43,083 bases of DNA from Bacillota bacterium. GTDB lineage: Bacteria; Bacillota; Dehalobacteriia; UBA4068; UBA4997. The position numbers and the translations under genes are program-made. Every line of letters starts with the position of its first letter. Within the stretch, counting starts at the first letter, position 1. This document shows positions 1-43,083 of this stretch, piece after piece. The DNA is taken from assembly GCA_017397935.1 (NCBI GenBank), contig JAFQHN010000001.1:83134-126216 (forward strand). Direction: 5' to 3'. The notes under the pieces are model-generated. The model was not told where the DNA came from. It worked only from the letters and a program-made list of their open reading frames with translations, and ran no database searches.

Positions 1-2
1 AC

Positions 3-38
3 GTGAATGAGCTGGCACGGCTGCTGCTGCTGGACTGA
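3..38 (+). CDS. C-terminal tail of an upstream gene (partial)
   Basis: An open frame enters from the left edge and ends VNELARLLLLD-TGA at 36-38. The leucine-rich tail and the following ribosome site at about 55-61 for the next small gene are compatible with the end of a real upstream CDS. Only 11 codons are visible, so neither the family nor the reading frame can be confirmed. Confidence 0.4.
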   Translation: MNELARLLLLD

Positions 39-71
39 CAGACCGGGCGAAGATAAGGAAGCGGAACTACA

Positions 72-252
72 ATGACTATTGGTGAAGCGGCATATTTTGG
101 ATTGCAGTTGCTTACTGTGTTGTCCTGGGTATTGCTGTTGTTGCTATTTTTTCACTGTTAAGATAGCCGTTAAAGCGGCTTTGCGGGAATATGACCGGGA
201 AAAAAACGCAGCAAGGAAAGATGCTGTGGCGGCGGACGAAAAGAAAGAATAA
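72..252 (+). pseudogene. small membrane protein, frameshifted paralogue of the next gene
   Basis: ATG at 72 follows AAGGAAG (55-61) and encodes a 29-residue hydrophobic peptide, MTIGEAAYFG followed by a Leu/Val/Phe-rich segment, stopping at 159-161. Just after the T6 run (147-152) the +1 frame continues with KIAVKAALREYDREKNA and ends at TAA 250-252. That tail is almost identical to the C-terminus of the gene at 290-439. One surplus base at or beside the T run therefore splits a single-pass membrane protein with a charged tail. It may be a decayed duplicate, or a gene expressed by slippage on the T tract; the sequence alone cannot tell. The function is unknown. Confidence 0.6.
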
Positions 253-289
253 TTGGGTAGAAAATAAGTAAGGAAAAGGAGGCAAAACT

Positions 290-439
290 ATGGGCGGAAC
301 CGGAACATTTTTGCTTTTTCAGTTTTTGTTTGTTATACTGGCCTGGGGACTCCTGTTTGTTGCAATCTTTTTTACCATTAAAACTGCCGTTAAAGCGGCC
401 TTGCGGGAATATGACCGGGAAAAGAATGCGGAGAAGTGA
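290..439 (+). CDS. 49-residue single-pass membrane protein, unknown function
   Basis: ATG at 290 lies 7 nt after a near-perfect AAAGGAGG (275-282). The 49-residue product has a short N-terminus, one hydrophobic helix (about residues 7-30, FLLFQFLFVILAWG...) and a basic/acidic tail, KTAVKAALREYDREKNAEK. It is too short for routine gene callers but has a good ribosome site and an intact frame, and its tail is conserved in the neighbouring copy at 72-252. I do not recognise the family. The conserved tail suggests a cytoplasmic interaction surface (inference). Confidence 0.65.
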   Translation: MGGTGTFLLFQFLFVILAWGLLFVAIFFTIKTAVKAALREYDREKNAEK

Positions 440-479
440 GATGTCGTGGTGGTGAGTGAGATAAGGCTGGCTGTTGGCT

Positions 480-735
480 GGTAAAAAGAATGCAGTAAAT
501 GAAATTGCGGCGGCTGTTCAACAGAGTAAGTTGATTGTTGGGCGTAAAGCGAGAGTAGTTTGGTACAAAAAATGCAGCGAGGTAAAATATCGCTGCGGTG
601 GGTGAGAAAAGGCTGATTGTTGGGCATAACACAAAAATAGATTAGGTAAAAAAATGCAGTGGGGTAAAATATCGCTGCGGTGGATGAGATTAGGGTTAAT
701 TGTTGATTGTATATAAAACATAATAAGGTATAAAA
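480..735 (+). repeat. ~82-bp tandem repeat array upstream of serS
   Basis: The motif GGTAYAAAAAATGCAG (variants) recurs at 480, 562, 645 and 727, a spacing of 82, 83 and 82 bp. Units 2 and 3 contain a hairpin, GCAGCGA(574-580)/TCGCTGC(590-596) and GCAGTG(656-661)/CGCTGC(672-677). The T-to-C-type changes in the stems keep pairing through G-U. The A-tract before each hairpin becomes a T-tract on the minus strand, so the units look like minus-strand terminators. The last unit runs into the presumed serS promoter/leader. There is no gene in 440-753. Confidence 0.7.
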
Positions 736-753
736 TATTTAGGAGGAATTATC

Positions 754-2028
754 ATGTTAGATTCGAAATTTGTGGCTGCCAATCCGGAATTGGTGGTGGA
801 GAAGCTGAGAAAACGCAATATTGAGGTGGATTTGACCGCATTTTTGCAGGCCGAGGCTGACCGCAAGCAGGGTTTGGCCGAGGTGGAGCTGATGAAGGCC
901 GAGAAAAATGCTGTATCCAAGGAGATTGGCGTTTTGAAGAAGAACGGCCAGGATGCCACCGAGATTATGGAGAAGATGCGTGCGCTGGGTGATAAGATCA
1001 CCGAGCTGGACAACAAGGTGCGTGAGGCGGAGGAAACTATCCGCACGGCTTTGCTGGCTATTCCGAATATCCCGAATGAGACGGTGCCTTTTGGTAACTC
1101 GGATGCGGACAACCCGGTGCAGCGCCAGTGGGGTGAGATTCCGCAGATCGAAAACCCGAAGCCGCATTGGGAAGTGGCTACTGATTTGGGTATTTTGGAT
1201 TTTGAACGGGCTGCCAAAATCTCCGGCGCGCGTTTTACCGTTTACCGTGGTTTGGGTGCCAGATTGGAGCGCGCGGTGTATAACTTCTTCCTGGATACGC
1301 ATACCTCCAAGACTTATGTGGAGATCTTCCCGCCTTATATGGTGAACAGCAAGGCGATGACCGGTACCGGCCAGCTGCCCAAGTTTGCCGAGGATATGTT
1401 CCATGTGGAGGGTACGGATTATTATTTGATCCCCACGGCGGAGGTGCCGGTGACCAACCTGTATGCCGATGAGATTTTGGACGGCGAGAAGCTGCCTATC
1501 CATCATTGTGCATATTCGGCCTGCTTCCGTGCCGAGGCCGGTTCTGCCGGGCGTGATACCCGTGGTATTATTCGTCAGCACCAGTTTAATAAGGTGGAAT
1601 TGGTTAAGTTCTGCCGCCCGGAGGATAGCTATGATGAGTTGGAGGCGCTGACGCATGACGCCGAGGTGCTGCTGCAAATGCTGGGCCTGCCTTATCAGGT
1701 GGTTACCCTGTGCGGCGGTGATTTGGGTTTCAGCTCGGCCAAGACTTATGATATTGAGGTTTATATGGCCGGTGCCGGCATCTACCGTGAGATTTCCTCT
1801 TGCTCTAACTTTGAGGATTATCAGGCTCGCCGTGCCAATATCCGCTTCCGCCGTGATGCCAAGAGCAAGCCGGAGTACGTGCATACTCTGAACGGCAGCG
1901 GTTTGGCGGTTGGCCGTACTGTTGCTGCTATTTTGGAGAATTGCCAGCAGCCTGACGGCAGCGTAAAGGTGCCTGAGGTTTTGGTAAAATATATGGGCGG
2001 CGTGGAATATATTACCAAGCAGGACTAA
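754..2028 (+). CDS. serS: seryl-tRNA synthetase
   Basis: Charges tRNA-Ser with serine using ATP in the cytoplasm. The 424-residue length is normal for bacterial SerRS. The N-terminal ~105 residues are the charged helical arm that binds the long variable arm of tRNA-Ser. Class II motif 2 is seen around residues 256-280 ([14 protein letters not shown]) and motif 3 near residues 380-396 ([16 protein letters not shown]). The start is chosen because AGGAGG sits 7 nt upstream. No T-box leader signature (AGGGTGGNACCGCG) is visible upstream. Two tRNA-Ser genes lie far downstream at 34,754-34,962. Confidence 0.98.
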
Positions 2029-2049
2029 GAGTTATCAAAACACGGCTAT

Positions 2050-2098
2050 AAATTTTGGCTGAAAAAATGTGGTTAAAAAAATGTGGCTGAAAAATGTG
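2050..2098 (+). repeat. short tandem repeat between serS and fabK
   Basis: The motif TGGCTGAAAAAATG is repeated three times with small changes (TGGTTAAAAAAATG, TGGCTGAAAAATG). The last copy runs up to the fabK ribosome site TAGGAGAG. It is probably slippage-derived; no function can be read from it. Confidence 0.6.
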
Positions 2099-2111
2099 AT
2101 AGGAGAGAAAA

Positions 2112-3059
2112 ATGACAATAAAAAGTAGATTATGTAAGGATTTGGGGTTAAAATACCCGATTTTTCAGGGCGGCATGGCGCATATTTCTACCGGGCGCAT
2201 GGCTGCGGCCAGCAGTAATGCCGGTGGTTTGGGTCTGATTTGCAGCAGCGGATTGTCTGCCGCGCAGGTGGCCGAGGAGGTGGCGCTGTGCAAGCAGCTG
2301 ACCGATAAGCCTTTTGGCGTGAATTTGATGCTGCAAAGCCCGGAGATCGACGATATTGTGCAGGTGGTGCTGGACAACAAGGTGCCGGTGGTGACCACGG
2401 GCGCTGGCGACCCCAGCCGTTTTATGCCGGCCCTGCTGGCTGCGGGAGTGAAGGTTATACCCGTTATCCCCCACGTGCGGGCGGCGCAGAAGGCCGAAAA
2501 GCTGGGTGCTTATGCCGTGGTGGCCGAGGGTACCGAATCGGGCGGGCATATTGGTGAGATGACCACGCTGGCGCTGGTGCCGCAGGTTATTAAGGCGGTG
2601 AATATTCCCGTTTTGGCTGCGGGCGGTATTGCTGACGGCAAATCTATGGCGGCGATGATGCTGCTGGGGGCTGCCGGTGTGCAGATGGGCACGGTTTTTT
2701 TGGTGGCCGACGAATGCCCGATTGATGATGCCTATAAGCAGCGTGTGCTGGAAGCAGCCGATACCGATACCATGGTGACCGGGCGCGGGACTTCTCATGT
2801 GGTGAGGGCGCTGAAAAACCCGATGATGCAGAAATATGCCGAGCTGGAAAAGCAGGACGGCACCGAGGATGAGCGCAACGCCCTGGCCGGGGGTGCGCTG
2901 TATAAGGCGGTGCATGGCGATATGGAGGGCGGCTGCATTATGGCCGGGCAGATTGCCGGCATGGTGAGAGGCGGCGGCACGATCGGCGGCATTATGGAGA
3001 GAATTGTGGCTGAGGCCGAGGAAACGCTGGGCACGGCAGGTAATTTGCTGGGCGAGTGA
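2112..3059 (+). CDS. fabK: FabK-type enoyl-ACP reductase / nitronate monooxygenase family flavoprotein
   Basis: A 315-residue TIM-barrel FMN protein. Family signatures are visible in order: PIFQGGMAHIS near residue 20, SNAGGLGLI near 38, PFGVNLML near 70, TTGAGDPS near 95, EGTESGGHIGEMTT near 140 and AAGGIADG near 178. FabK reduces trans-2-enoyl-ACP in fatty-acid synthesis with NAD(P)H; close relatives oxidise alkyl nitronates. The sequence resembles the FabK side, but no other fab gene is adjacent, so the assignment to fatty-acid synthesis is inferred from similarity rather than context. It follows serS by 83 bp and may be read from the same transcript. Confidence 0.8.
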   Translation: MTIKSRLCKDLGLKYPIFQGGMAHISTGRMAAASSNAGGLGLICSSGLSAAQVAEEVALCKQLTDKPFGVNLMLQSPEIDDIVQVVLDNKVPVVTTGAGDPSRFMPALLAAGVKVIPVIPHVRAAQKAEKLGAYAVVAEGTESGGHIGEMTTLALVPQVIKAVNIPVLAAGGIADGKSMAAMMLLGAAGVQMGTVFLVADECPIDDAYKQRVLEAADTDTMVTGRGTSHVVRALKNPMMQKYAELEKQDGTEDERNALAGGALYKAVHGDMEGGCIMAGQIAGMVRGGGTIGGIMERIVAEAEETLGTAGNLLGE

Positions 3060-3470
3060 TTTTAAGCATAATCTACTTTGGATGGATTGTCGAGGGCTGC
3101 TTGGCGGCGTTATGCGGCAGGAAGAAAGTAGGTAGGTATAAAAAATGCCGGAAAAGCTTATTGTAAGGCGGAGTAAAAGGTGAATTGCGGAATTACGGAG
3201 CAAGTGTAAAGTGAATTAGGTACAAAATAAACCGAACTATTTTTGATATCTTGCTGAAAAATATTTCTGCCAAGGTGTGCGGTAGGAAGAAAGTTGATAT
3301 GTATAAAAAATGCCGAAAAAGCTTATCGTAAGGCGAAGTAAAAGGGGAAATGCCGAATTATGAGATAAGAAAAAAGTAGGTAGGTATAAAATAAGCCTAA
3401 CACTTTTTGTGACTTGTCAAGGTGTTGTATGGCGGTATTGCGAGGCAGGCACAGAGTAGATATGTATAAA
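3060..3470. repeat. five-unit ~82-bp tandem array between fabK and the ABC operon
   Basis: Units marked by GTAGRTAYGTATAAAAAA (variants) begin at 3128, 3211, 3293, 3375 and 3456, spaced 83, 82, 82 and 81 bp. Units 1 and 3 are most alike (ATGCCG plus AAGCTTAT plus AAGGCG, at 3145 and 3310). On the minus strand each unit ends with a T-tract (GCATTTTTTATACC), and the fifth unit is the functional terminator at 3472-3515. The others look like decayed copies of it. The first bases after fabK (TTTTAAGCATAA...) are also shared with the region after the PiT gene. There is no coding signal in this stretch. Confidence 0.75.
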
Positions 3471-3471
3471 A

Positions 3472-3515
3472 AACCCGGTGGGCGCTGTTTGAGTGGGCGT
3501 TCACCGGGTTTTTGT
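3472..3515. terminator. bidirectional Rho-independent terminator
   Basis: Arms AACCCGGTG (3472-3480) and CACCGGGTT (3502-3510) are followed by TTTTTG on the plus strand and preceded by an A-tract, which gives a T-tract on the minus strand. It lies between convergent fabK and the ABC importer operon and can serve both. Confidence 0.85.
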
Positions 3516-3553
3516 TTTTATATGGGGAGTTTTATGCGGAAGTAACTGCGGAA

Positions 3554-4327
3554 TCAACTGCGGAGGACCGAGCGCAGGAAGCTTTTTAAGCGGTCACTTT
3601 GGGGGGTATCGAAGATTTGCCGGGGGGTGCCTTGCTCTACGATGCGGCCGTCGGCCATGAAAATTACACGGTCAGCCACCTCTTTGGCAAAGCCCATTTC
3701 ATGCGTCACCACCAGCATGGTCATTTGGTCCTCGGCCAGCTTTTTCATAACGGCCAGAACCTCGCCGGTGATTTCAGGGTCTAAGGCGGAGGTGGGCTCA
3801 TCGAAAAGCATAACGGCAGGGTGCATGGCCAGGCCGCGGGCGATGGCTACACGCTGTTTTTGGCCGCCGGAGAGCATGGCGGGGTAAGAATCCTCTTTGC
3901 CGCTTAAATCCACCATGGCCAGCAGGCACTTGGCTTCGGCTTCGGCCCGGGCTTTGGCGATTTTTTTGACCTTGATGGGGGCGTAAGTGATGTTACGCAG
4001 GCAGGTCATGTGGGGGAAGAGGTTGAAATGCTGGAAAATCATGCCTAAATCACTGCAAATACGGCGAATCTCCTTATCGGAAACATAGATGGCTTTATCC
4101 TGCGGGGTGGACACCAGAGTTTTGCCGTTGATGATGATTTCGCCGCTGTTAATTTGCTCCAAATAATTGATGGAGCGCAGCAGGGTGCTTTTGCCGCTGC
4201 CGGAGGGGCCGATGATGGCAATAGTTTCGCCGCGGTTGACCGTCAGCGACACATCCGAAAGGGCGGTAAAATCACCGAACTGCTTGTTGATATGTTTGAC
4301 CTCAATGATGGGGCTGTTGTCAGTCAT
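3554..4327 (-). CDS. polar amino-acid ABC transporter ATP-binding protein (GlnQ/HisP family)
   Basis: Cytoplasmic ATPase that powers import of a polar amino acid. The 257-residue protein has Walker [10 protein letters not shown] at residues 40-48, signature LSGGQKQR near 152 and Walker [12 protein letters not shown] near 172, followed by the H-loop in VVTHEMGF. The insert after the Q-loop ([16 protein letters not shown]) is typical of the GlnQ subgroup. AAGGAGG lies 7 nt before the ATG at 4327. It starts 12 bp after the permease stop and is last in a binding protein-permease-ATPase operon. The substrate cannot be read from the sequence. Confidence 0.95.
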
Positions 4328-4339
4328 ATTGGCACCTCC

Positions 4340-5011
4340 TTAACGGTTGCAGCGGACTTCGTGCCTGGATAATTTGTCCTCGAAACGGTAAGACAGCTTG
4401 GTAAGCACGGCGTTCAATATCAGATAAATGATGGCGGCCACCAGATAAGCCATAACGCTGCCGTCACGGTTGACGGCGGCACGGGAGTTTTTCATCAAAT
4501 CAGCCACGCCCAGAACGGAAACCAGCGCGGTATCCTTGACCAGCGTAATCATCTCATTGGTGACGGAGGGGAGAACGCGCTTGATGGCCTGCGGGATGAT
4601 GATGTCAAACATGGTCTGGAATTTGTTAAGACCCAGACAGATAGAGGCCTCGTACTGACCGCGCTCGATGGAGCCGATGCCGCCGCGGTAAATCTCGGAG
4701 AGGTAAGCGGCGTAATTGAGCACAAAGGTGATGATGGCGGCAGGCAGGGCGTCTATGCGCAGGCCGAAATAAATGGGCAGCATAAAGTAAATGAAGAATA
4801 ATTGCAGCATAAGCGGAGTGCCGCGGAAGATGAACACATAAGCGCGGCAGGCCCAGCGCACCGGCAGAACTTTGCTGTCGCTGCCGAGGGCCAGCGGCAA
4901 ACCCAGCGGAATGGCGAAAATCAGCGTCATAAAGAACATGACCACGATAATTTTGGTGCCCTGTAACAGGGCCGGTAAAATCAGCAGTATGTAATCGAAG
5001 GTTTCGGACAT
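4340..5011 (-). CDS. polar amino-acid ABC transporter permease
   Basis: Inner-membrane subunit of the HisM/GlnP family, 223 residues with about five membrane helices. It shows the FRGTPLMLQLFF motif near residue 75 and the cytoplasmic EAA-like loop (YRGGIGSIERGQYEAS) that contacts the ATPase. I chose the ATG at 5011 because AAGGA lies 9 nt upstream; an in-frame non-ATG start three codons earlier would overlap that spacing. It pairs with the ATPase 12 bp downstream and is separated from the binding protein by 124 bp containing a hairpin. Confidence 0.93.
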   Translation of the reverse strand: MSETFDYILLILPALLQGTKIIVVMFFMTLIFAIPLGLPLALGSDSKVLPVRWACRAYVFIFRGTPLMLQLFFIYFMLPIYFGLRIDALPAAIITFVLNYAAYLSEIYRGGIGSIERGQYEASICLGLNKFQTMFDIIIPQAIKRVLPSVTNEMITLVKDTALVSVLGVADLMKNSRAAVNRDGSVMAYLVAAIIYLILNAVLTKLSYRFEDKLSRHEVRCNR

Positions 5012-5071
5012 AAAACTCAATCCTTATATGTATAATCAGGGGATGTGTGAGGTTATTATTAAAGCCAACAA

Positions 5072-5105
5072 TGCGGCAAGGCCGAGATTGGGTGACCTTG
5101 CCGCA
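5072..5105 (-). promoter_or_regulatory. intra-operon stem-loop between binding protein and permease
   Basis: TGCGGCAAGG (5072-5081) pairs perfectly with CCTTGCCGCA (5096-5105). No long T-tract follows on the minus strand. Such hairpins after binding-protein genes commonly protect the upstream mRNA or partly stop transcription, giving more binding protein than permease; that role is inferred here. Confidence 0.7.
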
Positions 5106-5135
5106 AAATATGTACTTGGTTTGACGGTTTATGGT

Positions 5136-5972
5136 TTATTCGTAATCTTCCAGAATTACGATGTTGGTGCCGAACCATTTGTCGGAGATTTCAGCAGCCT
5201 TGCCGTTATCAATCAGAGTCTGCAAAGCTTCGTTGATTTTATCGGCAACATCGGTTTCGCCCTGGCGGCAGCCGATTGCGTAGAAGTCATCACCGAAGTT
5301 GTAATCAGCCACTACCATCTCGCCGCCCATATTGGCGTTTTTATACTCGCCCAGTACCTGGTCTACAACGATGGCCTGTACGCGGCCGCCCTGCATAGCC
5401 AACAGAGCTTCATCATAGGTGGGGTACTCAGTTACATTGGCGGAGAAGGTGTCCCAGGCTTCGTTGGCCATCATGGTTTCCAGCGCGGCGCTGCCGGCCT
5501 GGGTTGCCATGGTGATGTTTTGCAAATCATCAACGGTGGTTACGGCCAAATCTTTATCGAGAGTCATAATTACGATTTTGTTGTTGAGGTATTTCTTGGT
5601 CAGCGCCATGCTCTCCTGACGCTCTGCGGTGGCGGACATACCGTTCCAGATGCAGTCGATGTTCTTGCTGGACAGCTCCATTTCCTTGGCATCCCAGCTG
5701 ATGGGCTGGAATTTAACATCTACGCCCAGCACCTCGCCGGTGGCAACGGCCAGGTCGATATCAAAGCCAACCAGATTGTTCTCGGCATCACGGAAGCCCA
5801 TGGGAGCAAAGGTATCATCCAGACCGACAACGAGCTCACCCTTTTCCTGAATGTAAGCCCAACCGGTGGCAGCATCGTCACCGCCCTTATCAGCGGGGGC
5901 ATCACCGCCGCAGCCGGCCATCAGGCCCATGGTCAACATCAAGCAGCTAAACAGCATCAAAAGTTTCTTCAT
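5136..5972 (-). CDS. extracellular amino-acid-binding lipoprotein of the ABC importer
   Basis: Family 3 solute-binding protein, 278 residues. The N-terminus is a lipoprotein signal peptide (MKKLLMLFSC...) with lipobox LMAG-C and lipid-modified Cys21. The mature domain contains the family hallmarks GELVVGLDDTFAPMGF, NLVGFDIDLA and the EYPTYDEALLAMQGGRVQA region of the second lobe. It is the first gene of the importer operon and has the strong promoter at 6058-6086. The ligand is probably a polar amino acid; glutamine, glutamate, cystine and basic amino acids cannot be separated by eye. Confidence 0.95.
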   Translation of the reverse strand: MKKLLMLFSCLMLTMGLMAGCGGDAPADKGGDDAATGWAYIQEKGELVVGLDDTFAPMGFRDAENNLVGFDIDLAVATGEVLGVDVKFQPISWDAKEMELSSKNIDCIWNGMSATAERQESMALTKKYLNNKIVIMTLDKDLAVTTVDDLQNITMATQAGSAALETMMANEAWDTFSANVTEYPTYDEALLAMQGGRVQAIVVDQVLGEYKNANMGGEMVVADYNFGDDFYAIGCRQGETDVADKINEALQTLIDNGKAAEISDKWFGTNIVILEDYE

Positions 5973-6057
5973 TTTATATACCCACTTTCTGTAAAAAATT
6001 TGGCATTTTGGGCGGCCGAACAGTCGCCCTTGTTTAATGCTTTATCTCGTTAAAGTG

Positions 6058-6086
6058 ATAATAGCATAATAAGGCGCAGATGTCAA
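6058..6086 (-). promoter_or_regulatory. sigma-70-type promoter of the ABC importer operon
   Basis: On the minus strand a perfect -35 TTGACA (6086-6081) is followed by a 17-bp spacer and -10 TATTAT (6063-6058), about 86 bp before the binding-protein start. Confidence 0.85.
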
Positions 6087-6118
6087 GAGTTTTTGATAAA
6101 AAAATTTTGAAATAAACA

Positions 6119-6147
6119 TTGCAAAAGGGAAATATTTATGCTATAAT
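6119..6147 (+). promoter_or_regulatory. promoter of tRNA-Pro
   Basis: TTGCAA (6119-6124), a 17-bp spacer, then a perfect TATAAT (6142-6147). The tRNA starts 13 bp after the -10 box. It is divergent from the ABC operon promoter, 33 bp away. Confidence 0.85.
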
Positions 6148-6159
6148 ATTAAAGCTTGA

Positions 6160-6236
6160 CGAGGTGTGGCTCAGTTTGGTAGAGCGCTGCGTTCGGGACG
6201 CAGAGGCCGCAGGTTCGAATCCTGTCACCTCGACCA
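6160..6236 (+). tRNA. tRNA-Pro (CGG)
   Basis: A 77-nt cloverleaf with acceptor stem CGAGGTG/CACCTCG, D-loop CTCAGTTTGGTAGAG, anticodon stem CTGCG/CGCAG with loop TTCGGGA (anticodon CGG, reads CCG) and T-arm GGTTCGAATCC. CCA is encoded (6234-6236). The last 17 bases before the final A (6219-6235) are repeated exactly at 6392-6408. Confidence 0.97.
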
Positions 6237-6240
6237 TAAA

Positions 6241-6277
6241 AAATAAGGCAGTGCCGCAGGTGCTGCCTTATTTTTTT
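6241..6277 (+). terminator. terminator of tRNA-Pro
   Basis: AAATAAGGCAG (6241-6251) pairs with CTGCCTTATTT (6263-6273), followed by a T-tract. It begins 5 nt after the CCA end. Confidence 0.9.
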
Positions 6278-6290
6278 ATATTGCTGTGGT

Positions 6291-6408
6291 GGATGAGAAC
6301 CGTAGGTGAGATGTGCGAGGCCCTAAGAGGGCGAGCCTTCGGCGAAGGCCGATTAGCGTGGCCGAGCCATGCCCGAGCGCAGCGAGCGGCTATCCTGTCA
6401 CCTCGACC
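6291..6408 (+). repeat. tRNA-end-duplicating repeat, copy A
   Basis: Starts GGATGAGAACC (6291-6301), continues through a G/C-rich, hairpin-forming segment (GCCTTC-GGC-GAAGGC; CGAGCGCAGCGAGCG) and ends with a 17-bp exact copy (6392-6408) of the tRNA-Pro 3' end. The distance from the original tRNA end is 173 bp. The same core order and start occur beside tRNA-Arg at 34,473-34,583, ending there in that tRNA's own 3' end. It contains no ORF worth calling. Confidence 0.75.
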
Positions 6409-6420
6409 GGGTGAAATAAT

Positions 6421-6477
6421 AAAGCACCATCCTTATCTGCACAGAATAAACAGGCTGCACAGGGAATGGTGCTTTTT
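6421..6477. terminator. bidirectional terminator after repeat A
   Basis: AAAGCACCAT (6421-6430) pairs with ATGGTGCTTT (6466-6475); T5 follows on plus, and an A/T-rich tail on minus. It directly follows the stop of the minus-strand XRE gene. Its AAAGCACC arm resembles the terminator beside repeat copy B. Confidence 0.75.
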
Positions 6478-6682
6478 ATTCGGTATCCTTGCGGTACTCG
6501 ATAATATCGGATATATCGCAATCTAAAATAAAGCAAAGGGTGTCCAGCGTTTTCAGCGTGATATTCTTGCCGTGCCTGATACGGTGCAGAATATTGGCGG
6601 AAACGCCTTCTTTATATATCAGATGATATTCGGTAATGTTCTTTTTGATTAAAGTTTGGTAAAAGGGTTGATAGCTTATCAT
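6476..6682 (-). CDS. short XRE/Cro-CI-type repressor (HTH_26-like)
   Basis: A 68-residue protein starting MISYQPFYQTLIKK; the longer open frame upstream crosses the promoter region, so I use ATG 6682. The pattern K-N-I-T-x-Y-x-L, GVSANILHRIRHGKNIT and LDTLCFILDCDISDIIEY is that of a compact phage-type HTH domain with nothing added. It is divergent from the small gene at 6780. Two AATATATTGA sites lie between them, as expected of an autoregulating repressor. It probably controls its neighbour and itself (inference). Confidence 0.85.
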   Translation of the reverse strand: MISYQPFYQTLIKKNITEYHLIYKEGVSANILHRIRHGKNITLKTLDTLCFILDCDISDIIEYRKDTE

Positions 6683-6713
6683 TATAATCACCGAATTGAG
6701 AATAACACAACTT

Positions 6714-6748
6714 AATATATTGACTATGCCCAATATATTGAGTATAAT
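6714..6748 (+). promoter_or_regulatory. promoter with twin operator for the 6780 gene
   Basis: TTGACT (6720-6725), 17-bp spacer, TATAAT (6743-6748). Two copies of AATATATTGA, at 6714-6723 and 6732-6741, lie 18 bp apart, one overlapping the -35 and one filling the spacer. The placement would let the adjacent XRE protein block RNA polymerase. Confidence 0.75.
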
Positions 6749-6779
6749 GCAATTAAAAGCGGATATTGGGGTGATTATT

Positions 6780-6971
6780 ATGGATGAATACAGGAAGCCG
6801 TATTTTATTTTGTGGAGGGGGATTGACGAGGCGCTGGCGGCCATGCAGGAACAGAACTATGTGTGGGCTGTTAATGTGCTGATTAAGGCGCAGCAGGCGG
6901 CCGAGGATGCTTATATAGAGGAAAATGAATCGGCTGTAATTGTTAAGCATGATTTTCGGCCGGTGCCGTGA
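6780..6971 (+). CDS. small conserved-looking protein, unknown function
   Basis: A 63-residue acidic helical protein starting MDEYRKPYFILWRGIDEALAAM, with ATG 6780 after GGGGTGA. It contains an amphipathic helix pair (EALAAMQEQNYVWAV... and KAQQAAEDAYIEE). Proteins of this look are common hypothetical products beside phage-type repressors in gut Firmicutes (recollection, unverified). It is divergent from the XRE gene and ends just before the terminator at 6975. No enzymatic motif is visible; it may be an antirepressor or a partner of the XRE protein, but that is speculation. Confidence 0.7.
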   Translation: MDEYRKPYFILWRGIDEALAAMQEQNYVWAVNVLIKAQQAAEDAYIEENESAVIVKHDFRPVP

Positions 6972-6974
6972 TTT

Positions 6975-7009
6975 CTCCCTGCCGGGGGTGTGGTGGGGAG
7001 TATTTTTTT
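6975..7009 (+). terminator. terminator after the small gene
   Basis: CTCCCTGCC (6975-6983) pairs with GGTGGGGAG (6992-7000), including two G-U pairs, followed by TATTTTTTT. Confidence 0.75.
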
Positions 7010-7060
7010 GCTTATTTTGGCTTTTTTGGACAAAAAGTTATGTGGAAAAAGATAATTATG

Positions 7061-7089
7061 TTGAAATAACCGCCAATCAATATTATAAT
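7061..7089 (+). promoter_or_regulatory. likely promoter of the PiT gene
   Basis: TTGAAA (7061-7066), 17-bp spacer, TATAAT (7084-7089). It lies 32 bp upstream of the PhoP-like box array, so transcription from it would run through the boxes. Confidence 0.65.
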
Positions 7090-7120
7090 ATAATAGATGT
7101 ATTCTCTTTACGGTGAACAT

Positions 7121-7159
7121 TTTACATAAAATTGACGAGAATTTTACACGAATTTGATA
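7121..7159 (+). promoter_or_regulatory. PhoP/PhoB-like box: four half-sites with 11-bp spacing
   Basis: TTTACA (7121-7126), TTGACG (7132-7137), TTTACA (7143-7148) and TTGATA (7154-7159) are each separated by exactly 5 bp. This is the architecture of Pho regulon boxes (TT-A/T/C-ACA N5 repeats in Bacillus; CTGTCAT-type 11-mers in E. coli). The following gene is a phosphate transporter. Because the boxes lie downstream of the TATAAT at 7084, regulator binding could repress that promoter or activate another about 7174-7179. Confidence 0.7.
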
Positions 7160-7249
7160 AATGAGCAATTTGATAGATAAGCCCTGAAAATCACTCGGCA
7201 GCCTGTTCTCTGCCCGATTGGGCCGGGTAACGATATTGGAGGTAATATA

Positions 7250-8293
7250 ATGGACTTAGCCTTGTTTTGGTCACAGATGACCGCAAACCCGCTGCTTTTT
7301 TTGGCAGTAACGCTGACGCTTGGTGTTATTTTGGTTAACGGCTGGACTGACGCGCCCAACGCCATCGCCACCTGCGTGGTGACCCGGTGTATGCCGGCCG
7401 GTCATGCTATTTTTATGGCGGCAGTTTTTAATTTTCTCGGTGTATTTGTGATGACCAAGATAAACGCGTCGGTGGCGGAAACGATTACCAAGATGGTGGA
7501 CTTTGGCAGTGACCCGGAGGAGGCAATTATTGCAATCAGTGCCGCGATGTTTGCCATTGTTACCTGGGCGACGCTGGCCTGGGTGTTCGGTATCCCGACA
7601 TCGGAGAGCCATGCGTTGATTGCCGGCCTTTCCGGCAGCGCTATTGCCTTGCACGGCAGCCTGGCCGGTGTAAACCCCGACCAGTGGGTGAAGGTGCTTT
7701 ACGGCATTGTGATTTCGGTTTCGCTGGGTTTTGGTATGGGCTGGCTGATTTGTAAGCTGGTGACCAAGCTGTTTTATCACATGGAGCGCCGCAAGACTGA
7801 GCCGATTTTCCGCTATGCCCAGATTTTTGGCGCCATTTACAGCGCTTTTATGCACGGCGCGCAGGACGGCCAGAAGTTTATGGGTGTAATTTTGCTGTGT
7901 GTTTTCTTATCTAACGGTGAGACGCCGCACGCAGTAATGCCTCCGGATTGGCTGATGCTGTTGTGCTCGGTGATTATGGGTGTGGGCACGGCCATTGGCG
8001 GCAAGAAGATTATTAAATCTGTGGGCATGGATATGGTAAAGTTGGAGAAATATCAGGGCTTTGCGGCGGACATTGCGGCCTCGACCTCGCTGCTGTTCTG
8101 CTCTACTTTCAGTTTGCCGGTATCTACCACCCACGCCAAAACTACCGCCATTATGGGCGTTGGTGCGGTACGCCGTTTGAGAGCCATCAACTTTGCGGTG
8201 GTTAAGGATATGGTTATGACCTGGCTGCTGACCTTCCCCGGCTGCGGTCTGATTGGCTTTGTTATGACCAAAATCTTCCTCTGGATCTTTTAA
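7250..8293 (+). CDS. pit: PiT-family inorganic phosphate transporter
   Basis: Membrane symporter that takes up metal-phosphate or phosphate with a cation. The 347-residue length suits the shorter bacterial PiT proteins. The two inverted signature regions are visible: NGWTDAPNAIATCV near residues 29-42 and STTHAKTTAIMGVG near 291-304, with about 10 hydrophobic segments between and around. GGAGG lies 9 nt before ATG 7250. It is followed, after 278 bp of repeats, by its usual DUF47 partner, and it is preceded by a PhoP-like box. Affinity and cation are not deducible. Confidence 0.93.
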   Translation: MDLALFWSQMTANPLLFLAVTLTLGVILVNGWTDAPNAIATCVVTRCMPAGHAIFMAAVFNFLGVFVMTKINASVAETITKMVDFGSDPEEAIIAISAAMFAIVTWATLAWVFGIPTSESHALIAGLSGSAIALHGSLAGVNPDQWVKVLYGIVISVSLGFGMGWLICKLVTKLFYHMERRKTEPIFRYAQIFGAIYSAFMHGAQDGQKFMGVILLCVFLSNGETPHAVMPPDWLMLLCSVIMGVGTAIGGKKIIKSVGMDMVKLEKYQGFAADIAASTSLLFCSTFSLPVSTTHAKTTAIMGVGAVRRLRAINFAVVKDMVMTWLLTFPGCGLIGFVMTKIFLWIF

Positions 8294-8545
8294 GCATAAC
8301 TACTTTTGGTGTTCTACTGGAAGGTTAGATATAGAACTTACATAGCGGTGCTATTGAACTTTGGACGATTTTTGAGCATACCTACATTAGGTTATCTAAT
8401 GTGAGGTTGAGTAAAAAATTACATATAGGTGCTATTGAAATTTGGATAACTTTTAACCGTGACCGCGTTTGTGTCATATAATATTGAAATTGATGTGGAT
8501 TTTAAGCTGAACTACCTTGGGTTGTCTGATGTAGTGCGGTATAAA
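8288..8545 (+). repeat. ~82-bp tandem repeats between PiT and DUF47 genes
   Basis: TTTTAAGCATAACTAC begins inside the pit stop codon at 8288, and a variant starts at 8370 (82 bp on). GGTGCTATTGA occurs at 8347 and 8428 (81 bp). A further degraded start is at 8451 and a partial copy at 8500. The first ~30 bp are shared with the region after fabK (3060-3090). There is no coding signal in this 278-bp gap. Confidence 0.7.
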
Positions 8546-8571
8546 AGAATGGAAAGGAAATTGATGCTATT

Positions 8572-9192
8572 ATGGCAAAAGCAGACCGTTTATTTTTTGA
8601 GAATTTGATTGAATCGGCAGAATATGCCTGCCAGGCGGCGGATTATCTGGTGAGCTGTCTTTCCGACTATCATCCGGACAATGTTAAGACCATGCTGGAC
8701 ACCATGCATGAATTTGAGCACGCCGGTGACCATAAGAAGCACCAGATGGCCGAAATGCTGGCCAGGGCTTTTGTGACCCCGATTGACCGCGAGGATTTGG
8801 ACTTGCTGAGCCAGAACATTGACGATGTTACTGACAGCATTGAGGAGATTTTGCAGGCATTTTATATGTATAAAATCAACAGCAGCACCCAGGACGCCAT
8901 CAACTTTGCGAAGAAGATTGCGGCTTGCTGCCGTTTGATGAAGCAGGTTTTGGAGGAGTTTATCAACTTTAAGAAGCCGGAGAAGCTGCATAACCTGATT
9001 GTGGAGCTGAACAGCCTGGAAGAAGAATGTGACGTGCTGTATATTGACTCTACCATGCGTCTGAATGATGCGTTCTCGGATGCGCTGACGGTAATCTCCT
9101 GGCGGGAAATTTACAACCGCATGGAGAACTGCGCCGATTCTTGCGAGCATATCGGTGATTGCATTGACACCGTGGTAATGAAGAATAGCTAA
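8572..9192 (+). CDS. DUF47 (PhoU-like) phosphate transport accessory protein
   Basis: A 206-residue all-helical protein. DUF47 proteins are distant PhoU relatives, usually encoded with PiT transporters and thought to modulate them. Characteristic acidic helices are seen: EFEHAGDHKKHQ (the E-x2-x-D metal-site type), SQNIDDVTDSIEEI, and near the C-terminus NRMENCADSCEHIGDCI. In Sinorhizobium the equivalent orfA-pit operon is PhoB-repressed. Here the order is pit first. The last codons are tandemly duplicated after the stop (9192-9205). Confidence 0.92.
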   Translation: MAKADRLFFENLIESAEYACQAADYLVSCLSDYHPDNVKTMLDTMHEFEHAGDHKKHQMAEMLARAFVTPIDREDLDLLSQNIDDVTDSIEEILQAFYMYKINSSTQDAINFAKKIAACCRLMKQVLEEFINFKKPEKLHNLIVELNSLEEECDVLYIDSTMRLNDAFSDALTVISWREIYNRMENCADSCEHIGDCIDTVVMKNS

Positions 9193-9238
9193 TGAAGAAC
9201 AGCTAATGCAAAAATTGCGGTATGAAAACCGCTTTTGC
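9178..9238 (+). terminator. duplicated gene tail plus hairpin after DUF47
   Basis: ATGAAGAATAGCTA (9178-9191), which includes the stop, is repeated as ATGAAGAACAGCTA (9192-9205). GCAAAAATTGCGG (9208-9220) then pairs with CCGCTTTTGC (9229-9238) apart from a bulge. The T-tract is weak, so read-through into the DUF368 gene is likely. Confidence 0.6.
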
Positions 9239-9280
9239 CTAATAGAATAAGAATAAAAAGAGAAAAGAAAGCCAATATCC

Positions 9281-10126
9281 ATGATTTCTCTAAAAAATTT
9301 CTTAAAAGGTGTGATTTGCGGTATCGGCGGGATTGCGCCGGGGTTATCCGGCAGCGTGCTGCTGGTTATTTTGGGCCTGTATGAGGATACTGTGCAGGCC
9401 ATTGGCACATTGTTCGGCAATTTGCGGCAGAATTTGCGTTTTCTGCTGCCGATTTGCGGCGGATTGCTTTGCGGTGTGCTGTTGTTTAGTAAGCTTGTAA
9501 ACTTTTTGCTGCAAAACTATGAGTTTGCGACACGCTATGCGTTTTTGGGGTTGATTTTGGGCACGGTGCCTCTGTTCTTCCGCCAGGCGACCAAGCACGG
9601 TTTTGCGCGGCGGCATTGGCTGCTGACCTTGGGGGCGATGGCGGCCGGTTTTTGGCTGTTTGGCTTAAACCGCGGGTTGTTCCCGACTTTGACCGAGGCG
9701 ACGCTGTGGCAGGCGGTGCTGCTTGGTGCGGTGGTGGCCGGGTCATCGGTGATACCGGGGGTGGACAGTGCGGCGATACTTTCTGCCTTGGGGTTGTATG
9801 AGCTGTATGTGGAATCATTGGCGAGTGTGGATTTGCTGGTGCTGCTGCCGGCGGCCTTGGGTTTGGCCGGGGGTGCGCTTATCTTCTCGGCGGTGATGAA
9901 TCAACTGCTGCACAGGGCATATACGCCGACCTTTGCGGTGATTTTTGGCCTGTTTTTGTCGGTGATCCCCAGCGTGTTGAATGATAGCTGCCGAATCTTA
10001 TCGCTGAGGGATGGGGCGACGGCGCTGCTGCCGGCGGTGCTGGGTTTTGTAATCTCCGCCTATCTGGGAGATATTGGCGGCAATAACCGGCGCATTAAGA
10101 AATTCTGGCGGCGGCGGAAAATATAG
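9281..10126 (+). CDS. DUF368 membrane protein, candidate polyprenyl-phosphate flippase (PopT type)
   Basis: A 281-residue protein with eight or more hydrophobic segments. The two repeated DUF368 signatures are clear: GIAPGLSGSVLLVILGLYE near residues 18-36 and VIPGVDSAAILSALGLYE near 158-175. Published work on DUF368 (PopT) and DedA-type UptA proteins links them to recycling undecaprenyl phosphate across the membrane for wall synthesis; I infer that role. It follows pit and DUF47 on the same strand. The cluster may co-regulate phosphate status and carrier recycling, although the join is only positional. The start at 9281 lacks a strong ribosome site (AAAGAAAG). Confidence 0.85.
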   Translation: MISLKNFLKGVICGIGGIAPGLSGSVLLVILGLYEDTVQAIGTLFGNLRQNLRFLLPICGGLLCGVLLFSKLVNFLLQNYEFATRYAFLGLILGTVPLFFRQATKHGFARRHWLLTLGAMAAGFWLFGLNRGLFPTLTEATLWQAVLLGAVVAGSSVIPGVDSAAILSALGLYELYVESLASVDLLVLLPAALGLAGGALIFSAVMNQLLHRAYTPTFAVIFGLFLSVIPSVLNDSCRILSLRDGATALLPAVLGFVISAYLGDIGGNNRRIKKFWRRRKI

Positions 10127-10132
10127 CAGAAA

Positions 10133-10166
10133 AAAGCCGGGTGTGCAGATTGCATATCCCGGTTTG
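10133..10166 (+). terminator. terminator after DUF368
   Basis: AAAGCCGGG (10133-10141) pairs with CCCGGTTT (10158-10165) around a 16-nt loop. The T-tract is short, so strength is uncertain. Confidence 0.55.
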
Positions 10167-10232
10167 TTATGTTAAAATCAAAAGTAAGAGGCGAAGATGA
10201 CGCCAAAATATGGGTTGAGGGAGGTTTTTGGG

Positions 10233-10748
10233 ATGACTGAGGAGAAAGTTTTGACGGCGGCTGAGCAAATTCAGCAGGCTGAGGAAGTGGCCCGTGGGTA
10301 TTTTAAGCAGGGTTTGAACTGCTCGGAGTGTGTGTTGGCCAGCTTTTTGGAGGTGCATGGCAGCGAGCTGCCGCATGAGGTGATGACGCTTTGCACCGGT
10401 TTTGGCGGCGGCATGGGCCATACGCAGAACAACTGCGGTGCGGTGGCCGGTGCGGTTATGGCGCTTTCTACGGTGGTGGGGCGGACTGACCCCCTGGCCA
10501 AGGAGACTATGGAGGAGCGCGTGGCCGAGCTGCAACAGGGCGTGTACCCCAAGGTGGGGGCGCTGGTGCAGGATATGGAGGCGTTGCAGGGCACGCTGAT
10601 TTGCCGCGAGCTGTGTGAGCCGCACGGCGGTTTTGAGAGCAAGGAGCGCAAGAAGAACTGCATGAAGCTGATTGGGGCGTGTGCGGCGCTGGCTATGAAG
10701 CACGCATTGATGGCTGAGGGTAAGCTGACCGAGGAAGCGGCTGAGTAA
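10233..10748 (+). CDS. C_GCAxxG_C_C family redox-type protein
   Basis: 171 residues from ATG 10233, which has GGGAGG 9 nt upstream; an in-frame ATG at 10197 would add 12 residues before the usual family start. The family pattern is complete: an early NCSECV pair, TLCTGFGGGMGH, NNCGAVAGAVMAL (the GCAxxG-type core, here CGAVAG), then LICRELC and the final NCMKLIGACAAL. The invariant cysteines suggest a metal or redox cofactor. The biochemical role of the family is not established. It is a single-gene unit ending at a strong terminator shared with the convergent patatin gene. Confidence 0.88.
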   Translation: MTEEKVLTAAEQIQQAEEVARGYFKQGLNCSECVLASFLEVHGSELPHEVMTLCTGFGGGMGHTQNNCGAVAGAVMALSTVVGRTDPLAKETMEERVAELQQGVYPKVGALVQDMEALQGTLICRELCEPHGGFESKERKKNCMKLIGACAALAMKHALMAEGKLTEEAAE

Positions 10749-10770
10749 TCCCCGGCGAAAATGAAATAAG

Positions 10771-10814
10771 AAACGGCATGGTTGCCTCTGATGAGAGGGC
10801 CGTGCCGTTTTTTT
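10771..10814. terminator. terminator between convergent genes
   Basis: AAACGGCA-GG (10771 onward) pairs with CC-TGCCGTTT (to 10810), followed by T7 on plus. It can also stop transcription of the patatin operon from the other side. Confidence 0.85.
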
Positions 10815-10822
10815 ATGGGGAT

Positions 10823-11593
10823 TTATAAGAGGGCGAGAATGTCGTTAATCTTCTCGGCGGCCTCACGGCGGCCACAATCCAGCGCCCAATCTGCCTTGGC
10901 GATGTCAATGGAGCCGATATATTCATCCATGGGGGTCAGCAGCACATCGGCGGCATAAGCGGAACTGTTCTTTTTGCCCATAACGTCGATGGAGCGTTGG
11001 ATGACATTGATGATGTTGGGCTTGGGGATGGGCGGCTTCTGGCCTTTGGGGGTGTCTAAATCAATGCCGATAACCACATCGGCGCCCATGTCTCGCAGCA
11101 GCTGACAGGGGCAGTTATCGACCAGACAGCCGTCGACATACAGCACACCGCGGTAATCTACCGGCGTAAACACCCCGGGAATGGCCGAGGAGGCGTGAAT
11201 GGCGCGCCAAATGGGGCCTTCGTCAAAGACCTTTATTTGGGCGCTGTTAAGGTCGGTCGCCACGATGCGCAGGGGGATTGGGGTGTCCTCGATATTTTGG
11301 CCCTTGGTCATCAGGCGGGCAAATTCAGCGTAATTGCCGCCGTTGGTGAGGCCTTTATGCGAGGGGGAGATGTTCATAATCAGGCGTAAATCCATGTTTT
11401 GCATCAGCTTGGCCAGAAAATTGCCCTTATAACCGCAGGCGTACAGCGAGGCCATCATCGAGCCGATGGAAGTGCCGGCCACCATATCGGCACGGATGCC
11501 GCGTTTATCCAGCTCCTCGATCAAACCGATGTGGGCCATGCCGCGGATGCCGCCGCCGCCGAAGGCGATGCCCAGCTTTTTGCGGGCGCTCAC
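10823..11593 (-). CDS. patatin-like phospholipase (RssA/NTE family)
   Basis: A serine acyl-hydrolase of 256 residues. The oxyanion loop GGGGIRG is at residues 12-18, the nucleophile elbow GTSIG at 40-44 (Ser42) and the catalytic aspartate in YVDGC at Asp154, forming the Ser-Asp dyad of the family. It has no signal peptide, so it is cytoplasmic or peripheral. The start codon is GTG 11593, overlapping the dapF stop (GTGA), which implies translational coupling. The substrate is unknown; lipid hydrolysis is inferred from the family. Confidence 0.92.
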   Translation of the reverse strand: MSARKKLGIAFGGGGIRGMAHIGLIEELDKRGIRADMVAGTSIGSMMASLYACGYKGNFLAKLMQNMDLRLIMNISPSHKGLTNGGNYAEFARLMTKGQNIEDTPIPLRIVATDLNSAQIKVFDEGPIWRAIHASSAIPGVFTPVDYRGVLYVDGCLVDNCPCQLLRDMGADVVIGIDLDTPKGQKPPIPKPNIINVIQRSIDVMGKKNSSAYAADVLLTPMDEYIGSIDIAKADWALDCGRREAAEKINDILALL

Positions 11594-12453
11594 AGCAGTA
11601 CCTCGCCGTTAAAGCTGAATGCTGCGGGGCCGGTCATGAATACGGATTGTTGGGGCTGCCAGCAGATTTGCAGGGTGCCGCCGTCCAGATGGAGGTTTAC
11701 GGGGCTTTCTGCGCGGCCGGTTAGAATAGCCGCCACCGCAGTGGCGCAGGCACCCGTGCCGCAGGCCAGAGTTTCGCCGGCGCCGCGCTCCCAGACGCGC
11801 ATACGGATGTTGTGCTTATCCTGCACATGAGCGAATTCAATGTTGGCCTTGGCGGGGAAGATGGGGTGCTTTTCCAGCAGGGGGCCGTAAGTGGCCACCG
11901 GGAAATCCTGGGGGGCGGTGTCTATGAAAATTACCGCGTGGGGGTTGCCCATGGACACGGCCGAGAAGTTAAACTGTTGGCCCAGAACCTCTACGGGGCA
12001 ATCCAGAAGCTGATCGCCGGGCAGGGTGCAGGGGATTTCTTGCGGTTTTAAGTGCGGCAGTCCCATATCTACCTGTACCGTGCCGCAGTTTTTCTCATCG
12101 TCGGCCGAGAGCAGGGTGGGACGGATGAGGCCGGCGGGTGTCAACATTCTAAGCTCTCCTGCCTGGGTAATGCTCAGCCGGGCCGCAAACAGCGCCGCAC
12201 AGCGTGCCCCGTTGCCGCACATCTCGGCCTGCGAGCCGTCCGGTTGGTATAATGTCATGCGAAAATCGTAGCCTTCGGCCGGGGTAAGGGTGATGATGCC
12301 GTCGGCGCCGATGCCGAAGTGGCGGTCGCACAGGCGGATGGCCAAATCGCTGAGGTTGGCGGGGAGATGTTGGTTGAAGCCGTCCAGCATGATGAAATCG
12401 TTGCCGCAGCCGTGCATTTTGCTGAAAGTTAATTTATGGTTACCGTTGGTCAT
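11590..12453 (-). CDS. dapF: diaminopimelate epimerase
   Basis: Converts LL-diaminopimelate to the meso form for lysine and peptidoglycan synthesis. The 287-residue protein has both catalytic cysteines: Cys79 in EMCGNGARC and Cys231 in TLACGTGACA. KMHGCGNDF at the N-terminus is the family opening. AAAGGAG lies 9 nt before ATG 12453. It lies after an XRE gene and is coupled to the patatin gene. No other lysine gene is near, so the grouping is not a biosynthetic operon. Confidence 0.97.
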   Translation of the reverse strand: MTNGNHKLTFSKMHGCGNDFIMLDGFNQHLPANLSDLAIRLCDRHFGIGADGIITLTPAEGYDFRMTLYQPDGSQAEMCGNGARCAALFAARLSITQAGELRMLTPAGLIRPTLLSADDEKNCGTVQVDMGLPHLKPQEIPCTLPGDQLLDCPVEVLGQQFNFSAVSMGNPHAVIFIDTAPQDFPVATYGPLLEKHPIFPAKANIEFAHVQDKHNIRMRVWERGAGETLACGTGACATAVAAILTGRAESPVNLHLDGGTLQICWQPQQSVFMTGPAAFSFNGEVLL

Positions 12454-12523
12454 TTGGTGTCACTCCTTTGGGGCGGATTTTTATGGGCCCTTATGCAATT
12501 ATATGCACGCCGGGCCGAAATTA

Positions 12524-12763
12524 TCAGAGATTGGGGATTTGGGTGCGCTGTTGGGCGGCGGTAATGAAATCGGCCAGCTCAATCTGCAAGCCATCGCACA
12601 GCGCCAGCAGGGTTAAGATGCCGGGGTTGTGGCTTTGGCCTGAGAGAATGTTTTTGACGGTTGAGATCGGCACCCCGGAAATCTCGGCCAGTTGGGTGAT
12701 GGTTAAATTGCGCTCTTGGCAGAGGCTGAGAATTTCCATATTGATGGCCAGCCGAAAATCCAT
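12524..12763 (-). CDS. XRE-family transcriptional regulator
   Basis: A 79-residue DNA-binding protein consisting almost only of an HTH_3 domain: LCQERNLTITQLAEISGVP (helices 1-2), STVKNILSGQSHNPG (recognition helix) and LLALCDGLQIELADF. CGGAGGG lies 9 nt before ATG 12763. It sits between the DUF4825-like gene and dapF on the same strand and could regulate this cluster, though no operator is obvious. Confidence 0.9.
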   Translation of the reverse strand: MDFRLAINMEILSLCQERNLTITQLAEISGVPISTVKNILSGQSHNPGILTLLALCDGLQIELADFITAAQQRTQIPNL

Positions 12764-12818
12764 AATGAGACCCTCCGTATTTATGATTAAATATGTTGTT
12801 TTTATGCATAATTTTGCA

Positions 12819-13451
12819 TTATGCGTCGGTGTCAGGGGTTAAGGGGTGGGCGGCGAAGAAGGCATCGCGGCGGTCCTTGTTATCTACGCCGTCGGTGATT
12901 AAAATTTGCTGCCAATCCTCGGCGGTGCTGATTTCATCAAGCGCGCGATTATCGAAGAATGTGGTCGATTCATCGCGGGTGATGAAGCAGCTGGGGTATT
13001 TGTAGCCCTCCACATTGATTTCGATGATATCCAGATTGCGCACCAGCGCAAACAGGGCGGAGCTGTTATACATAACGATCTGGCGGCAGTTTTCCTCCGA
13101 CCAGAAGTCGGCGTACTCCTCCTCGGTGCAGGCGCTGCGCTCGGTGAGAGCGTATTTGACCGTCAGCTTGTCCAGCGTGATGTCGAAGGTGCTGAGGAAC
13201 AGGCCGGCGGGCAGCTTATCGCGCAGTAAACTGCGGATTTTGGTGGATTCGCCGATGTTAATGCCTTTTTGGGCCAGCAGCTCGTCGATGTTTTCACTGC
13301 TTACCATTTTTTTGTAAAGCTCGCTGTCCTGAAACTCGCTCTGCTGCGGTTGGAACAGGGGCGGTACTACCAAAATTATGCCGCAAATGATGACCAACAG
13401 GGTGCAAATCAGCAGGACACCCTCTTGGCGCAGCTTGCGTTTTTTTGCCAT
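12819..13451 (-). CDS. membrane-anchored DUF4825-like protein
   Basis: A 210-residue protein with a basic N-terminus and one membrane helix (residues ~11-31, GVLLICTLLVIICGIILVV), followed by an exported or extracytoplasmic domain. The segment YNSSALFALVRNLDIIEINVE with a later YKYPSCFITRDE resembles the DUF4825 domain (moderate, from memory). AAAAGGAG lies 7 nt upstream of ATG 13451. It has no catalytic motif. Its place among GNAT-fold genes and dapF hints at an envelope role, but that is a guess. Confidence 0.7.
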   Translation of the reverse strand: MAKKRKLRQEGVLLICTLLVIICGIILVVPPLFQPQQSEFQDSELYKKMVSSENIDELLAQKGINIGESTKIRSLLRDKLPAGLFLSTFDITLDKLTVKYALTERSACTEEEYADFWSEENCRQIVMYNSSALFALVRNLDIIEINVEGYKYPSCFITRDESTTFFDNRALDEISTAEDWQQILITDGVDNKDRRDAFFAAHPLTPDTDA

Positions 13452-13612
13452 GCTTTTCTCCTTTTTATGAACCGTAAAAAGTTATAATTTCTACACAACA
13501 ACACATATACACAGAATTTTTATACACAAAATATGTAGTTTGTGGAACTGAAAGGCCGCTGCGGTTGATGTATTGAAATGCAGTTTTGCTGTGATAATAT
13601 AAAGTCGGCGGC

Positions 13613-14605
13613 TTAGAAATATTCGTAAAAATAAGCCGGAATTTTCGGCCAAACTGCGTCATCATCGGCGGCGTTACATACATTAAAATTGTAACACTCG
13701 GCGGGGTGTGCCGTCAAGGGCTTTGCCATGGCAAATGGCTGCACCTGCCAGCCGGCGTTGTTCTCGGGCAGGATGGTGCAGAGGGCTGGGCTGTCGGGCA
13801 TGATCAGCAGGCACTTGGGGGTGTCCTCGCGGTAATCGTGGGCAAGTTGGCGCAGCAAATCGACCGCCGCACGGTGGCTGCTGTAAGCCAGCTCGCGCAC
13901 AAAGATGCCGTCGGGTGTGGTGGTGTAAAGCGCGTAGGCACGCGGTTTTTGCGACTTATCGTAAGCCAACAGCAGCATTCCCCGGTCGGCCAGATGGTCG
14001 GTCAGCAGCAGCCGGCAGGTTGGCTCATCGCGCAGGGCGCGGCAGTTGAATTTGTCGGTCCACGCCGCATAGATTTGGCAGACCTCGGCGGCGGCGTCCT
14101 GCGGTTGCAGGAAGTGTGTCATCCGAAAATCACCGCTGGGCGGCAGCAGAAAATGCTCGTTGAAATCCAGCTGATAGCGGCGCAGGTAGGCGAAAAAGCG
14201 GAACCCCAGCGGCTGGTAGAACTCGGCGCGGAACGGTTTGAGGACACAGAACGGGTAGCCGGCCGCCCGCAGCTCATCGAAAAGGTGCTGTAACAGGCAG
14301 TATGCCAGCCCCCGGCGCTGGAATTTTTCGGCCGTGGCGACGCCCTGAATGTAAGGCACGGCGCAGGTTTGGCCGTTGATTTGCATTTGAACCTCGGGGG
14401 CGAAGGCCATGGCTGCCGGTTCGTCATCCACCAGCAACAGGCGCGCGAAATGGGGCCGGAAGCGGTTGGAGAAGTACCACGGAACGAAGCTGCCGTCGCG
14501 GTCTTCGGGGAAATTTTGCCGCCAAAGGGATTGCATAAATTCTAAATCCTGCGGGAGAGGCTGGCGGATAGTGATTTGCATATCGGAGTTATAATTATTC
14601 ATCAT
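13613..14605 (-). CDS. GNAT N-acetyltransferase, Eis-like two-domain form
   Basis: About 330 residues. The N-terminal GNAT domain has the acetyl-CoA loop in VATAEKFQRRGLAYCLLQ (Q/R-x-x-G-x-A type), then RAEFYQPLGFRFF. The remaining ~180 residues form a second GNAT-like half, as in Eis-type enhanced acetyltransferases. I use ATG 14605, the third codon of the longer frame, because GGAGG at about 14,618 leaves proper spacing; its first codons overlap the end of the DUF2156 gene. Substrate unknown (an amine or lysine side chain is typical). Confidence 0.8.
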   Translation of the reverse strand: MMNNYNSDMQITIRQPLPQDLEFMQSLWRQNFPEDRDGSFVPWYFSNRFRPHFARLLLVDDEPAAMAFAPEVQMQINGQTCAVPYIQGVATAEKFQRRGLAYCLLQHLFDELRAAGYPFCVLKPFRAEFYQPLGFRFFAYLRRYQLDFNEHFLLPPSGDFRMTHFLQPQDAAAEVCQIYAAWTDKFNCRALRDEPTCRLLLTDHLADRGMLLLAYDKSQKPRAYALYTTTPDGIFVRELAYSSHRAAVDLLRQLAHDYREDTPKCLLIMPDSPALCTILPENNAGWQVQPFAMAKPLTAHPAECYNFNVCNAADDDAVWPKIPAYFYEYF

Positions 14606-15620
14606 GGTCATTAACCTCCGCGCGGTGGCAGTTGCCCGTGCAGGGCGTTAAAATATACTTCATCTCCAAGTGGTGGGGGAGATAACCCATCTTGGTGCGG
14701 CGCAGATTGGCCAGCCCCAGGTCCTCGGCGCGGTTGACAAACTGGAAATCCTGCCAGTATTCGGCCAAAAACATCTGGTTGATGGCGCTGTAAAGGCCTT
14801 TGATGTTACTGTTGGCCTTTTCAATCAGAATCGCCACGGTATCGTCGCTTAAAATCTCGCCGATGGCAAAGGCCTCGACGCGGTCATCCAGCAAAATCGC
14901 GGCGCCATACAAATCCAGCTCGTCCCAATGGCGGAACATCTGCTCGATGGCAGTGCGCTCCTGTACCAGCGTGGGAAATTGTGTGCAGTTGATTTGCTCG
15001 CACCAGAAATTGAGCGCGTGGCGGCACAACGGCAGCAGGGCGGGCGTCAGCGGCGCGAAGCGGTACTCCGGATAATTGCGTTTGAAGCTGTTAAGCTGGT
15101 TCTTTTGGGCGTGATATTTTTTGCCGGAGAGATTCGTTAAATCTGCAATATTATACACATAGTTGGCCGCATTGCGGTCATTGAAAATGTGGAATTGCTG
15201 CGGTAAAAGGCGGCTGATCAAATCGGAGTAGTGTTTGGTAACCTCGGTGAAAATCAGGGGCAGGCCGGAAGCGGCAGCGTAATTTTGCAGAGCCAGCAGG
15301 GGCCGCAGATATTTGTCATCGGGGCCTACCGGCGGCAGAAAAGAGGTTTTGCCCTGGTAGGTGGTGCGGAGCAGCAGCCAATCCTCAAAAATTGCCCAAT
15401 GATAAGCGTGCGGCTGCTGCCACGGAAAGAGCGTGTTGAAGGAGTGCTCGATGATGGTGGGCTTGATTTGGGAGAGGTAACTGTTCAGCAAAGCCTTGTC
15501 TTGCAGGCGTATCGGTTGAAAATCCAACGGTTGCGTCAGGTTTAATTGCGGCAGCTGATTTTGCATATTTATGCGCTTTTGTTGATGAGCCGCTTTGGTT
15601 TCGGAAATAATTCTGGTCAT
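14595..15620 (-). CDS. DUF2156 (phosphatidylglycerol lysyltransferase C-domain-like) protein
   Basis: A 341-residue cytoplasmic protein matching the soluble GNAT-fold DUF2156 domain, without the membrane half found in MprF. Recognisable parts are HSFNTLFPWQ and HWAIFEDWLLLR near the N-terminus, LSGKKYHAQKNQLNSFKRNYPEY, and NRAEDLGLANLRRTKMGYLPHH at the end. The ribosome site is weak (GCGAGG). It starts 6 bp after the upstream GNAT stop, so coupling is likely. An alternative ATG is 19 codons in. Possibly an aminoacyl or acyl transferase; substrate unknown. Confidence 0.88.
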   Translation of the reverse strand: MTRIISETKAAHQQKRINMQNQLPQLNLTQPLDFQPIRLQDKALLNSYLSQIKPTIIEHSFNTLFPWQQPHAYHWAIFEDWLLLRTTYQGKTSFLPPVGPDDKYLRPLLALQNYAAASGLPLIFTEVTKHYSDLISRLLPQQFHIFNDRNAANYVYNIADLTNLSGKKYHAQKNQLNSFKRNYPEYRFAPLTPALLPLCRHALNFWCEQINCTQFPTLVQERTAIEQMFRHWDELDLYGAAILLDDRVEAFAIGEILSDDTVAILIEKANSNIKGLYSAINQMFLAEYWQDFQFVNRAEDLGLANLRRTKMGYLPHHLEMKYILTPCTGNCHRAEVNDHDE

Positions 15621-15626
15621 GGAAAA

Positions 15627-16187
15627 TTACAACCTCGCTTTCGGAGAAATGTCACGGATGCCCAAGAATGAGCAGGTTTCGGCACCGAAAAGTTGATAAT
15701 ATAAATCGTAATATTCGGCAAAAGTCAGCGGCTGGTTGGGGGTTAGCAGCAGAAATTCCGTCTGATAAACATGGGCGATAAGGCCGGTGTCGAGCAGGCC
15801 GGCGCGGCGGTAAAACTCTCGGCGGCGCTCGCACAGCGGTTTGTTCATACCGGGGGCGTCGGGGCGTTCAATCTCTACAACCAATCGCCGGTTTTGATAG
15901 CGATTTTGCAGGGCGGAGAGCGCCAAACTGCCGATGCCATGGCTGCGTTGGCCCGGCTCGACAGCGAGATAATCCAGCAGCACCAGGTCACGGTGGTGCA
16001 GTGTGATGGCCAGACCGGCAAACTGACCGTTTTGTTGCAGGGCCAGAATCTCGCCCTTGTTATCCTTGCATAATTGCTGCATATTGGCCCACGGTTTACG
16101 CTCATTGGGCGGGAATGCTTGCTTATAAAGCCGTTTTATGCGATGTAAATCTGCCTTTTTAGCTGGGTAAAGCGTAAAATTTGTCAT
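15627..16187 (-). CDS. GNAT N-acetyltransferase
   Basis: A 186-residue single-domain GNAT. Motif A is DYLAVEPGQRSHGIGSLAL (R/Q-x-x-G-x-G), and a conserved REFYRRAGL precedes the last strand. AGGAGT lies 5 nt before ATG 16187. It lies 48 bp after the ammonia-lyase gene and 6 bp before the DUF2156 gene, the middle of a three-gene GNAT-fold run. Substrate unknown. Confidence 0.9.
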   Translation of the reverse strand: MTNFTLYPAKKADLHRIKRLYKQAFPPNERKPWANMQQLCKDNKGEILALQQNGQFAGLAITLHHRDLVLLDYLAVEPGQRSHGIGSLALSALQNRYQNRRLVVEIERPDAPGMNKPLCERRREFYRRAGLLDTGLIAHVYQTEFLLLTPNQPLTFAEYYDLYYQLFGAETCSFLGIRDISPKARL

Positions 16188-16235
16188 TTGTACTCCTCAT
16201 GTGTGACTATACATTATCATTGGAAATTTATGTTT

Positions 16236-17444
16236 TTATTCCGGCAGGGGCAGAGCGTTATGAAGGACGATTTGCCGCCAAACGCTTTCGGCCATGGCGC
16301 CCTCGGTGTTTAGGGTGAGCAGCACAGAGTTATCATCTATGCCCATGCGGCGGCGGGTTTGCGGCAGCCGGCCGGAGATGAGTAAGGCGGCCAGGCCCAG
16401 ACCGACCGCACCGGACTCGCCGGAGATATGGGCGGCATCACCTGTGGGGGGCTTGGCGGCCAGACGCATACCGTGGGCGGCCACGAAATCGGGGCAGGCA
16501 GCAAAGAAATCAGCGTGGCGGTGCAGCAGCGGCATGATGAGGGGGCAGGGCGTGCCGCAGTTAAGGCCGGCCATGATGGTTTGTTGGACGCCTTCGATTG
16601 CAGCTGAGTCATTTTGCATCGCCGTGGCCAACATACAGCAGGCCACATTTTGCGGCTCGATGATGATGAACTGCGCGGACGGGAAATACTGTTTTAGGGT
16701 GGCCAACATTCCGCCCGCCATGGAACCGACGCCTGCCTGCAAGAAAATGTGTGTGGGCAGCTGCCGGGCGGTGGCCATTTGGTCCGCAATTTCGGCGGCC
16801 ATGGTGGCGTAGCCTTGAATGATCAGCCGCGGAATTTCCTCATAGCCGGGGAAGGCGGTGTCCTGCACCAGCGTCCAGCCGTGGGCAGTTGCCTCGGCGT
16901 GGGCCAGGGCGACGGTTTCATCATAGCTGCCATCAGTAACGGTGACAGTGGCGCCAAACTTGCGGATAGCCTCAACCCGTTCAGCCTCGGTGCCGGCCGG
17001 CATAAAAATGTGTGCCCGGCAGCCAAGCTGCGCGGCCGTCCAGGCAACACCACGCCCGTGATTACCGTCAGTAGCGGTGGCAAAAACCAGACTACGTATC
17101 TTATCTTGCAGCGCAGGGGATTGGAAATCGGTAAATTTGGTGGCTGAGAAATCTAGACCCAAGTGTTGACAGATGATTTTGCTGATGGCATAGCTGCTGC
17201 CCAGCGCCTTAAAAGCGTTGAGCCCCAGACGCTCGGCCTCATTTTTGACATACAGGCCGGCAATTTTGGCATCGGCAGCCAAACGGTGCAGATTGAGCAG
17301 GGGCGTGGGGTGGTACTGCGGCAGGGTGGCATGGAATTTTGGCACCTCGGCGGTGGCGGATAGCGTAAGCCATGTGGGAATCTCCGCCTGCGGCTGGGTA
17401 TCATTGGCCAAAAAATCAATGTGGTATTCTGTCCATTTCTGCAT
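16236..17444 (-). CDS. dpaL: diaminopropionate ammonia-lyase
   Basis: A PLP enzyme that cleaves 2,3-diaminopropionate to pyruvate and two ammonia. The 402-residue product has the PLP lysine in LNAFKALGSSYA (Lys79), the ATATDGNHGRGVAW loop and the glycine-rich phosphate site QAGVGSMAGGM, all typical of the DpaL/YgeX subgroup of the threonine-dehydratase fold. I choose ATG 17444, 9 nt after GGGGGAGG; the longer frame to 17486 would bury that ribosome site. It heads a minus-strand run with the GNAT genes. It could supply pyruvate and ammonia in an amino-acid-fermenting cell. Confidence 0.93.
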   Translation of the reverse strand: MQKWTEYHIDFLANDTQPQAEIPTWLTLSATAEVPKFHATLPQYHPTPLLNLHRLAADAKIAGLYVKNEAERLGLNAFKALGSSYAISKIICQHLGLDFSATKFTDFQSPALQDKIRSLVFATATDGNHGRGVAWTAAQLGCRAHIFMPAGTEAERVEAIRKFGATVTVTDGSYDETVALAHAEATAHGWTLVQDTAFPGYEEIPRLIIQGYATMAAEIADQMATARQLPTHIFLQAGVGSMAGGMLATLKQYFPSAQFIIIEPQNVACCMLATAMQNDSAAIEGVQQTIMAGLNCGTPCPLIMPLLHRHADFFAACPDFVAAHGMRLAAKPPTGDAAHISGESGAVGLGLAALLISGRLPQTRRRMGIDDNSVLLTLNTEGAMAESVWRQIVLHNALPLPE

Positions 17445-17530
17445 AACTATATAAACCTCCCCCTTATGATGCTTATAGTATAACAAATTATTGGTGTAAA
17501 ATCCAGCGGCGGCCCAAAATTGGTATAGAA

Positions 17531-17562
17531 AAAGGACCCTCCGTGATGGAGAGTCCTTTGAA
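17531..17562 (-). terminator. terminator of the first DASS gene
   Basis: On minus, AAAGGACTCTCC pairs with GGAGGGTCCTTT, followed by TTTC. It lies 18 bp after the DASS stop and 86 bp before dpaL starts. Confidence 0.85.
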
Positions 17563-17579
17563 ATATCGGTTGGGGATGA

Positions 17580-19013
17580 TTATGCTGCGGGGAACATGGG
17601 CCAGATGATGGGCAGCAGAACCATAGCCAGAGCGAAGGTCAGGATGAACAGGGGACCGCCGCACTTTACGTAGTCCATGAATACGAAGCCGCCGGGGCCG
17701 TAAACCATGGTGTTGGGCGGGGTGGCAACGGGGGTAACGTATGCGGAGCAGCATGCGAAACCGATGGACAGTACAACTGCAGTCGGGTCAGCGCCCAGAG
17801 CCTGTGCAATATTCAAACCAACGGGGCAGAGCAGAGCAGCAGCTGCGGTGTTGGACATGAACTGAGTCAGAGTACCGGCGATAGCGAACAGTACAGCCAT
17901 CAGGATCAACGGATCGGGAGCTTCGCCCAGCATACCTACAACCTTCATAGCCATCATCGGGCCGGCGCCGGTGGTGGACATTGCGTTTGCCAGGGAGATT
18001 GCACCGATGAACAGGAAGATAGTAGCCCAGTCAATAGCTGCATAAGCTTCTTTTTCAGTACAGCAGCCGGTTACTACACACAGCAGACCGCCGAATACTG
18101 CAACTGCGGACAGGGGAACGATATCCAGAGCCATGAAAATGATTACAGCAACCAGAATGGTACCAACGATAACCTGCTTCTTGGGATCGTATACTTTGCC
18201 GTCTTCTTCGTCTTCTACAACTACGTCAACCTTGCGGTCGGGCAGCAGACGGTTGCCGAGCAGCAGCATGTAAACGATAGCCAGAATGGATGCGGGGATA
18301 CCGAACCAAGCGAAATCAAAGAAACCGAACTCGATGCCGGCAGAAGCCAGAGTGGATGCAGAGGTCATGTTCGGGGGGGTACCTGCCATGGTACACATAC
18401 CACCGGCAGATGCCATGATAGCAACGGGCATCAACAGTTTGCCGCGGCTCCAACCGTTGGAATCAGCAATACCCAGGCAAACGGGCAGCAAAACAGCAAC
18501 AGTACCGGTGTTGGACAGGAAAGCGGACAGGGTGCCGGTAACCAGCATCAATGCGATGCTCAGCTTGGTCTGGTTGCCGCCGGCCAGCTTAACGCAAGTC
18601 AAGCCAACCTTCTGGGCCAGACCGGTCTGGAACATTGCACCGCCTACTACGAACATACCAGCGAACAGGGTGATGGAAGAGTCCATCAAGCTGGAGAATG
18701 CCTCTTTGTAGGTAAGGATACCGGAAAGTGCGAAGTAACAGGGGATGAACATTGCGGCCATGGCCAGCGGAATGGGCTCGAACATGAAGAAGTATGCGAT
18801 AACGCCCAAAACACCCATGGTCAGATAAGCTTCGGCATCGCTACGAGCAGTGTCGTAAGCAGCCTTGGCATCCAGGTATGCCTGAGATTCCTCGCCACCC
18901 AGAGCGGCAGCATCGGGAACAGCCGGCAAACCTGTCAGAGTCATTACTGTCCAGCCAACCAGAGCGGCGGCCAAGACAAGACCAATGATCAGAACAAGCT
19001 TTTTGTCTTTCAT
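17580..19013 (-). CDS. DASS/SLC13-family dicarboxylate transporter, copy 1
   Basis: A 477-residue Na+-coupled carboxylate importer. The two diagnostic SNT motifs of the family (substrate and sodium sites) are in FLSNTGTV near residues 167-169 and FMSNTAAA at 387-389, with about 11-12 membrane segments. An extra hydrophilic loop of ~35 residues follows the first helix (AVPDAAALGGEES...). Start ATG 19013 matches the start of copy 2; the longer frame lacks a ribosome site. It is almost identical to the gene at 19,729-21,162. Succinate, fumarate or malate are the likely substrates. Confidence 0.92.
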   Translation of the reverse strand: MKDKKLVLIIGLVLAAALVGWTVMTLTGLPAVPDAAALGGEESQAYLDAKAAYDTARSDAEAYLTMGVLGVIAYFFMFEPIPLAMAAMFIPCYFALSGILTYKEAFSSLMDSSITLFAGMFVVGGAMFQTGLAQKVGLTCVKLAGGNQTKLSIALMLVTGTLSAFLSNTGTVAVLLPVCLGIADSNGWSRGKLLMPVAIMASAGGMCTMAGTPPNMTSASTLASAGIEFGFFDFAWFGIPASILAIVYMLLLGNRLLPDRKVDVVVEDEEDGKVYDPKKQVIVGTILVAVIIFMALDIVPLSAVAVFGGLLCVVTGCCTEKEAYAAIDWATIFLFIGAISLANAMSTTGAGPMMAMKVVGMLGEAPDPLILMAVLFAIAGTLTQFMSNTAAAALLCPVGLNIAQALGADPTAVVLSIGFACCSAYVTPVATPPNTMVYGPGGFVFMDYVKCGGPLFILTFALAMVLLPIIWPMFPAA

Positions 19014-19728
19014 AATTGCAACCTCGATTCTTTTTTTATGTATCGTGCCTGACATCTTGCGGAGGCTGTTGCACTGTAATGGTTTGCGCCCGACCAAATA
19101 AAATAATAATTATAAATTATAATTGCATTTGCTTGGTTTGACGCAAACCGGCAGCGGTACGCCGGCCCCCAAACATAGGCCGGTATACGGCTTCGGACAA
19201 ATTATCAGGATGTCTGTGGCAAAAAACTGCTGCCGAAATGCTCTGGGTGTCGTTATAAAACGACTCTCGGCGCGTATGTTTTTTGGCCGTACAACCTAAA
19301 AATCATGGTAACCAGCCATGAAATTTGTCACAGCGCAAAACTGTCCGATACGACATTTAGATAATACAAAAAAAAATTGTGGGTGTCAAGAGACAAAAAA
19401 ACGGCTGATCGACAAAAAAATGTATAAACAGACTGAGAATTTGGAAAACGTCCGGCGTAAAATATCGCAAAAAACGAAGAAAAAGAGTTTGGCTTATAAT
19501 AAGAAAAAAAGGCGTAAAAACAAAAGAAAACAGACCCTTTGGTAAGAGTCTGTTTTCTATGAATATTTGAAGATTTATGCAAGAAAAATTTTTTAGAAGT
19601 GACGGAAAATTTTTATTCTGCACTTAATTTTACTGTGCCATCTTCATCAGTTGCAGCGGGAAGCATGAGCCGGCTGTGCAATCAACCCCAGGCTACCGCC
19701 GCAAGTTATGTTTGGTAAAGTGCTTGAC
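19014..19728. other. 715-bp spacer between the two DASS genes
   Basis: No convincing gene. It holds a possible AT-rich promoter for copy 1 (TATAATTTATAAT on minus, near 19,095-19,125), a short inverted repeat TCATGG/CCATGA (19,303-19,321) and the terminator of copy 2 at 19,527-19,556. The 170 bp between that terminator and copy 2's stop is unusually long for a 3' UTR and could hold an RNA structure; I identify none. Confidence 0.5.
19527..19556. terminator. terminator of the second DASS gene
   Basis: AAAACAGAC (19527-19535) pairs perfectly with GTCTGTTTT (19548-19556). On minus it is followed by CTTTTGTTTTT. It lies 172 bp after the copy 2 stop. Confidence 0.8.
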
Positions 19729-21162
19729 TTATGCAGCGGGGAACATGGGCCAGATGATGGGCAGCAGAACCATAGCCAGAGCGAAAGTCAGGATGAACAG
19801 GGGACCACCGCACTTTACGTAATCCATGAATACGAAGCCGCCGGGGCCGTAAACCATGGTGTTGGGCGGGGTGGCAACGGGGGTAACGTATGCGGAGCAG
19901 CATGCGAAACCGATGGACAGTACAACTGCGGTCGGGTCAGCGCCCAGAGCCTGAGCAATATTCAAACCAACGGGGCAGAGCAGAGCAGCAGCTGCGGTGT
20001 TAGACATGAACTGAGTCAAGGTGCCGGCGATACCGAACAGTACGATCATCAGCATCAGCGGATCGGGGGTTTCGCCCAGCAGGCCTACAACCTTCATAGC
20101 CATCATCGGGCCGGCGCCGGTGGTGGACATTGCGTTTGCCAGGGAGATTGCACCGATGAACAGGAAGATGGTGCCCCAGTCGATGGATTCGTAAGCTTCT
20201 TTTTCAGTACAGCAGCCGGTTACTACACACAGCAGACCGCCGAATACTGCAACTGCGGACAGGGGAACGATGTCCAGAGCCATGAAGATAACTACGCCTA
20301 CCAGAATGGTACCAACGATAACCTGTTTCTTGGGATCGTATACTTTGCCTTCTTCTTCATCTTCAACAACTACGTCAACTTTGCGGTCAGGCAGCAGACG
20401 GTTGCCGATAAGCAGCATGTAAAGGATGGACAGGATGGATGCGGGGATACCGAACCAAGCGAAATCGAAGAAACCGAACTCGATACCGGCCATAGCCAGG
20501 GTGGATGCGGAAGTCATGTTCGGGGGGGTACCTGCCATGGTGATCATACCGCCGGCAGATGCCATGATAGCAACGGGCATCAACAGCTTAGCGCGGTTCC
20601 AGCCGTTGGAATCAGCAATACCCAAGCAAACGGGCAGCAAAACTGCAACGGTACCGGTGTTGGATAGGAAAGCGGACAGGATACCGGTTACCAGCATCAA
20701 TGCGATAACCAGTTTGGTCTGGTTGCCGCCGGCCATTTTAACGCATGTCAAGCCAACCTTCTGGGCCAGACCGGTCTGGAACATTGCGCCACCTACTACG
20801 AACATACCAGCAAACAGGGTGATGGAGCTGTCCATCAAGCTGGAGAATGCCTCTTTGTAGGTAAGAATACCGGAAAGTGCGAAATAACAGGGGATGAACA
20901 TGGCGGCGATTGCCAGCGGAATGGGCTCGAATACGAAGAAGAATGCGATTACGCCCAAAACGCCCATGGTCAGATAAGCTTCGGCGTTGCCACGAGCAGT
21001 GTCGTAAGCAGCCTTGGCATCCAGATAAGCCTGGGATTCCTCACCGCCCAGAGCAGCAGCATCGGGAACAGCCGGCAGGCCCATCAGAGTCATTACTGTC
21101 CAGCCAACCAGAGCAGCGACCAGGACAAGACCGATGATACCAACAAGTTTTTTGTCTTTCAT
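19729..21162 (-). CDS. DASS/SLC13-family dicarboxylate transporter, copy 2
   Basis: The paralogue of the gene at 17,580, same length (477 residues), same SNT motifs at 167-169 and 387-389. By eye they differ at only about 25 positions, mostly conservative (for example L/V, T/I, S/N), while both flanks are unrelated. AAAGGAGG lies about 8 nt before ATG 21162, stronger than in copy 1. Two such genes in tandem suggest selection for high uptake capacity, or separate promoters for different conditions. Confidence 0.92.
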   Translation of the reverse strand: MKDKKLVGIIGLVLVAALVGWTVMTLMGLPAVPDAAALGGEESQAYLDAKAAYDTARGNAEAYLTMGVLGVIAFFFVFEPIPLAIAAMFIPCYFALSGILTYKEAFSSLMDSSITLFAGMFVVGGAMFQTGLAQKVGLTCVKMAGGNQTKLVIALMLVTGILSAFLSNTGTVAVLLPVCLGIADSNGWNRAKLLMPVAIMASAGGMITMAGTPPNMTSASTLAMAGIEFGFFDFAWFGIPASILSILYMLLIGNRLLPDRKVDVVVEDEEEGKVYDPKKQVIVGTILVGVVIFMALDIVPLSAVAVFGGLLCVVTGCCTEKEAYESIDWGTIFLFIGAISLANAMSTTGAGPMMAMKVVGLLGETPDPLMLMIVLFGIAGTLTQFMSNTAAAALLCPVGLNIAQALGADPTAVVLSIGFACCSAYVTPVATPPNTMVYGPGGFVFMDYVKCGGPLFILTFALAMVLLPIIWPMFPAA

Positions 21163-21670
21163 GATTTTTTCCTCCTTTTTGGAAATTGCACAAATTTGTG
21201 ATAATAAAGGCGGCGCTGCAAAACGGCGTTATTGCTTAATTTTGGAGAAAAAATAAGTATAATTGCCGGTTGCCGTTTTATAACACAGCCTCTGTCAAAA
21301 AAATCCTCATAAGTGCAATATTTACGGATTTCGGCGGCATTTTAACTTTGCACAGCCTGCTGCCTGAAATTCATATTTTATAATATTGTAAAATATGAAA
21401 GTTTTTTTGACATATTTAATTTGTTGACAAAATTTTATCATATTATAATACGCTTGTAAATAGTTCTGGTGAAAAAAGTTAATATAATATGAAAAAAATT
21501 TTCAGTTATCCACAAAAAAGTGTGCATATATAATAGGTAGAAACTCGTCTAAACGTGTTGTTTGGTGTTAAATTATGAAGAAGCAACGATTTGCTTTGCC
21601 CGGGCAGGTTGCTTCTTCATGGGTATTTTATGTGGTGGGGCAGGCAATTATGAATGGCGGCGTGGGTATC
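21163..21670. other. AT-rich intergenic region upstream of DASS copy 2
   Basis: About 500 bp with no gene I can support. It contains a perfect 10-bp inverted repeat TCATATTTTA/TAAAATATGA (21,371-21,398) followed by T7 on plus, and one perfect DnaA-box match TTATCCACA (21,506-21,514). The minus-strand promoter of DASS copy 2 must lie here, but no -35/-10 pair with good spacing stands out. Confidence 0.5.
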
Positions 21671-21677
21671 TGATCAA

Positions 21678-21884
21678 AACCAACTGTGCTGCGGGCAGTT
21701 GGCCGGGATGTGATAGTGGGTTTGGGGGGGATGGCATGAGGAGCATGGGTAATAAAGAAAACCGACTGCGTTGTGGGCAGCCGGTTGGGGTTTGATATTG
21801 AGTTTGGGGGAAAAGCATAAGGAGCATTGGCAAAAAAGAAAACCGACTGCGTTGTGGGCAGCCGGTTGGGATTTGATATTGTGT
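21678..21884 (-). repeat. three tandem terminator cassettes after DUF554, ~82-bp period
   Basis: Stem-loops AACCGACTGC/GCAGCCGGTT begin at 21841 and 21760, and a degraded CCAACTG/CAGTTGG version at 21678: spacings 81 and 82 bp. On minus each is a terminator with a TTTTCTTT tail. Each unit also carries a copy of the DUF554 gene's last codons (ATGTTCTTTATGCTTTTC-like), progressively decayed with distance from the gene. Confidence 0.8.
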
Positions 21885-22562
21885 TTAGAGGAAAAGCATA
21901 AAGAACATTGGTAAAAAAATAGCGGGGATGTAGTTGGCGACTTTGATTTTGGTGATGCCCAGCATATTCAGCGAGAGGCCGACGATGAGCAGCGAGCCGA
22001 CACAGGTCATCTCAGCGATGGTGGCATCGGTGAGGAGGGGCTGCAAGGTGGAGGCCATCAGCACCAGCGTGCCCTGATACAGACCGATGGCGGCGGCGGA
22101 GAATAACACGCCTGCGCCCAGCGAGGAGGCCAGCAGAATGGCGGAGATGCCGTCGATGACGGATTTGGCGATGATGGTGCTGTGGTCGCCGGTGAGGCCG
22201 CTTTGCAGAGAGCCGACAATGGCCATGGCCCCCACGCAGAACAGCATACTGGCGGAGACAAAACCCTCGGCCAGCGAGCTGCCGCCGCCGGTGCCGAATT
22301 TTTGCTGCAAACGCTGCCCCAGCGCATTCAGCTTGCCGTCCAGGTCGGTTAGCTCTCCCAGTGCACCGCCCAGGGCTATTGAGATAATGGCTATCAGGGT
22401 TTGTTGGCCGGAAAGCGCGCCGCTGATGCCAATATACATTACGCAGAGCGCCAGACCGTTCATTACGGTGTCTGCTATGCGCTGCGGAAAACGCCGCCCG
22501 ATGAACAGGCCCAACGTGCCGCCCAGCAGCACCGCAGAGGTGTTGATTATTACCGAAAGCAT
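21885..22562 (-). CDS. DUF554 family membrane protein
   Basis: A 225-residue, mostly hydrophobic protein matching DUF554 length and pattern: MLSVIINTSAVLLGGTLG at the N-terminus, LGGALGELTDLD near residue 75, VGAMAIVGSLQSGLTGD near 115 and GSLLIVGLSLNMLGI near the end. The longer open frame to 22,706 adds a proline-rich stretch that family members lack; GGAAGG lies 14 nt before ATG 22562. The function of DUF554 proteins is not established. It is a single-gene unit with tandem terminators. Confidence 0.88.
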   Translation of the reverse strand: MLSVIINTSAVLLGGTLGLFIGRRFPQRIADTVMNGLALCVMYIGISGALSGQQTLIAIISIALGGALGELTDLDGKLNALGQRLQQKFGTGGGSSLAEGFVSASMLFCVGAMAIVGSLQSGLTGDHSTIIAKSVIDGISAILLASSLGAGVLFSAAAIGLYQGTLVLMASTLQPLLTDATIAEMTCVGSLLIVGLSLNMLGITKIKVANYIPAIFLPMFFMLFL

Positions 22563-22860
22563 GGTTTTGAAAATTTTCCTTCCTATAATATTATATATCT
22601 TTTTTGCAATTTCGTGGACATCCTCTGCCAATTTGGTGAACTTTTTGGCAGGCTTGTTTGGCGGCTGATCAACAGGCTGATCAACATTTAAGCCGACAGC
22701 TGCCAATAAGGCTAATAATTGCGGCCAAAAATTAAAAACAACAGTTATATTTTGGCATAAAACCGGCCTTATGTCAACATTTTACAAGGGGTGGTGTGTG
22801 TTTACATAGCACATTTGTGCGCCCTGCGTGGAAAAATATTGTATACATGCGCCGAAATCA

Positions 22861-22889
22861 TTGTAAAGAAACTGCGGCTATGATAATAT
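22861..22889 (+). promoter_or_regulatory. likely promoter of the AGCS symporter gene
   Basis: TTGTAA (22861-22866), 17-bp spacer, TAATAT (22884-22889). A GCTGCC/GGCAGC stem-loop lies in the leader before the ribosome site. Confidence 0.6.
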
Positions 22890-22980
22890 CTATATTGTTG
22901 AGAGGCATAAGCAGGGCGGCTGCCAATGCGGCAGCTGCCTTGTGGTGTCTGATAAGGGAATTTTTAGGAGGTTATTGGTT

Positions 22981-24408
22981 ATGGCGGAATTTATGGCGAT
23001 GAGCTTTGCGGAAAAGGTGGACCTGATTGACGGTATGATCTGGGGTACCCCGATGATCGTGCTGATTTTGTTCACAGGTATTTTGCTGACGCTGCGCACC
23101 GGTTTTGTGCAGGTGCTGCGTTTGCCCAAGGCTCTGAGGTTTATGGTGCAGAATGAGGAGGGCGGCGAAGGCGAGGTTACCAGCTTTGGTGCGCTGTGTA
23201 CCGCACTTTCGGCAACTATTGGTACCGGTAACATTGTTGGTGTGGCCACGGCGATTTGCGCGGGCGGCCCCGGCGCATTGTTCTGGATGTGGCTGGCAGC
23301 TTTCTTCGGTATGGCTACCAAGTATGCGGAATGTCTGCTGGCAATTAAGTACCGTACCATTGATGAAAAAGGTCATGTTTTGGGCGGCCCCTTCTATTAC
23401 ATCGAACGGGGCATGGGCAAAAGCTGGACCTGGCTGGCCAAGCTTTTCGCATTGTTTGGTGCGGGCGCAGGTTTGCTGGGTATCGGTACTGTAACACAGG
23501 TAAACGGTATTGCCGGTGCTGTTGAGAGATTGTTTGACCCCGAGAAGGCGCACATCGCTTTTACGGTGGGTGAGTACTCTTACACCTGGGCGCTGACCAT
23601 CACCGCAGTTTTGGCGGCAATTTTCACCGCAGCTGTAATTATCGGCGGTATCAAGCGTATCTCCACCGTGGCTCAGCTTATCGTGCCGTTTATGGCGGTG
23701 TTCTACATTGTGGTTTGCGTAACTATTTTGATTGTTAATGCCAGCGCTATTCCGGCTGCTTTTGAATCCATCTTTGCAGGTGCGTTTACCGGTACTGCTG
23801 CGGTTGGCGGTTTTGCCGGTGCGGTGATGAAGGAGGCCATCCAGAAGGGTGTTGCCCGCGGTATCTTCTCTAACGAGGCCGGTTTGGGCTCGGCCCCGAT
23901 TGCTGCCGCTGCTGCTTCCACCAAGTCCTGCGTCCGTCAGGGTTTGGTTTCGATGACCGGTGTTTTCATTGACACCATCATCATTTGTACCATGACCGGT
24001 TTGGCCATTGTGCTGACCGGCGCCTGGCATCAGGAGGGCCTGGAAGGTGTGGCCGTTACCTCTTACGCATTCAGCCACGGCATGAGCTTTGCACCGTTTA
24101 TCGGTCAGGTTTGTGTAACCCTCAGCCTGGTTTTCTTCGCATTCACCACCATCCTTGGCTGGGATTATTACGCTGAACGCTGTGTGGAATATTTGACCAA
24201 CGGCAAAATGGGCGTGGTTAAGGTTTACCGTTATCTGTGGATCCTGGCCGTGCTGGTTGGCCCCTTCCTGGCGCTGGATGTGGTTTGGGATATTGCTGAC
24301 GCCCTGAACGGTTTGATGGCCTTCCCCAACTTGATCGCCCTGCTGGCACTCTCCGGTGTGGTGGCCAAGGAAAGCAAGGATTACTTCAAAACTCTGAAAG
24401 ATAAGTAA
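22981..24408 (+). CDS. sodium:alanine/glycine symporter (AGCS family)
   Basis: A 475-residue membrane protein from ATG 22981, which has AGGAGG 9 nt upstream (the frame is open for 13 codons before it). AGCS signatures are present: ALSATIGTGNIVGVATAI near residue 80, GGPGALFWMWLAAFFGMATKYAE next to it, RGIFSNEAGLGSAPIAAAAA near 297, and GWDYYAERC near 395. It imports alanine or glycine with Na+. The last codons AAAGATAAGTAA are duplicated after the stop. Confidence 0.95.
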   Translation: MAEFMAMSFAEKVDLIDGMIWGTPMIVLILFTGILLTLRTGFVQVLRLPKALRFMVQNEEGGEGEVTSFGALCTALSATIGTGNIVGVATAICAGGPGALFWMWLAAFFGMATKYAECLLAIKYRTIDEKGHVLGGPFYYIERGMGKSWTWLAKLFALFGAGAGLLGIGTVTQVNGIAGAVERLFDPEKAHIAFTVGEYSYTWALTITAVLAAIFTAAVIIGGIKRISTVAQLIVPFMAVFYIVVCVTILIVNASAIPAAFESIFAGAFTGTAAVGGFAGAVMKEAIQKGVARGIFSNEAGLGSAPIAAAAASTKSCVRQGLVSMTGVFIDTIIICTMTGLAIVLTGAWHQEGLEGVAVTSYAFSHGMSFAPFIGQVCVTLSLVFFAFTTILGWDYYAERCVEYLTNGKMGVVKVYRYLWILAVLVGPFLALDVVWDIADALNGLMAFPNLIALLALSGVVAKESKDYFKTLKDK

Positions 24409-24420
24409 AAAGACAAGTAA
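24397..24420 (+). repeat. tandem copy of the symporter gene's last codons
   Basis: AAAGATAAGTAA (24397-24408, codons K-D-K-stop) is followed directly by AAAGACAAGTAA (24409-24420), one T-to-C difference. It matches the pattern seen after DUF47. Confidence 0.8.
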
Positions 24421-24427
24421 AATACAA

Positions 24428-24465
24428 AATGCGCTCTGCCGGTTGGCGGGGCGCATTATTTTTTT
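24428..24465 (+). terminator. terminator of the AGCS symporter gene
   Basis: AATGCGCTCTGCC pairs with GGCGGGGCGCATT, with one or two imperfect pairs, followed by ATTTTTTT. Confidence 0.88.
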
Positions 24466-24955
24466 GTCTGTTTGGGGGGGCGGGTGTGGGTGGGCGAGGC
24501 CTGCCGACAATACGCAGTTTTGTGCTGGTGCCAAGGCATATTTGCGGCGATTTCAGACGGTTCCCGGCGGTTTTATTTTGATATTGGATAAATTACTCAC
24601 GAAAGATTTTTGCGAGGCTCACAGCGGTCTGTTTGAGCGTTTAAGCAATTTGACGGATTGGGCGGCAGCGTCGATTTCGGGGGTCTCTGGGCGTGATTTT
24701 GAAAGTTTGGGATGTGGGAGTCGTAAAATTGGCTGCGGCGGCGAGAGGGCCGTCAAATCGCTTTACAATGGGTGCCAATTATAATATGTATGAAGCAGGG
24801 GTGGAATTTTCTGTAAAAACAGGGCTGAAAAGTCAAAAAAATTGTCGCTGGCTTCGGCCTTGCGGATTTTGCACAGATTTTTATGGCGGAAACGGGTGTT
24901 TGCGGCGATTTTAGGCATCTGCGGCGCGTTTTTTATGAATTTATGATTAGACACA
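24466..24955. other. 490-bp intergenic region without a supported gene
   Basis: Open frames here are short, mutually overlapping and lack good ribosome sites. TTTGCGGCGATTT occurs at 24541 and 24899. No RNA motif or mobile-element end is recognised. Confidence 0.4.
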
Positions 24956-24959
24956 CAAA

Positions 24960-24989
24960 AAGCCCCTCTTACGACGGCGAGAGGGGCTT
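24960..24989. terminator. terminator of the acyltransferase gene
   Basis: AAGCCCCTCT (24960-24969) pairs perfectly with AGAGGGGCTT (24980-24989); TTTTTG follows on minus. Confidence 0.9.
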
Positions 24990-25034
24990 AAAATCAATTA
25001 TTGGAAAATTATGTATCGAGTATTTTTGGTAAAA

Positions 25035-26165
25035 TCAAAATCTGTGCTGATAATCCTCGTCCACCAGCTGTTGGGCGTAAAGGACGGCGCCGACATTTTG
25101 GGAGTTTACCGGCAGCCCGGCGATGGAGCGCCAGACATCATGCGGTGCAGCGGTATCCCGGCAGCGAAAATCCGCGCCGCCCGCCTCGACCTCGCAATCG
25201 TAATAACGGCCGGCGGTTTCCACCTGGCTGCGTACGATATGCTCGCAGGCGTGGTGCATGGTGCGGTGCGTGCCCAATAATTCTTTGCGGGTGGTTTTTG
25301 CATATTTATGCATAAGTTCCATCAGCTCGGTGCTCATCAAATCACGCAGCTTGGTCAGCGCCTCGGCCTCATCGCTGTCAGCATAGGGCGCAGGGTCAAA
25401 CGGAGCCAGACGGGAGGAATGAATGGTTTTGCCCTCCACCAGATGCACCACCGGCACGATCAGCGCGTTGGTGCGCTTGGCCAGACGGAACACCCCCGGC
25501 CAATAGTTAAGCATCAGAAGGTTGGGGGATTTGTTCCAGGTGCCCTCGGGGTACATGATGATGTTGGTGCCAAGCTCCATGGCGGCCACCGCCTTGTCCA
25601 TAAGCGCCTGCTTGCTGGCCTTATCCTTGCGGTTGATGAGGATGGAGCCGTTCATGTAGGCGGCAAGGCCGTAAGTGGTGTTGAAGAAATGCGGCAGCGT
25701 GCCGAACACCAGGTAGGCGTGCTCTTTGGCGGTGATAATGCTGCAAAGTGCATCCTCCACAAAGCCGTGGTTGGGCGTAAAGATAAGCGGGCGGCCCTGG
25801 GGCAGCGGCGCTTGCTTTTCAATTTTGTGTACCTTGCCGTGCATATAAAAGCGGCCCAGGTTCATTATCAGCCAATGCGGCAGGCCGGCACGGATGCGGA
25901 TGGACACGCGGGAGAGCACCTTTTTTGGGTCATTATGCAGCAGGCGGCCGTAGATGGCGGACAGCACCGGAAACCAGCCGGAGGACGGGTGAATTTTGCC
26001 CTCGGCATCGCGGCCGACCAGATCAGCCAAAGGCACACCAAACAGCCTGACAGCGTTATGCAATCTGTCAAGCAGCTTTTCAAACGGTTTGGTTAGCTTA
26101 CTGGTAAGGTGATAATCGAAAGCGTAATAGGGATAATTCAGTTGCTCGGAGTCGATTCTCTGCAT
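25035..26165 (-). CDS. PlsC-like lysophospholipid acyltransferase family protein
   Basis: A 376-residue protein. The acyltransferase block I is NHGFVED (His133, Asp138: H-x4-D), block II is around SILINRKDKASKQ, and block III is YPEGTWNKSP. This is the PlsC superfamily, which transfers acyl groups to glycerolipids, but the ~100-residue N-terminal and C-terminal extensions are unlike a standard PlsC. ATG 26165 follows AGAGGAG; a longer frame to 26,252 is open but has no ribosome site. Substrate unknown. Confidence 0.85.
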   Translation of the reverse strand: MQRIDSEQLNYPYYAFDYHLTSKLTKPFEKLLDRLHNAVRLFGVPLADLVGRDAEGKIHPSSGWFPVLSAIYGRLLHNDPKKVLSRVSIRIRAGLPHWLIMNLGRFYMHGKVHKIEKQAPLPQGRPLIFTPNHGFVEDALCSIITAKEHAYLVFGTLPHFFNTTYGLAAYMNGSILINRKDKASKQALMDKAVAAMELGTNIIMYPEGTWNKSPNLLMLNYWPGVFRLAKRTNALIVPVVHLVEGKTIHSSRLAPFDPAPYADSDEAEALTKLRDLMSTELMELMHKYAKTTRKELLGTHRTMHHACEHIVRSQVETAGRYYDCEVEAGGADFRCRDTAAPHDVWRSIAGLPVNSQNVGAVLYAQQLVDEDYQHRF

Positions 26166-26255
26166 AAAAAATGTGGGCTCCTCTCTGCGTTTGTATAAAT
26201 ATACAACGGGGAAAGCTGCATAAAATATCAGATTTTGCGCATGAATTGTCACAAA

Positions 26256-26459
26256 TTAAACGTCGATATAACCGTCATCCCGCGGCATGATGAAGGCGGC
26301 TGCCAGATAAATCAGCACAGCCCAGCCGAAGGATGCAAACAGCAGGATGATGGCGATAAGGCGCACAACGGTAGAATCGGTGTCGAAATATTCGGCAATA
26401 CCGCCGCAGACGCCGAAAAGCTTGCTGTCTCGGCGGGAACGATAAAGTTTTTTGGCCAT
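26256..26459 (-). CDS. PspC-domain small membrane protein
   Basis: 67 residues, essentially one PspC domain: KKLYRSRRDSKLFGVCGGIAEYFDTD followed by one or two membrane helices (LIAIILLFASFGWAVLIYL). Such proteins take part in envelope-stress responses in some bacteria; no psp partner is visible here. GGGAGG lies 9 nt before ATG 26459. A perfect 13-bp inverted repeat lies over its probable -35 box. Confidence 0.9.
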   Translation of the reverse strand: MAKKLYRSRRDSKLFGVCGGIAEYFDTDSTVVRLIAIILLFASFGWAVLIYLAAAFIMPRDDGYIDV

Positions 26460-26495
26460 AATCACAGACCTCCCTTAAAAAATTTGAGGCACAAT

Positions 26496-26555
26496 ACACA
26501 ACTATAATATACAGGCTTTGATATAGTGGAAAACCTGTTGAACCACTATATCAAA
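26496..26555 (-). promoter_or_regulatory. PspC promoter with a perfect 13-bp inverted repeat
   Basis: TTTGATATAGTGG (26517-26529) and CCACTATATCAAA (26543-26555) are perfect inverted copies separated by 13 bp. On minus, TTTCCA-17-bp-TATTAT forms a plausible promoter whose -35 lies in the repeat. No T-tract follows, so it looks more like an operator or RNA hairpin than a terminator. It is also the only hairpin after glnS. Confidence 0.65.
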
Positions 26556-26582
26556 GAGTATCAGGACAATGTTAAGAGAATA

Positions 26583-28283
26583 TTAACCCTTGTAATTGCT
26601 CTTTAACGACACGATGCGGTTGAATACAAAATGGTCATTTTCGGTATCGCGGTCTACCACGAAGTAGCCGTGGCGCAGGAACTGGAAGTGCTCACCCGGC
26701 ATGGGGTACAGAGATTCGATTTTGGCGTTGACCACTTGCAGGCTGTTGGAGTTAAGGTTGTCAATGAAATCGGAGCCTTCGGGCACATCATAGGGGTTCT
26801 CGGCGGTAAAGAGGTAATCATACAGGCGCACCTCGGCGTCTTTGCACTCTTTGGCGTTGACCCAATGGATGGTGGACTTTACCTTCTTGGTGCTGGTGCC
26901 GCCGGATTTGGTTTCGGGGTCATAGGTGCAGTGCAGCTCAACCACGTTGCCCTCGGCGTCCTTGATGACCTCCTCGCACTTGATGATGTAGGCGGATTTC
27001 AGGCGTACCTCGCCGCCCGGTTTTAAGCGGAAGAACTTTTTGGGGGCATCCTCCATGAAGTCATCGCGCTCAATGTAAATCTCTCGGCTGAAAGGCACCA
27101 GACGCTTGCCGCGCTCGGGCTTTTCAGGGTTGTTATCAATGGGCATCATCTCGCGCAGATCCTCGGGGTAATTGGTGATGACCACTTTCAGCGGGTTCAG
27201 CACGCACATTACACGGTCGGCACGGGTATTCAAATCCTCACGCACACAATGCTCTAACAGGGCGGTATCCACCATGCTCTCGGCCTTGGCAACACCAATG
27301 CGCTCGCAGAAATCACGGATGGATTCCGGCGTATAGCCGCGGCGGCGCAGGCCGGAGATGGTAGGCATTCTGGGATCATCCCAGCCGCTTACATGGCCTT
27401 CCTCCACCAATTTACGCAGGAAGCGCTTGCTCATCACGGTATGGGTAAGATTAAGACGGGCAAACTCGATCTGGCGGCTTTTGGTGGGGCAGTTGGTGTT
27501 GTTGATCAGCCACTCATACAGGGGGCGGTGAATTTCAAACTCCATGGTACAAATAGAGTGGGTAATGCCCTCCAACGAGTCAGACAGAGGATGGGCAAAG
27601 TCATACATGGGGTAAATGCACCATTCATCACCGGTGCGGTGGTGGGTGCCGTGCTGGATGCGGTAAATTACCGGGTCTCGCATTACAAAGTTGGGCGAGG
27701 CCAAATCAATTTTGGCTCGCAGGGTATATTGGCCGTCGGCAAACTCGCCGGCGCGCATACGGGCAAACAAATCCAGGCTTTCCTCGATCGGACGATCACG
27801 CCAGGGGGAACGGGCCGGAACACCGATGGAGCCGCGGTATTCACGCATTTCATCGGCGGAGAGCTGGCAAACATAAGCCTTGCCGTCCTTGATCAAATCA
27901 ACGGCAAACTGATAAAGCTGCTCGAAGTAATTGGAGGCATAGAACAGATTGTCCTGCCAGTCAAAGCCCAGCCAGCGTACATCGGCCTGAATGGAGTTGA
28001 TGTATTCCTCATCCTCTTTGGCGGGGTTGGTGTCATCGAAGCGCAGGTTGCAGATGCCCTGGTATTTTTTGGCGGTGCCGAAGTTAAGGCAAATGCTTTT
28101 GGCGTGGCCGATGTGCAGGTAGCCGTTAGGCTCGGGTGGGAAACGGGTATGCACGGTGTTATTGTAGCGCCCGGCGGCGTTGTCGGCCTCGATCTCATCA
28201 TGGATGAAGTTGCCGGCCATGGTTTTTTCAGCAGTTTCGGCAGCCTCGATGCTGGCGGCCAGAGTGGTTCCTGTGGTTTCCAT
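26583..28283 (-). CDS. glnS: glutaminyl-tRNA synthetase
   Basis: Class I synthetase of 566 residues that charges tRNA-Gln directly. HIGH is at residues 57-60 ([11 protein letters not shown]), and the KMSKS equivalent is VMSKR. The [27 protein letters not shown] and [11 protein letters not shown]-type segments distinguish GlnRS from GluRS. A ~20-residue N-terminal extension precedes the conserved part. GGAGG lies 12 nt before ATG 28283. Many Firmicutes lack GlnRS and use GatCAB instead, so its presence is a useful taxonomic marker. It follows the DtxR-family gene by 96 bp without a terminator. Confidence 0.97.
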
Positions 28284-28379
28284 AAAATTTTATCCTCCGA
28301 TATACGGCAGCAGAACCGCCGTTAATATGATCCGCAAAACATTTCTATATAAAATAAGTGGAAATATAATAAGTGGAAA

Positions 28380-28754
28380 TTATTTTTTCAGGTGTTGGTC
28401 AAAATAAGCCTTGATGCAGGCAAAGCTTTCGTCGCTCAGGTCATGCTCGATACGGCAGGCGTCAGCCTTGGCTACATTTTCAGCCACACCCAGCGCACAG
28501 AAGAAATCCGTCAGCAGCCGGTGGCGTTCATAAACACCCTGAGCGATGGCCAGACCTTTTTCGGTCAGCGTGATCAGCGAATCGGCTGAAACATTGATGT
28601 AGCCGTTTTCGCGCAGGTTTTTCATCGCGATGCTGACGCTGGGCCTGGTATAACCCAGATGATGAGCGATGTCAATGGCGCGGACATTGCCGTTTAACTG
28701 TTTTAGCACCAATATGGTTTCCAGGTAATCCTCGGCAGATTCACGGATTTGCAT
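28380..28754 (-). CDS. DtxR/MntR-family metal-dependent regulator
   Basis: 124 residues from ATG 28754 with GGGGTGA upstream; the longer frame upstream is not conserved-looking. The winged HTH spans AIDIAHHLGYTRPSVSIAMKNLRENGYI. Metal-site residues are visible: Asp9 and Glu12 in EDYLE, His in YERHRLLTDFF, and C-x2-E-H in DACRIEH. The cysteine is as in DtxR/IdeR, where MntR has glutamate, which suggests iron rather than manganese sensing. It lacks the SH3 domain of full DtxR. Regulon unknown; no transport gene is adjacent. Confidence 0.92.
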   Translation of the reverse strand: MQIRESAEDYLETILVLKQLNGNVRAIDIAHHLGYTRPSVSIAMKNLRENGYINVSADSLITLTEKGLAIAQGVYERHRLLTDFFCALGVAENVAKADACRIEHDLSDESFACIKAYFDQHLKK

Positions 28755-29517
28755 AGCTCTCACCCCGGCAGAAAGATTTGTTACATGACGCAATCGGTAA
28801 TAGTATTTAATAATAGAGATAATTTTATCATTATAACATAAATATTTTAGCATATCTGCCGCCGGATTGCAATAGCCGCACCGACCTGCGGTTTGACAAG
28901 CCGTGCCTGCCGGTGCTAAACTATACATATAATTTATCGGCCGACGATTGTTGTATAAGCCGTGTGTTGTATGCAAAAATTCTGCAAGTTATGCGTTGGG
29001 GAAAATCGGGAAAATTACTCACCGGGCGGCGGTGGATTGTTGGGAGAAATTTGGGGAAAAATGCCGCCGATGCCTGTTACAGCAAGATTTGCGGAATATT
29101 CACCGATTGTGGAAAACTCGGTGGATAAAGCGGTTTTTTTGTGGAAAAGTGTGTAAAAGTGTGTAAAAGTGTGCAATTTATGCGGTGAATAAGCGAATAT
29201 TCTGCCGAAACGGCTATAAACAGCACTTTTATTGGTTTATTTTGCCGAAGTCGCGGCGGCTGATTGTAAAAGCCCTGTGTAACGGGCTGTATATTATCGG
29301 TATCGGCTGCATACGGCGTATAAGGCAGAGATGGGCGATAAACAGGCGGCGTTTTTGCATGATGTTGAGATGATAAATGGTAATTTATGCGGAAAAAAGG
29401 TAAAATATGCATCTATGTTTGATGGAACGGCTGCGGCAGCAGGGGCTTGATGGCCGGCGGCTGCAAAGGGCTGCAAATATATGTAGAGATACGAAAATAG
29501 GGTTATAAGAGGTAGGT
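28755..29517. other. 763-bp intergenic region with a 10-bp tandem repeat
   Basis: No supported gene. The decamer GTGTAAAAGT (first copy GTGGAAAAGT) is repeated three and a half times at 29,141-29,176. A TATAAT near 28,828-28,833 on minus may belong to the DtxR-family gene. AGAGGTAGG precedes sbcD. Confidence 0.5.
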
Positions 29518-30735
29518 ATGAAATTTTTGCATTTGGCTGATTTGCACATCGGCAAAAAAGTGAATGAGATTTCGATGCTGGACGAGCAGCGGTGGGTGCT
29601 GGGGCAGGTGCTGCAAATTGCGGCGGATGAGCAGGTGCAGGCCGTGCTGCTGGCGGGCGATATTTATGACAAGCCGCAGCCGACAGCCGAGGCGGTGCAG
29701 CTTTTTGACTGGTTTTTGACCGAACTGGCTAAGGCGGTGCCGGCGGTGCTGGTGATTGCCGGCAACCATGACAGCGCCGAGCGTCTGGCTTTTGCGGCGG
29801 ATATGTTGTGCGCGCAGGGGGTTTATATTGCGCCGCCCTTTGGAGGAGAGGTAAAGTGTGTGCGGCTGGATGATGAGTTTGGGCCGGTGGATTTTTATTT
29901 GCTGCCGTTTGTTAAGCCGCTGCAAGTGCGCCGCTGTTATGAGGATGCCGAGGGAATTGGCAGCTATGATGAGGCGGTGGCACGGATAATGCGTGATGTG
30001 CAGCCGAAGAAAGGTGTGCGCAGCGTGTTGTTGGCGCACCAGCTGATTACCGGTGCGGTGACTTGTGAGTCGGAGGAATTGGCCATCGGCGGCCTGGATA
30101 ATGTGGATGCCGGGCATTTTGTGGCCTTTGATTATGTGGCGCTGGGGCATTTGCACGGGCCGCAGCAGGTGAGCAGGCCGGAGGTGCGTTATGCAGGGTC
30201 GCCGCTGAAATATTCATTCTCGGAGGCGCGGCAGCAAAAAAGTGTGACGCTGGTGGATTTAAGTGCCGACGGAAGGGCGGAAATATCCGCCCGGAGCTTG
30301 CAGCCGATGCACGATATGCGCGAGGTTAAGGGCAATTTTGCTGATTTGCTGGCGGCGGACTATGTGGAGAAATTGGGCGCGTCCGCCGAAGATTATCTGC
30401 ACATTACGCTGACCGATGAGGAGGATGTGCTGGACGCCCCTGCCCGTCTGCGCGTGGCTTATCCCAACCTGATGAAGCTGGATTATGACAACCGCCGCAC
30501 CAGAGAACGGCAGCAGTTGGCAATCAATGCGGAGGTGGGCGGCAAAAATCCGCTGGATTTGTTTGCCGAGTTTTATCAGCTGCAAAATAATCAACCGCTG
30601 GCTGATGAACAGCAGGCGCTGCTTGGGCAGCTGATTGCCGAAATTTGGGAGGATGAGCCGTTTGACGGAGGCGTTTTGGGTAATAATGCAGATAATCTGC
30701 ATAAAGTTGCAAATGATGATGGGGGTGGCTGCTGA
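29518..30735 (+). CDS. sbcD: exonuclease subunit SbcD (Mre11-like nuclease)
   Basis: A 405-residue metallophosphoesterase that, with SbcC, cuts hairpins and DNA ends. Nuclease motifs run in order: ADLHIGKKV (residues ~7-15), AGDIYDKPQP (~45), IAGNHDSAERL (~80), LAHQLITG (~170) and GHLHGPQ (~207). The C-terminal half is the capping domain. The stop overlaps the sbcC start by one base (TGATG), so the pair is translationally coupled. Confidence 0.96.
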   Translation: MKFLHLADLHIGKKVNEISMLDEQRWVLGQVLQIAADEQVQAVLLAGDIYDKPQPTAEAVQLFDWFLTELAKAVPAVLVIAGNHDSAERLAFAADMLCAQGVYIAPPFGGEVKCVRLDDEFGPVDFYLLPFVKPLQVRRCYEDAEGIGSYDEAVARIMRDVQPKKGVRSVLLAHQLITGAVTCESEELAIGGLDNVDAGHFVAFDYVALGHLHGPQQVSRPEVRYAGSPLKYSFSEARQQKSVTLVDLSADGRAEISARSLQPMHDMREVKGNFADLLAADYVEKLGASAEDYLHITLTDEEDVLDAPARLRVAYPNLMKLDYDNRRTRERQQLAINAEVGGKNPLDLFAEFYQLQNNQPLADEQQALLGQLIAEIWEDEPFDGGVLGNNADNLHKVANDDGGGC

Positions 30736-33548
30736 TGAGACCGTTAAAGCTGGAAATTTCGGCCTTTGGGCCATACGCCGGACGGCAGGAGATTGATATG
30801 GCGGCGCTGGGTGAGGGCGGCTTGTACCTCATCTGCGGCGAAACAGGCGCCGGCAAAACCACCATTTTTGATGCGATTAGCTTTGTGCTTTTTGGTGAGG
30901 CCAGCGGCGAGGGCAGAGATGCGGCGTGGCTTCGGAGTAAATATGCGGCGGCGAATGTGCCGACCTATGTGAAAATGGAATTTTTATACCGCGGCGAGGT
31001 GTATTTGGCCGAGCGCAACCCCGAATATCTGCGGCCGGCGCGGCGTGGTGACAAGCTGACGGTGGAGCGTGCCAATGCGGCGCTGACCTGCCCCGATGGG
31101 AGGCTGATAACCGGGAGCAGGCAGGTTACGCAGGCTGTGGAGGATTTGCTGGGGGTTGACCGACAGCAGTTTGCCCAGATTGCCATGATCGCGCAGGGGG
31201 ATTTTCGGAAGCTGTTGGAGGCGGACACGCAGGAGCGCGGTGAGATTTTGCGGCAGCTGTTTAATACCGGCCGCTATGCCAAGCTGCAAGAGCGATTGAG
31301 TGCCGAGACCAACCGCGCCAAACAGGAGTATGAGCAGCTGCGGCTGGCTTTGCTGCAAACGGCAGGCGGCTTGCAGGCCGAGGAAAATTCGGCGTTGGCC
31401 GGGGCGGCGGCCGATTGGCAAAACAGCGAGGGGCGGACTGATTTATCGCCGCTGCTGGTGGAATTGCAGGCCCAAAATGCCGCTGATGAGCAAAAAATCG
31501 CGGAATTGTCAACCAACGATGAATGCTCGCATAAACAATTGGCCGAGCTTAATCAACGGCTGGGGCAGGCGGAGAAGGCCGAACAGGACGGCAGGGAGCT
31601 GATCGAACGCAGCCAAAAGCTGGCCGAACTGCAAGAGGCGGTGCGTGAGGCCGAGGAAAATCTGCGGCGGCGGCAGGAAGATTTGCCCAAACAGCAGGAA
31701 TTGCAGCGCAGACAGCACGATTTGAGCGCACAGCGGCCGCTGTATCAGGAGTATGAGCAGGCGCTGGCGGCTTATCATGCGGCGGACCGAGAGCAGACGG
31801 CCAAGCGGCAGGAATATACACGACAGCAGCAGGCCAAGGCCGATTTAGCCGGGAGAATAGGCGAATGTGTGCAGGAATTGGCGCAGCTGGCCGAGGTGGA
31901 CCGCAAGCTGACCGAGGTATCGCGGCGGCAGATGGAGCAGCAAACCCAAAGTGGGCAGCTGGCCGACTTGACCGCACGGGTGGGCAAGCTGATAAGCAGA
32001 GAGCGCAATTTGGGGCAGCTGCAACAGGAATATCGGCGGCAAAAGGGCGATTATGATAAGGCCAATTTGGCATATCAGGCCGCTGAGCAGGCGTTTTTTG
32101 CGGCACAGGCCGGGCGGCTGGCCTTACAACTGGCGGATGATGTGCCCTGCCCTGTCTGCGGCGCCACCCGACACCCACGGCCGGCACAAATTCCTGCGGC
32201 GGCACCCACCGAGGATAAGCTGGCCGAGCAGCAGCGGCGGTTGCAGCAGCGGCGTGATGAGGTTATGCAGCTTTTGGAGCGCGGCAAGGCCGAGCGGGAG
32301 CAGCAGCAGACCGAGCGTGAGGAGACGGCGGCGCTGGGGCGGCTTTATTGGGGCGAATTGGGCCAAAAGGCGGCCGATGACATAGCCAATGATGCGGAGC
32401 TTTATGCGGCGTGGCAGCGGCGGCTGGACGAGCAGAAAACGGCGGCGGACAAGCTGGCGGAGGAACTGCGGCAGGCTGAGCAGAAGTTGACCCGTGACAT
32501 CAGGCGGCGTGATGAGCTGCAAACCCTGCGGCCGAAATTGGAGGAGGCCGAGCGCGGTTTGGCGGAATTGCTGGTGCGGTTGGCAGGTGAGATGGCGGCG
32601 GCCGAGCAGCAGACCGTAAATTATCGCAAATTGGCGGAGGAAAAGCAGGCCTTACTGCAATATCCCGACCAAAGAGCGTTGGAGCAGGCCATTTTGGCGG
32701 TGCAGGATGAGGCGAGCCGAATGGAGCAGCAGTTGAAGCAGGCCGAAAGTAATCTGAACAGGCGGCGAGAGCAGCAGGCGGCTGAGGAGGCGGCGATAAA
32801 TGTGCTGCGGCAGCGGCTGCAAAGTGCGCCGACCGAGGATGCGGCGGCCCTGCGGCAGCAATTGGCGGAGGAGAACAGCCGGCGGCAGGATTTGCAGAAA
32901 CGGCGGCAGGAGCTGGCTAATCGTCTGCACCAAAACAGCGCGGCGGCCGAGCAACTGAGCAAATCGGCGGCGGCCAGAGAGCGTGCGGCGGCCCGTTGGG
33001 GTTGGTTGAAGGCGTTATCGGACACGGCCGGCGGCACGCTGACGGGCAAGGAGCGCCTGCTGTTTGAAACTTATATTCAGCGGACTTATTTTGACAATAT
33101 TATCAGCATGGCCAACCTGCGTTTTGCGGGCATGACCGACGGCCAGTATGAGCTGAAACGGCGTGAGGAGCCGATGGACCTGCGCAGTAAAAGCGGCTTG
33201 GAGCTGGATGTTATCGACCACTACAACGGCAGCGAGCGCAGCGTTAAGACGCTATCGGGCGGTGAGGCGTTTAAGGCATCACTATCGCTGGCGCTGGGGT
33301 TGGCGGATGTGATACAGGCCGGCGCCGGCGGCATTAAGCTGGACACCATGTTTGTGGACGAGGGTTTTGGCTCTTTGGACGAAAAATCTTTGGGGCAGGC
33401 GGTGCGGATTCTGAATGAGCTTTCCGGCGGACAGCGGCTGGTGGGCATAATATCGCACGTTGGTGAGCTGAGAGAGCGTATTGACCGGCAGATTATCGTC
33501 AGCAAAAACCGCAGCGGCGGCAGCAGCGTGAAGATTATGGCCGAGTAA
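30735..33548 (+). CDS. sbcC: exonuclease subunit SbcC (Rad50-like ATPase)
   Basis: A 937-residue SMC-like ATPase. Walker A GETGAGKTT is near residue 35 and a long Q/E/R-rich coiled coil runs on both sides of the zinc hook CPVC (Cys472 and Cys475). The signature LSGGEAFKASL is near 840 and Walker B FVDEGFGSLD near 875. The coiled coils are rather short compared with E. coli SbcC (1048). They are also extremely rich in GCGGCAG/GCAGCAG codons, giving long false frames on the other strand. Confidence 0.96.
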   Translation: MRPLKLEISAFGPYAGRQEIDMAALGEGGLYLICGETGAGKTTIFDAISFVLFGEASGEGRDAAWLRSKYAAANVPTYVKMEFLYRGEVYLAERNPEYLRPARRGDKLTVERANAALTCPDGRLITGSRQVTQAVEDLLGVDRQQFAQIAMIAQGDFRKLLEADTQERGEILRQLFNTGRYAKLQERLSAETNRAKQEYEQLRLALLQTAGGLQAEENSALAGAAADWQNSEGRTDLSPLLVELQAQNAADEQKIAELSTNDECSHKQLAELNQRLGQAEKAEQDGRELIERSQKLAELQEAVREAEENLRRRQEDLPKQQELQRRQHDLSAQRPLYQEYEQALAAYHAADREQTAKRQEYTRQQQAKADLAGRIGECVQELAQLAEVDRKLTEVSRRQMEQQTQSGQLADLTARVGKLISRERNLGQLQQEYRRQKGDYDKANLAYQAAEQAFFAAQAGRLALQLADDVPCPVCGATRHPRPAQIPAAAPTEDKLAEQQRRLQQRRDEVMQLLERGKAEREQQQTEREETAALGRLYWGELGQKAADDIANDAELYAAWQRRLDEQKTAADKLAEELRQAEQKLTRDIRRRDELQTLRPKLEEAERGLAELLVRLAGEMAAAEQQTVNYRKLAEEKQALLQYPDQRALEQAILAVQDEASRMEQQLKQAESNLNRRREQQAAEEAAINVLRQRLQSAPTEDAAALRQQLAEENSRRQDLQKRRQELANRLHQNSAAAEQLSKSAAARERAAARWGWLKALSDTAGGTLTGKERLLFETYIQRTYFDNIISMANLRFAGMTDGQYELKRREEPMDLRSKSGLELDVIDHYNGSERSVKTLSGGEAFKASLSLALGLADVIQAGAGGIKLDTMFVDEGFGSLDEKSLGQAVRILNELSGGQRLVGIISHVGELRERIDRQIIVSKNRSGGSSVKIMAE

Positions 33549-33582
33549 AAAATTGAGATGTGAAGAAAAAGGAGGCGGTGGT

Positions 33583-33837
33583 ATGATAACTGTTTTTAAC
33601 CGCAAGCAGGTTTTTGTGACCTATGATGTGAAGAAACAGGCGCAAATCAGAGAGATTTTGGCGGCCAATGGGATAGATTATTATGTCAAAACGGTCAATC
33701 GGCAGAGCGCCTCGGCCCTTGGTGGCAGTGACAGAGCAAGAACGGGCACATTGGGCCAGAGATTGGATTTGGCCTATGAGTACATCTTCTATGTTAGAAA
33801 GGTGGATTTTGAGCGTGCCCGAAATTTGATAGGATAA
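33583..33837 (+). CDS. small DUF2007-like protein
   Basis: 84 residues from ATG 33583, which follows GGAGG. The pattern VFVTYDVKKQAQIREILAANGIDYYVK ... EYIFYVRKVDFERARNLI matches the small ferredoxin-like-fold proteins annotated as putative signal-transducing DUF2007 (moderate). It lies 34 bp after sbcC and probably shares its transcript, ended by the terminator at 33,847-33,889. Confidence 0.75.
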   Translation: MITVFNRKQVFVTYDVKKQAQIREILAANGIDYYVKTVNRQSASALGGSDRARTGTLGQRLDLAYEYIFYVRKVDFERARNLIG

Positions 33838-33846
33838 AATTTGATG

Positions 33847-33889
33847 AAAAAAAGCATTGTAACCGTTGTATTGGCTACAATGCTTTTTT
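33847..33889. terminator. bidirectional terminator
   Basis: AAAAAAGCATTGTA and TACAATGCTTTTTT form a perfect stem with A/T tracts on both sides. It separates sbcDC and the small gene from the convergent XRE gene, whose stop it overlaps. Confidence 0.92.
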
Positions 33890-34103
33890 ATTTGGGAGGG
33901 GCTGGATTGTTGGTGCGTCCCAACAGGTAATCGGTGGAGGTTTGGTAAAAATCGGCCAGCTTTAACAGGTGGATAACGGGTATGGTCTGGAAACCGCGCT
34001 CATAGCGGGAATAAACGGTTTGGGTGATGCCGAGAATGGCGGCAATATCAGCCTGGCGTAAGTCTTTATCCTCGCGTAAATCCTTTAAGCGTTGAAAATA
34101 CAT
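33888..34103 (-). CDS. XRE-family repressor next to the tRNA-Arg repeat
   Basis: 71 residues: RLKDLREDKDLRQADIAAILGI, TQTVYSRYERGFQTIP and LLKLADFYQTSTDYLLGRT are a textbook HTH_3 domain of phage type. It is divergent from the small gene at 34,204. AGTACT-type palindromes fill the gap between them. This mirrors the XRE/small-gene pair beside tRNA-Pro, although the two XRE proteins belong to different subgroups. Confidence 0.93.
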   Translation of the reverse strand: MYFQRLKDLREDKDLRQADIAAILGITQTVYSRYERGFQTIPVIHLLKLADFYQTSTDYLLGRTNNPAPPK

Positions 34104-34116
34104 GGGGCACCTCTGG

Positions 34117-34189
34117 ATAGTACTGTTTGATACTATTGACCATACTGCAACAGAGTGCTAAAATGTTGTTGGCAGTACTAAAAAGTACT
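34117..34189 (+). promoter_or_regulatory. divergent promoter/operator of the XRE pair
   Basis: ATAGTA-N8-TACTAT (34,117-34,136) and AGTACT-AAAA-AGTACT (34,174-34,189) are related operators. Between them TTGACC (34,136-34,141), a 17-bp spacer and TAAAAT (34,159-34,164) make a good promoter for the small gene. GGAGG follows 4 bp after the second operator. Confidence 0.75.
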
Positions 34190-34203
34190 ATTTGGAGGTT
34201 GTT

Positions 34204-34437
34204 ATGGAATTATACGAACAGATTTTGGCCAGGGCGCTTGCCGGAGAAGAAATCAGGGTTGTTTATGTAAAAACAAATGAGGCGGAAATTGTTGAAAAAG
34301 AGAGTTACAGGGCCTTGAAGAGAATACGCGATATTTTGGCAAACGGAGCATTAAGTGATGATGAGTGTTATTTGAGAATTGAGGAATTGGTGGGCCTATT
34401 TGAGGAATGGGAGGAACAAAGGCTGCGGCATAAATAA
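34204..34437 (+). CDS. small acidic helical protein, unknown function
   Basis: 77 residues from ATG 34204 (GGAGG 5 nt upstream; the frame opens four codons earlier without a ribosome site). ESYRALKRIRDILANGALSDDECYLRIEELVGLFEEWEEQ resembles small hypothetical proteins common in Firmicute prophages and integrative elements (recollection). It is under the control of the divergent XRE operator and ends at a terminator just before repeat copy B. Confidence 0.75.
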   Translation: MELYEQILARALAGEEIRVVYVKTNEAEIVEKESYRALKRIRDILANGALSDDECYLRIEELVGLFEEWEEQRLRHK

Positions 34438-34472
34438 AAAAGCACCTGACGATGAACTGTCAAGTGCTTTTG
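34438..34472. terminator. terminator between the small gene and repeat copy B
   Basis: AAAAGCAC-C-TGAC pairs with GTCA-A-GTGCTTTT. It follows the small gene's stop on plus and repeat B on minus. The AAAGCACC arm is like that of the terminator after repeat A. Confidence 0.8.
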
Positions 34473-34590
34473 TGGCGTGCTGCGAGGGAGCCCCCTTCGG
34501 GGATGGGCAGCCGTTTGCCAATCGCGCGGCGGCCTTGCCTTGCGCTCTTGGGCGTCTGCCGCATCGAACCCGGGTTCTCATCCCTCGCAG
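34473..34590 (-). repeat. tRNA-end-duplicating repeat, copy B
   Basis: On minus it starts CTGCGAGGGATGAGAACC (GGATGAGAACC at 34,583-34,573), goes through a G/C-rich hairpin-forming segment (CCCCGAAGGGG) and ends in a 17-bp copy (34,489-34,473) of the 3' end of tRNA-Arg including CCA. The real tRNA end lies 179 bp away. The two ends TCCCTCGCAG/CTGCGAGGGA are inverted copies, so the whole element can fold on itself. It is homologous in order and partly in sequence to copy A beside tRNA-Pro. Confidence 0.75.
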
Positions 34591-34615
34591 GTACAATAAA
34601 AAAGCACCTTATAAA

Positions 34616-34650
34616 TAAAAAGTACCGCTATGTTTCAAGCGGTACTTTTC
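34616..34650 (-). terminator. terminator of the tRNA operon
   Basis: On minus AAAAGTACCGC pairs with GCGGTACTTTT, followed by a T-run. It starts one or two bases after the tRNA-Arg CCA. Confidence 0.9.
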
Positions 34651-34651
34651 T

Positions 34652-34728
34652 TGGCGTGCTGCGAGGGATTCGAACCCCCGACCTTCTGGTCCGTAGCCAG
34701 ACGCTCTATCCAGCTGAGCTAGCAACAC
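34652..34728 (-). tRNA. tRNA-Arg (ACG)
   Basis: 77 nt including encoded CCA. Acceptor GTGTTGC/GCAGCAC (one G-U pair), D-loop GCTCAGCTGGATAGAGC, anticodon stem TCTGG/CCAGA with loop CTACGGA (ACG, read as ICG after deamination), T-arm GGGTTCGAATCCC. Its last 17 bases are repeated at 34,473-34,489. Confidence 0.97.
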
Positions 34729-34753
34729 ATACGGATTATTAAATTAAAAAATA

Positions 34754-34848
34754 TGGCGGAGAGCAGGGGATTCGAACCCCCGATACAGGTTTTTGCCCGT
34801 ATACTCGCTTAGCAGGCGAGCGCCTTCGACCGACTCGGCCAACTCTCC
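34754..34848 (-). tRNA. tRNA-Ser (GCT)
   Basis: 95 nt with long variable arm and encoded CCA. Acceptor GGAGAGT/GCTCTCC, anticodon stem CTCGC/GCGAG with loop CTGCTAA (GCT), T-arm GGGTTCGAATCCC. Confidence 0.97.
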
Positions 34849-34873
34849 ATCTCACAATTTCCGCCTTGATAAA

Positions 34874-34962
34874 TGGCGGAGAGGGTGGGATTCGAACCCA
34901 CGACACATTTCTGTGCGACGGTTTTCAAGACCGCTCCGTTATGACCGCTTCGGTACCTCTCC
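34874..34962 (-). tRNA. tRNA-Ser (TGA)
   Basis: 89 nt with long variable arm and encoded CCA. Acceptor GGAGAGG/CCTCTCC, anticodon loop CTTGAAA (TGA), T-arm GGGTTCGAATCCC. First gene of the Ser-Ser-Arg tRNA operon. Confidence 0.97.
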
Positions 34963-34995
34963 ACGGCGAAGGCAGTCCTCAACTACGCATTAGCT

Positions 34996-35024
34996 ATTAT
35001 ACAAAAGAGGGTGCGGTTTGTCAA
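34996..35024 (-). promoter_or_regulatory. consensus promoter of the tRNA operon
   Basis: On minus a perfect TTGACA (35,024-35,019), 17-bp spacer and perfect TATAAT (35,001-34,996), 34 bp before tRNA-Ser(TGA). Confidence 0.93.
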
Positions 35025-35100
35025 GGTTATTTGCAGAAATTTATAAAAAATTTACCTGAGAATTTGCAAAAAAGATGAGGCGCCTGTTCTGATAGTGTTC

Positions 35101-35122
35101 ATAGGTACATTTTGTGACCTAT
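35101..35122. other. candidate attachment site (attL) of the serine recombinase
   Basis: An imperfect palindrome, ATAGGT and ACCTAT arms around a 10-bp A/T-rich centre containing several T-G steps, lies between the tRNA operon promoter and the recombinase 3' end. Large serine recombinases use short imperfect palindromes with a central dinucleotide. The partner site is not in the window. Confidence 0.4.
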
Positions 35123-35135
35123 CCATTATTAGACG

Positions 35136-35167
35136 CAGAGGCGGGCGGCGGAAGCCGTCCGCCTCTG
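35136..35167 (-). terminator. stem-loop after the serine recombinase gene
   Basis: CAGAGGCGGGCGG pairs with CCGTCCGCCTCTG (one G-U). The stem is very stable; no clear T-tract follows on minus. It lies 15 bp from the recombinase stop and probably ends its transcript. Confidence 0.65.
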
Positions 35168-35181
35168 TGCTTTTCTGGCCA

Positions 35182-36876
35182 TCAGGCCAACAATTTCTTT
35201 AATTCATCGATATTTTGAGGGAGAGTGACCATGTGCACGGGTTGCTCTCCTTCTTCCATTTGGCTGTCCAGCATACCGATGTCACGGTAGACGATGCGGA
35301 TGTCCTGCGGTGCAGAATGGGAATGTTTCTTCGCCCTCTCGCCAATTTCAATCCGCTCAATGAACAGGCGCAGAAGCTCAGGAGTCAGTTCATCGATGGT
35401 TTTGAACCGCTTTGCCTTCTCAATGAAGGCATCCACATTCGCCGCCGACGCTCTCAGCTTTTCCAGCCGCTCCAGCTTTCCGGGGATCGCATCCTCCAGA
35501 GCTTTCTGCTCGGCGTTGTAGTCTGCGGACAGCCTGCGGAACTGTTCATTGGTGATACGGCCCAGAACATTGTCCTCATAGAGACGCTTGAACAGGGCAG
35601 AGAGCTCATCGCTTCTGCGCTGCATGGAATCCACTTCTTTTTGCAGAGCGTTGATCTCCTTCTTCAGTTCCGCGCTGTTCTTGGCGTTGATGTACGCCGC
35701 GAACTGTCGCTCCTTCATTCTGGCGAAATGCGTCACTCGGCGCAGATCATCCAACACGACCTGTTCCAGATCGTTCTGCCGGATCTGATGGGGTGTGCAG
35801 TAGTTCTTCCCCTTCTTACCGTAGGTGTAGCACTTGAGATGGAACTGGGAGCGCTTAATGGCCTCTGTCCGGTACAGCACCATGGGCTTTCCGCAGTCAG
35901 CGCAGAAGACAAGACCGGCGAACATATTGGGCTCATCCATGTGCTTGGGTGGTCTGCGCTTGTGGGCGCGGACATCCCGCACGATAGCCCACAGTTCCTG
36001 GGTGATCAGCGGCTCGTGGGTGTCCTTGACGATGATCTGATCCTCCTCGGGGATATCAACTCTGGTCTTGTTCTTGTAGGAGATCGTGGTGCTTTTCAGC
36101 GCATGGTGATGTCCGAGGTATATGATGTTATCAAGGATATGCGCCACCGAATTGCTGCTCCAGCCATATGGCCGCTCCATATCCATCCCCGGATGGCCCT
36201 TGCCGTACTTTCTGTAGTAGTAATGGGCAGGAGTCAACACCTGTTCCAATTCAAGAATGCGGGCGATCTGCTTGGGCCCCTTGCCAGATGCGCAGAGGGA
36301 GAAGATGCGCTGCACGATGGGAGCAGTCTCCTCGTCCGGAACGATCTCCTTGCTGTCACGGTCTTTCTGTTTGTATCCGTAGGAGACCTTTCCACCGGAA
36401 CGCTCACCGCGCTCTGCCTGCATCCGCTTGGTGGAGCGCACCTTCTTACTGGTCTCCTTGGCGTGGAGCTCGTTTGCCCAATTTCGGATGGGGTTGAAAT
36501 CGTTGCTGCTCTCCACCAGAGAATCCACCGAGTCATTGACGGCGATGAACCGGACGCCTTTCTGCGGGAAATAAATTTCCGTGTAGTAGCCCACCTGAAG
36601 ATACTCACGACCGAGTCTGGAGAGGTCTTTCACGATCAGGGTCTCTACCTCGCCGCGCTCGATCATCTCCTCGATCTTCTTCCAGGAAGGCCGCTCGAAG
36701 TTGGTACCGGAGTACCCATCGTCGGCCAGAAAGATGACATTTTCAAAACCATTATCGTGTGCGTATTTCTCCAACAGAAGTCTCTGATTCTGGATGGAAT
36801 TCGACTCGCCCAGCCGGGCATCCTCCTGACTGAGCCGTCCATATAAAATCGTGTATTTATCAATTTGGCTTGCCAT
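35182..36876 (-). CDS. large serine recombinase (integrase)
   Basis: A 564-residue site-specific recombinase. The N-terminal resolvase domain has Ser16 in YGRLSQEDA as the nucleophile, then DDGYSGTNFERP and the DLSRLGREY helix region. The recombinase domain follows (GKVSYGYKQKD), then a zinc-ribbon start FCADCGKPM with later cysteines, a coiled coil (residues ~395-460) and a DUF4368-like C-terminal segment (LRLFIERIEIGER). Such enzymes integrate and excise elements without tandem-repeat attachment sites. GGAGG precedes ATG 36876. Its gene lies at the element's edge, as is typical. Confidence 0.96.
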   Translation of the reverse strand: MASQIDKYTILYGRLSQEDARLGESNSIQNQRLLLEKYAHDNGFENVIFLADDGYSGTNFERPSWKKIEEMIERGEVETLIVKDLSRLGREYLQVGYYTEIYFPQKGVRFIAVNDSVDSLVESSNDFNPIRNWANELHAKETSKKVRSTKRMQAERGERSGGKVSYGYKQKDRDSKEIVPDEETAPIVQRIFSLCASGKGPKQIARILELEQVLTPAHYYYRKYGKGHPGMDMERPYGWSSNSVAHILDNIIYLGHHHALKSTTISYKNKTRVDIPEEDQIIVKDTHEPLITQELWAIVRDVRAHKRRPPKHMDEPNMFAGLVFCADCGKPMVLYRTEAIKRSQFHLKCYTYGKKGKNYCTPHQIRQNDLEQVVLDDLRRVTHFARMKERQFAAYINAKNSAELKKEINALQKEVDSMQRRSDELSALFKRLYEDNVLGRITNEQFRRLSADYNAEQKALEDAIPGKLERLEKLRASAANVDAFIEKAKRFKTIDELTPELLRLFIERIEIGERAKKHSHSAPQDIRIVYRDIGMLDSQMEEGEQPVHMVTLPQNIDELKKLLA

Positions 36877-36898
36877 TGTTTTTACCTCCTTCTATGGG

Positions 36899-36940
36899 GC
36901 AAGCCGGTACGGTAACACGAAGTATACCGCACCGGCTTGC
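36899..36940 (-). promoter_or_regulatory. long inverted repeat in the recombinase leader
   Basis: GCAAGCCGGTACGGTA (36,899-36,914) and TACCGCACCGGCTTGC (36,925-36,940) are inverted copies with one mismatch, around a 10-bp loop, starting 22 bp before the recombinase ATG. There is no T-tract on minus. It may be a terminator of the upstream small gene, an operator or a translational control hairpin. Confidence 0.65.
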
Positions 36941-36958
36941 ACAAGTCTATTGAATTAT

Positions 36959-37240
36959 TCAGGCGCTGTGCGCTTCTTTTTCCAGTTCGCTGTCGATGTA
37001 GGACAGGAACTTATCCGTAGCGGTTGCCGAAGCGTCTGCCGGGAATACAGAGGTGATGCGGAAGCATCTATCCCCAACGGTCATCATTCGATTACCAGTC
37101 AGCTCCTTTTCGGTAAAATGATAGACGGTATCCCGGTAGGAAGTGAAAACCCCTTCTTCCTCCTGTCTCAGGAAAGCTCGTCCCGGCTGATAGGCACCGA
37201 CCATTCCAGTCTCCATATATTCTTCAAACTCAGTTCTCAT
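36959..37240 (-). CDS. small element-encoded protein, unknown function
   Basis: A 93-residue acidic protein; AAAGGAG lies 6 nt before ATG 37240. It has no membrane segment or motif that I recognise. FTSYRDTVYHFTEKELTGNRMMTVGDRCFRI suggests a small beta-rich fold. Position between relaxase and recombinase is typical of accessory genes of integrative elements. Confidence 0.75.
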   Translation of the reverse strand: MRTEFEEYMETGMVGAYQPGRAFLRQEEEGVFTSYRDTVYHFTEKELTGNRMMTVGDRCFRITSVFPADASATATDKFLSYIDSELEKEAHSA

Positions 37241-37288
37241 AGAACTCCTTTCCCCCGAATCATGTCGGGCAATAAAAATAGCAGACCG

Positions 37289-38821
37289 TCACATGGTCTG
37301 CCGCATCACCGGACCGTCCATGTCCGGTGTCTCAGGTTCATTTGTAGTTTCAGGCTGCATCGGGTCTGCCTGCATGGCTTTATGCGCGGCGATAGCAAGA
37401 CCAGCGGCCAGTCCTGCAATGGCACCGAAGTTCTGAGCAGACTCTCTGGCATCGATCAGTCTGCGCCGCTCCTCCGGGTCATCGCTCTCGCTATCCATGG
37501 CGCTCAGTCCAGTAAGAACAGATGCCGCACCAATTCCCACAGCACCAGAACGACGGTCGGCAGGTACAGCTGCCACTGCACTCGATTTGCGGAATCCTCC
37601 ACTGAATCGGTCGCCCTGGAGAGCTTGGAAGAGAAGTCCACGCTGGCTCTCCCAACCTGTTTCCCGAACTCCTTCAGCGCTGTCTCCTGCTCCCGGCGCA
37701 TGGTGTTCAGGCTGTCCGTCATGGATTTCTGAACCTGTCTCAGATGTCTGGCACTGCTCTCGTTCAGTTCCTGAACCGCCTTCTGCATCGCAGTTACTGC
37801 CGTGCTGTGCTCTGCCAGAAGCAGTTGCACCTGTTCTTTGAGCATCGCGTCCATCTGCTCGTCCGTGAGCAGATGCCCCACGCTCTCCTGCAGCTTCAGG
37901 ACCGACTGTCCGGTCAGCTCCACCGCGCTGGTCAGGCCCGTCCAGTTTTCTTCCGTCAGCGTGATCGACTTCTGGATGTTCCCGGCCTTGTCCATGCTGC
38001 GGCGCAGCGCCGCTTTCTGCATAGCCTGCATTTCTGCCATGGTAGGCTGCGTATTCTTTTGCTCGAAGTTTGAATTCATAGTCCATATTCTCCTTTAGAT
38101 ATTTTGTGTCGTGCAAACGATAGTCCCGACAGCTTTTGCCGTCGGGAGTGGTATAGGTGATGTTGGCGCGGCTGTCCGTCCACTTGACCTGATAGCCCTC
38201 GCTCTCCATCAACTCAATGAACTGCTCTTTGTTGACTGCGTACTTCATGCACTCGTCGATCTGGATGGCCAGAGCGACCTTCCAACTCTCGCCGCGCATG
38301 GCGGCATGGTACTCGGCTTGCTTGATACCGGAGGTCTGCTGCTTCTTTGGCTGGCAAATGGACAGGCCGTGCCGCAGGCAGATCTCGTCCGAGAGAGTTC
38401 TAAGCTGCGTCAGATCCTCTTTCACGAAGTGGAGTTTCTTTCCGGTCTCGAAGCTGACCGAGTTGATGATGAAGTGCGAATGGATGTGCGCGGCATCGGT
38501 GTGAGTAGAAACGATGAGCTCGTAGTCCTTCCACTGCTGTGCCAGTTCCAGAGCGACTTCGTGCGCTTTCTCCGGCGTAATGTTTTCCTCCGGGTGGAAG
38601 GACTGCACGAAGTGAAAATACATTTTGCCGTCGCATTTGTTGTACTGCAGCTTCGTGCTGATGAACTCCGTGCAGCAGGTTTCCGGTTGGCAGTTGATCG
38701 CAGTGACCAGATGCCGCCCCTCGTATTCGGTTTTGTGCTCCTGCATCACATACTTCAGCACAGCGGCAACGCCGCCGCAGGTTTGACCTCTGGGACGATT
38801 GATGGGTGTGACAGTCGCCAT
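37289..38821 (-). CDS. relaxase (MOBP-type, MobA/VirD2 family)
   Basis: A 510-residue DNA-nicking protein that starts mobilization at oriT. The relaxase domain (residues ~1-200) has Tyr24 in AVLKYVMQEHKT and the metal-binding histidines of HTDAAHIHSHFIIN (His107, 112, 114, 116). Residues ~250-440 are low-complexity G/E/Q/R sequence that exactly coincides with a second gene in another frame (37,504-38,079). The last ~70 residues regain a normal composition (DDPEERRRLIDARESAQNFGAIAGLAAGLAIAAHKA). It starts 3 bp after mobC. Confidence 0.93.
   Translation of the reverse strand: MATVTPINRPRGQTCGGVAAVLKYVMQEHKTEYEGRHLVTAINCQPETCCTEFISTKLQYNKCDGKMYFHFVQSFHPEENITPEKAHEVALELAQQWKDYELIVSTHTDAAHIHSHFIINSVSFETGKKLHFVKEDLTQLRTLSDEICLRHGLSICQPKKQQTSGIKQAEYHAAMRGESWKVALAIQIDECMKYAVNKEQFIELMESEGYQVKWTDSRANITYTTPDGKSCRDYRLHDTKYLKENMDYEFKLRAKEYAAYHGRNAGYAESGAAPQHGQGREHPEVDHADGRKLDGPDQRGGADRTVGPEAAGERGASAHGRADGRDAQRTGATASGRAQHGSNCDAEGGSGTEREQCQTSETGSEIHDGQPEHHAPGAGDSAEGVRETGWESQRGLLFQALQGDRFSGGFRKSSAVAAVPADRRSGAVGIGAASVLTGLSAMDSESDDPEERRRLIDARESAQNFGAIAGLAAGLAIAAHKAMQADPMQPETTNEPETPDMDGPVMRQTM
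37504..38079 (-). CDS. nested MobB-like protein inside the relaxase gene, other frame
   Basis: A complete 191-residue frame entirely within the relaxase gene. ATG 38079 has its own AAAGGAG (38,096-38,090) 10 nt upstream. The product is soluble and helical, coiled-coil-like from residue ~25 to 150 (VQLLLAEHSTAVTAMQKAV, LRQVQKSMTDSLNTMRREQ), and ends in one membrane helix (YLPTVVLVLWELVRHLFLL). MobB of R1162 and MbeB/MbeD of ColE1 are likewise encoded in another frame of the relaxase gene. A role in anchoring the relaxosome at the membrane is inferred. Confidence 0.85.
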   Translation of the reverse strand: MNSNFEQKNTQPTMAEMQAMQKAALRRSMDKAGNIQKSITLTEENWTGLTSAVELTGQSVLKLQESVGHLLTDEQMDAMLKEQVQLLLAEHSTAVTAMQKAVQELNESSARHLRQVQKSMTDSLNTMRREQETALKEFGKQVGRASVDFSSKLSRATDSVEDSANRVQWQLYLPTVVLVLWELVRHLFLLD

Positions 38822-38824
38822 GGC

Positions 38825-39151
38825 TCACACCTTCCTCTCCAGAATTTCCTTGAGTAGTTTCTGGATCTCCAGGTAAAGCGCGTAGGTGTCACCGATGTTG
38901 GCAGAGCTGATCCTTCCCATGTTCGCCAGCGTCGCCAGCTGATTGAGATTGGTCCCTTGCTGCTTCAGCGTGCGGGTGAAATCATTAAGGCCTTCGATGT
39001 GTACGATCTCCTTTCCAACGGCGCAAGTGGTCAGATACTTTGTGAGATCCATCCCTGCGGACGCCGCCTTCCGCCGGATGGTCTCAGCGTGCTCCTCTGT
39101 CACATAGAAGGTCAGAGGAATAGGTTTTGTTCGATTGGCTTTTTTCTTCAA
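38825..39151 (-). CDS. mobC: relaxosome accessory protein MobC
   Basis: 108 residues. PIPLTFYVTEEHAETIRRKAASAGMDLTKYL is the ribbon-helix-helix part, and GLNDFTRTLKQQGTNLNQLATLANMG matches the MobC-family core with its NLNQ motif. It binds oriT and helps the relaxase open DNA. The start is TTG 39151, 7 nt after GGAGG. It is directly upstream of the relaxase and downstream of the probable oriT region. Confidence 0.93.
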   Translation of the reverse strand: MKKKANRTKPIPLTFYVTEEHAETIRRKAASAGMDLTKYLTTCAVGKEIVHIEGLNDFTRTLKQQGTNLNQLATLANMGRISSANIGDTYALYLEIQKLLKEILERKV

Positions 39152-39394
39152 TATGGTACCTCCGTAATAAAAAGTGGGTGCAGGGCTTCCGCCCGCATAG
39201 GAGAGGCCGAAGGCAGTTCGCGGCCGCCAACGGGCGGGCGTGAACAGTCAAAGGCGATGCTCGCTCTCTGTTGAAGCAGAGACCCGCCGTATCCTCGGCC
39301 CTGTGCTTCTGCCTGGTCACGATCCGTCATTCGCGGCTCGTCGTCCTTCGGCCACAATCGGCCCAAAACGGCGTTTCTTTTCGCCTGCGGGAGT
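39152..39394. other. probable oriT region between repA and mobC
   Basis: 243 bp with no supported gene, rich in short inverted repeats (GCCCGC...GCGGGC; GGCCGAAGG and CCTTCGGCC at distance). Its position directly upstream of mobC and the relaxase is where oriT usually lies. No nick sequence could be matched with confidence. Confidence 0.45.
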
Positions 39395-40471
39395 TTACTC
39401 GCTATGCCAAGAAACCTCCCGCAAACCGCCGCACACTGCCCCGGCAGGGTCGCAAGTGCCGCTTTCGTCGGCACCGGGAATATCGACACTATCGGCACGG
39501 CGCAGCTCGATGAGCCGCTTTCCGTTGCTTCTTCTGACAGAGGCGGAGATACCGGTTTTGCTTAGAGCGTCAACGCTTTGCAGAACCAGCCGGGATACTT
39601 TCTTCGGCGTGACCTGCTCGACACCGGCAGGGTCGATCTGCTGTGAGAGTTCGGTGGGAGTGCCGATAAATTCCGTTCTCTGTTTCATGAATTCAGAGAG
39701 AAGAAATGCCACGCGGCTCTCCAGCAGCAGCGGCTGTTCCTTGCTGTCGCTGACCACCTCCCAGATATTTTCCTCGCTGCGCTTCAGTTCGATCTCCCGA
39801 TACTCGATGTCCCGCCCGATGCAGTACAGCATAGCCTGTCCGCTGCCGCGCTTACTTTCCACCAGCGTGAAGCTGGAATCCACCGCGCCGCTGATGGCAG
39901 TCGTGCCGGAGATGCGGCTGAACACATCCTCCGCCGGTTCCTTCCGCAGATGGTGGATCAGCAGGATGGCGATGCCGTGATCATCCGCGATCTGCTTCAG
40001 CACAGACAGGTCACGGTAGTCGTTGGCATAGGTGTTGTCGTAACCGGCGCCGCGGATGAGCTGCAGCGTGTCGATGATGACCAGGGATGTGTCGGGATGC
40101 TCCTTGAGGAAGTTGGTCAACTGTTCCTCCAGACCTTTGCCGAGGATAAAACTCTCGGTGCTGAAATGGACATTAGCCGGAGCGTCTTCCGTGATCTCGT
40201 ACAGCCGATTCTGGATGCGGAGCGCGGAATCCTCCAGTGCGAGATAGAGTGTTGTACCGCCTTTGGTGGGCATTCCCCAGACCGGATCACCCTTGGCCAC
40301 CGTCACCGACAGCCAGAGAGCGAGCCAGGACTTACCAACCTTGGGCGATCCAGCGAGAATGTGCAGTCCCTGGGAGAGCAGAGAGTCCACCACGAAGTTC
40401 AGAGGCTTCAGCGGTTGACTCATCAGTGTTGCACCGTCGATGGTGTGCAGATGTTTTTCGTTTGGTTTCAT
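39395..40471 (-). CDS. RepA-like AAA ATPase/helicase
   Basis: A 358-residue RecA-fold ATPase of the RSF1010 RepA / AAA_25 type. Walker A is GSPKVGKS (residues 41-48); LYLALEDSALRIQNRL follows, Walker B is SLVIIDTLQLIRG, then AILLIHHLRK. The last ~30 residues (IPGADESGTCDPAGAVCGG) look unlike the family and may be an extended tail. GGAGG lies 8 nt before ATG 40471. It may unwind DNA for replication or maintenance of the excised circular form. A strong hairpin lies in its leader. Confidence 0.88.
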   Translation of the reverse strand: MKPNEKHLHTIDGATLMSQPLKPLNFVVDSLLSQGLHILAGSPKVGKSWLALWLSVTVAKGDPVWGMPTKGGTTLYLALEDSALRIQNRLYEITEDAPANVHFSTESFILGKGLEEQLTNFLKEHPDTSLVIIDTLQLIRGAGYDNTYANDYRDLSVLKQIADDHGIAILLIHHLRKEPAEDVFSRISGTTAISGAVDSSFTLVESKRGSGQAMLYCIGRDIEYREIELKRSEENIWEVVSDSKEQPLLLESRVAFLLSEFMKQRTEFIGTPTELSQQIDPAGVEQVTPKKVSRLVLQSVDALSKTGISASVRRSNGKRLIELRRADSVDIPGADESGTCDPAGAVCGGLREVSWHSE

Positions 40472-40505
40472 GTTTCATTCCTCCAGTCAATAAGATTTGG
40501 ACAAC

Positions 40506-40542
40506 AAAAAACTGCTCTCACTTCAAAAGTGGGAGCAGTTTT
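40506..40542 (-). terminator. terminator-like hairpin in the repA leader
   Basis: AAAACTGCTC-CAC and GTG-GAGCAGTTTT form a strong stem around a 7-9-nt loop, followed on minus by TTTTTTGTTG. It lies 35 bp upstream of the repA start, so transcription from any promoter further upstream would meet it first; attenuation is possible. Confidence 0.75.
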
Positions 40543-40654
40543 CATATTGTCGATACCAATAGCTGCCGCCCCGCCGGCCTCCTTTCCCGGCGTCCTTTCA
40601 GCGGCTGTCGCATCTGTACACTTGTATTGTGGAGGAAATTTTGATAAAATAATA

Positions 40655-40669
40655 ATTGTCCAGGACAAT
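40655..40669. promoter_or_regulatory. palindromic operator between divergent genes
   Basis: ATTGTCC-A-GGACAAT is a perfect 7-bp inverted repeat in the A/T-rich gap between repA and the gene at 40,712. On minus, TTGTCC inside it with TATCAA 16 bp on could be a repA promoter, so a regulator bound here would control it. Confidence 0.6.
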
Positions 40670-40711
40670 ATAAAATCGTTCGCACGACTATTTATCAGGG
40701 AGGTGGAGTTC

Positions 40712-41340
40712 GTGTTTGATACCATCGCGTTTTATGTGGGCGATAAGCATCTGGGGCTGTACGGCGGGGAGTATCTGCTGGGCGAACTCACCACTGAGGT
40801 GCTCAATATCCCTCGGGAAGAATATTTCCAAATGCGCAAGACGCTGGAACGGGCGCAGGCGTGTCTGGCGAAGTATCAGCAGAGCAAGGATATGCAGGAC
40901 TGGTTCAATGCCAACGAGCACTTCATCTCGCTGGATGACATGATGTGCCGCCACCGGATCTTCCGTCTGCTGAAAAATAACGACGATGTGCTGAGTGACG
41001 CGCGGGAGCTCACCGGTCAGTTCTCCCTGTTCCGGACAGAGGATTACCGCATGGGGGAGCACGACTTCGAGGTCTTGCATCAGATCACGGAATACGAAAA
41101 CTATCTGGAGCATCCCGAGGAATACGGCGGCACCAATACCGCAACATCCTCGGACGCTCTGCCGGGATCTTTGGCTACAAGAAGCAGAAACTGCAGGAGA
41201 TCGCATTGGAGGAGATACTGACGGAGGATGGAGTGATCAAGGCAAGGAAGGCCGCTATCCGGCGCATTAAGGACAGCTATCCCGGTAGCAAGCTGGAATT
41301 GTGGCGTAAGGTATATTGGCTGGTGAAGAACACCCACTGA
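40712..41340 (+). pseudogene. element gene of unknown function with a frameshift
   Basis: GTG 40712 follows GGGAGGTGG and encodes about 142 sensible residues (FDTIAFYVGDKHLGLYGGEY ... HQITEYENYLEHPEEYGGT). Then the frame turns into serine/arginine-rich nonsense and stops at 41,221. From 41,137 another frame continues naturally (YRNILGRSAGIFGYKKQK ... WRKVYWLVKNTH) to TGA 41,338-41,340. One missing base near CACCAATACC (41,131-41,140) explains both; restoring an A would give T-K-Y. The total without the break would be ~209 residues. I do not recognise the family. Confidence 0.75.
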
Positions 41341-41485
41341 AAATCTCCCTTTACAGCCAACAGAAATTGTTTTGTCGATAGTGGGTCTGTTCCCACTGCT
41401 GAAAACGGCTGGAAAGGCGAATTCAAAATACCTATCTGAATACCGTGCTGTTGTTAAATACACTTTTGATGAGTCGTTACTGATT

Positions 41486-41530
41486 AAGCCGCCTATACAA
41501 GCAATGCGCTTGTGCAGGCGGCTTTTTCGC
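41486..41530 (+). terminator. terminator before trkH
   Basis: AAGCCGCCT and ACAAGC pair with GCTTGT and AGGCGGCTT, followed by TTTTTCG. It closes the unit of the frameshifted gene. Confidence 0.88.
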
Positions 41531-41531
41531 C

Positions 41532-41560
41532 TTAATGCAAATTTAATGCGCTTCTTATGA
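41532..41560 (+). promoter_or_regulatory. 11-bp-spaced direct repeats before trkH
   Basis: TTAATGC (41,532-41,538), TTAATGC (41,543-41,549) and CTTATGA (41,554-41,560) are phased by exactly 11 bp. OmpR-family response regulators, including KdpE, bind such phased repeats. It suggests regulated potassium uptake. Confidence 0.5.
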
Positions 41561-41628
41561 CGCTAATACACACTTCATAGCTACTGTGCCACAATAAAAG
41601 TAAGAAAACCACCGATGGAGGTAGTGAT

Positions 41629-42957
41629 ATGGGACAGATCGGGAAGCGGTTATCTTCATCACAAATCATCATACTCGGCTTTGCCGCGGTGATCTTACTT
41701 GGCAGCCTTCTGCTGATGCTACCGTTTGCTACAAAAGATGGGCATGGAGCTGTTTTTACAGACGCCTTGTTTACGGCCACATCCGCGGTCTGCGTCACCG
41801 GACTGGTGGTACAGGATACGGCGACCTATTGGAGTGCGTTTGGTCATGCTGTCATTCTTACGCTGATCCAGATCGGCGGCATGGGCGTGGTCACTGTTGC
41901 AATTGCGATCTCCACATTCTCCGGAAAGCAGATCAGCCTGAAGCAGCGCAGCACCATGCAGGAGGCCATCTCTGCCCACAAAGTTGGCGGTATCGTTCGG
42001 TTGACCGGCTTTATCATCAAAATGACCATTCTCTTTGAACTGCTGGGCGCCCTGGTCATGGCTCCGACCTTCTGTAAGGAATTTGGATTTTTTAAGGGTG
42101 TATGGTACGCCATATTCCATTCCATCTCAGCTTTCTGCAACGCCGGATTTGACCTGATGGGCGTAAAAAGCGAGTATTCGTCTCTTACATACTTCATCGC
42201 TAATCCGGTGATCAACATTGCAGTCATGGCACTGATCATCATAGGCGGCATCGGCTTTCTCACTTGGGAGGATATTAAGACAAACAAACACCATATCAGA
42301 AGGTATCGGATGCAGAGCAAGGTCATTCTGATGACCACAGCGCTTTTGATCCTGCTCCCGGCGCTGTACTTTTTCTTCTTTGAGTTCGGAAACCAGCCGA
42401 TGAGAGAGCGGGTCTGGAGTTCCCTGTTCCAGGCCGTCACCCCAAGAACGGCGGGCTTCAACACAGTGGATCTGACGCAGATCAGCGAGGCAGGCTCTCT
42501 ACTAACGATCATGCTGATGCTGATCGGTGGTTCTCCCGGCTCCACGGCGGGCGGCATGAAGACAACGACCCTTGCCGTCATGCTCTCTACCGCTGTGTCG
42601 GTATTCCGGCGAAGGGAGCATACCCACTTCTTCGGACGGCGCATAAGCGATGATACCGTCCGAAATGCCGCTACGATTCTCATGATGTATCTGGTTTTGT
42701 TCCTGACAGGCGGATTCGTGATCAGCCGCATAGAATCTTTGCCACTGCTCGCCTGCCTGTATGAAACCGCTTCCGCCATCGGCACAGTCGGCCTGACCCT
42801 TGGCATTACACCGGATTTAGGGATCGTTTCACAAATTATTTTGATTTTCTTAATGTATATCGGGAGAGTCGGCGGTCTGACCCTGATCTTCTCGACAGTT
42901 TCTGGAAATCGGGGAAACACCGCAAGGCTTCCCCAGGAAAAGCTCACCGTGGGATAA
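41629..42957 (+). CDS. TrkH/KtrB-type potassium channel-transporter subunit
   Basis: A 442-residue membrane protein with the four-fold M1-P-M2 design. The four selectivity-filter regions are SAVCVTGLVVQD (~48), SAFCNAGFDLMG (~165), TPRTAGFNTVDL (~271) and ASAIGTVGLTLGI (~385). The length fits KtrB. GGAGG lies 7 nt before ATG 41629. It is followed 10 bp later by the TrkA/KtrA regulatory subunit. Its place after mobilization genes suggests that it is cargo of the element. Confidence 0.95.
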   Translation: MGQIGKRLSSSQIIILGFAAVILLGSLLLMLPFATKDGHGAVFTDALFTATSAVCVTGLVVQDTATYWSAFGHAVILTLIQIGGMGVVTVAIAISTFSGKQISLKQRSTMQEAISAHKVGGIVRLTGFIIKMTILFELLGALVMAPTFCKEFGFFKGVWYAIFHSISAFCNAGFDLMGVKSEYSSLTYFIANPVINIAVMALIIIGGIGFLTWEDIKTNKHHIRRYRMQSKVILMTTALLILLPALYFFFFEFGNQPMRERVWSSLFQAVTPRTAGFNTVDLTQISEAGSLLTIMLMLIGGSPGSTAGGMKTTTLAVMLSTAVSVFRRREHTHFFGRRISDDTVRNAATILMMYLVLFLTGGFVISRIESLPLLACLYETASAIGTVGLTLGITPDLGIVSQIILIFLMYIGRVGGLTLIFSTVSGNRGNTARLPQEKLTVG

Positions 42958-42967
42958 GGAGGCTCTT

Positions 42968-43083
42968 ATGAAATCTGTATTATTGATTGGACTTGGACGG
43001 TTCGGCAGGCATATCGCTATGAAGCTCTATGACCTGGGACATCAGATCATGGCCGTTGACAGCAATGAGGAACGGATCAACGC
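42968..43083 (+). CDS. TrkA/KtrA-type potassium uptake regulatory subunit (partial)
   Basis: Begins ATG 42968 after AAGGAGG and runs off the window. The visible 38 residues are the start of an RCK/TrkA-N Rossmann domain: MKSVLLIGLGRFGRHIA with GLGRFG as nucleotide loop, and VDSNEERIN with the acidic residue after strand 2. It is the cytoplasmic gating partner of the preceding TrkH/KtrB protein. Confidence 0.93.
   Translation, partial: MKSVLLIGLGRFGRHIAMKLYDLGHQIMAVDSNEERIN

Follow-up and report, generated by a model that had tools for sequence, protein, structure and literature searches.

REP/REPIN sequences and the GTAG and CGTC REPs are small palindromic repeats (PMC3116915, PMC3733652). 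Casposons are large elements with Cas1, PolB and terminal inverted repeats that insert beside tRNA genes, leave these unchanged, overlap only the last 4-7 tRNA nucleotides and have target-site duplications of 1-27 nt, with a median of 15 (PMC4046053). The ssrA islands of Dehalococcoides insert into the T-loop of the tmRNA gene with a Ccr-like serine recombinase and carry 20-bp repeats of the ssrA 3′ end (PMC3146451). Here we describe a repeat beside tRNA genes that resembles each of these systems in part and that we read, on balance, as a gene-free, non-autonomous, REP/MITE-like palindromic element of about 150-180 bp that inserts at the 3′ ends of tRNA genes. We found no account of such an element in the literature searched, where its exact motif appears only in unrelated papers.

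Like REP/REPIN sequences, the tRNA-end element is short, gene-free and imperfectly palindromic, forms composite arrays, shows compensatory changes in its stems and occurs sporadically. However, it sits at tRNA 3′ ends together with a copy of the tRNA end instead of being randomly scattered, there are few copies per genome, and the carriers G000 (the genome of the locus studied here, from a gut bacterium), G002 and G005 lack a RAYT/Y1 transposase. By eye we recognised no GTAG or CGTC tag in it; in the broad sense of a short, repeated, gene-free intergenic palindrome whose paired stems are under constraint, it is REP-like. With MITEs and PATE-type palindrome-associated mini-elements it shares a short, structured, non-autonomous make-up and a mobility that is deduced, and its direct repeats are consistent with target duplication; no parent transposon was found. 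Whereas MITEs have a short target duplication or none, the tRNA-end element has a duplication of 17-19 bp tied to tRNA positions 58/59 to 76 (in standard tRNA numbering). As casposons do, it adjoins an intact tRNA gene and is flanked by a duplication, but it contains no genes and no CRISPR-like array was seen in the 1.24 Mb (78%) of G000 examined; casposon or Cas1-like insertion was rejected on these two counts. T-loop insertion, a repeat of about 20 bp of the RNA gene's 3′ end and tandem stacking recall the Dehalococcoides islands, yet those bear genes and use ssrA only, while the present element occurs at many tRNAs, is gene-free and has a structured core.

The window, by which we mean the whole 43,083-nt stretch of DNA analysed, carries two copies. 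Copy B lies on the minus strand behind an intact tRNA-Arg(acg) gene (34652-34728; called by ARAGORN, Rfam tRNA 61.7 bits), whose segment A58-A76 is the upstream member of a direct repeat. The downstream member, TCCCTCGCAGCACGCCA (34473-34489), is an exact copy of the last 17 nt of the tRNA including CCA and lies 179 bp away, just as the preliminary description had stated. Reading along the minus strand, a proximal terminator-like hairpin, T1 (34612-34651), stands immediately 3′ of the CCA and is followed by AAGGTGCTTTTTTATTGTA (34591-34611), which repeats the 3′ half of T2, the distal terminator (alignment score of the T1 region with T2, 26). Next comes the left arm CTGCGAGGGAT (34590-34580), the reverse complement of ATCCCTCGCAG in the tRNA-Arg end and thus an inverted copy of the tRNA-Arg 3′ half, ranking first among 66 tRNA ends; bases 1-10 of the arm pair with TCCCTCGCAG in the tRNA-end copy (34489-34480). 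The arm is overlapped by the motif GGATGAGAACC (34573-34583) and continues as CTGCGAGGGAT-GA-GAACCCGGGTTC-GA, where GAACCCGGGTTC is a small hairpin (34564-34577 with the GA that follows it) and GGTTCGA equals the T-loop half up to A58. The conserved core hairpin (34507-34561; model R1, 42.3 bits, E 1.1e-7, outside the training set), a CCCCGAAGGGG hairpin, TCCCTCGCAGCACGCCA and the distal terminator-like hairpin T2 (34432-34472) complete the series. The segment 34473-34592 folds at -59 kcal/mol, with a z-score of -2.65.

Copy A shows the same succession of parts on the plus strand behind tRNA-Pro(cgg) (6160-6236): the motif GGATGAGAACC at 6291-6301, the core at 6312-6368 (38.3 bits, E 1.3e-6) and a 17-nt copy of the tRNA-Pro 3′ end, ATCCTGTCACCTCGACC, at 6392-6408. 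The two copies do open with a common motif, as had been noted, and GGATGAGAACC occurs nowhere else in the window even at one mismatch. Alignment of the whole elements was ambiguous outside this motif; a covariance model with neither A nor B in its training set, which gave the scores above for both, settled the matter, and the two cores are homologous. The lack of core homology that would have refuted the first account was therefore not seen. The further observation that the two ends of the element are inverted copies holds for copy B; in copy A a tRNA-specific inverted arm is not clear. We rejected a tRNA-specific inverted arm as a universal feature because only 6 of 14 elements have it. At the Rfam 15 gathering score, the window matched four tRNAs and no other known RNA family.

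The 1,244,455 bases of G000 that were examined (78% of 1.59 Mb) contain just three stray tRNA 3′ ends of at least 16 nt, each beside its own tRNA and a core, and the covariance model finds just three core hairpins, which coincide with the stray ends at Pro-cgg, Arg-acg and Met. In a control for chance that set these downstream regions against ends taken from other tRNAs, matches of at least 11 nt arose in 7 of 3001 trials. Another class of repeat in G000, rich in A+T, follows Leu-caa, Leu-tag and Arg-tct (L070, around 1730-2040; L084, minus strand, after 1590; L085, after 1907); it is composed of a terminator, a spacer ending in AAATTTAAYAAATTWTTTTGT and an inexact duplicate of the tRNA 3′ end, and is arranged in tandem at Arg-tct.

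Within the genus, model R1 detects the core in 7 of 9 genomes. It gives no further match among 35 genomes of the order and, at E up to 1e-6, none among 398 members of the phylum that lie outside the genus. All comparisons used MAGs or draft assemblies, and several element loci lie at contig ends. In four genomes the core accompanies tRNA genes of 11 or more kinds, and wherever the tRNA-end copy is preserved it reproduces the 3′ end of the neighbouring tRNA, so that the arrangement proposed from two tRNAs extends to Met in G000 and well beyond it. Two MAGs of the genus come from rabbit gut, G002 (CANQPG) and G005 (CANQSW, named 'uncultured Peptococcaceae'); elements follow Ser-gga, Met, Gly-ccc, Glu-ctc and Ala-ggc in the former and Ser-gga, Trp-cca, Glu-ctc, Arg-acg and Arg-ccg in the latter. 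A scan of 84,980 species genomes added RGIG1653, a goat-gut Oscillospiraceae MAG with elements at Gln-ttg and Pro-cgg, as well as RGIG3136 and four Patescibacteria stretches. In the Patescibacteria stretches (MAGs of Gribaldobacteria and Paceibacterota) the core lies behind protein genes and away from tRNAs, near stop codons and beside other palindromes, and may reflect contamination, transfer or convergence. Related hairpins were also seen in ordinary intergenic DNA of G001, G006, G007 and G008, for example directly 3′ of groEL, with different outer stems, GTGAACACTTAATGA..GAATTTAGTGTGAAC, or with the ends CTATGGTAT. The core pattern had no match in IMG/VR and the element none in phage and plasmid records, and we rejected a phage or plasmid origin on that basis.

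The boundary of the repeat is fixed on the tRNA. The preserved downstream copy starts at either A58 or N59 and in most cases extends to A76, so that the last 17-19 nt of the tRNA are duplicated, while the bases directly before it vary (GGGTA, TTTTTTT, TATTA or GTCGTA). At the left boundary, core units at tRNA-derived sites that keep the motif follow the T-loop half GTTCRA. Cores are also nested in one another after GNNCGA, giving stacked left halves followed by stacked right halves in G005. One core in G002 (L173, around 4360-4540, contig C2) lies in the T-loop of a copy of the tRNA-Pro(tgg) 3′ half; it has no inverted arm, and a phage-type XRE regulator is near.

The extent of the unit is clearest in RGIG1653, where the Gln and Pro elements align over about 155 bp that comprise terminator, arm, GGTTCGATAACT and core. 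The alignment begins right after the CCA, which places the T1 terminator within the mobile unit of this genome, and it ends within the tRNA copies where the two tRNAs diverge; behind each unit stands the end of the respective tRNA. The Gln copy alone adjoins its tRNA directly; the Pro copy lies 0.46 kb behind, with other DNA between. At Ser-gga of G002 an identical terminator duplicate is present on either side of the element. The proximal terminator looks native at Pro in G000 and at Trp (G005 compared with G004), which makes the ends assigned to the unit tentative at these sites. Among directly adjacent copies, the direct repeats are spaced by about 300 bp at most. The preliminary description had argued against plain local duplication; the core at no fewer than 11 kinds of tRNA and the 155-bp unit shared by two tRNAs of RGIG1653 bear this out.

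The core is a hairpin supported by covariation. Among 20 core units, 97.2% of the pair cells are standard and 7 pairs have changed on both sides, with 28 two-sided cells compared to 8.0 in shuffles. The covariation score is 0.271, against 0.092 for shuffles and at most 0.038 when the partners are slid. Together with the stable fold of copy B, these values answer the call for folding and covariation analysis that accompanied the first account of the locus. The internal loops are of G-A type (CGAG..CGAG and CCAAGA..GATTGG), and G-U pairs are few; single-stranded DNA, and not RNA alone, could thus be the form under constraint.

Comparison of sites with and without the element shows that its presence differs between relatives. 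tRNA-Arg(acg) has no element in G001, G002, G004, G006, G007 and G008, and in two of these, G002 and G004, sbcC lies directly behind the tRNA with its 3′ end. The sbcC gene of G000 terminates about 1.1 kb further on, at 33548, and the element and three small genes fill the interval. Divergent small genes occupy 33888-34437 between the element and sbcC, encoding an XRE-type regulator (RstR-like, 71 aa) and a protein of 77-81 aa that had no family match; they are absent at the orthologous site of G002 and G004. The tRNA-Arg of G000 and its copy both carry GCAG where other tRNA-Arg genes have GTAG, which assigns the duplication to the lineage of G000. The tRNA-Arg(ccg) site is vacant in G004. In G002 it holds a terminator and a tRNA-end copy, and behind these comes a terminator that is homologous to the G004 one; in G005 the full element is present, divided between two contigs.

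Insertion with target duplication is the simplest account of these observations, because different exact tRNA ends come with one and the same unit; the direct repeats have the geometry of target-site duplications. The mobile unit would consist of a terminator-like hairpin, the left arm, a small GAACC/GGTTC hairpin whose base carries G-A pairs and one or more core hairpins of about 70 bp. Its insertion would duplicate the last 17-19 nt of the tRNA (A58 or N59 to A76), such that the upstream tRNA keeps its whole 3′ end with CCA and a terminator and the downstream duplicate is left stranded past the element. Core units would also insert into each other after GNNCGA, yielding tandem and nested arrays. 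We infer that the duplication arises on insertion, that an enzyme acting in trans is responsible and that we are dealing with a parasite, not a functional RNA. Several points count against this reading: a duplication of 17-19 bp tied to tRNA coordinates is unusual for a transposase, the searches described below identified no mobilising enzyme, simple target duplication does not account for the tRNA-specific inverted arm seen in copy B, and the proximal terminator looks native at some loci.

A search for the mobilising enzyme gave negative results for the candidates examined. Y1_Tnp (PF01797, RAYT) is absent from G000, G002 and G005, with a single match in G008, and a REP/RAYT system was rejected for these carriers. 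Reverse transcription of a tRNA end halted at m1A58, which would explain the 58/59 boundary, was likewise rejected: the TrmI-type m1A58 methyltransferase (PF08704) is absent from G000, G002 and G005, and reverse transcriptase (PF00078) is absent from G000 and G005 and present in G002. The window also contains a small integrative and mobilizable element at 35182-40471 on the minus strand, with a CcrB-related large serine recombinase (564 aa), a MobA/VirD2-type relaxase, a MobC/NikA-like protein and an AAA_25 protein; it adjoins a tRNA-Ser/Ser/Arg cluster on its 5′ side and lies outside the repeats. More tentatively, the element could represent a new class of tiny hairpin parasite, for which a putative enzyme would cut almost any tRNA gene in a staggered manner, at position 58/59 of the T-loop and behind the CCA, insert the hairpin unit and duplicate the tRNA end with no tRNA lost.

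The elements could instead be shrunken remnants or satellites of integrase-type islands, left between attL and attR after a tyrosine or large serine recombinase crossed over in the T-loop and the island supplied the tRNA 3′ end. The layout is that of tRNA/tmRNA islands, including the flanking direct repeat of the RNA gene's 3′ end, and the Dehalococcoides ssrA islands use the tmRNA T-loop and leave 20-bp repeats (PMC3146451). Tyrosine integrases number 9, 10 and 7 in G000, G002 and G005 compared to 1 in the element-free G004, a CcrB-related serine recombinase is encoded at 35182-36876, and the core in the tRNA-Pro(tgg) 3′-half copy is near a phage-type regulator. A real island of 16.3 kb with a tyrosine integrase is integrated at tRNA-Val(gac) in G002 (G002:C9:14788-31210); however, its att repeat is 56 bp long and starts in the D arm. 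No integrase gene lies inside the tRNA-end element, since spacing of about 300 bp or less leaves no room for one, and what is conserved is the unit itself rather than a random remainder. A recombinase with one att is poorly suited because the tRNAs share little but TCC at the start of the repeat, and one att cannot yield exact, differing ends of 17-19 nt with the same unit. The doubt raised early on about an integrase with one fixed att was thus well placed, and we consider an island origin unlikely.

A two-step local origin, in which template switching or tandem duplication at a tRNA end and its terminator makes the direct and inverted copies and cores later enter the displaced T-loop sequence, seems to us rather improbable. 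It is kept alive by what simple target duplication leaves unexplained, namely the inverted arm in 6 of 14 elements and the repeats that have no core (Arg-ccg and Leu-tag in G002 and a Met remnant in G004), and it would fit the identically duplicated terminator at Ser-gga of G002 and the core in the pseudo-tRNA-Pro T-loop. On the other hand, the A58/N59 boundary is exact at unrelated tRNAs, and in the Oscillospiraceae pair terminator, arm and core move as one. Very improbable is a working non-coding RNA, made by read-through or as its own transcript, whose 3′ strand mimics a tRNA end and disturbs tRNA processing or sequesters an enzyme: the core is structured, with covariation and conserved G-A internal loops, and the arms pair with the tRNA 3′ copy, but the element is sporadic and missing from most tRNAs, its copies are decayed with arms often mismatched, and its compensations are nearly all Watson-Crick with few G-U.

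The classic sites where phages and islands land are the 3′ ends of tRNA genes, and each such phage or island is normally tied to one tRNA by its att. If the preferred reading of an inserting palindromic element is true, a gene-free element that settles at many different tRNAs and copies whichever end is there would solve this problem in another way, and would indicate an undescribed enzyme with specificity for tRNA genes. It would also explain the stray tRNA ends and the fast-changing terminators behind tRNA genes, and such an element could pass for prophage att scars in genome annotation.
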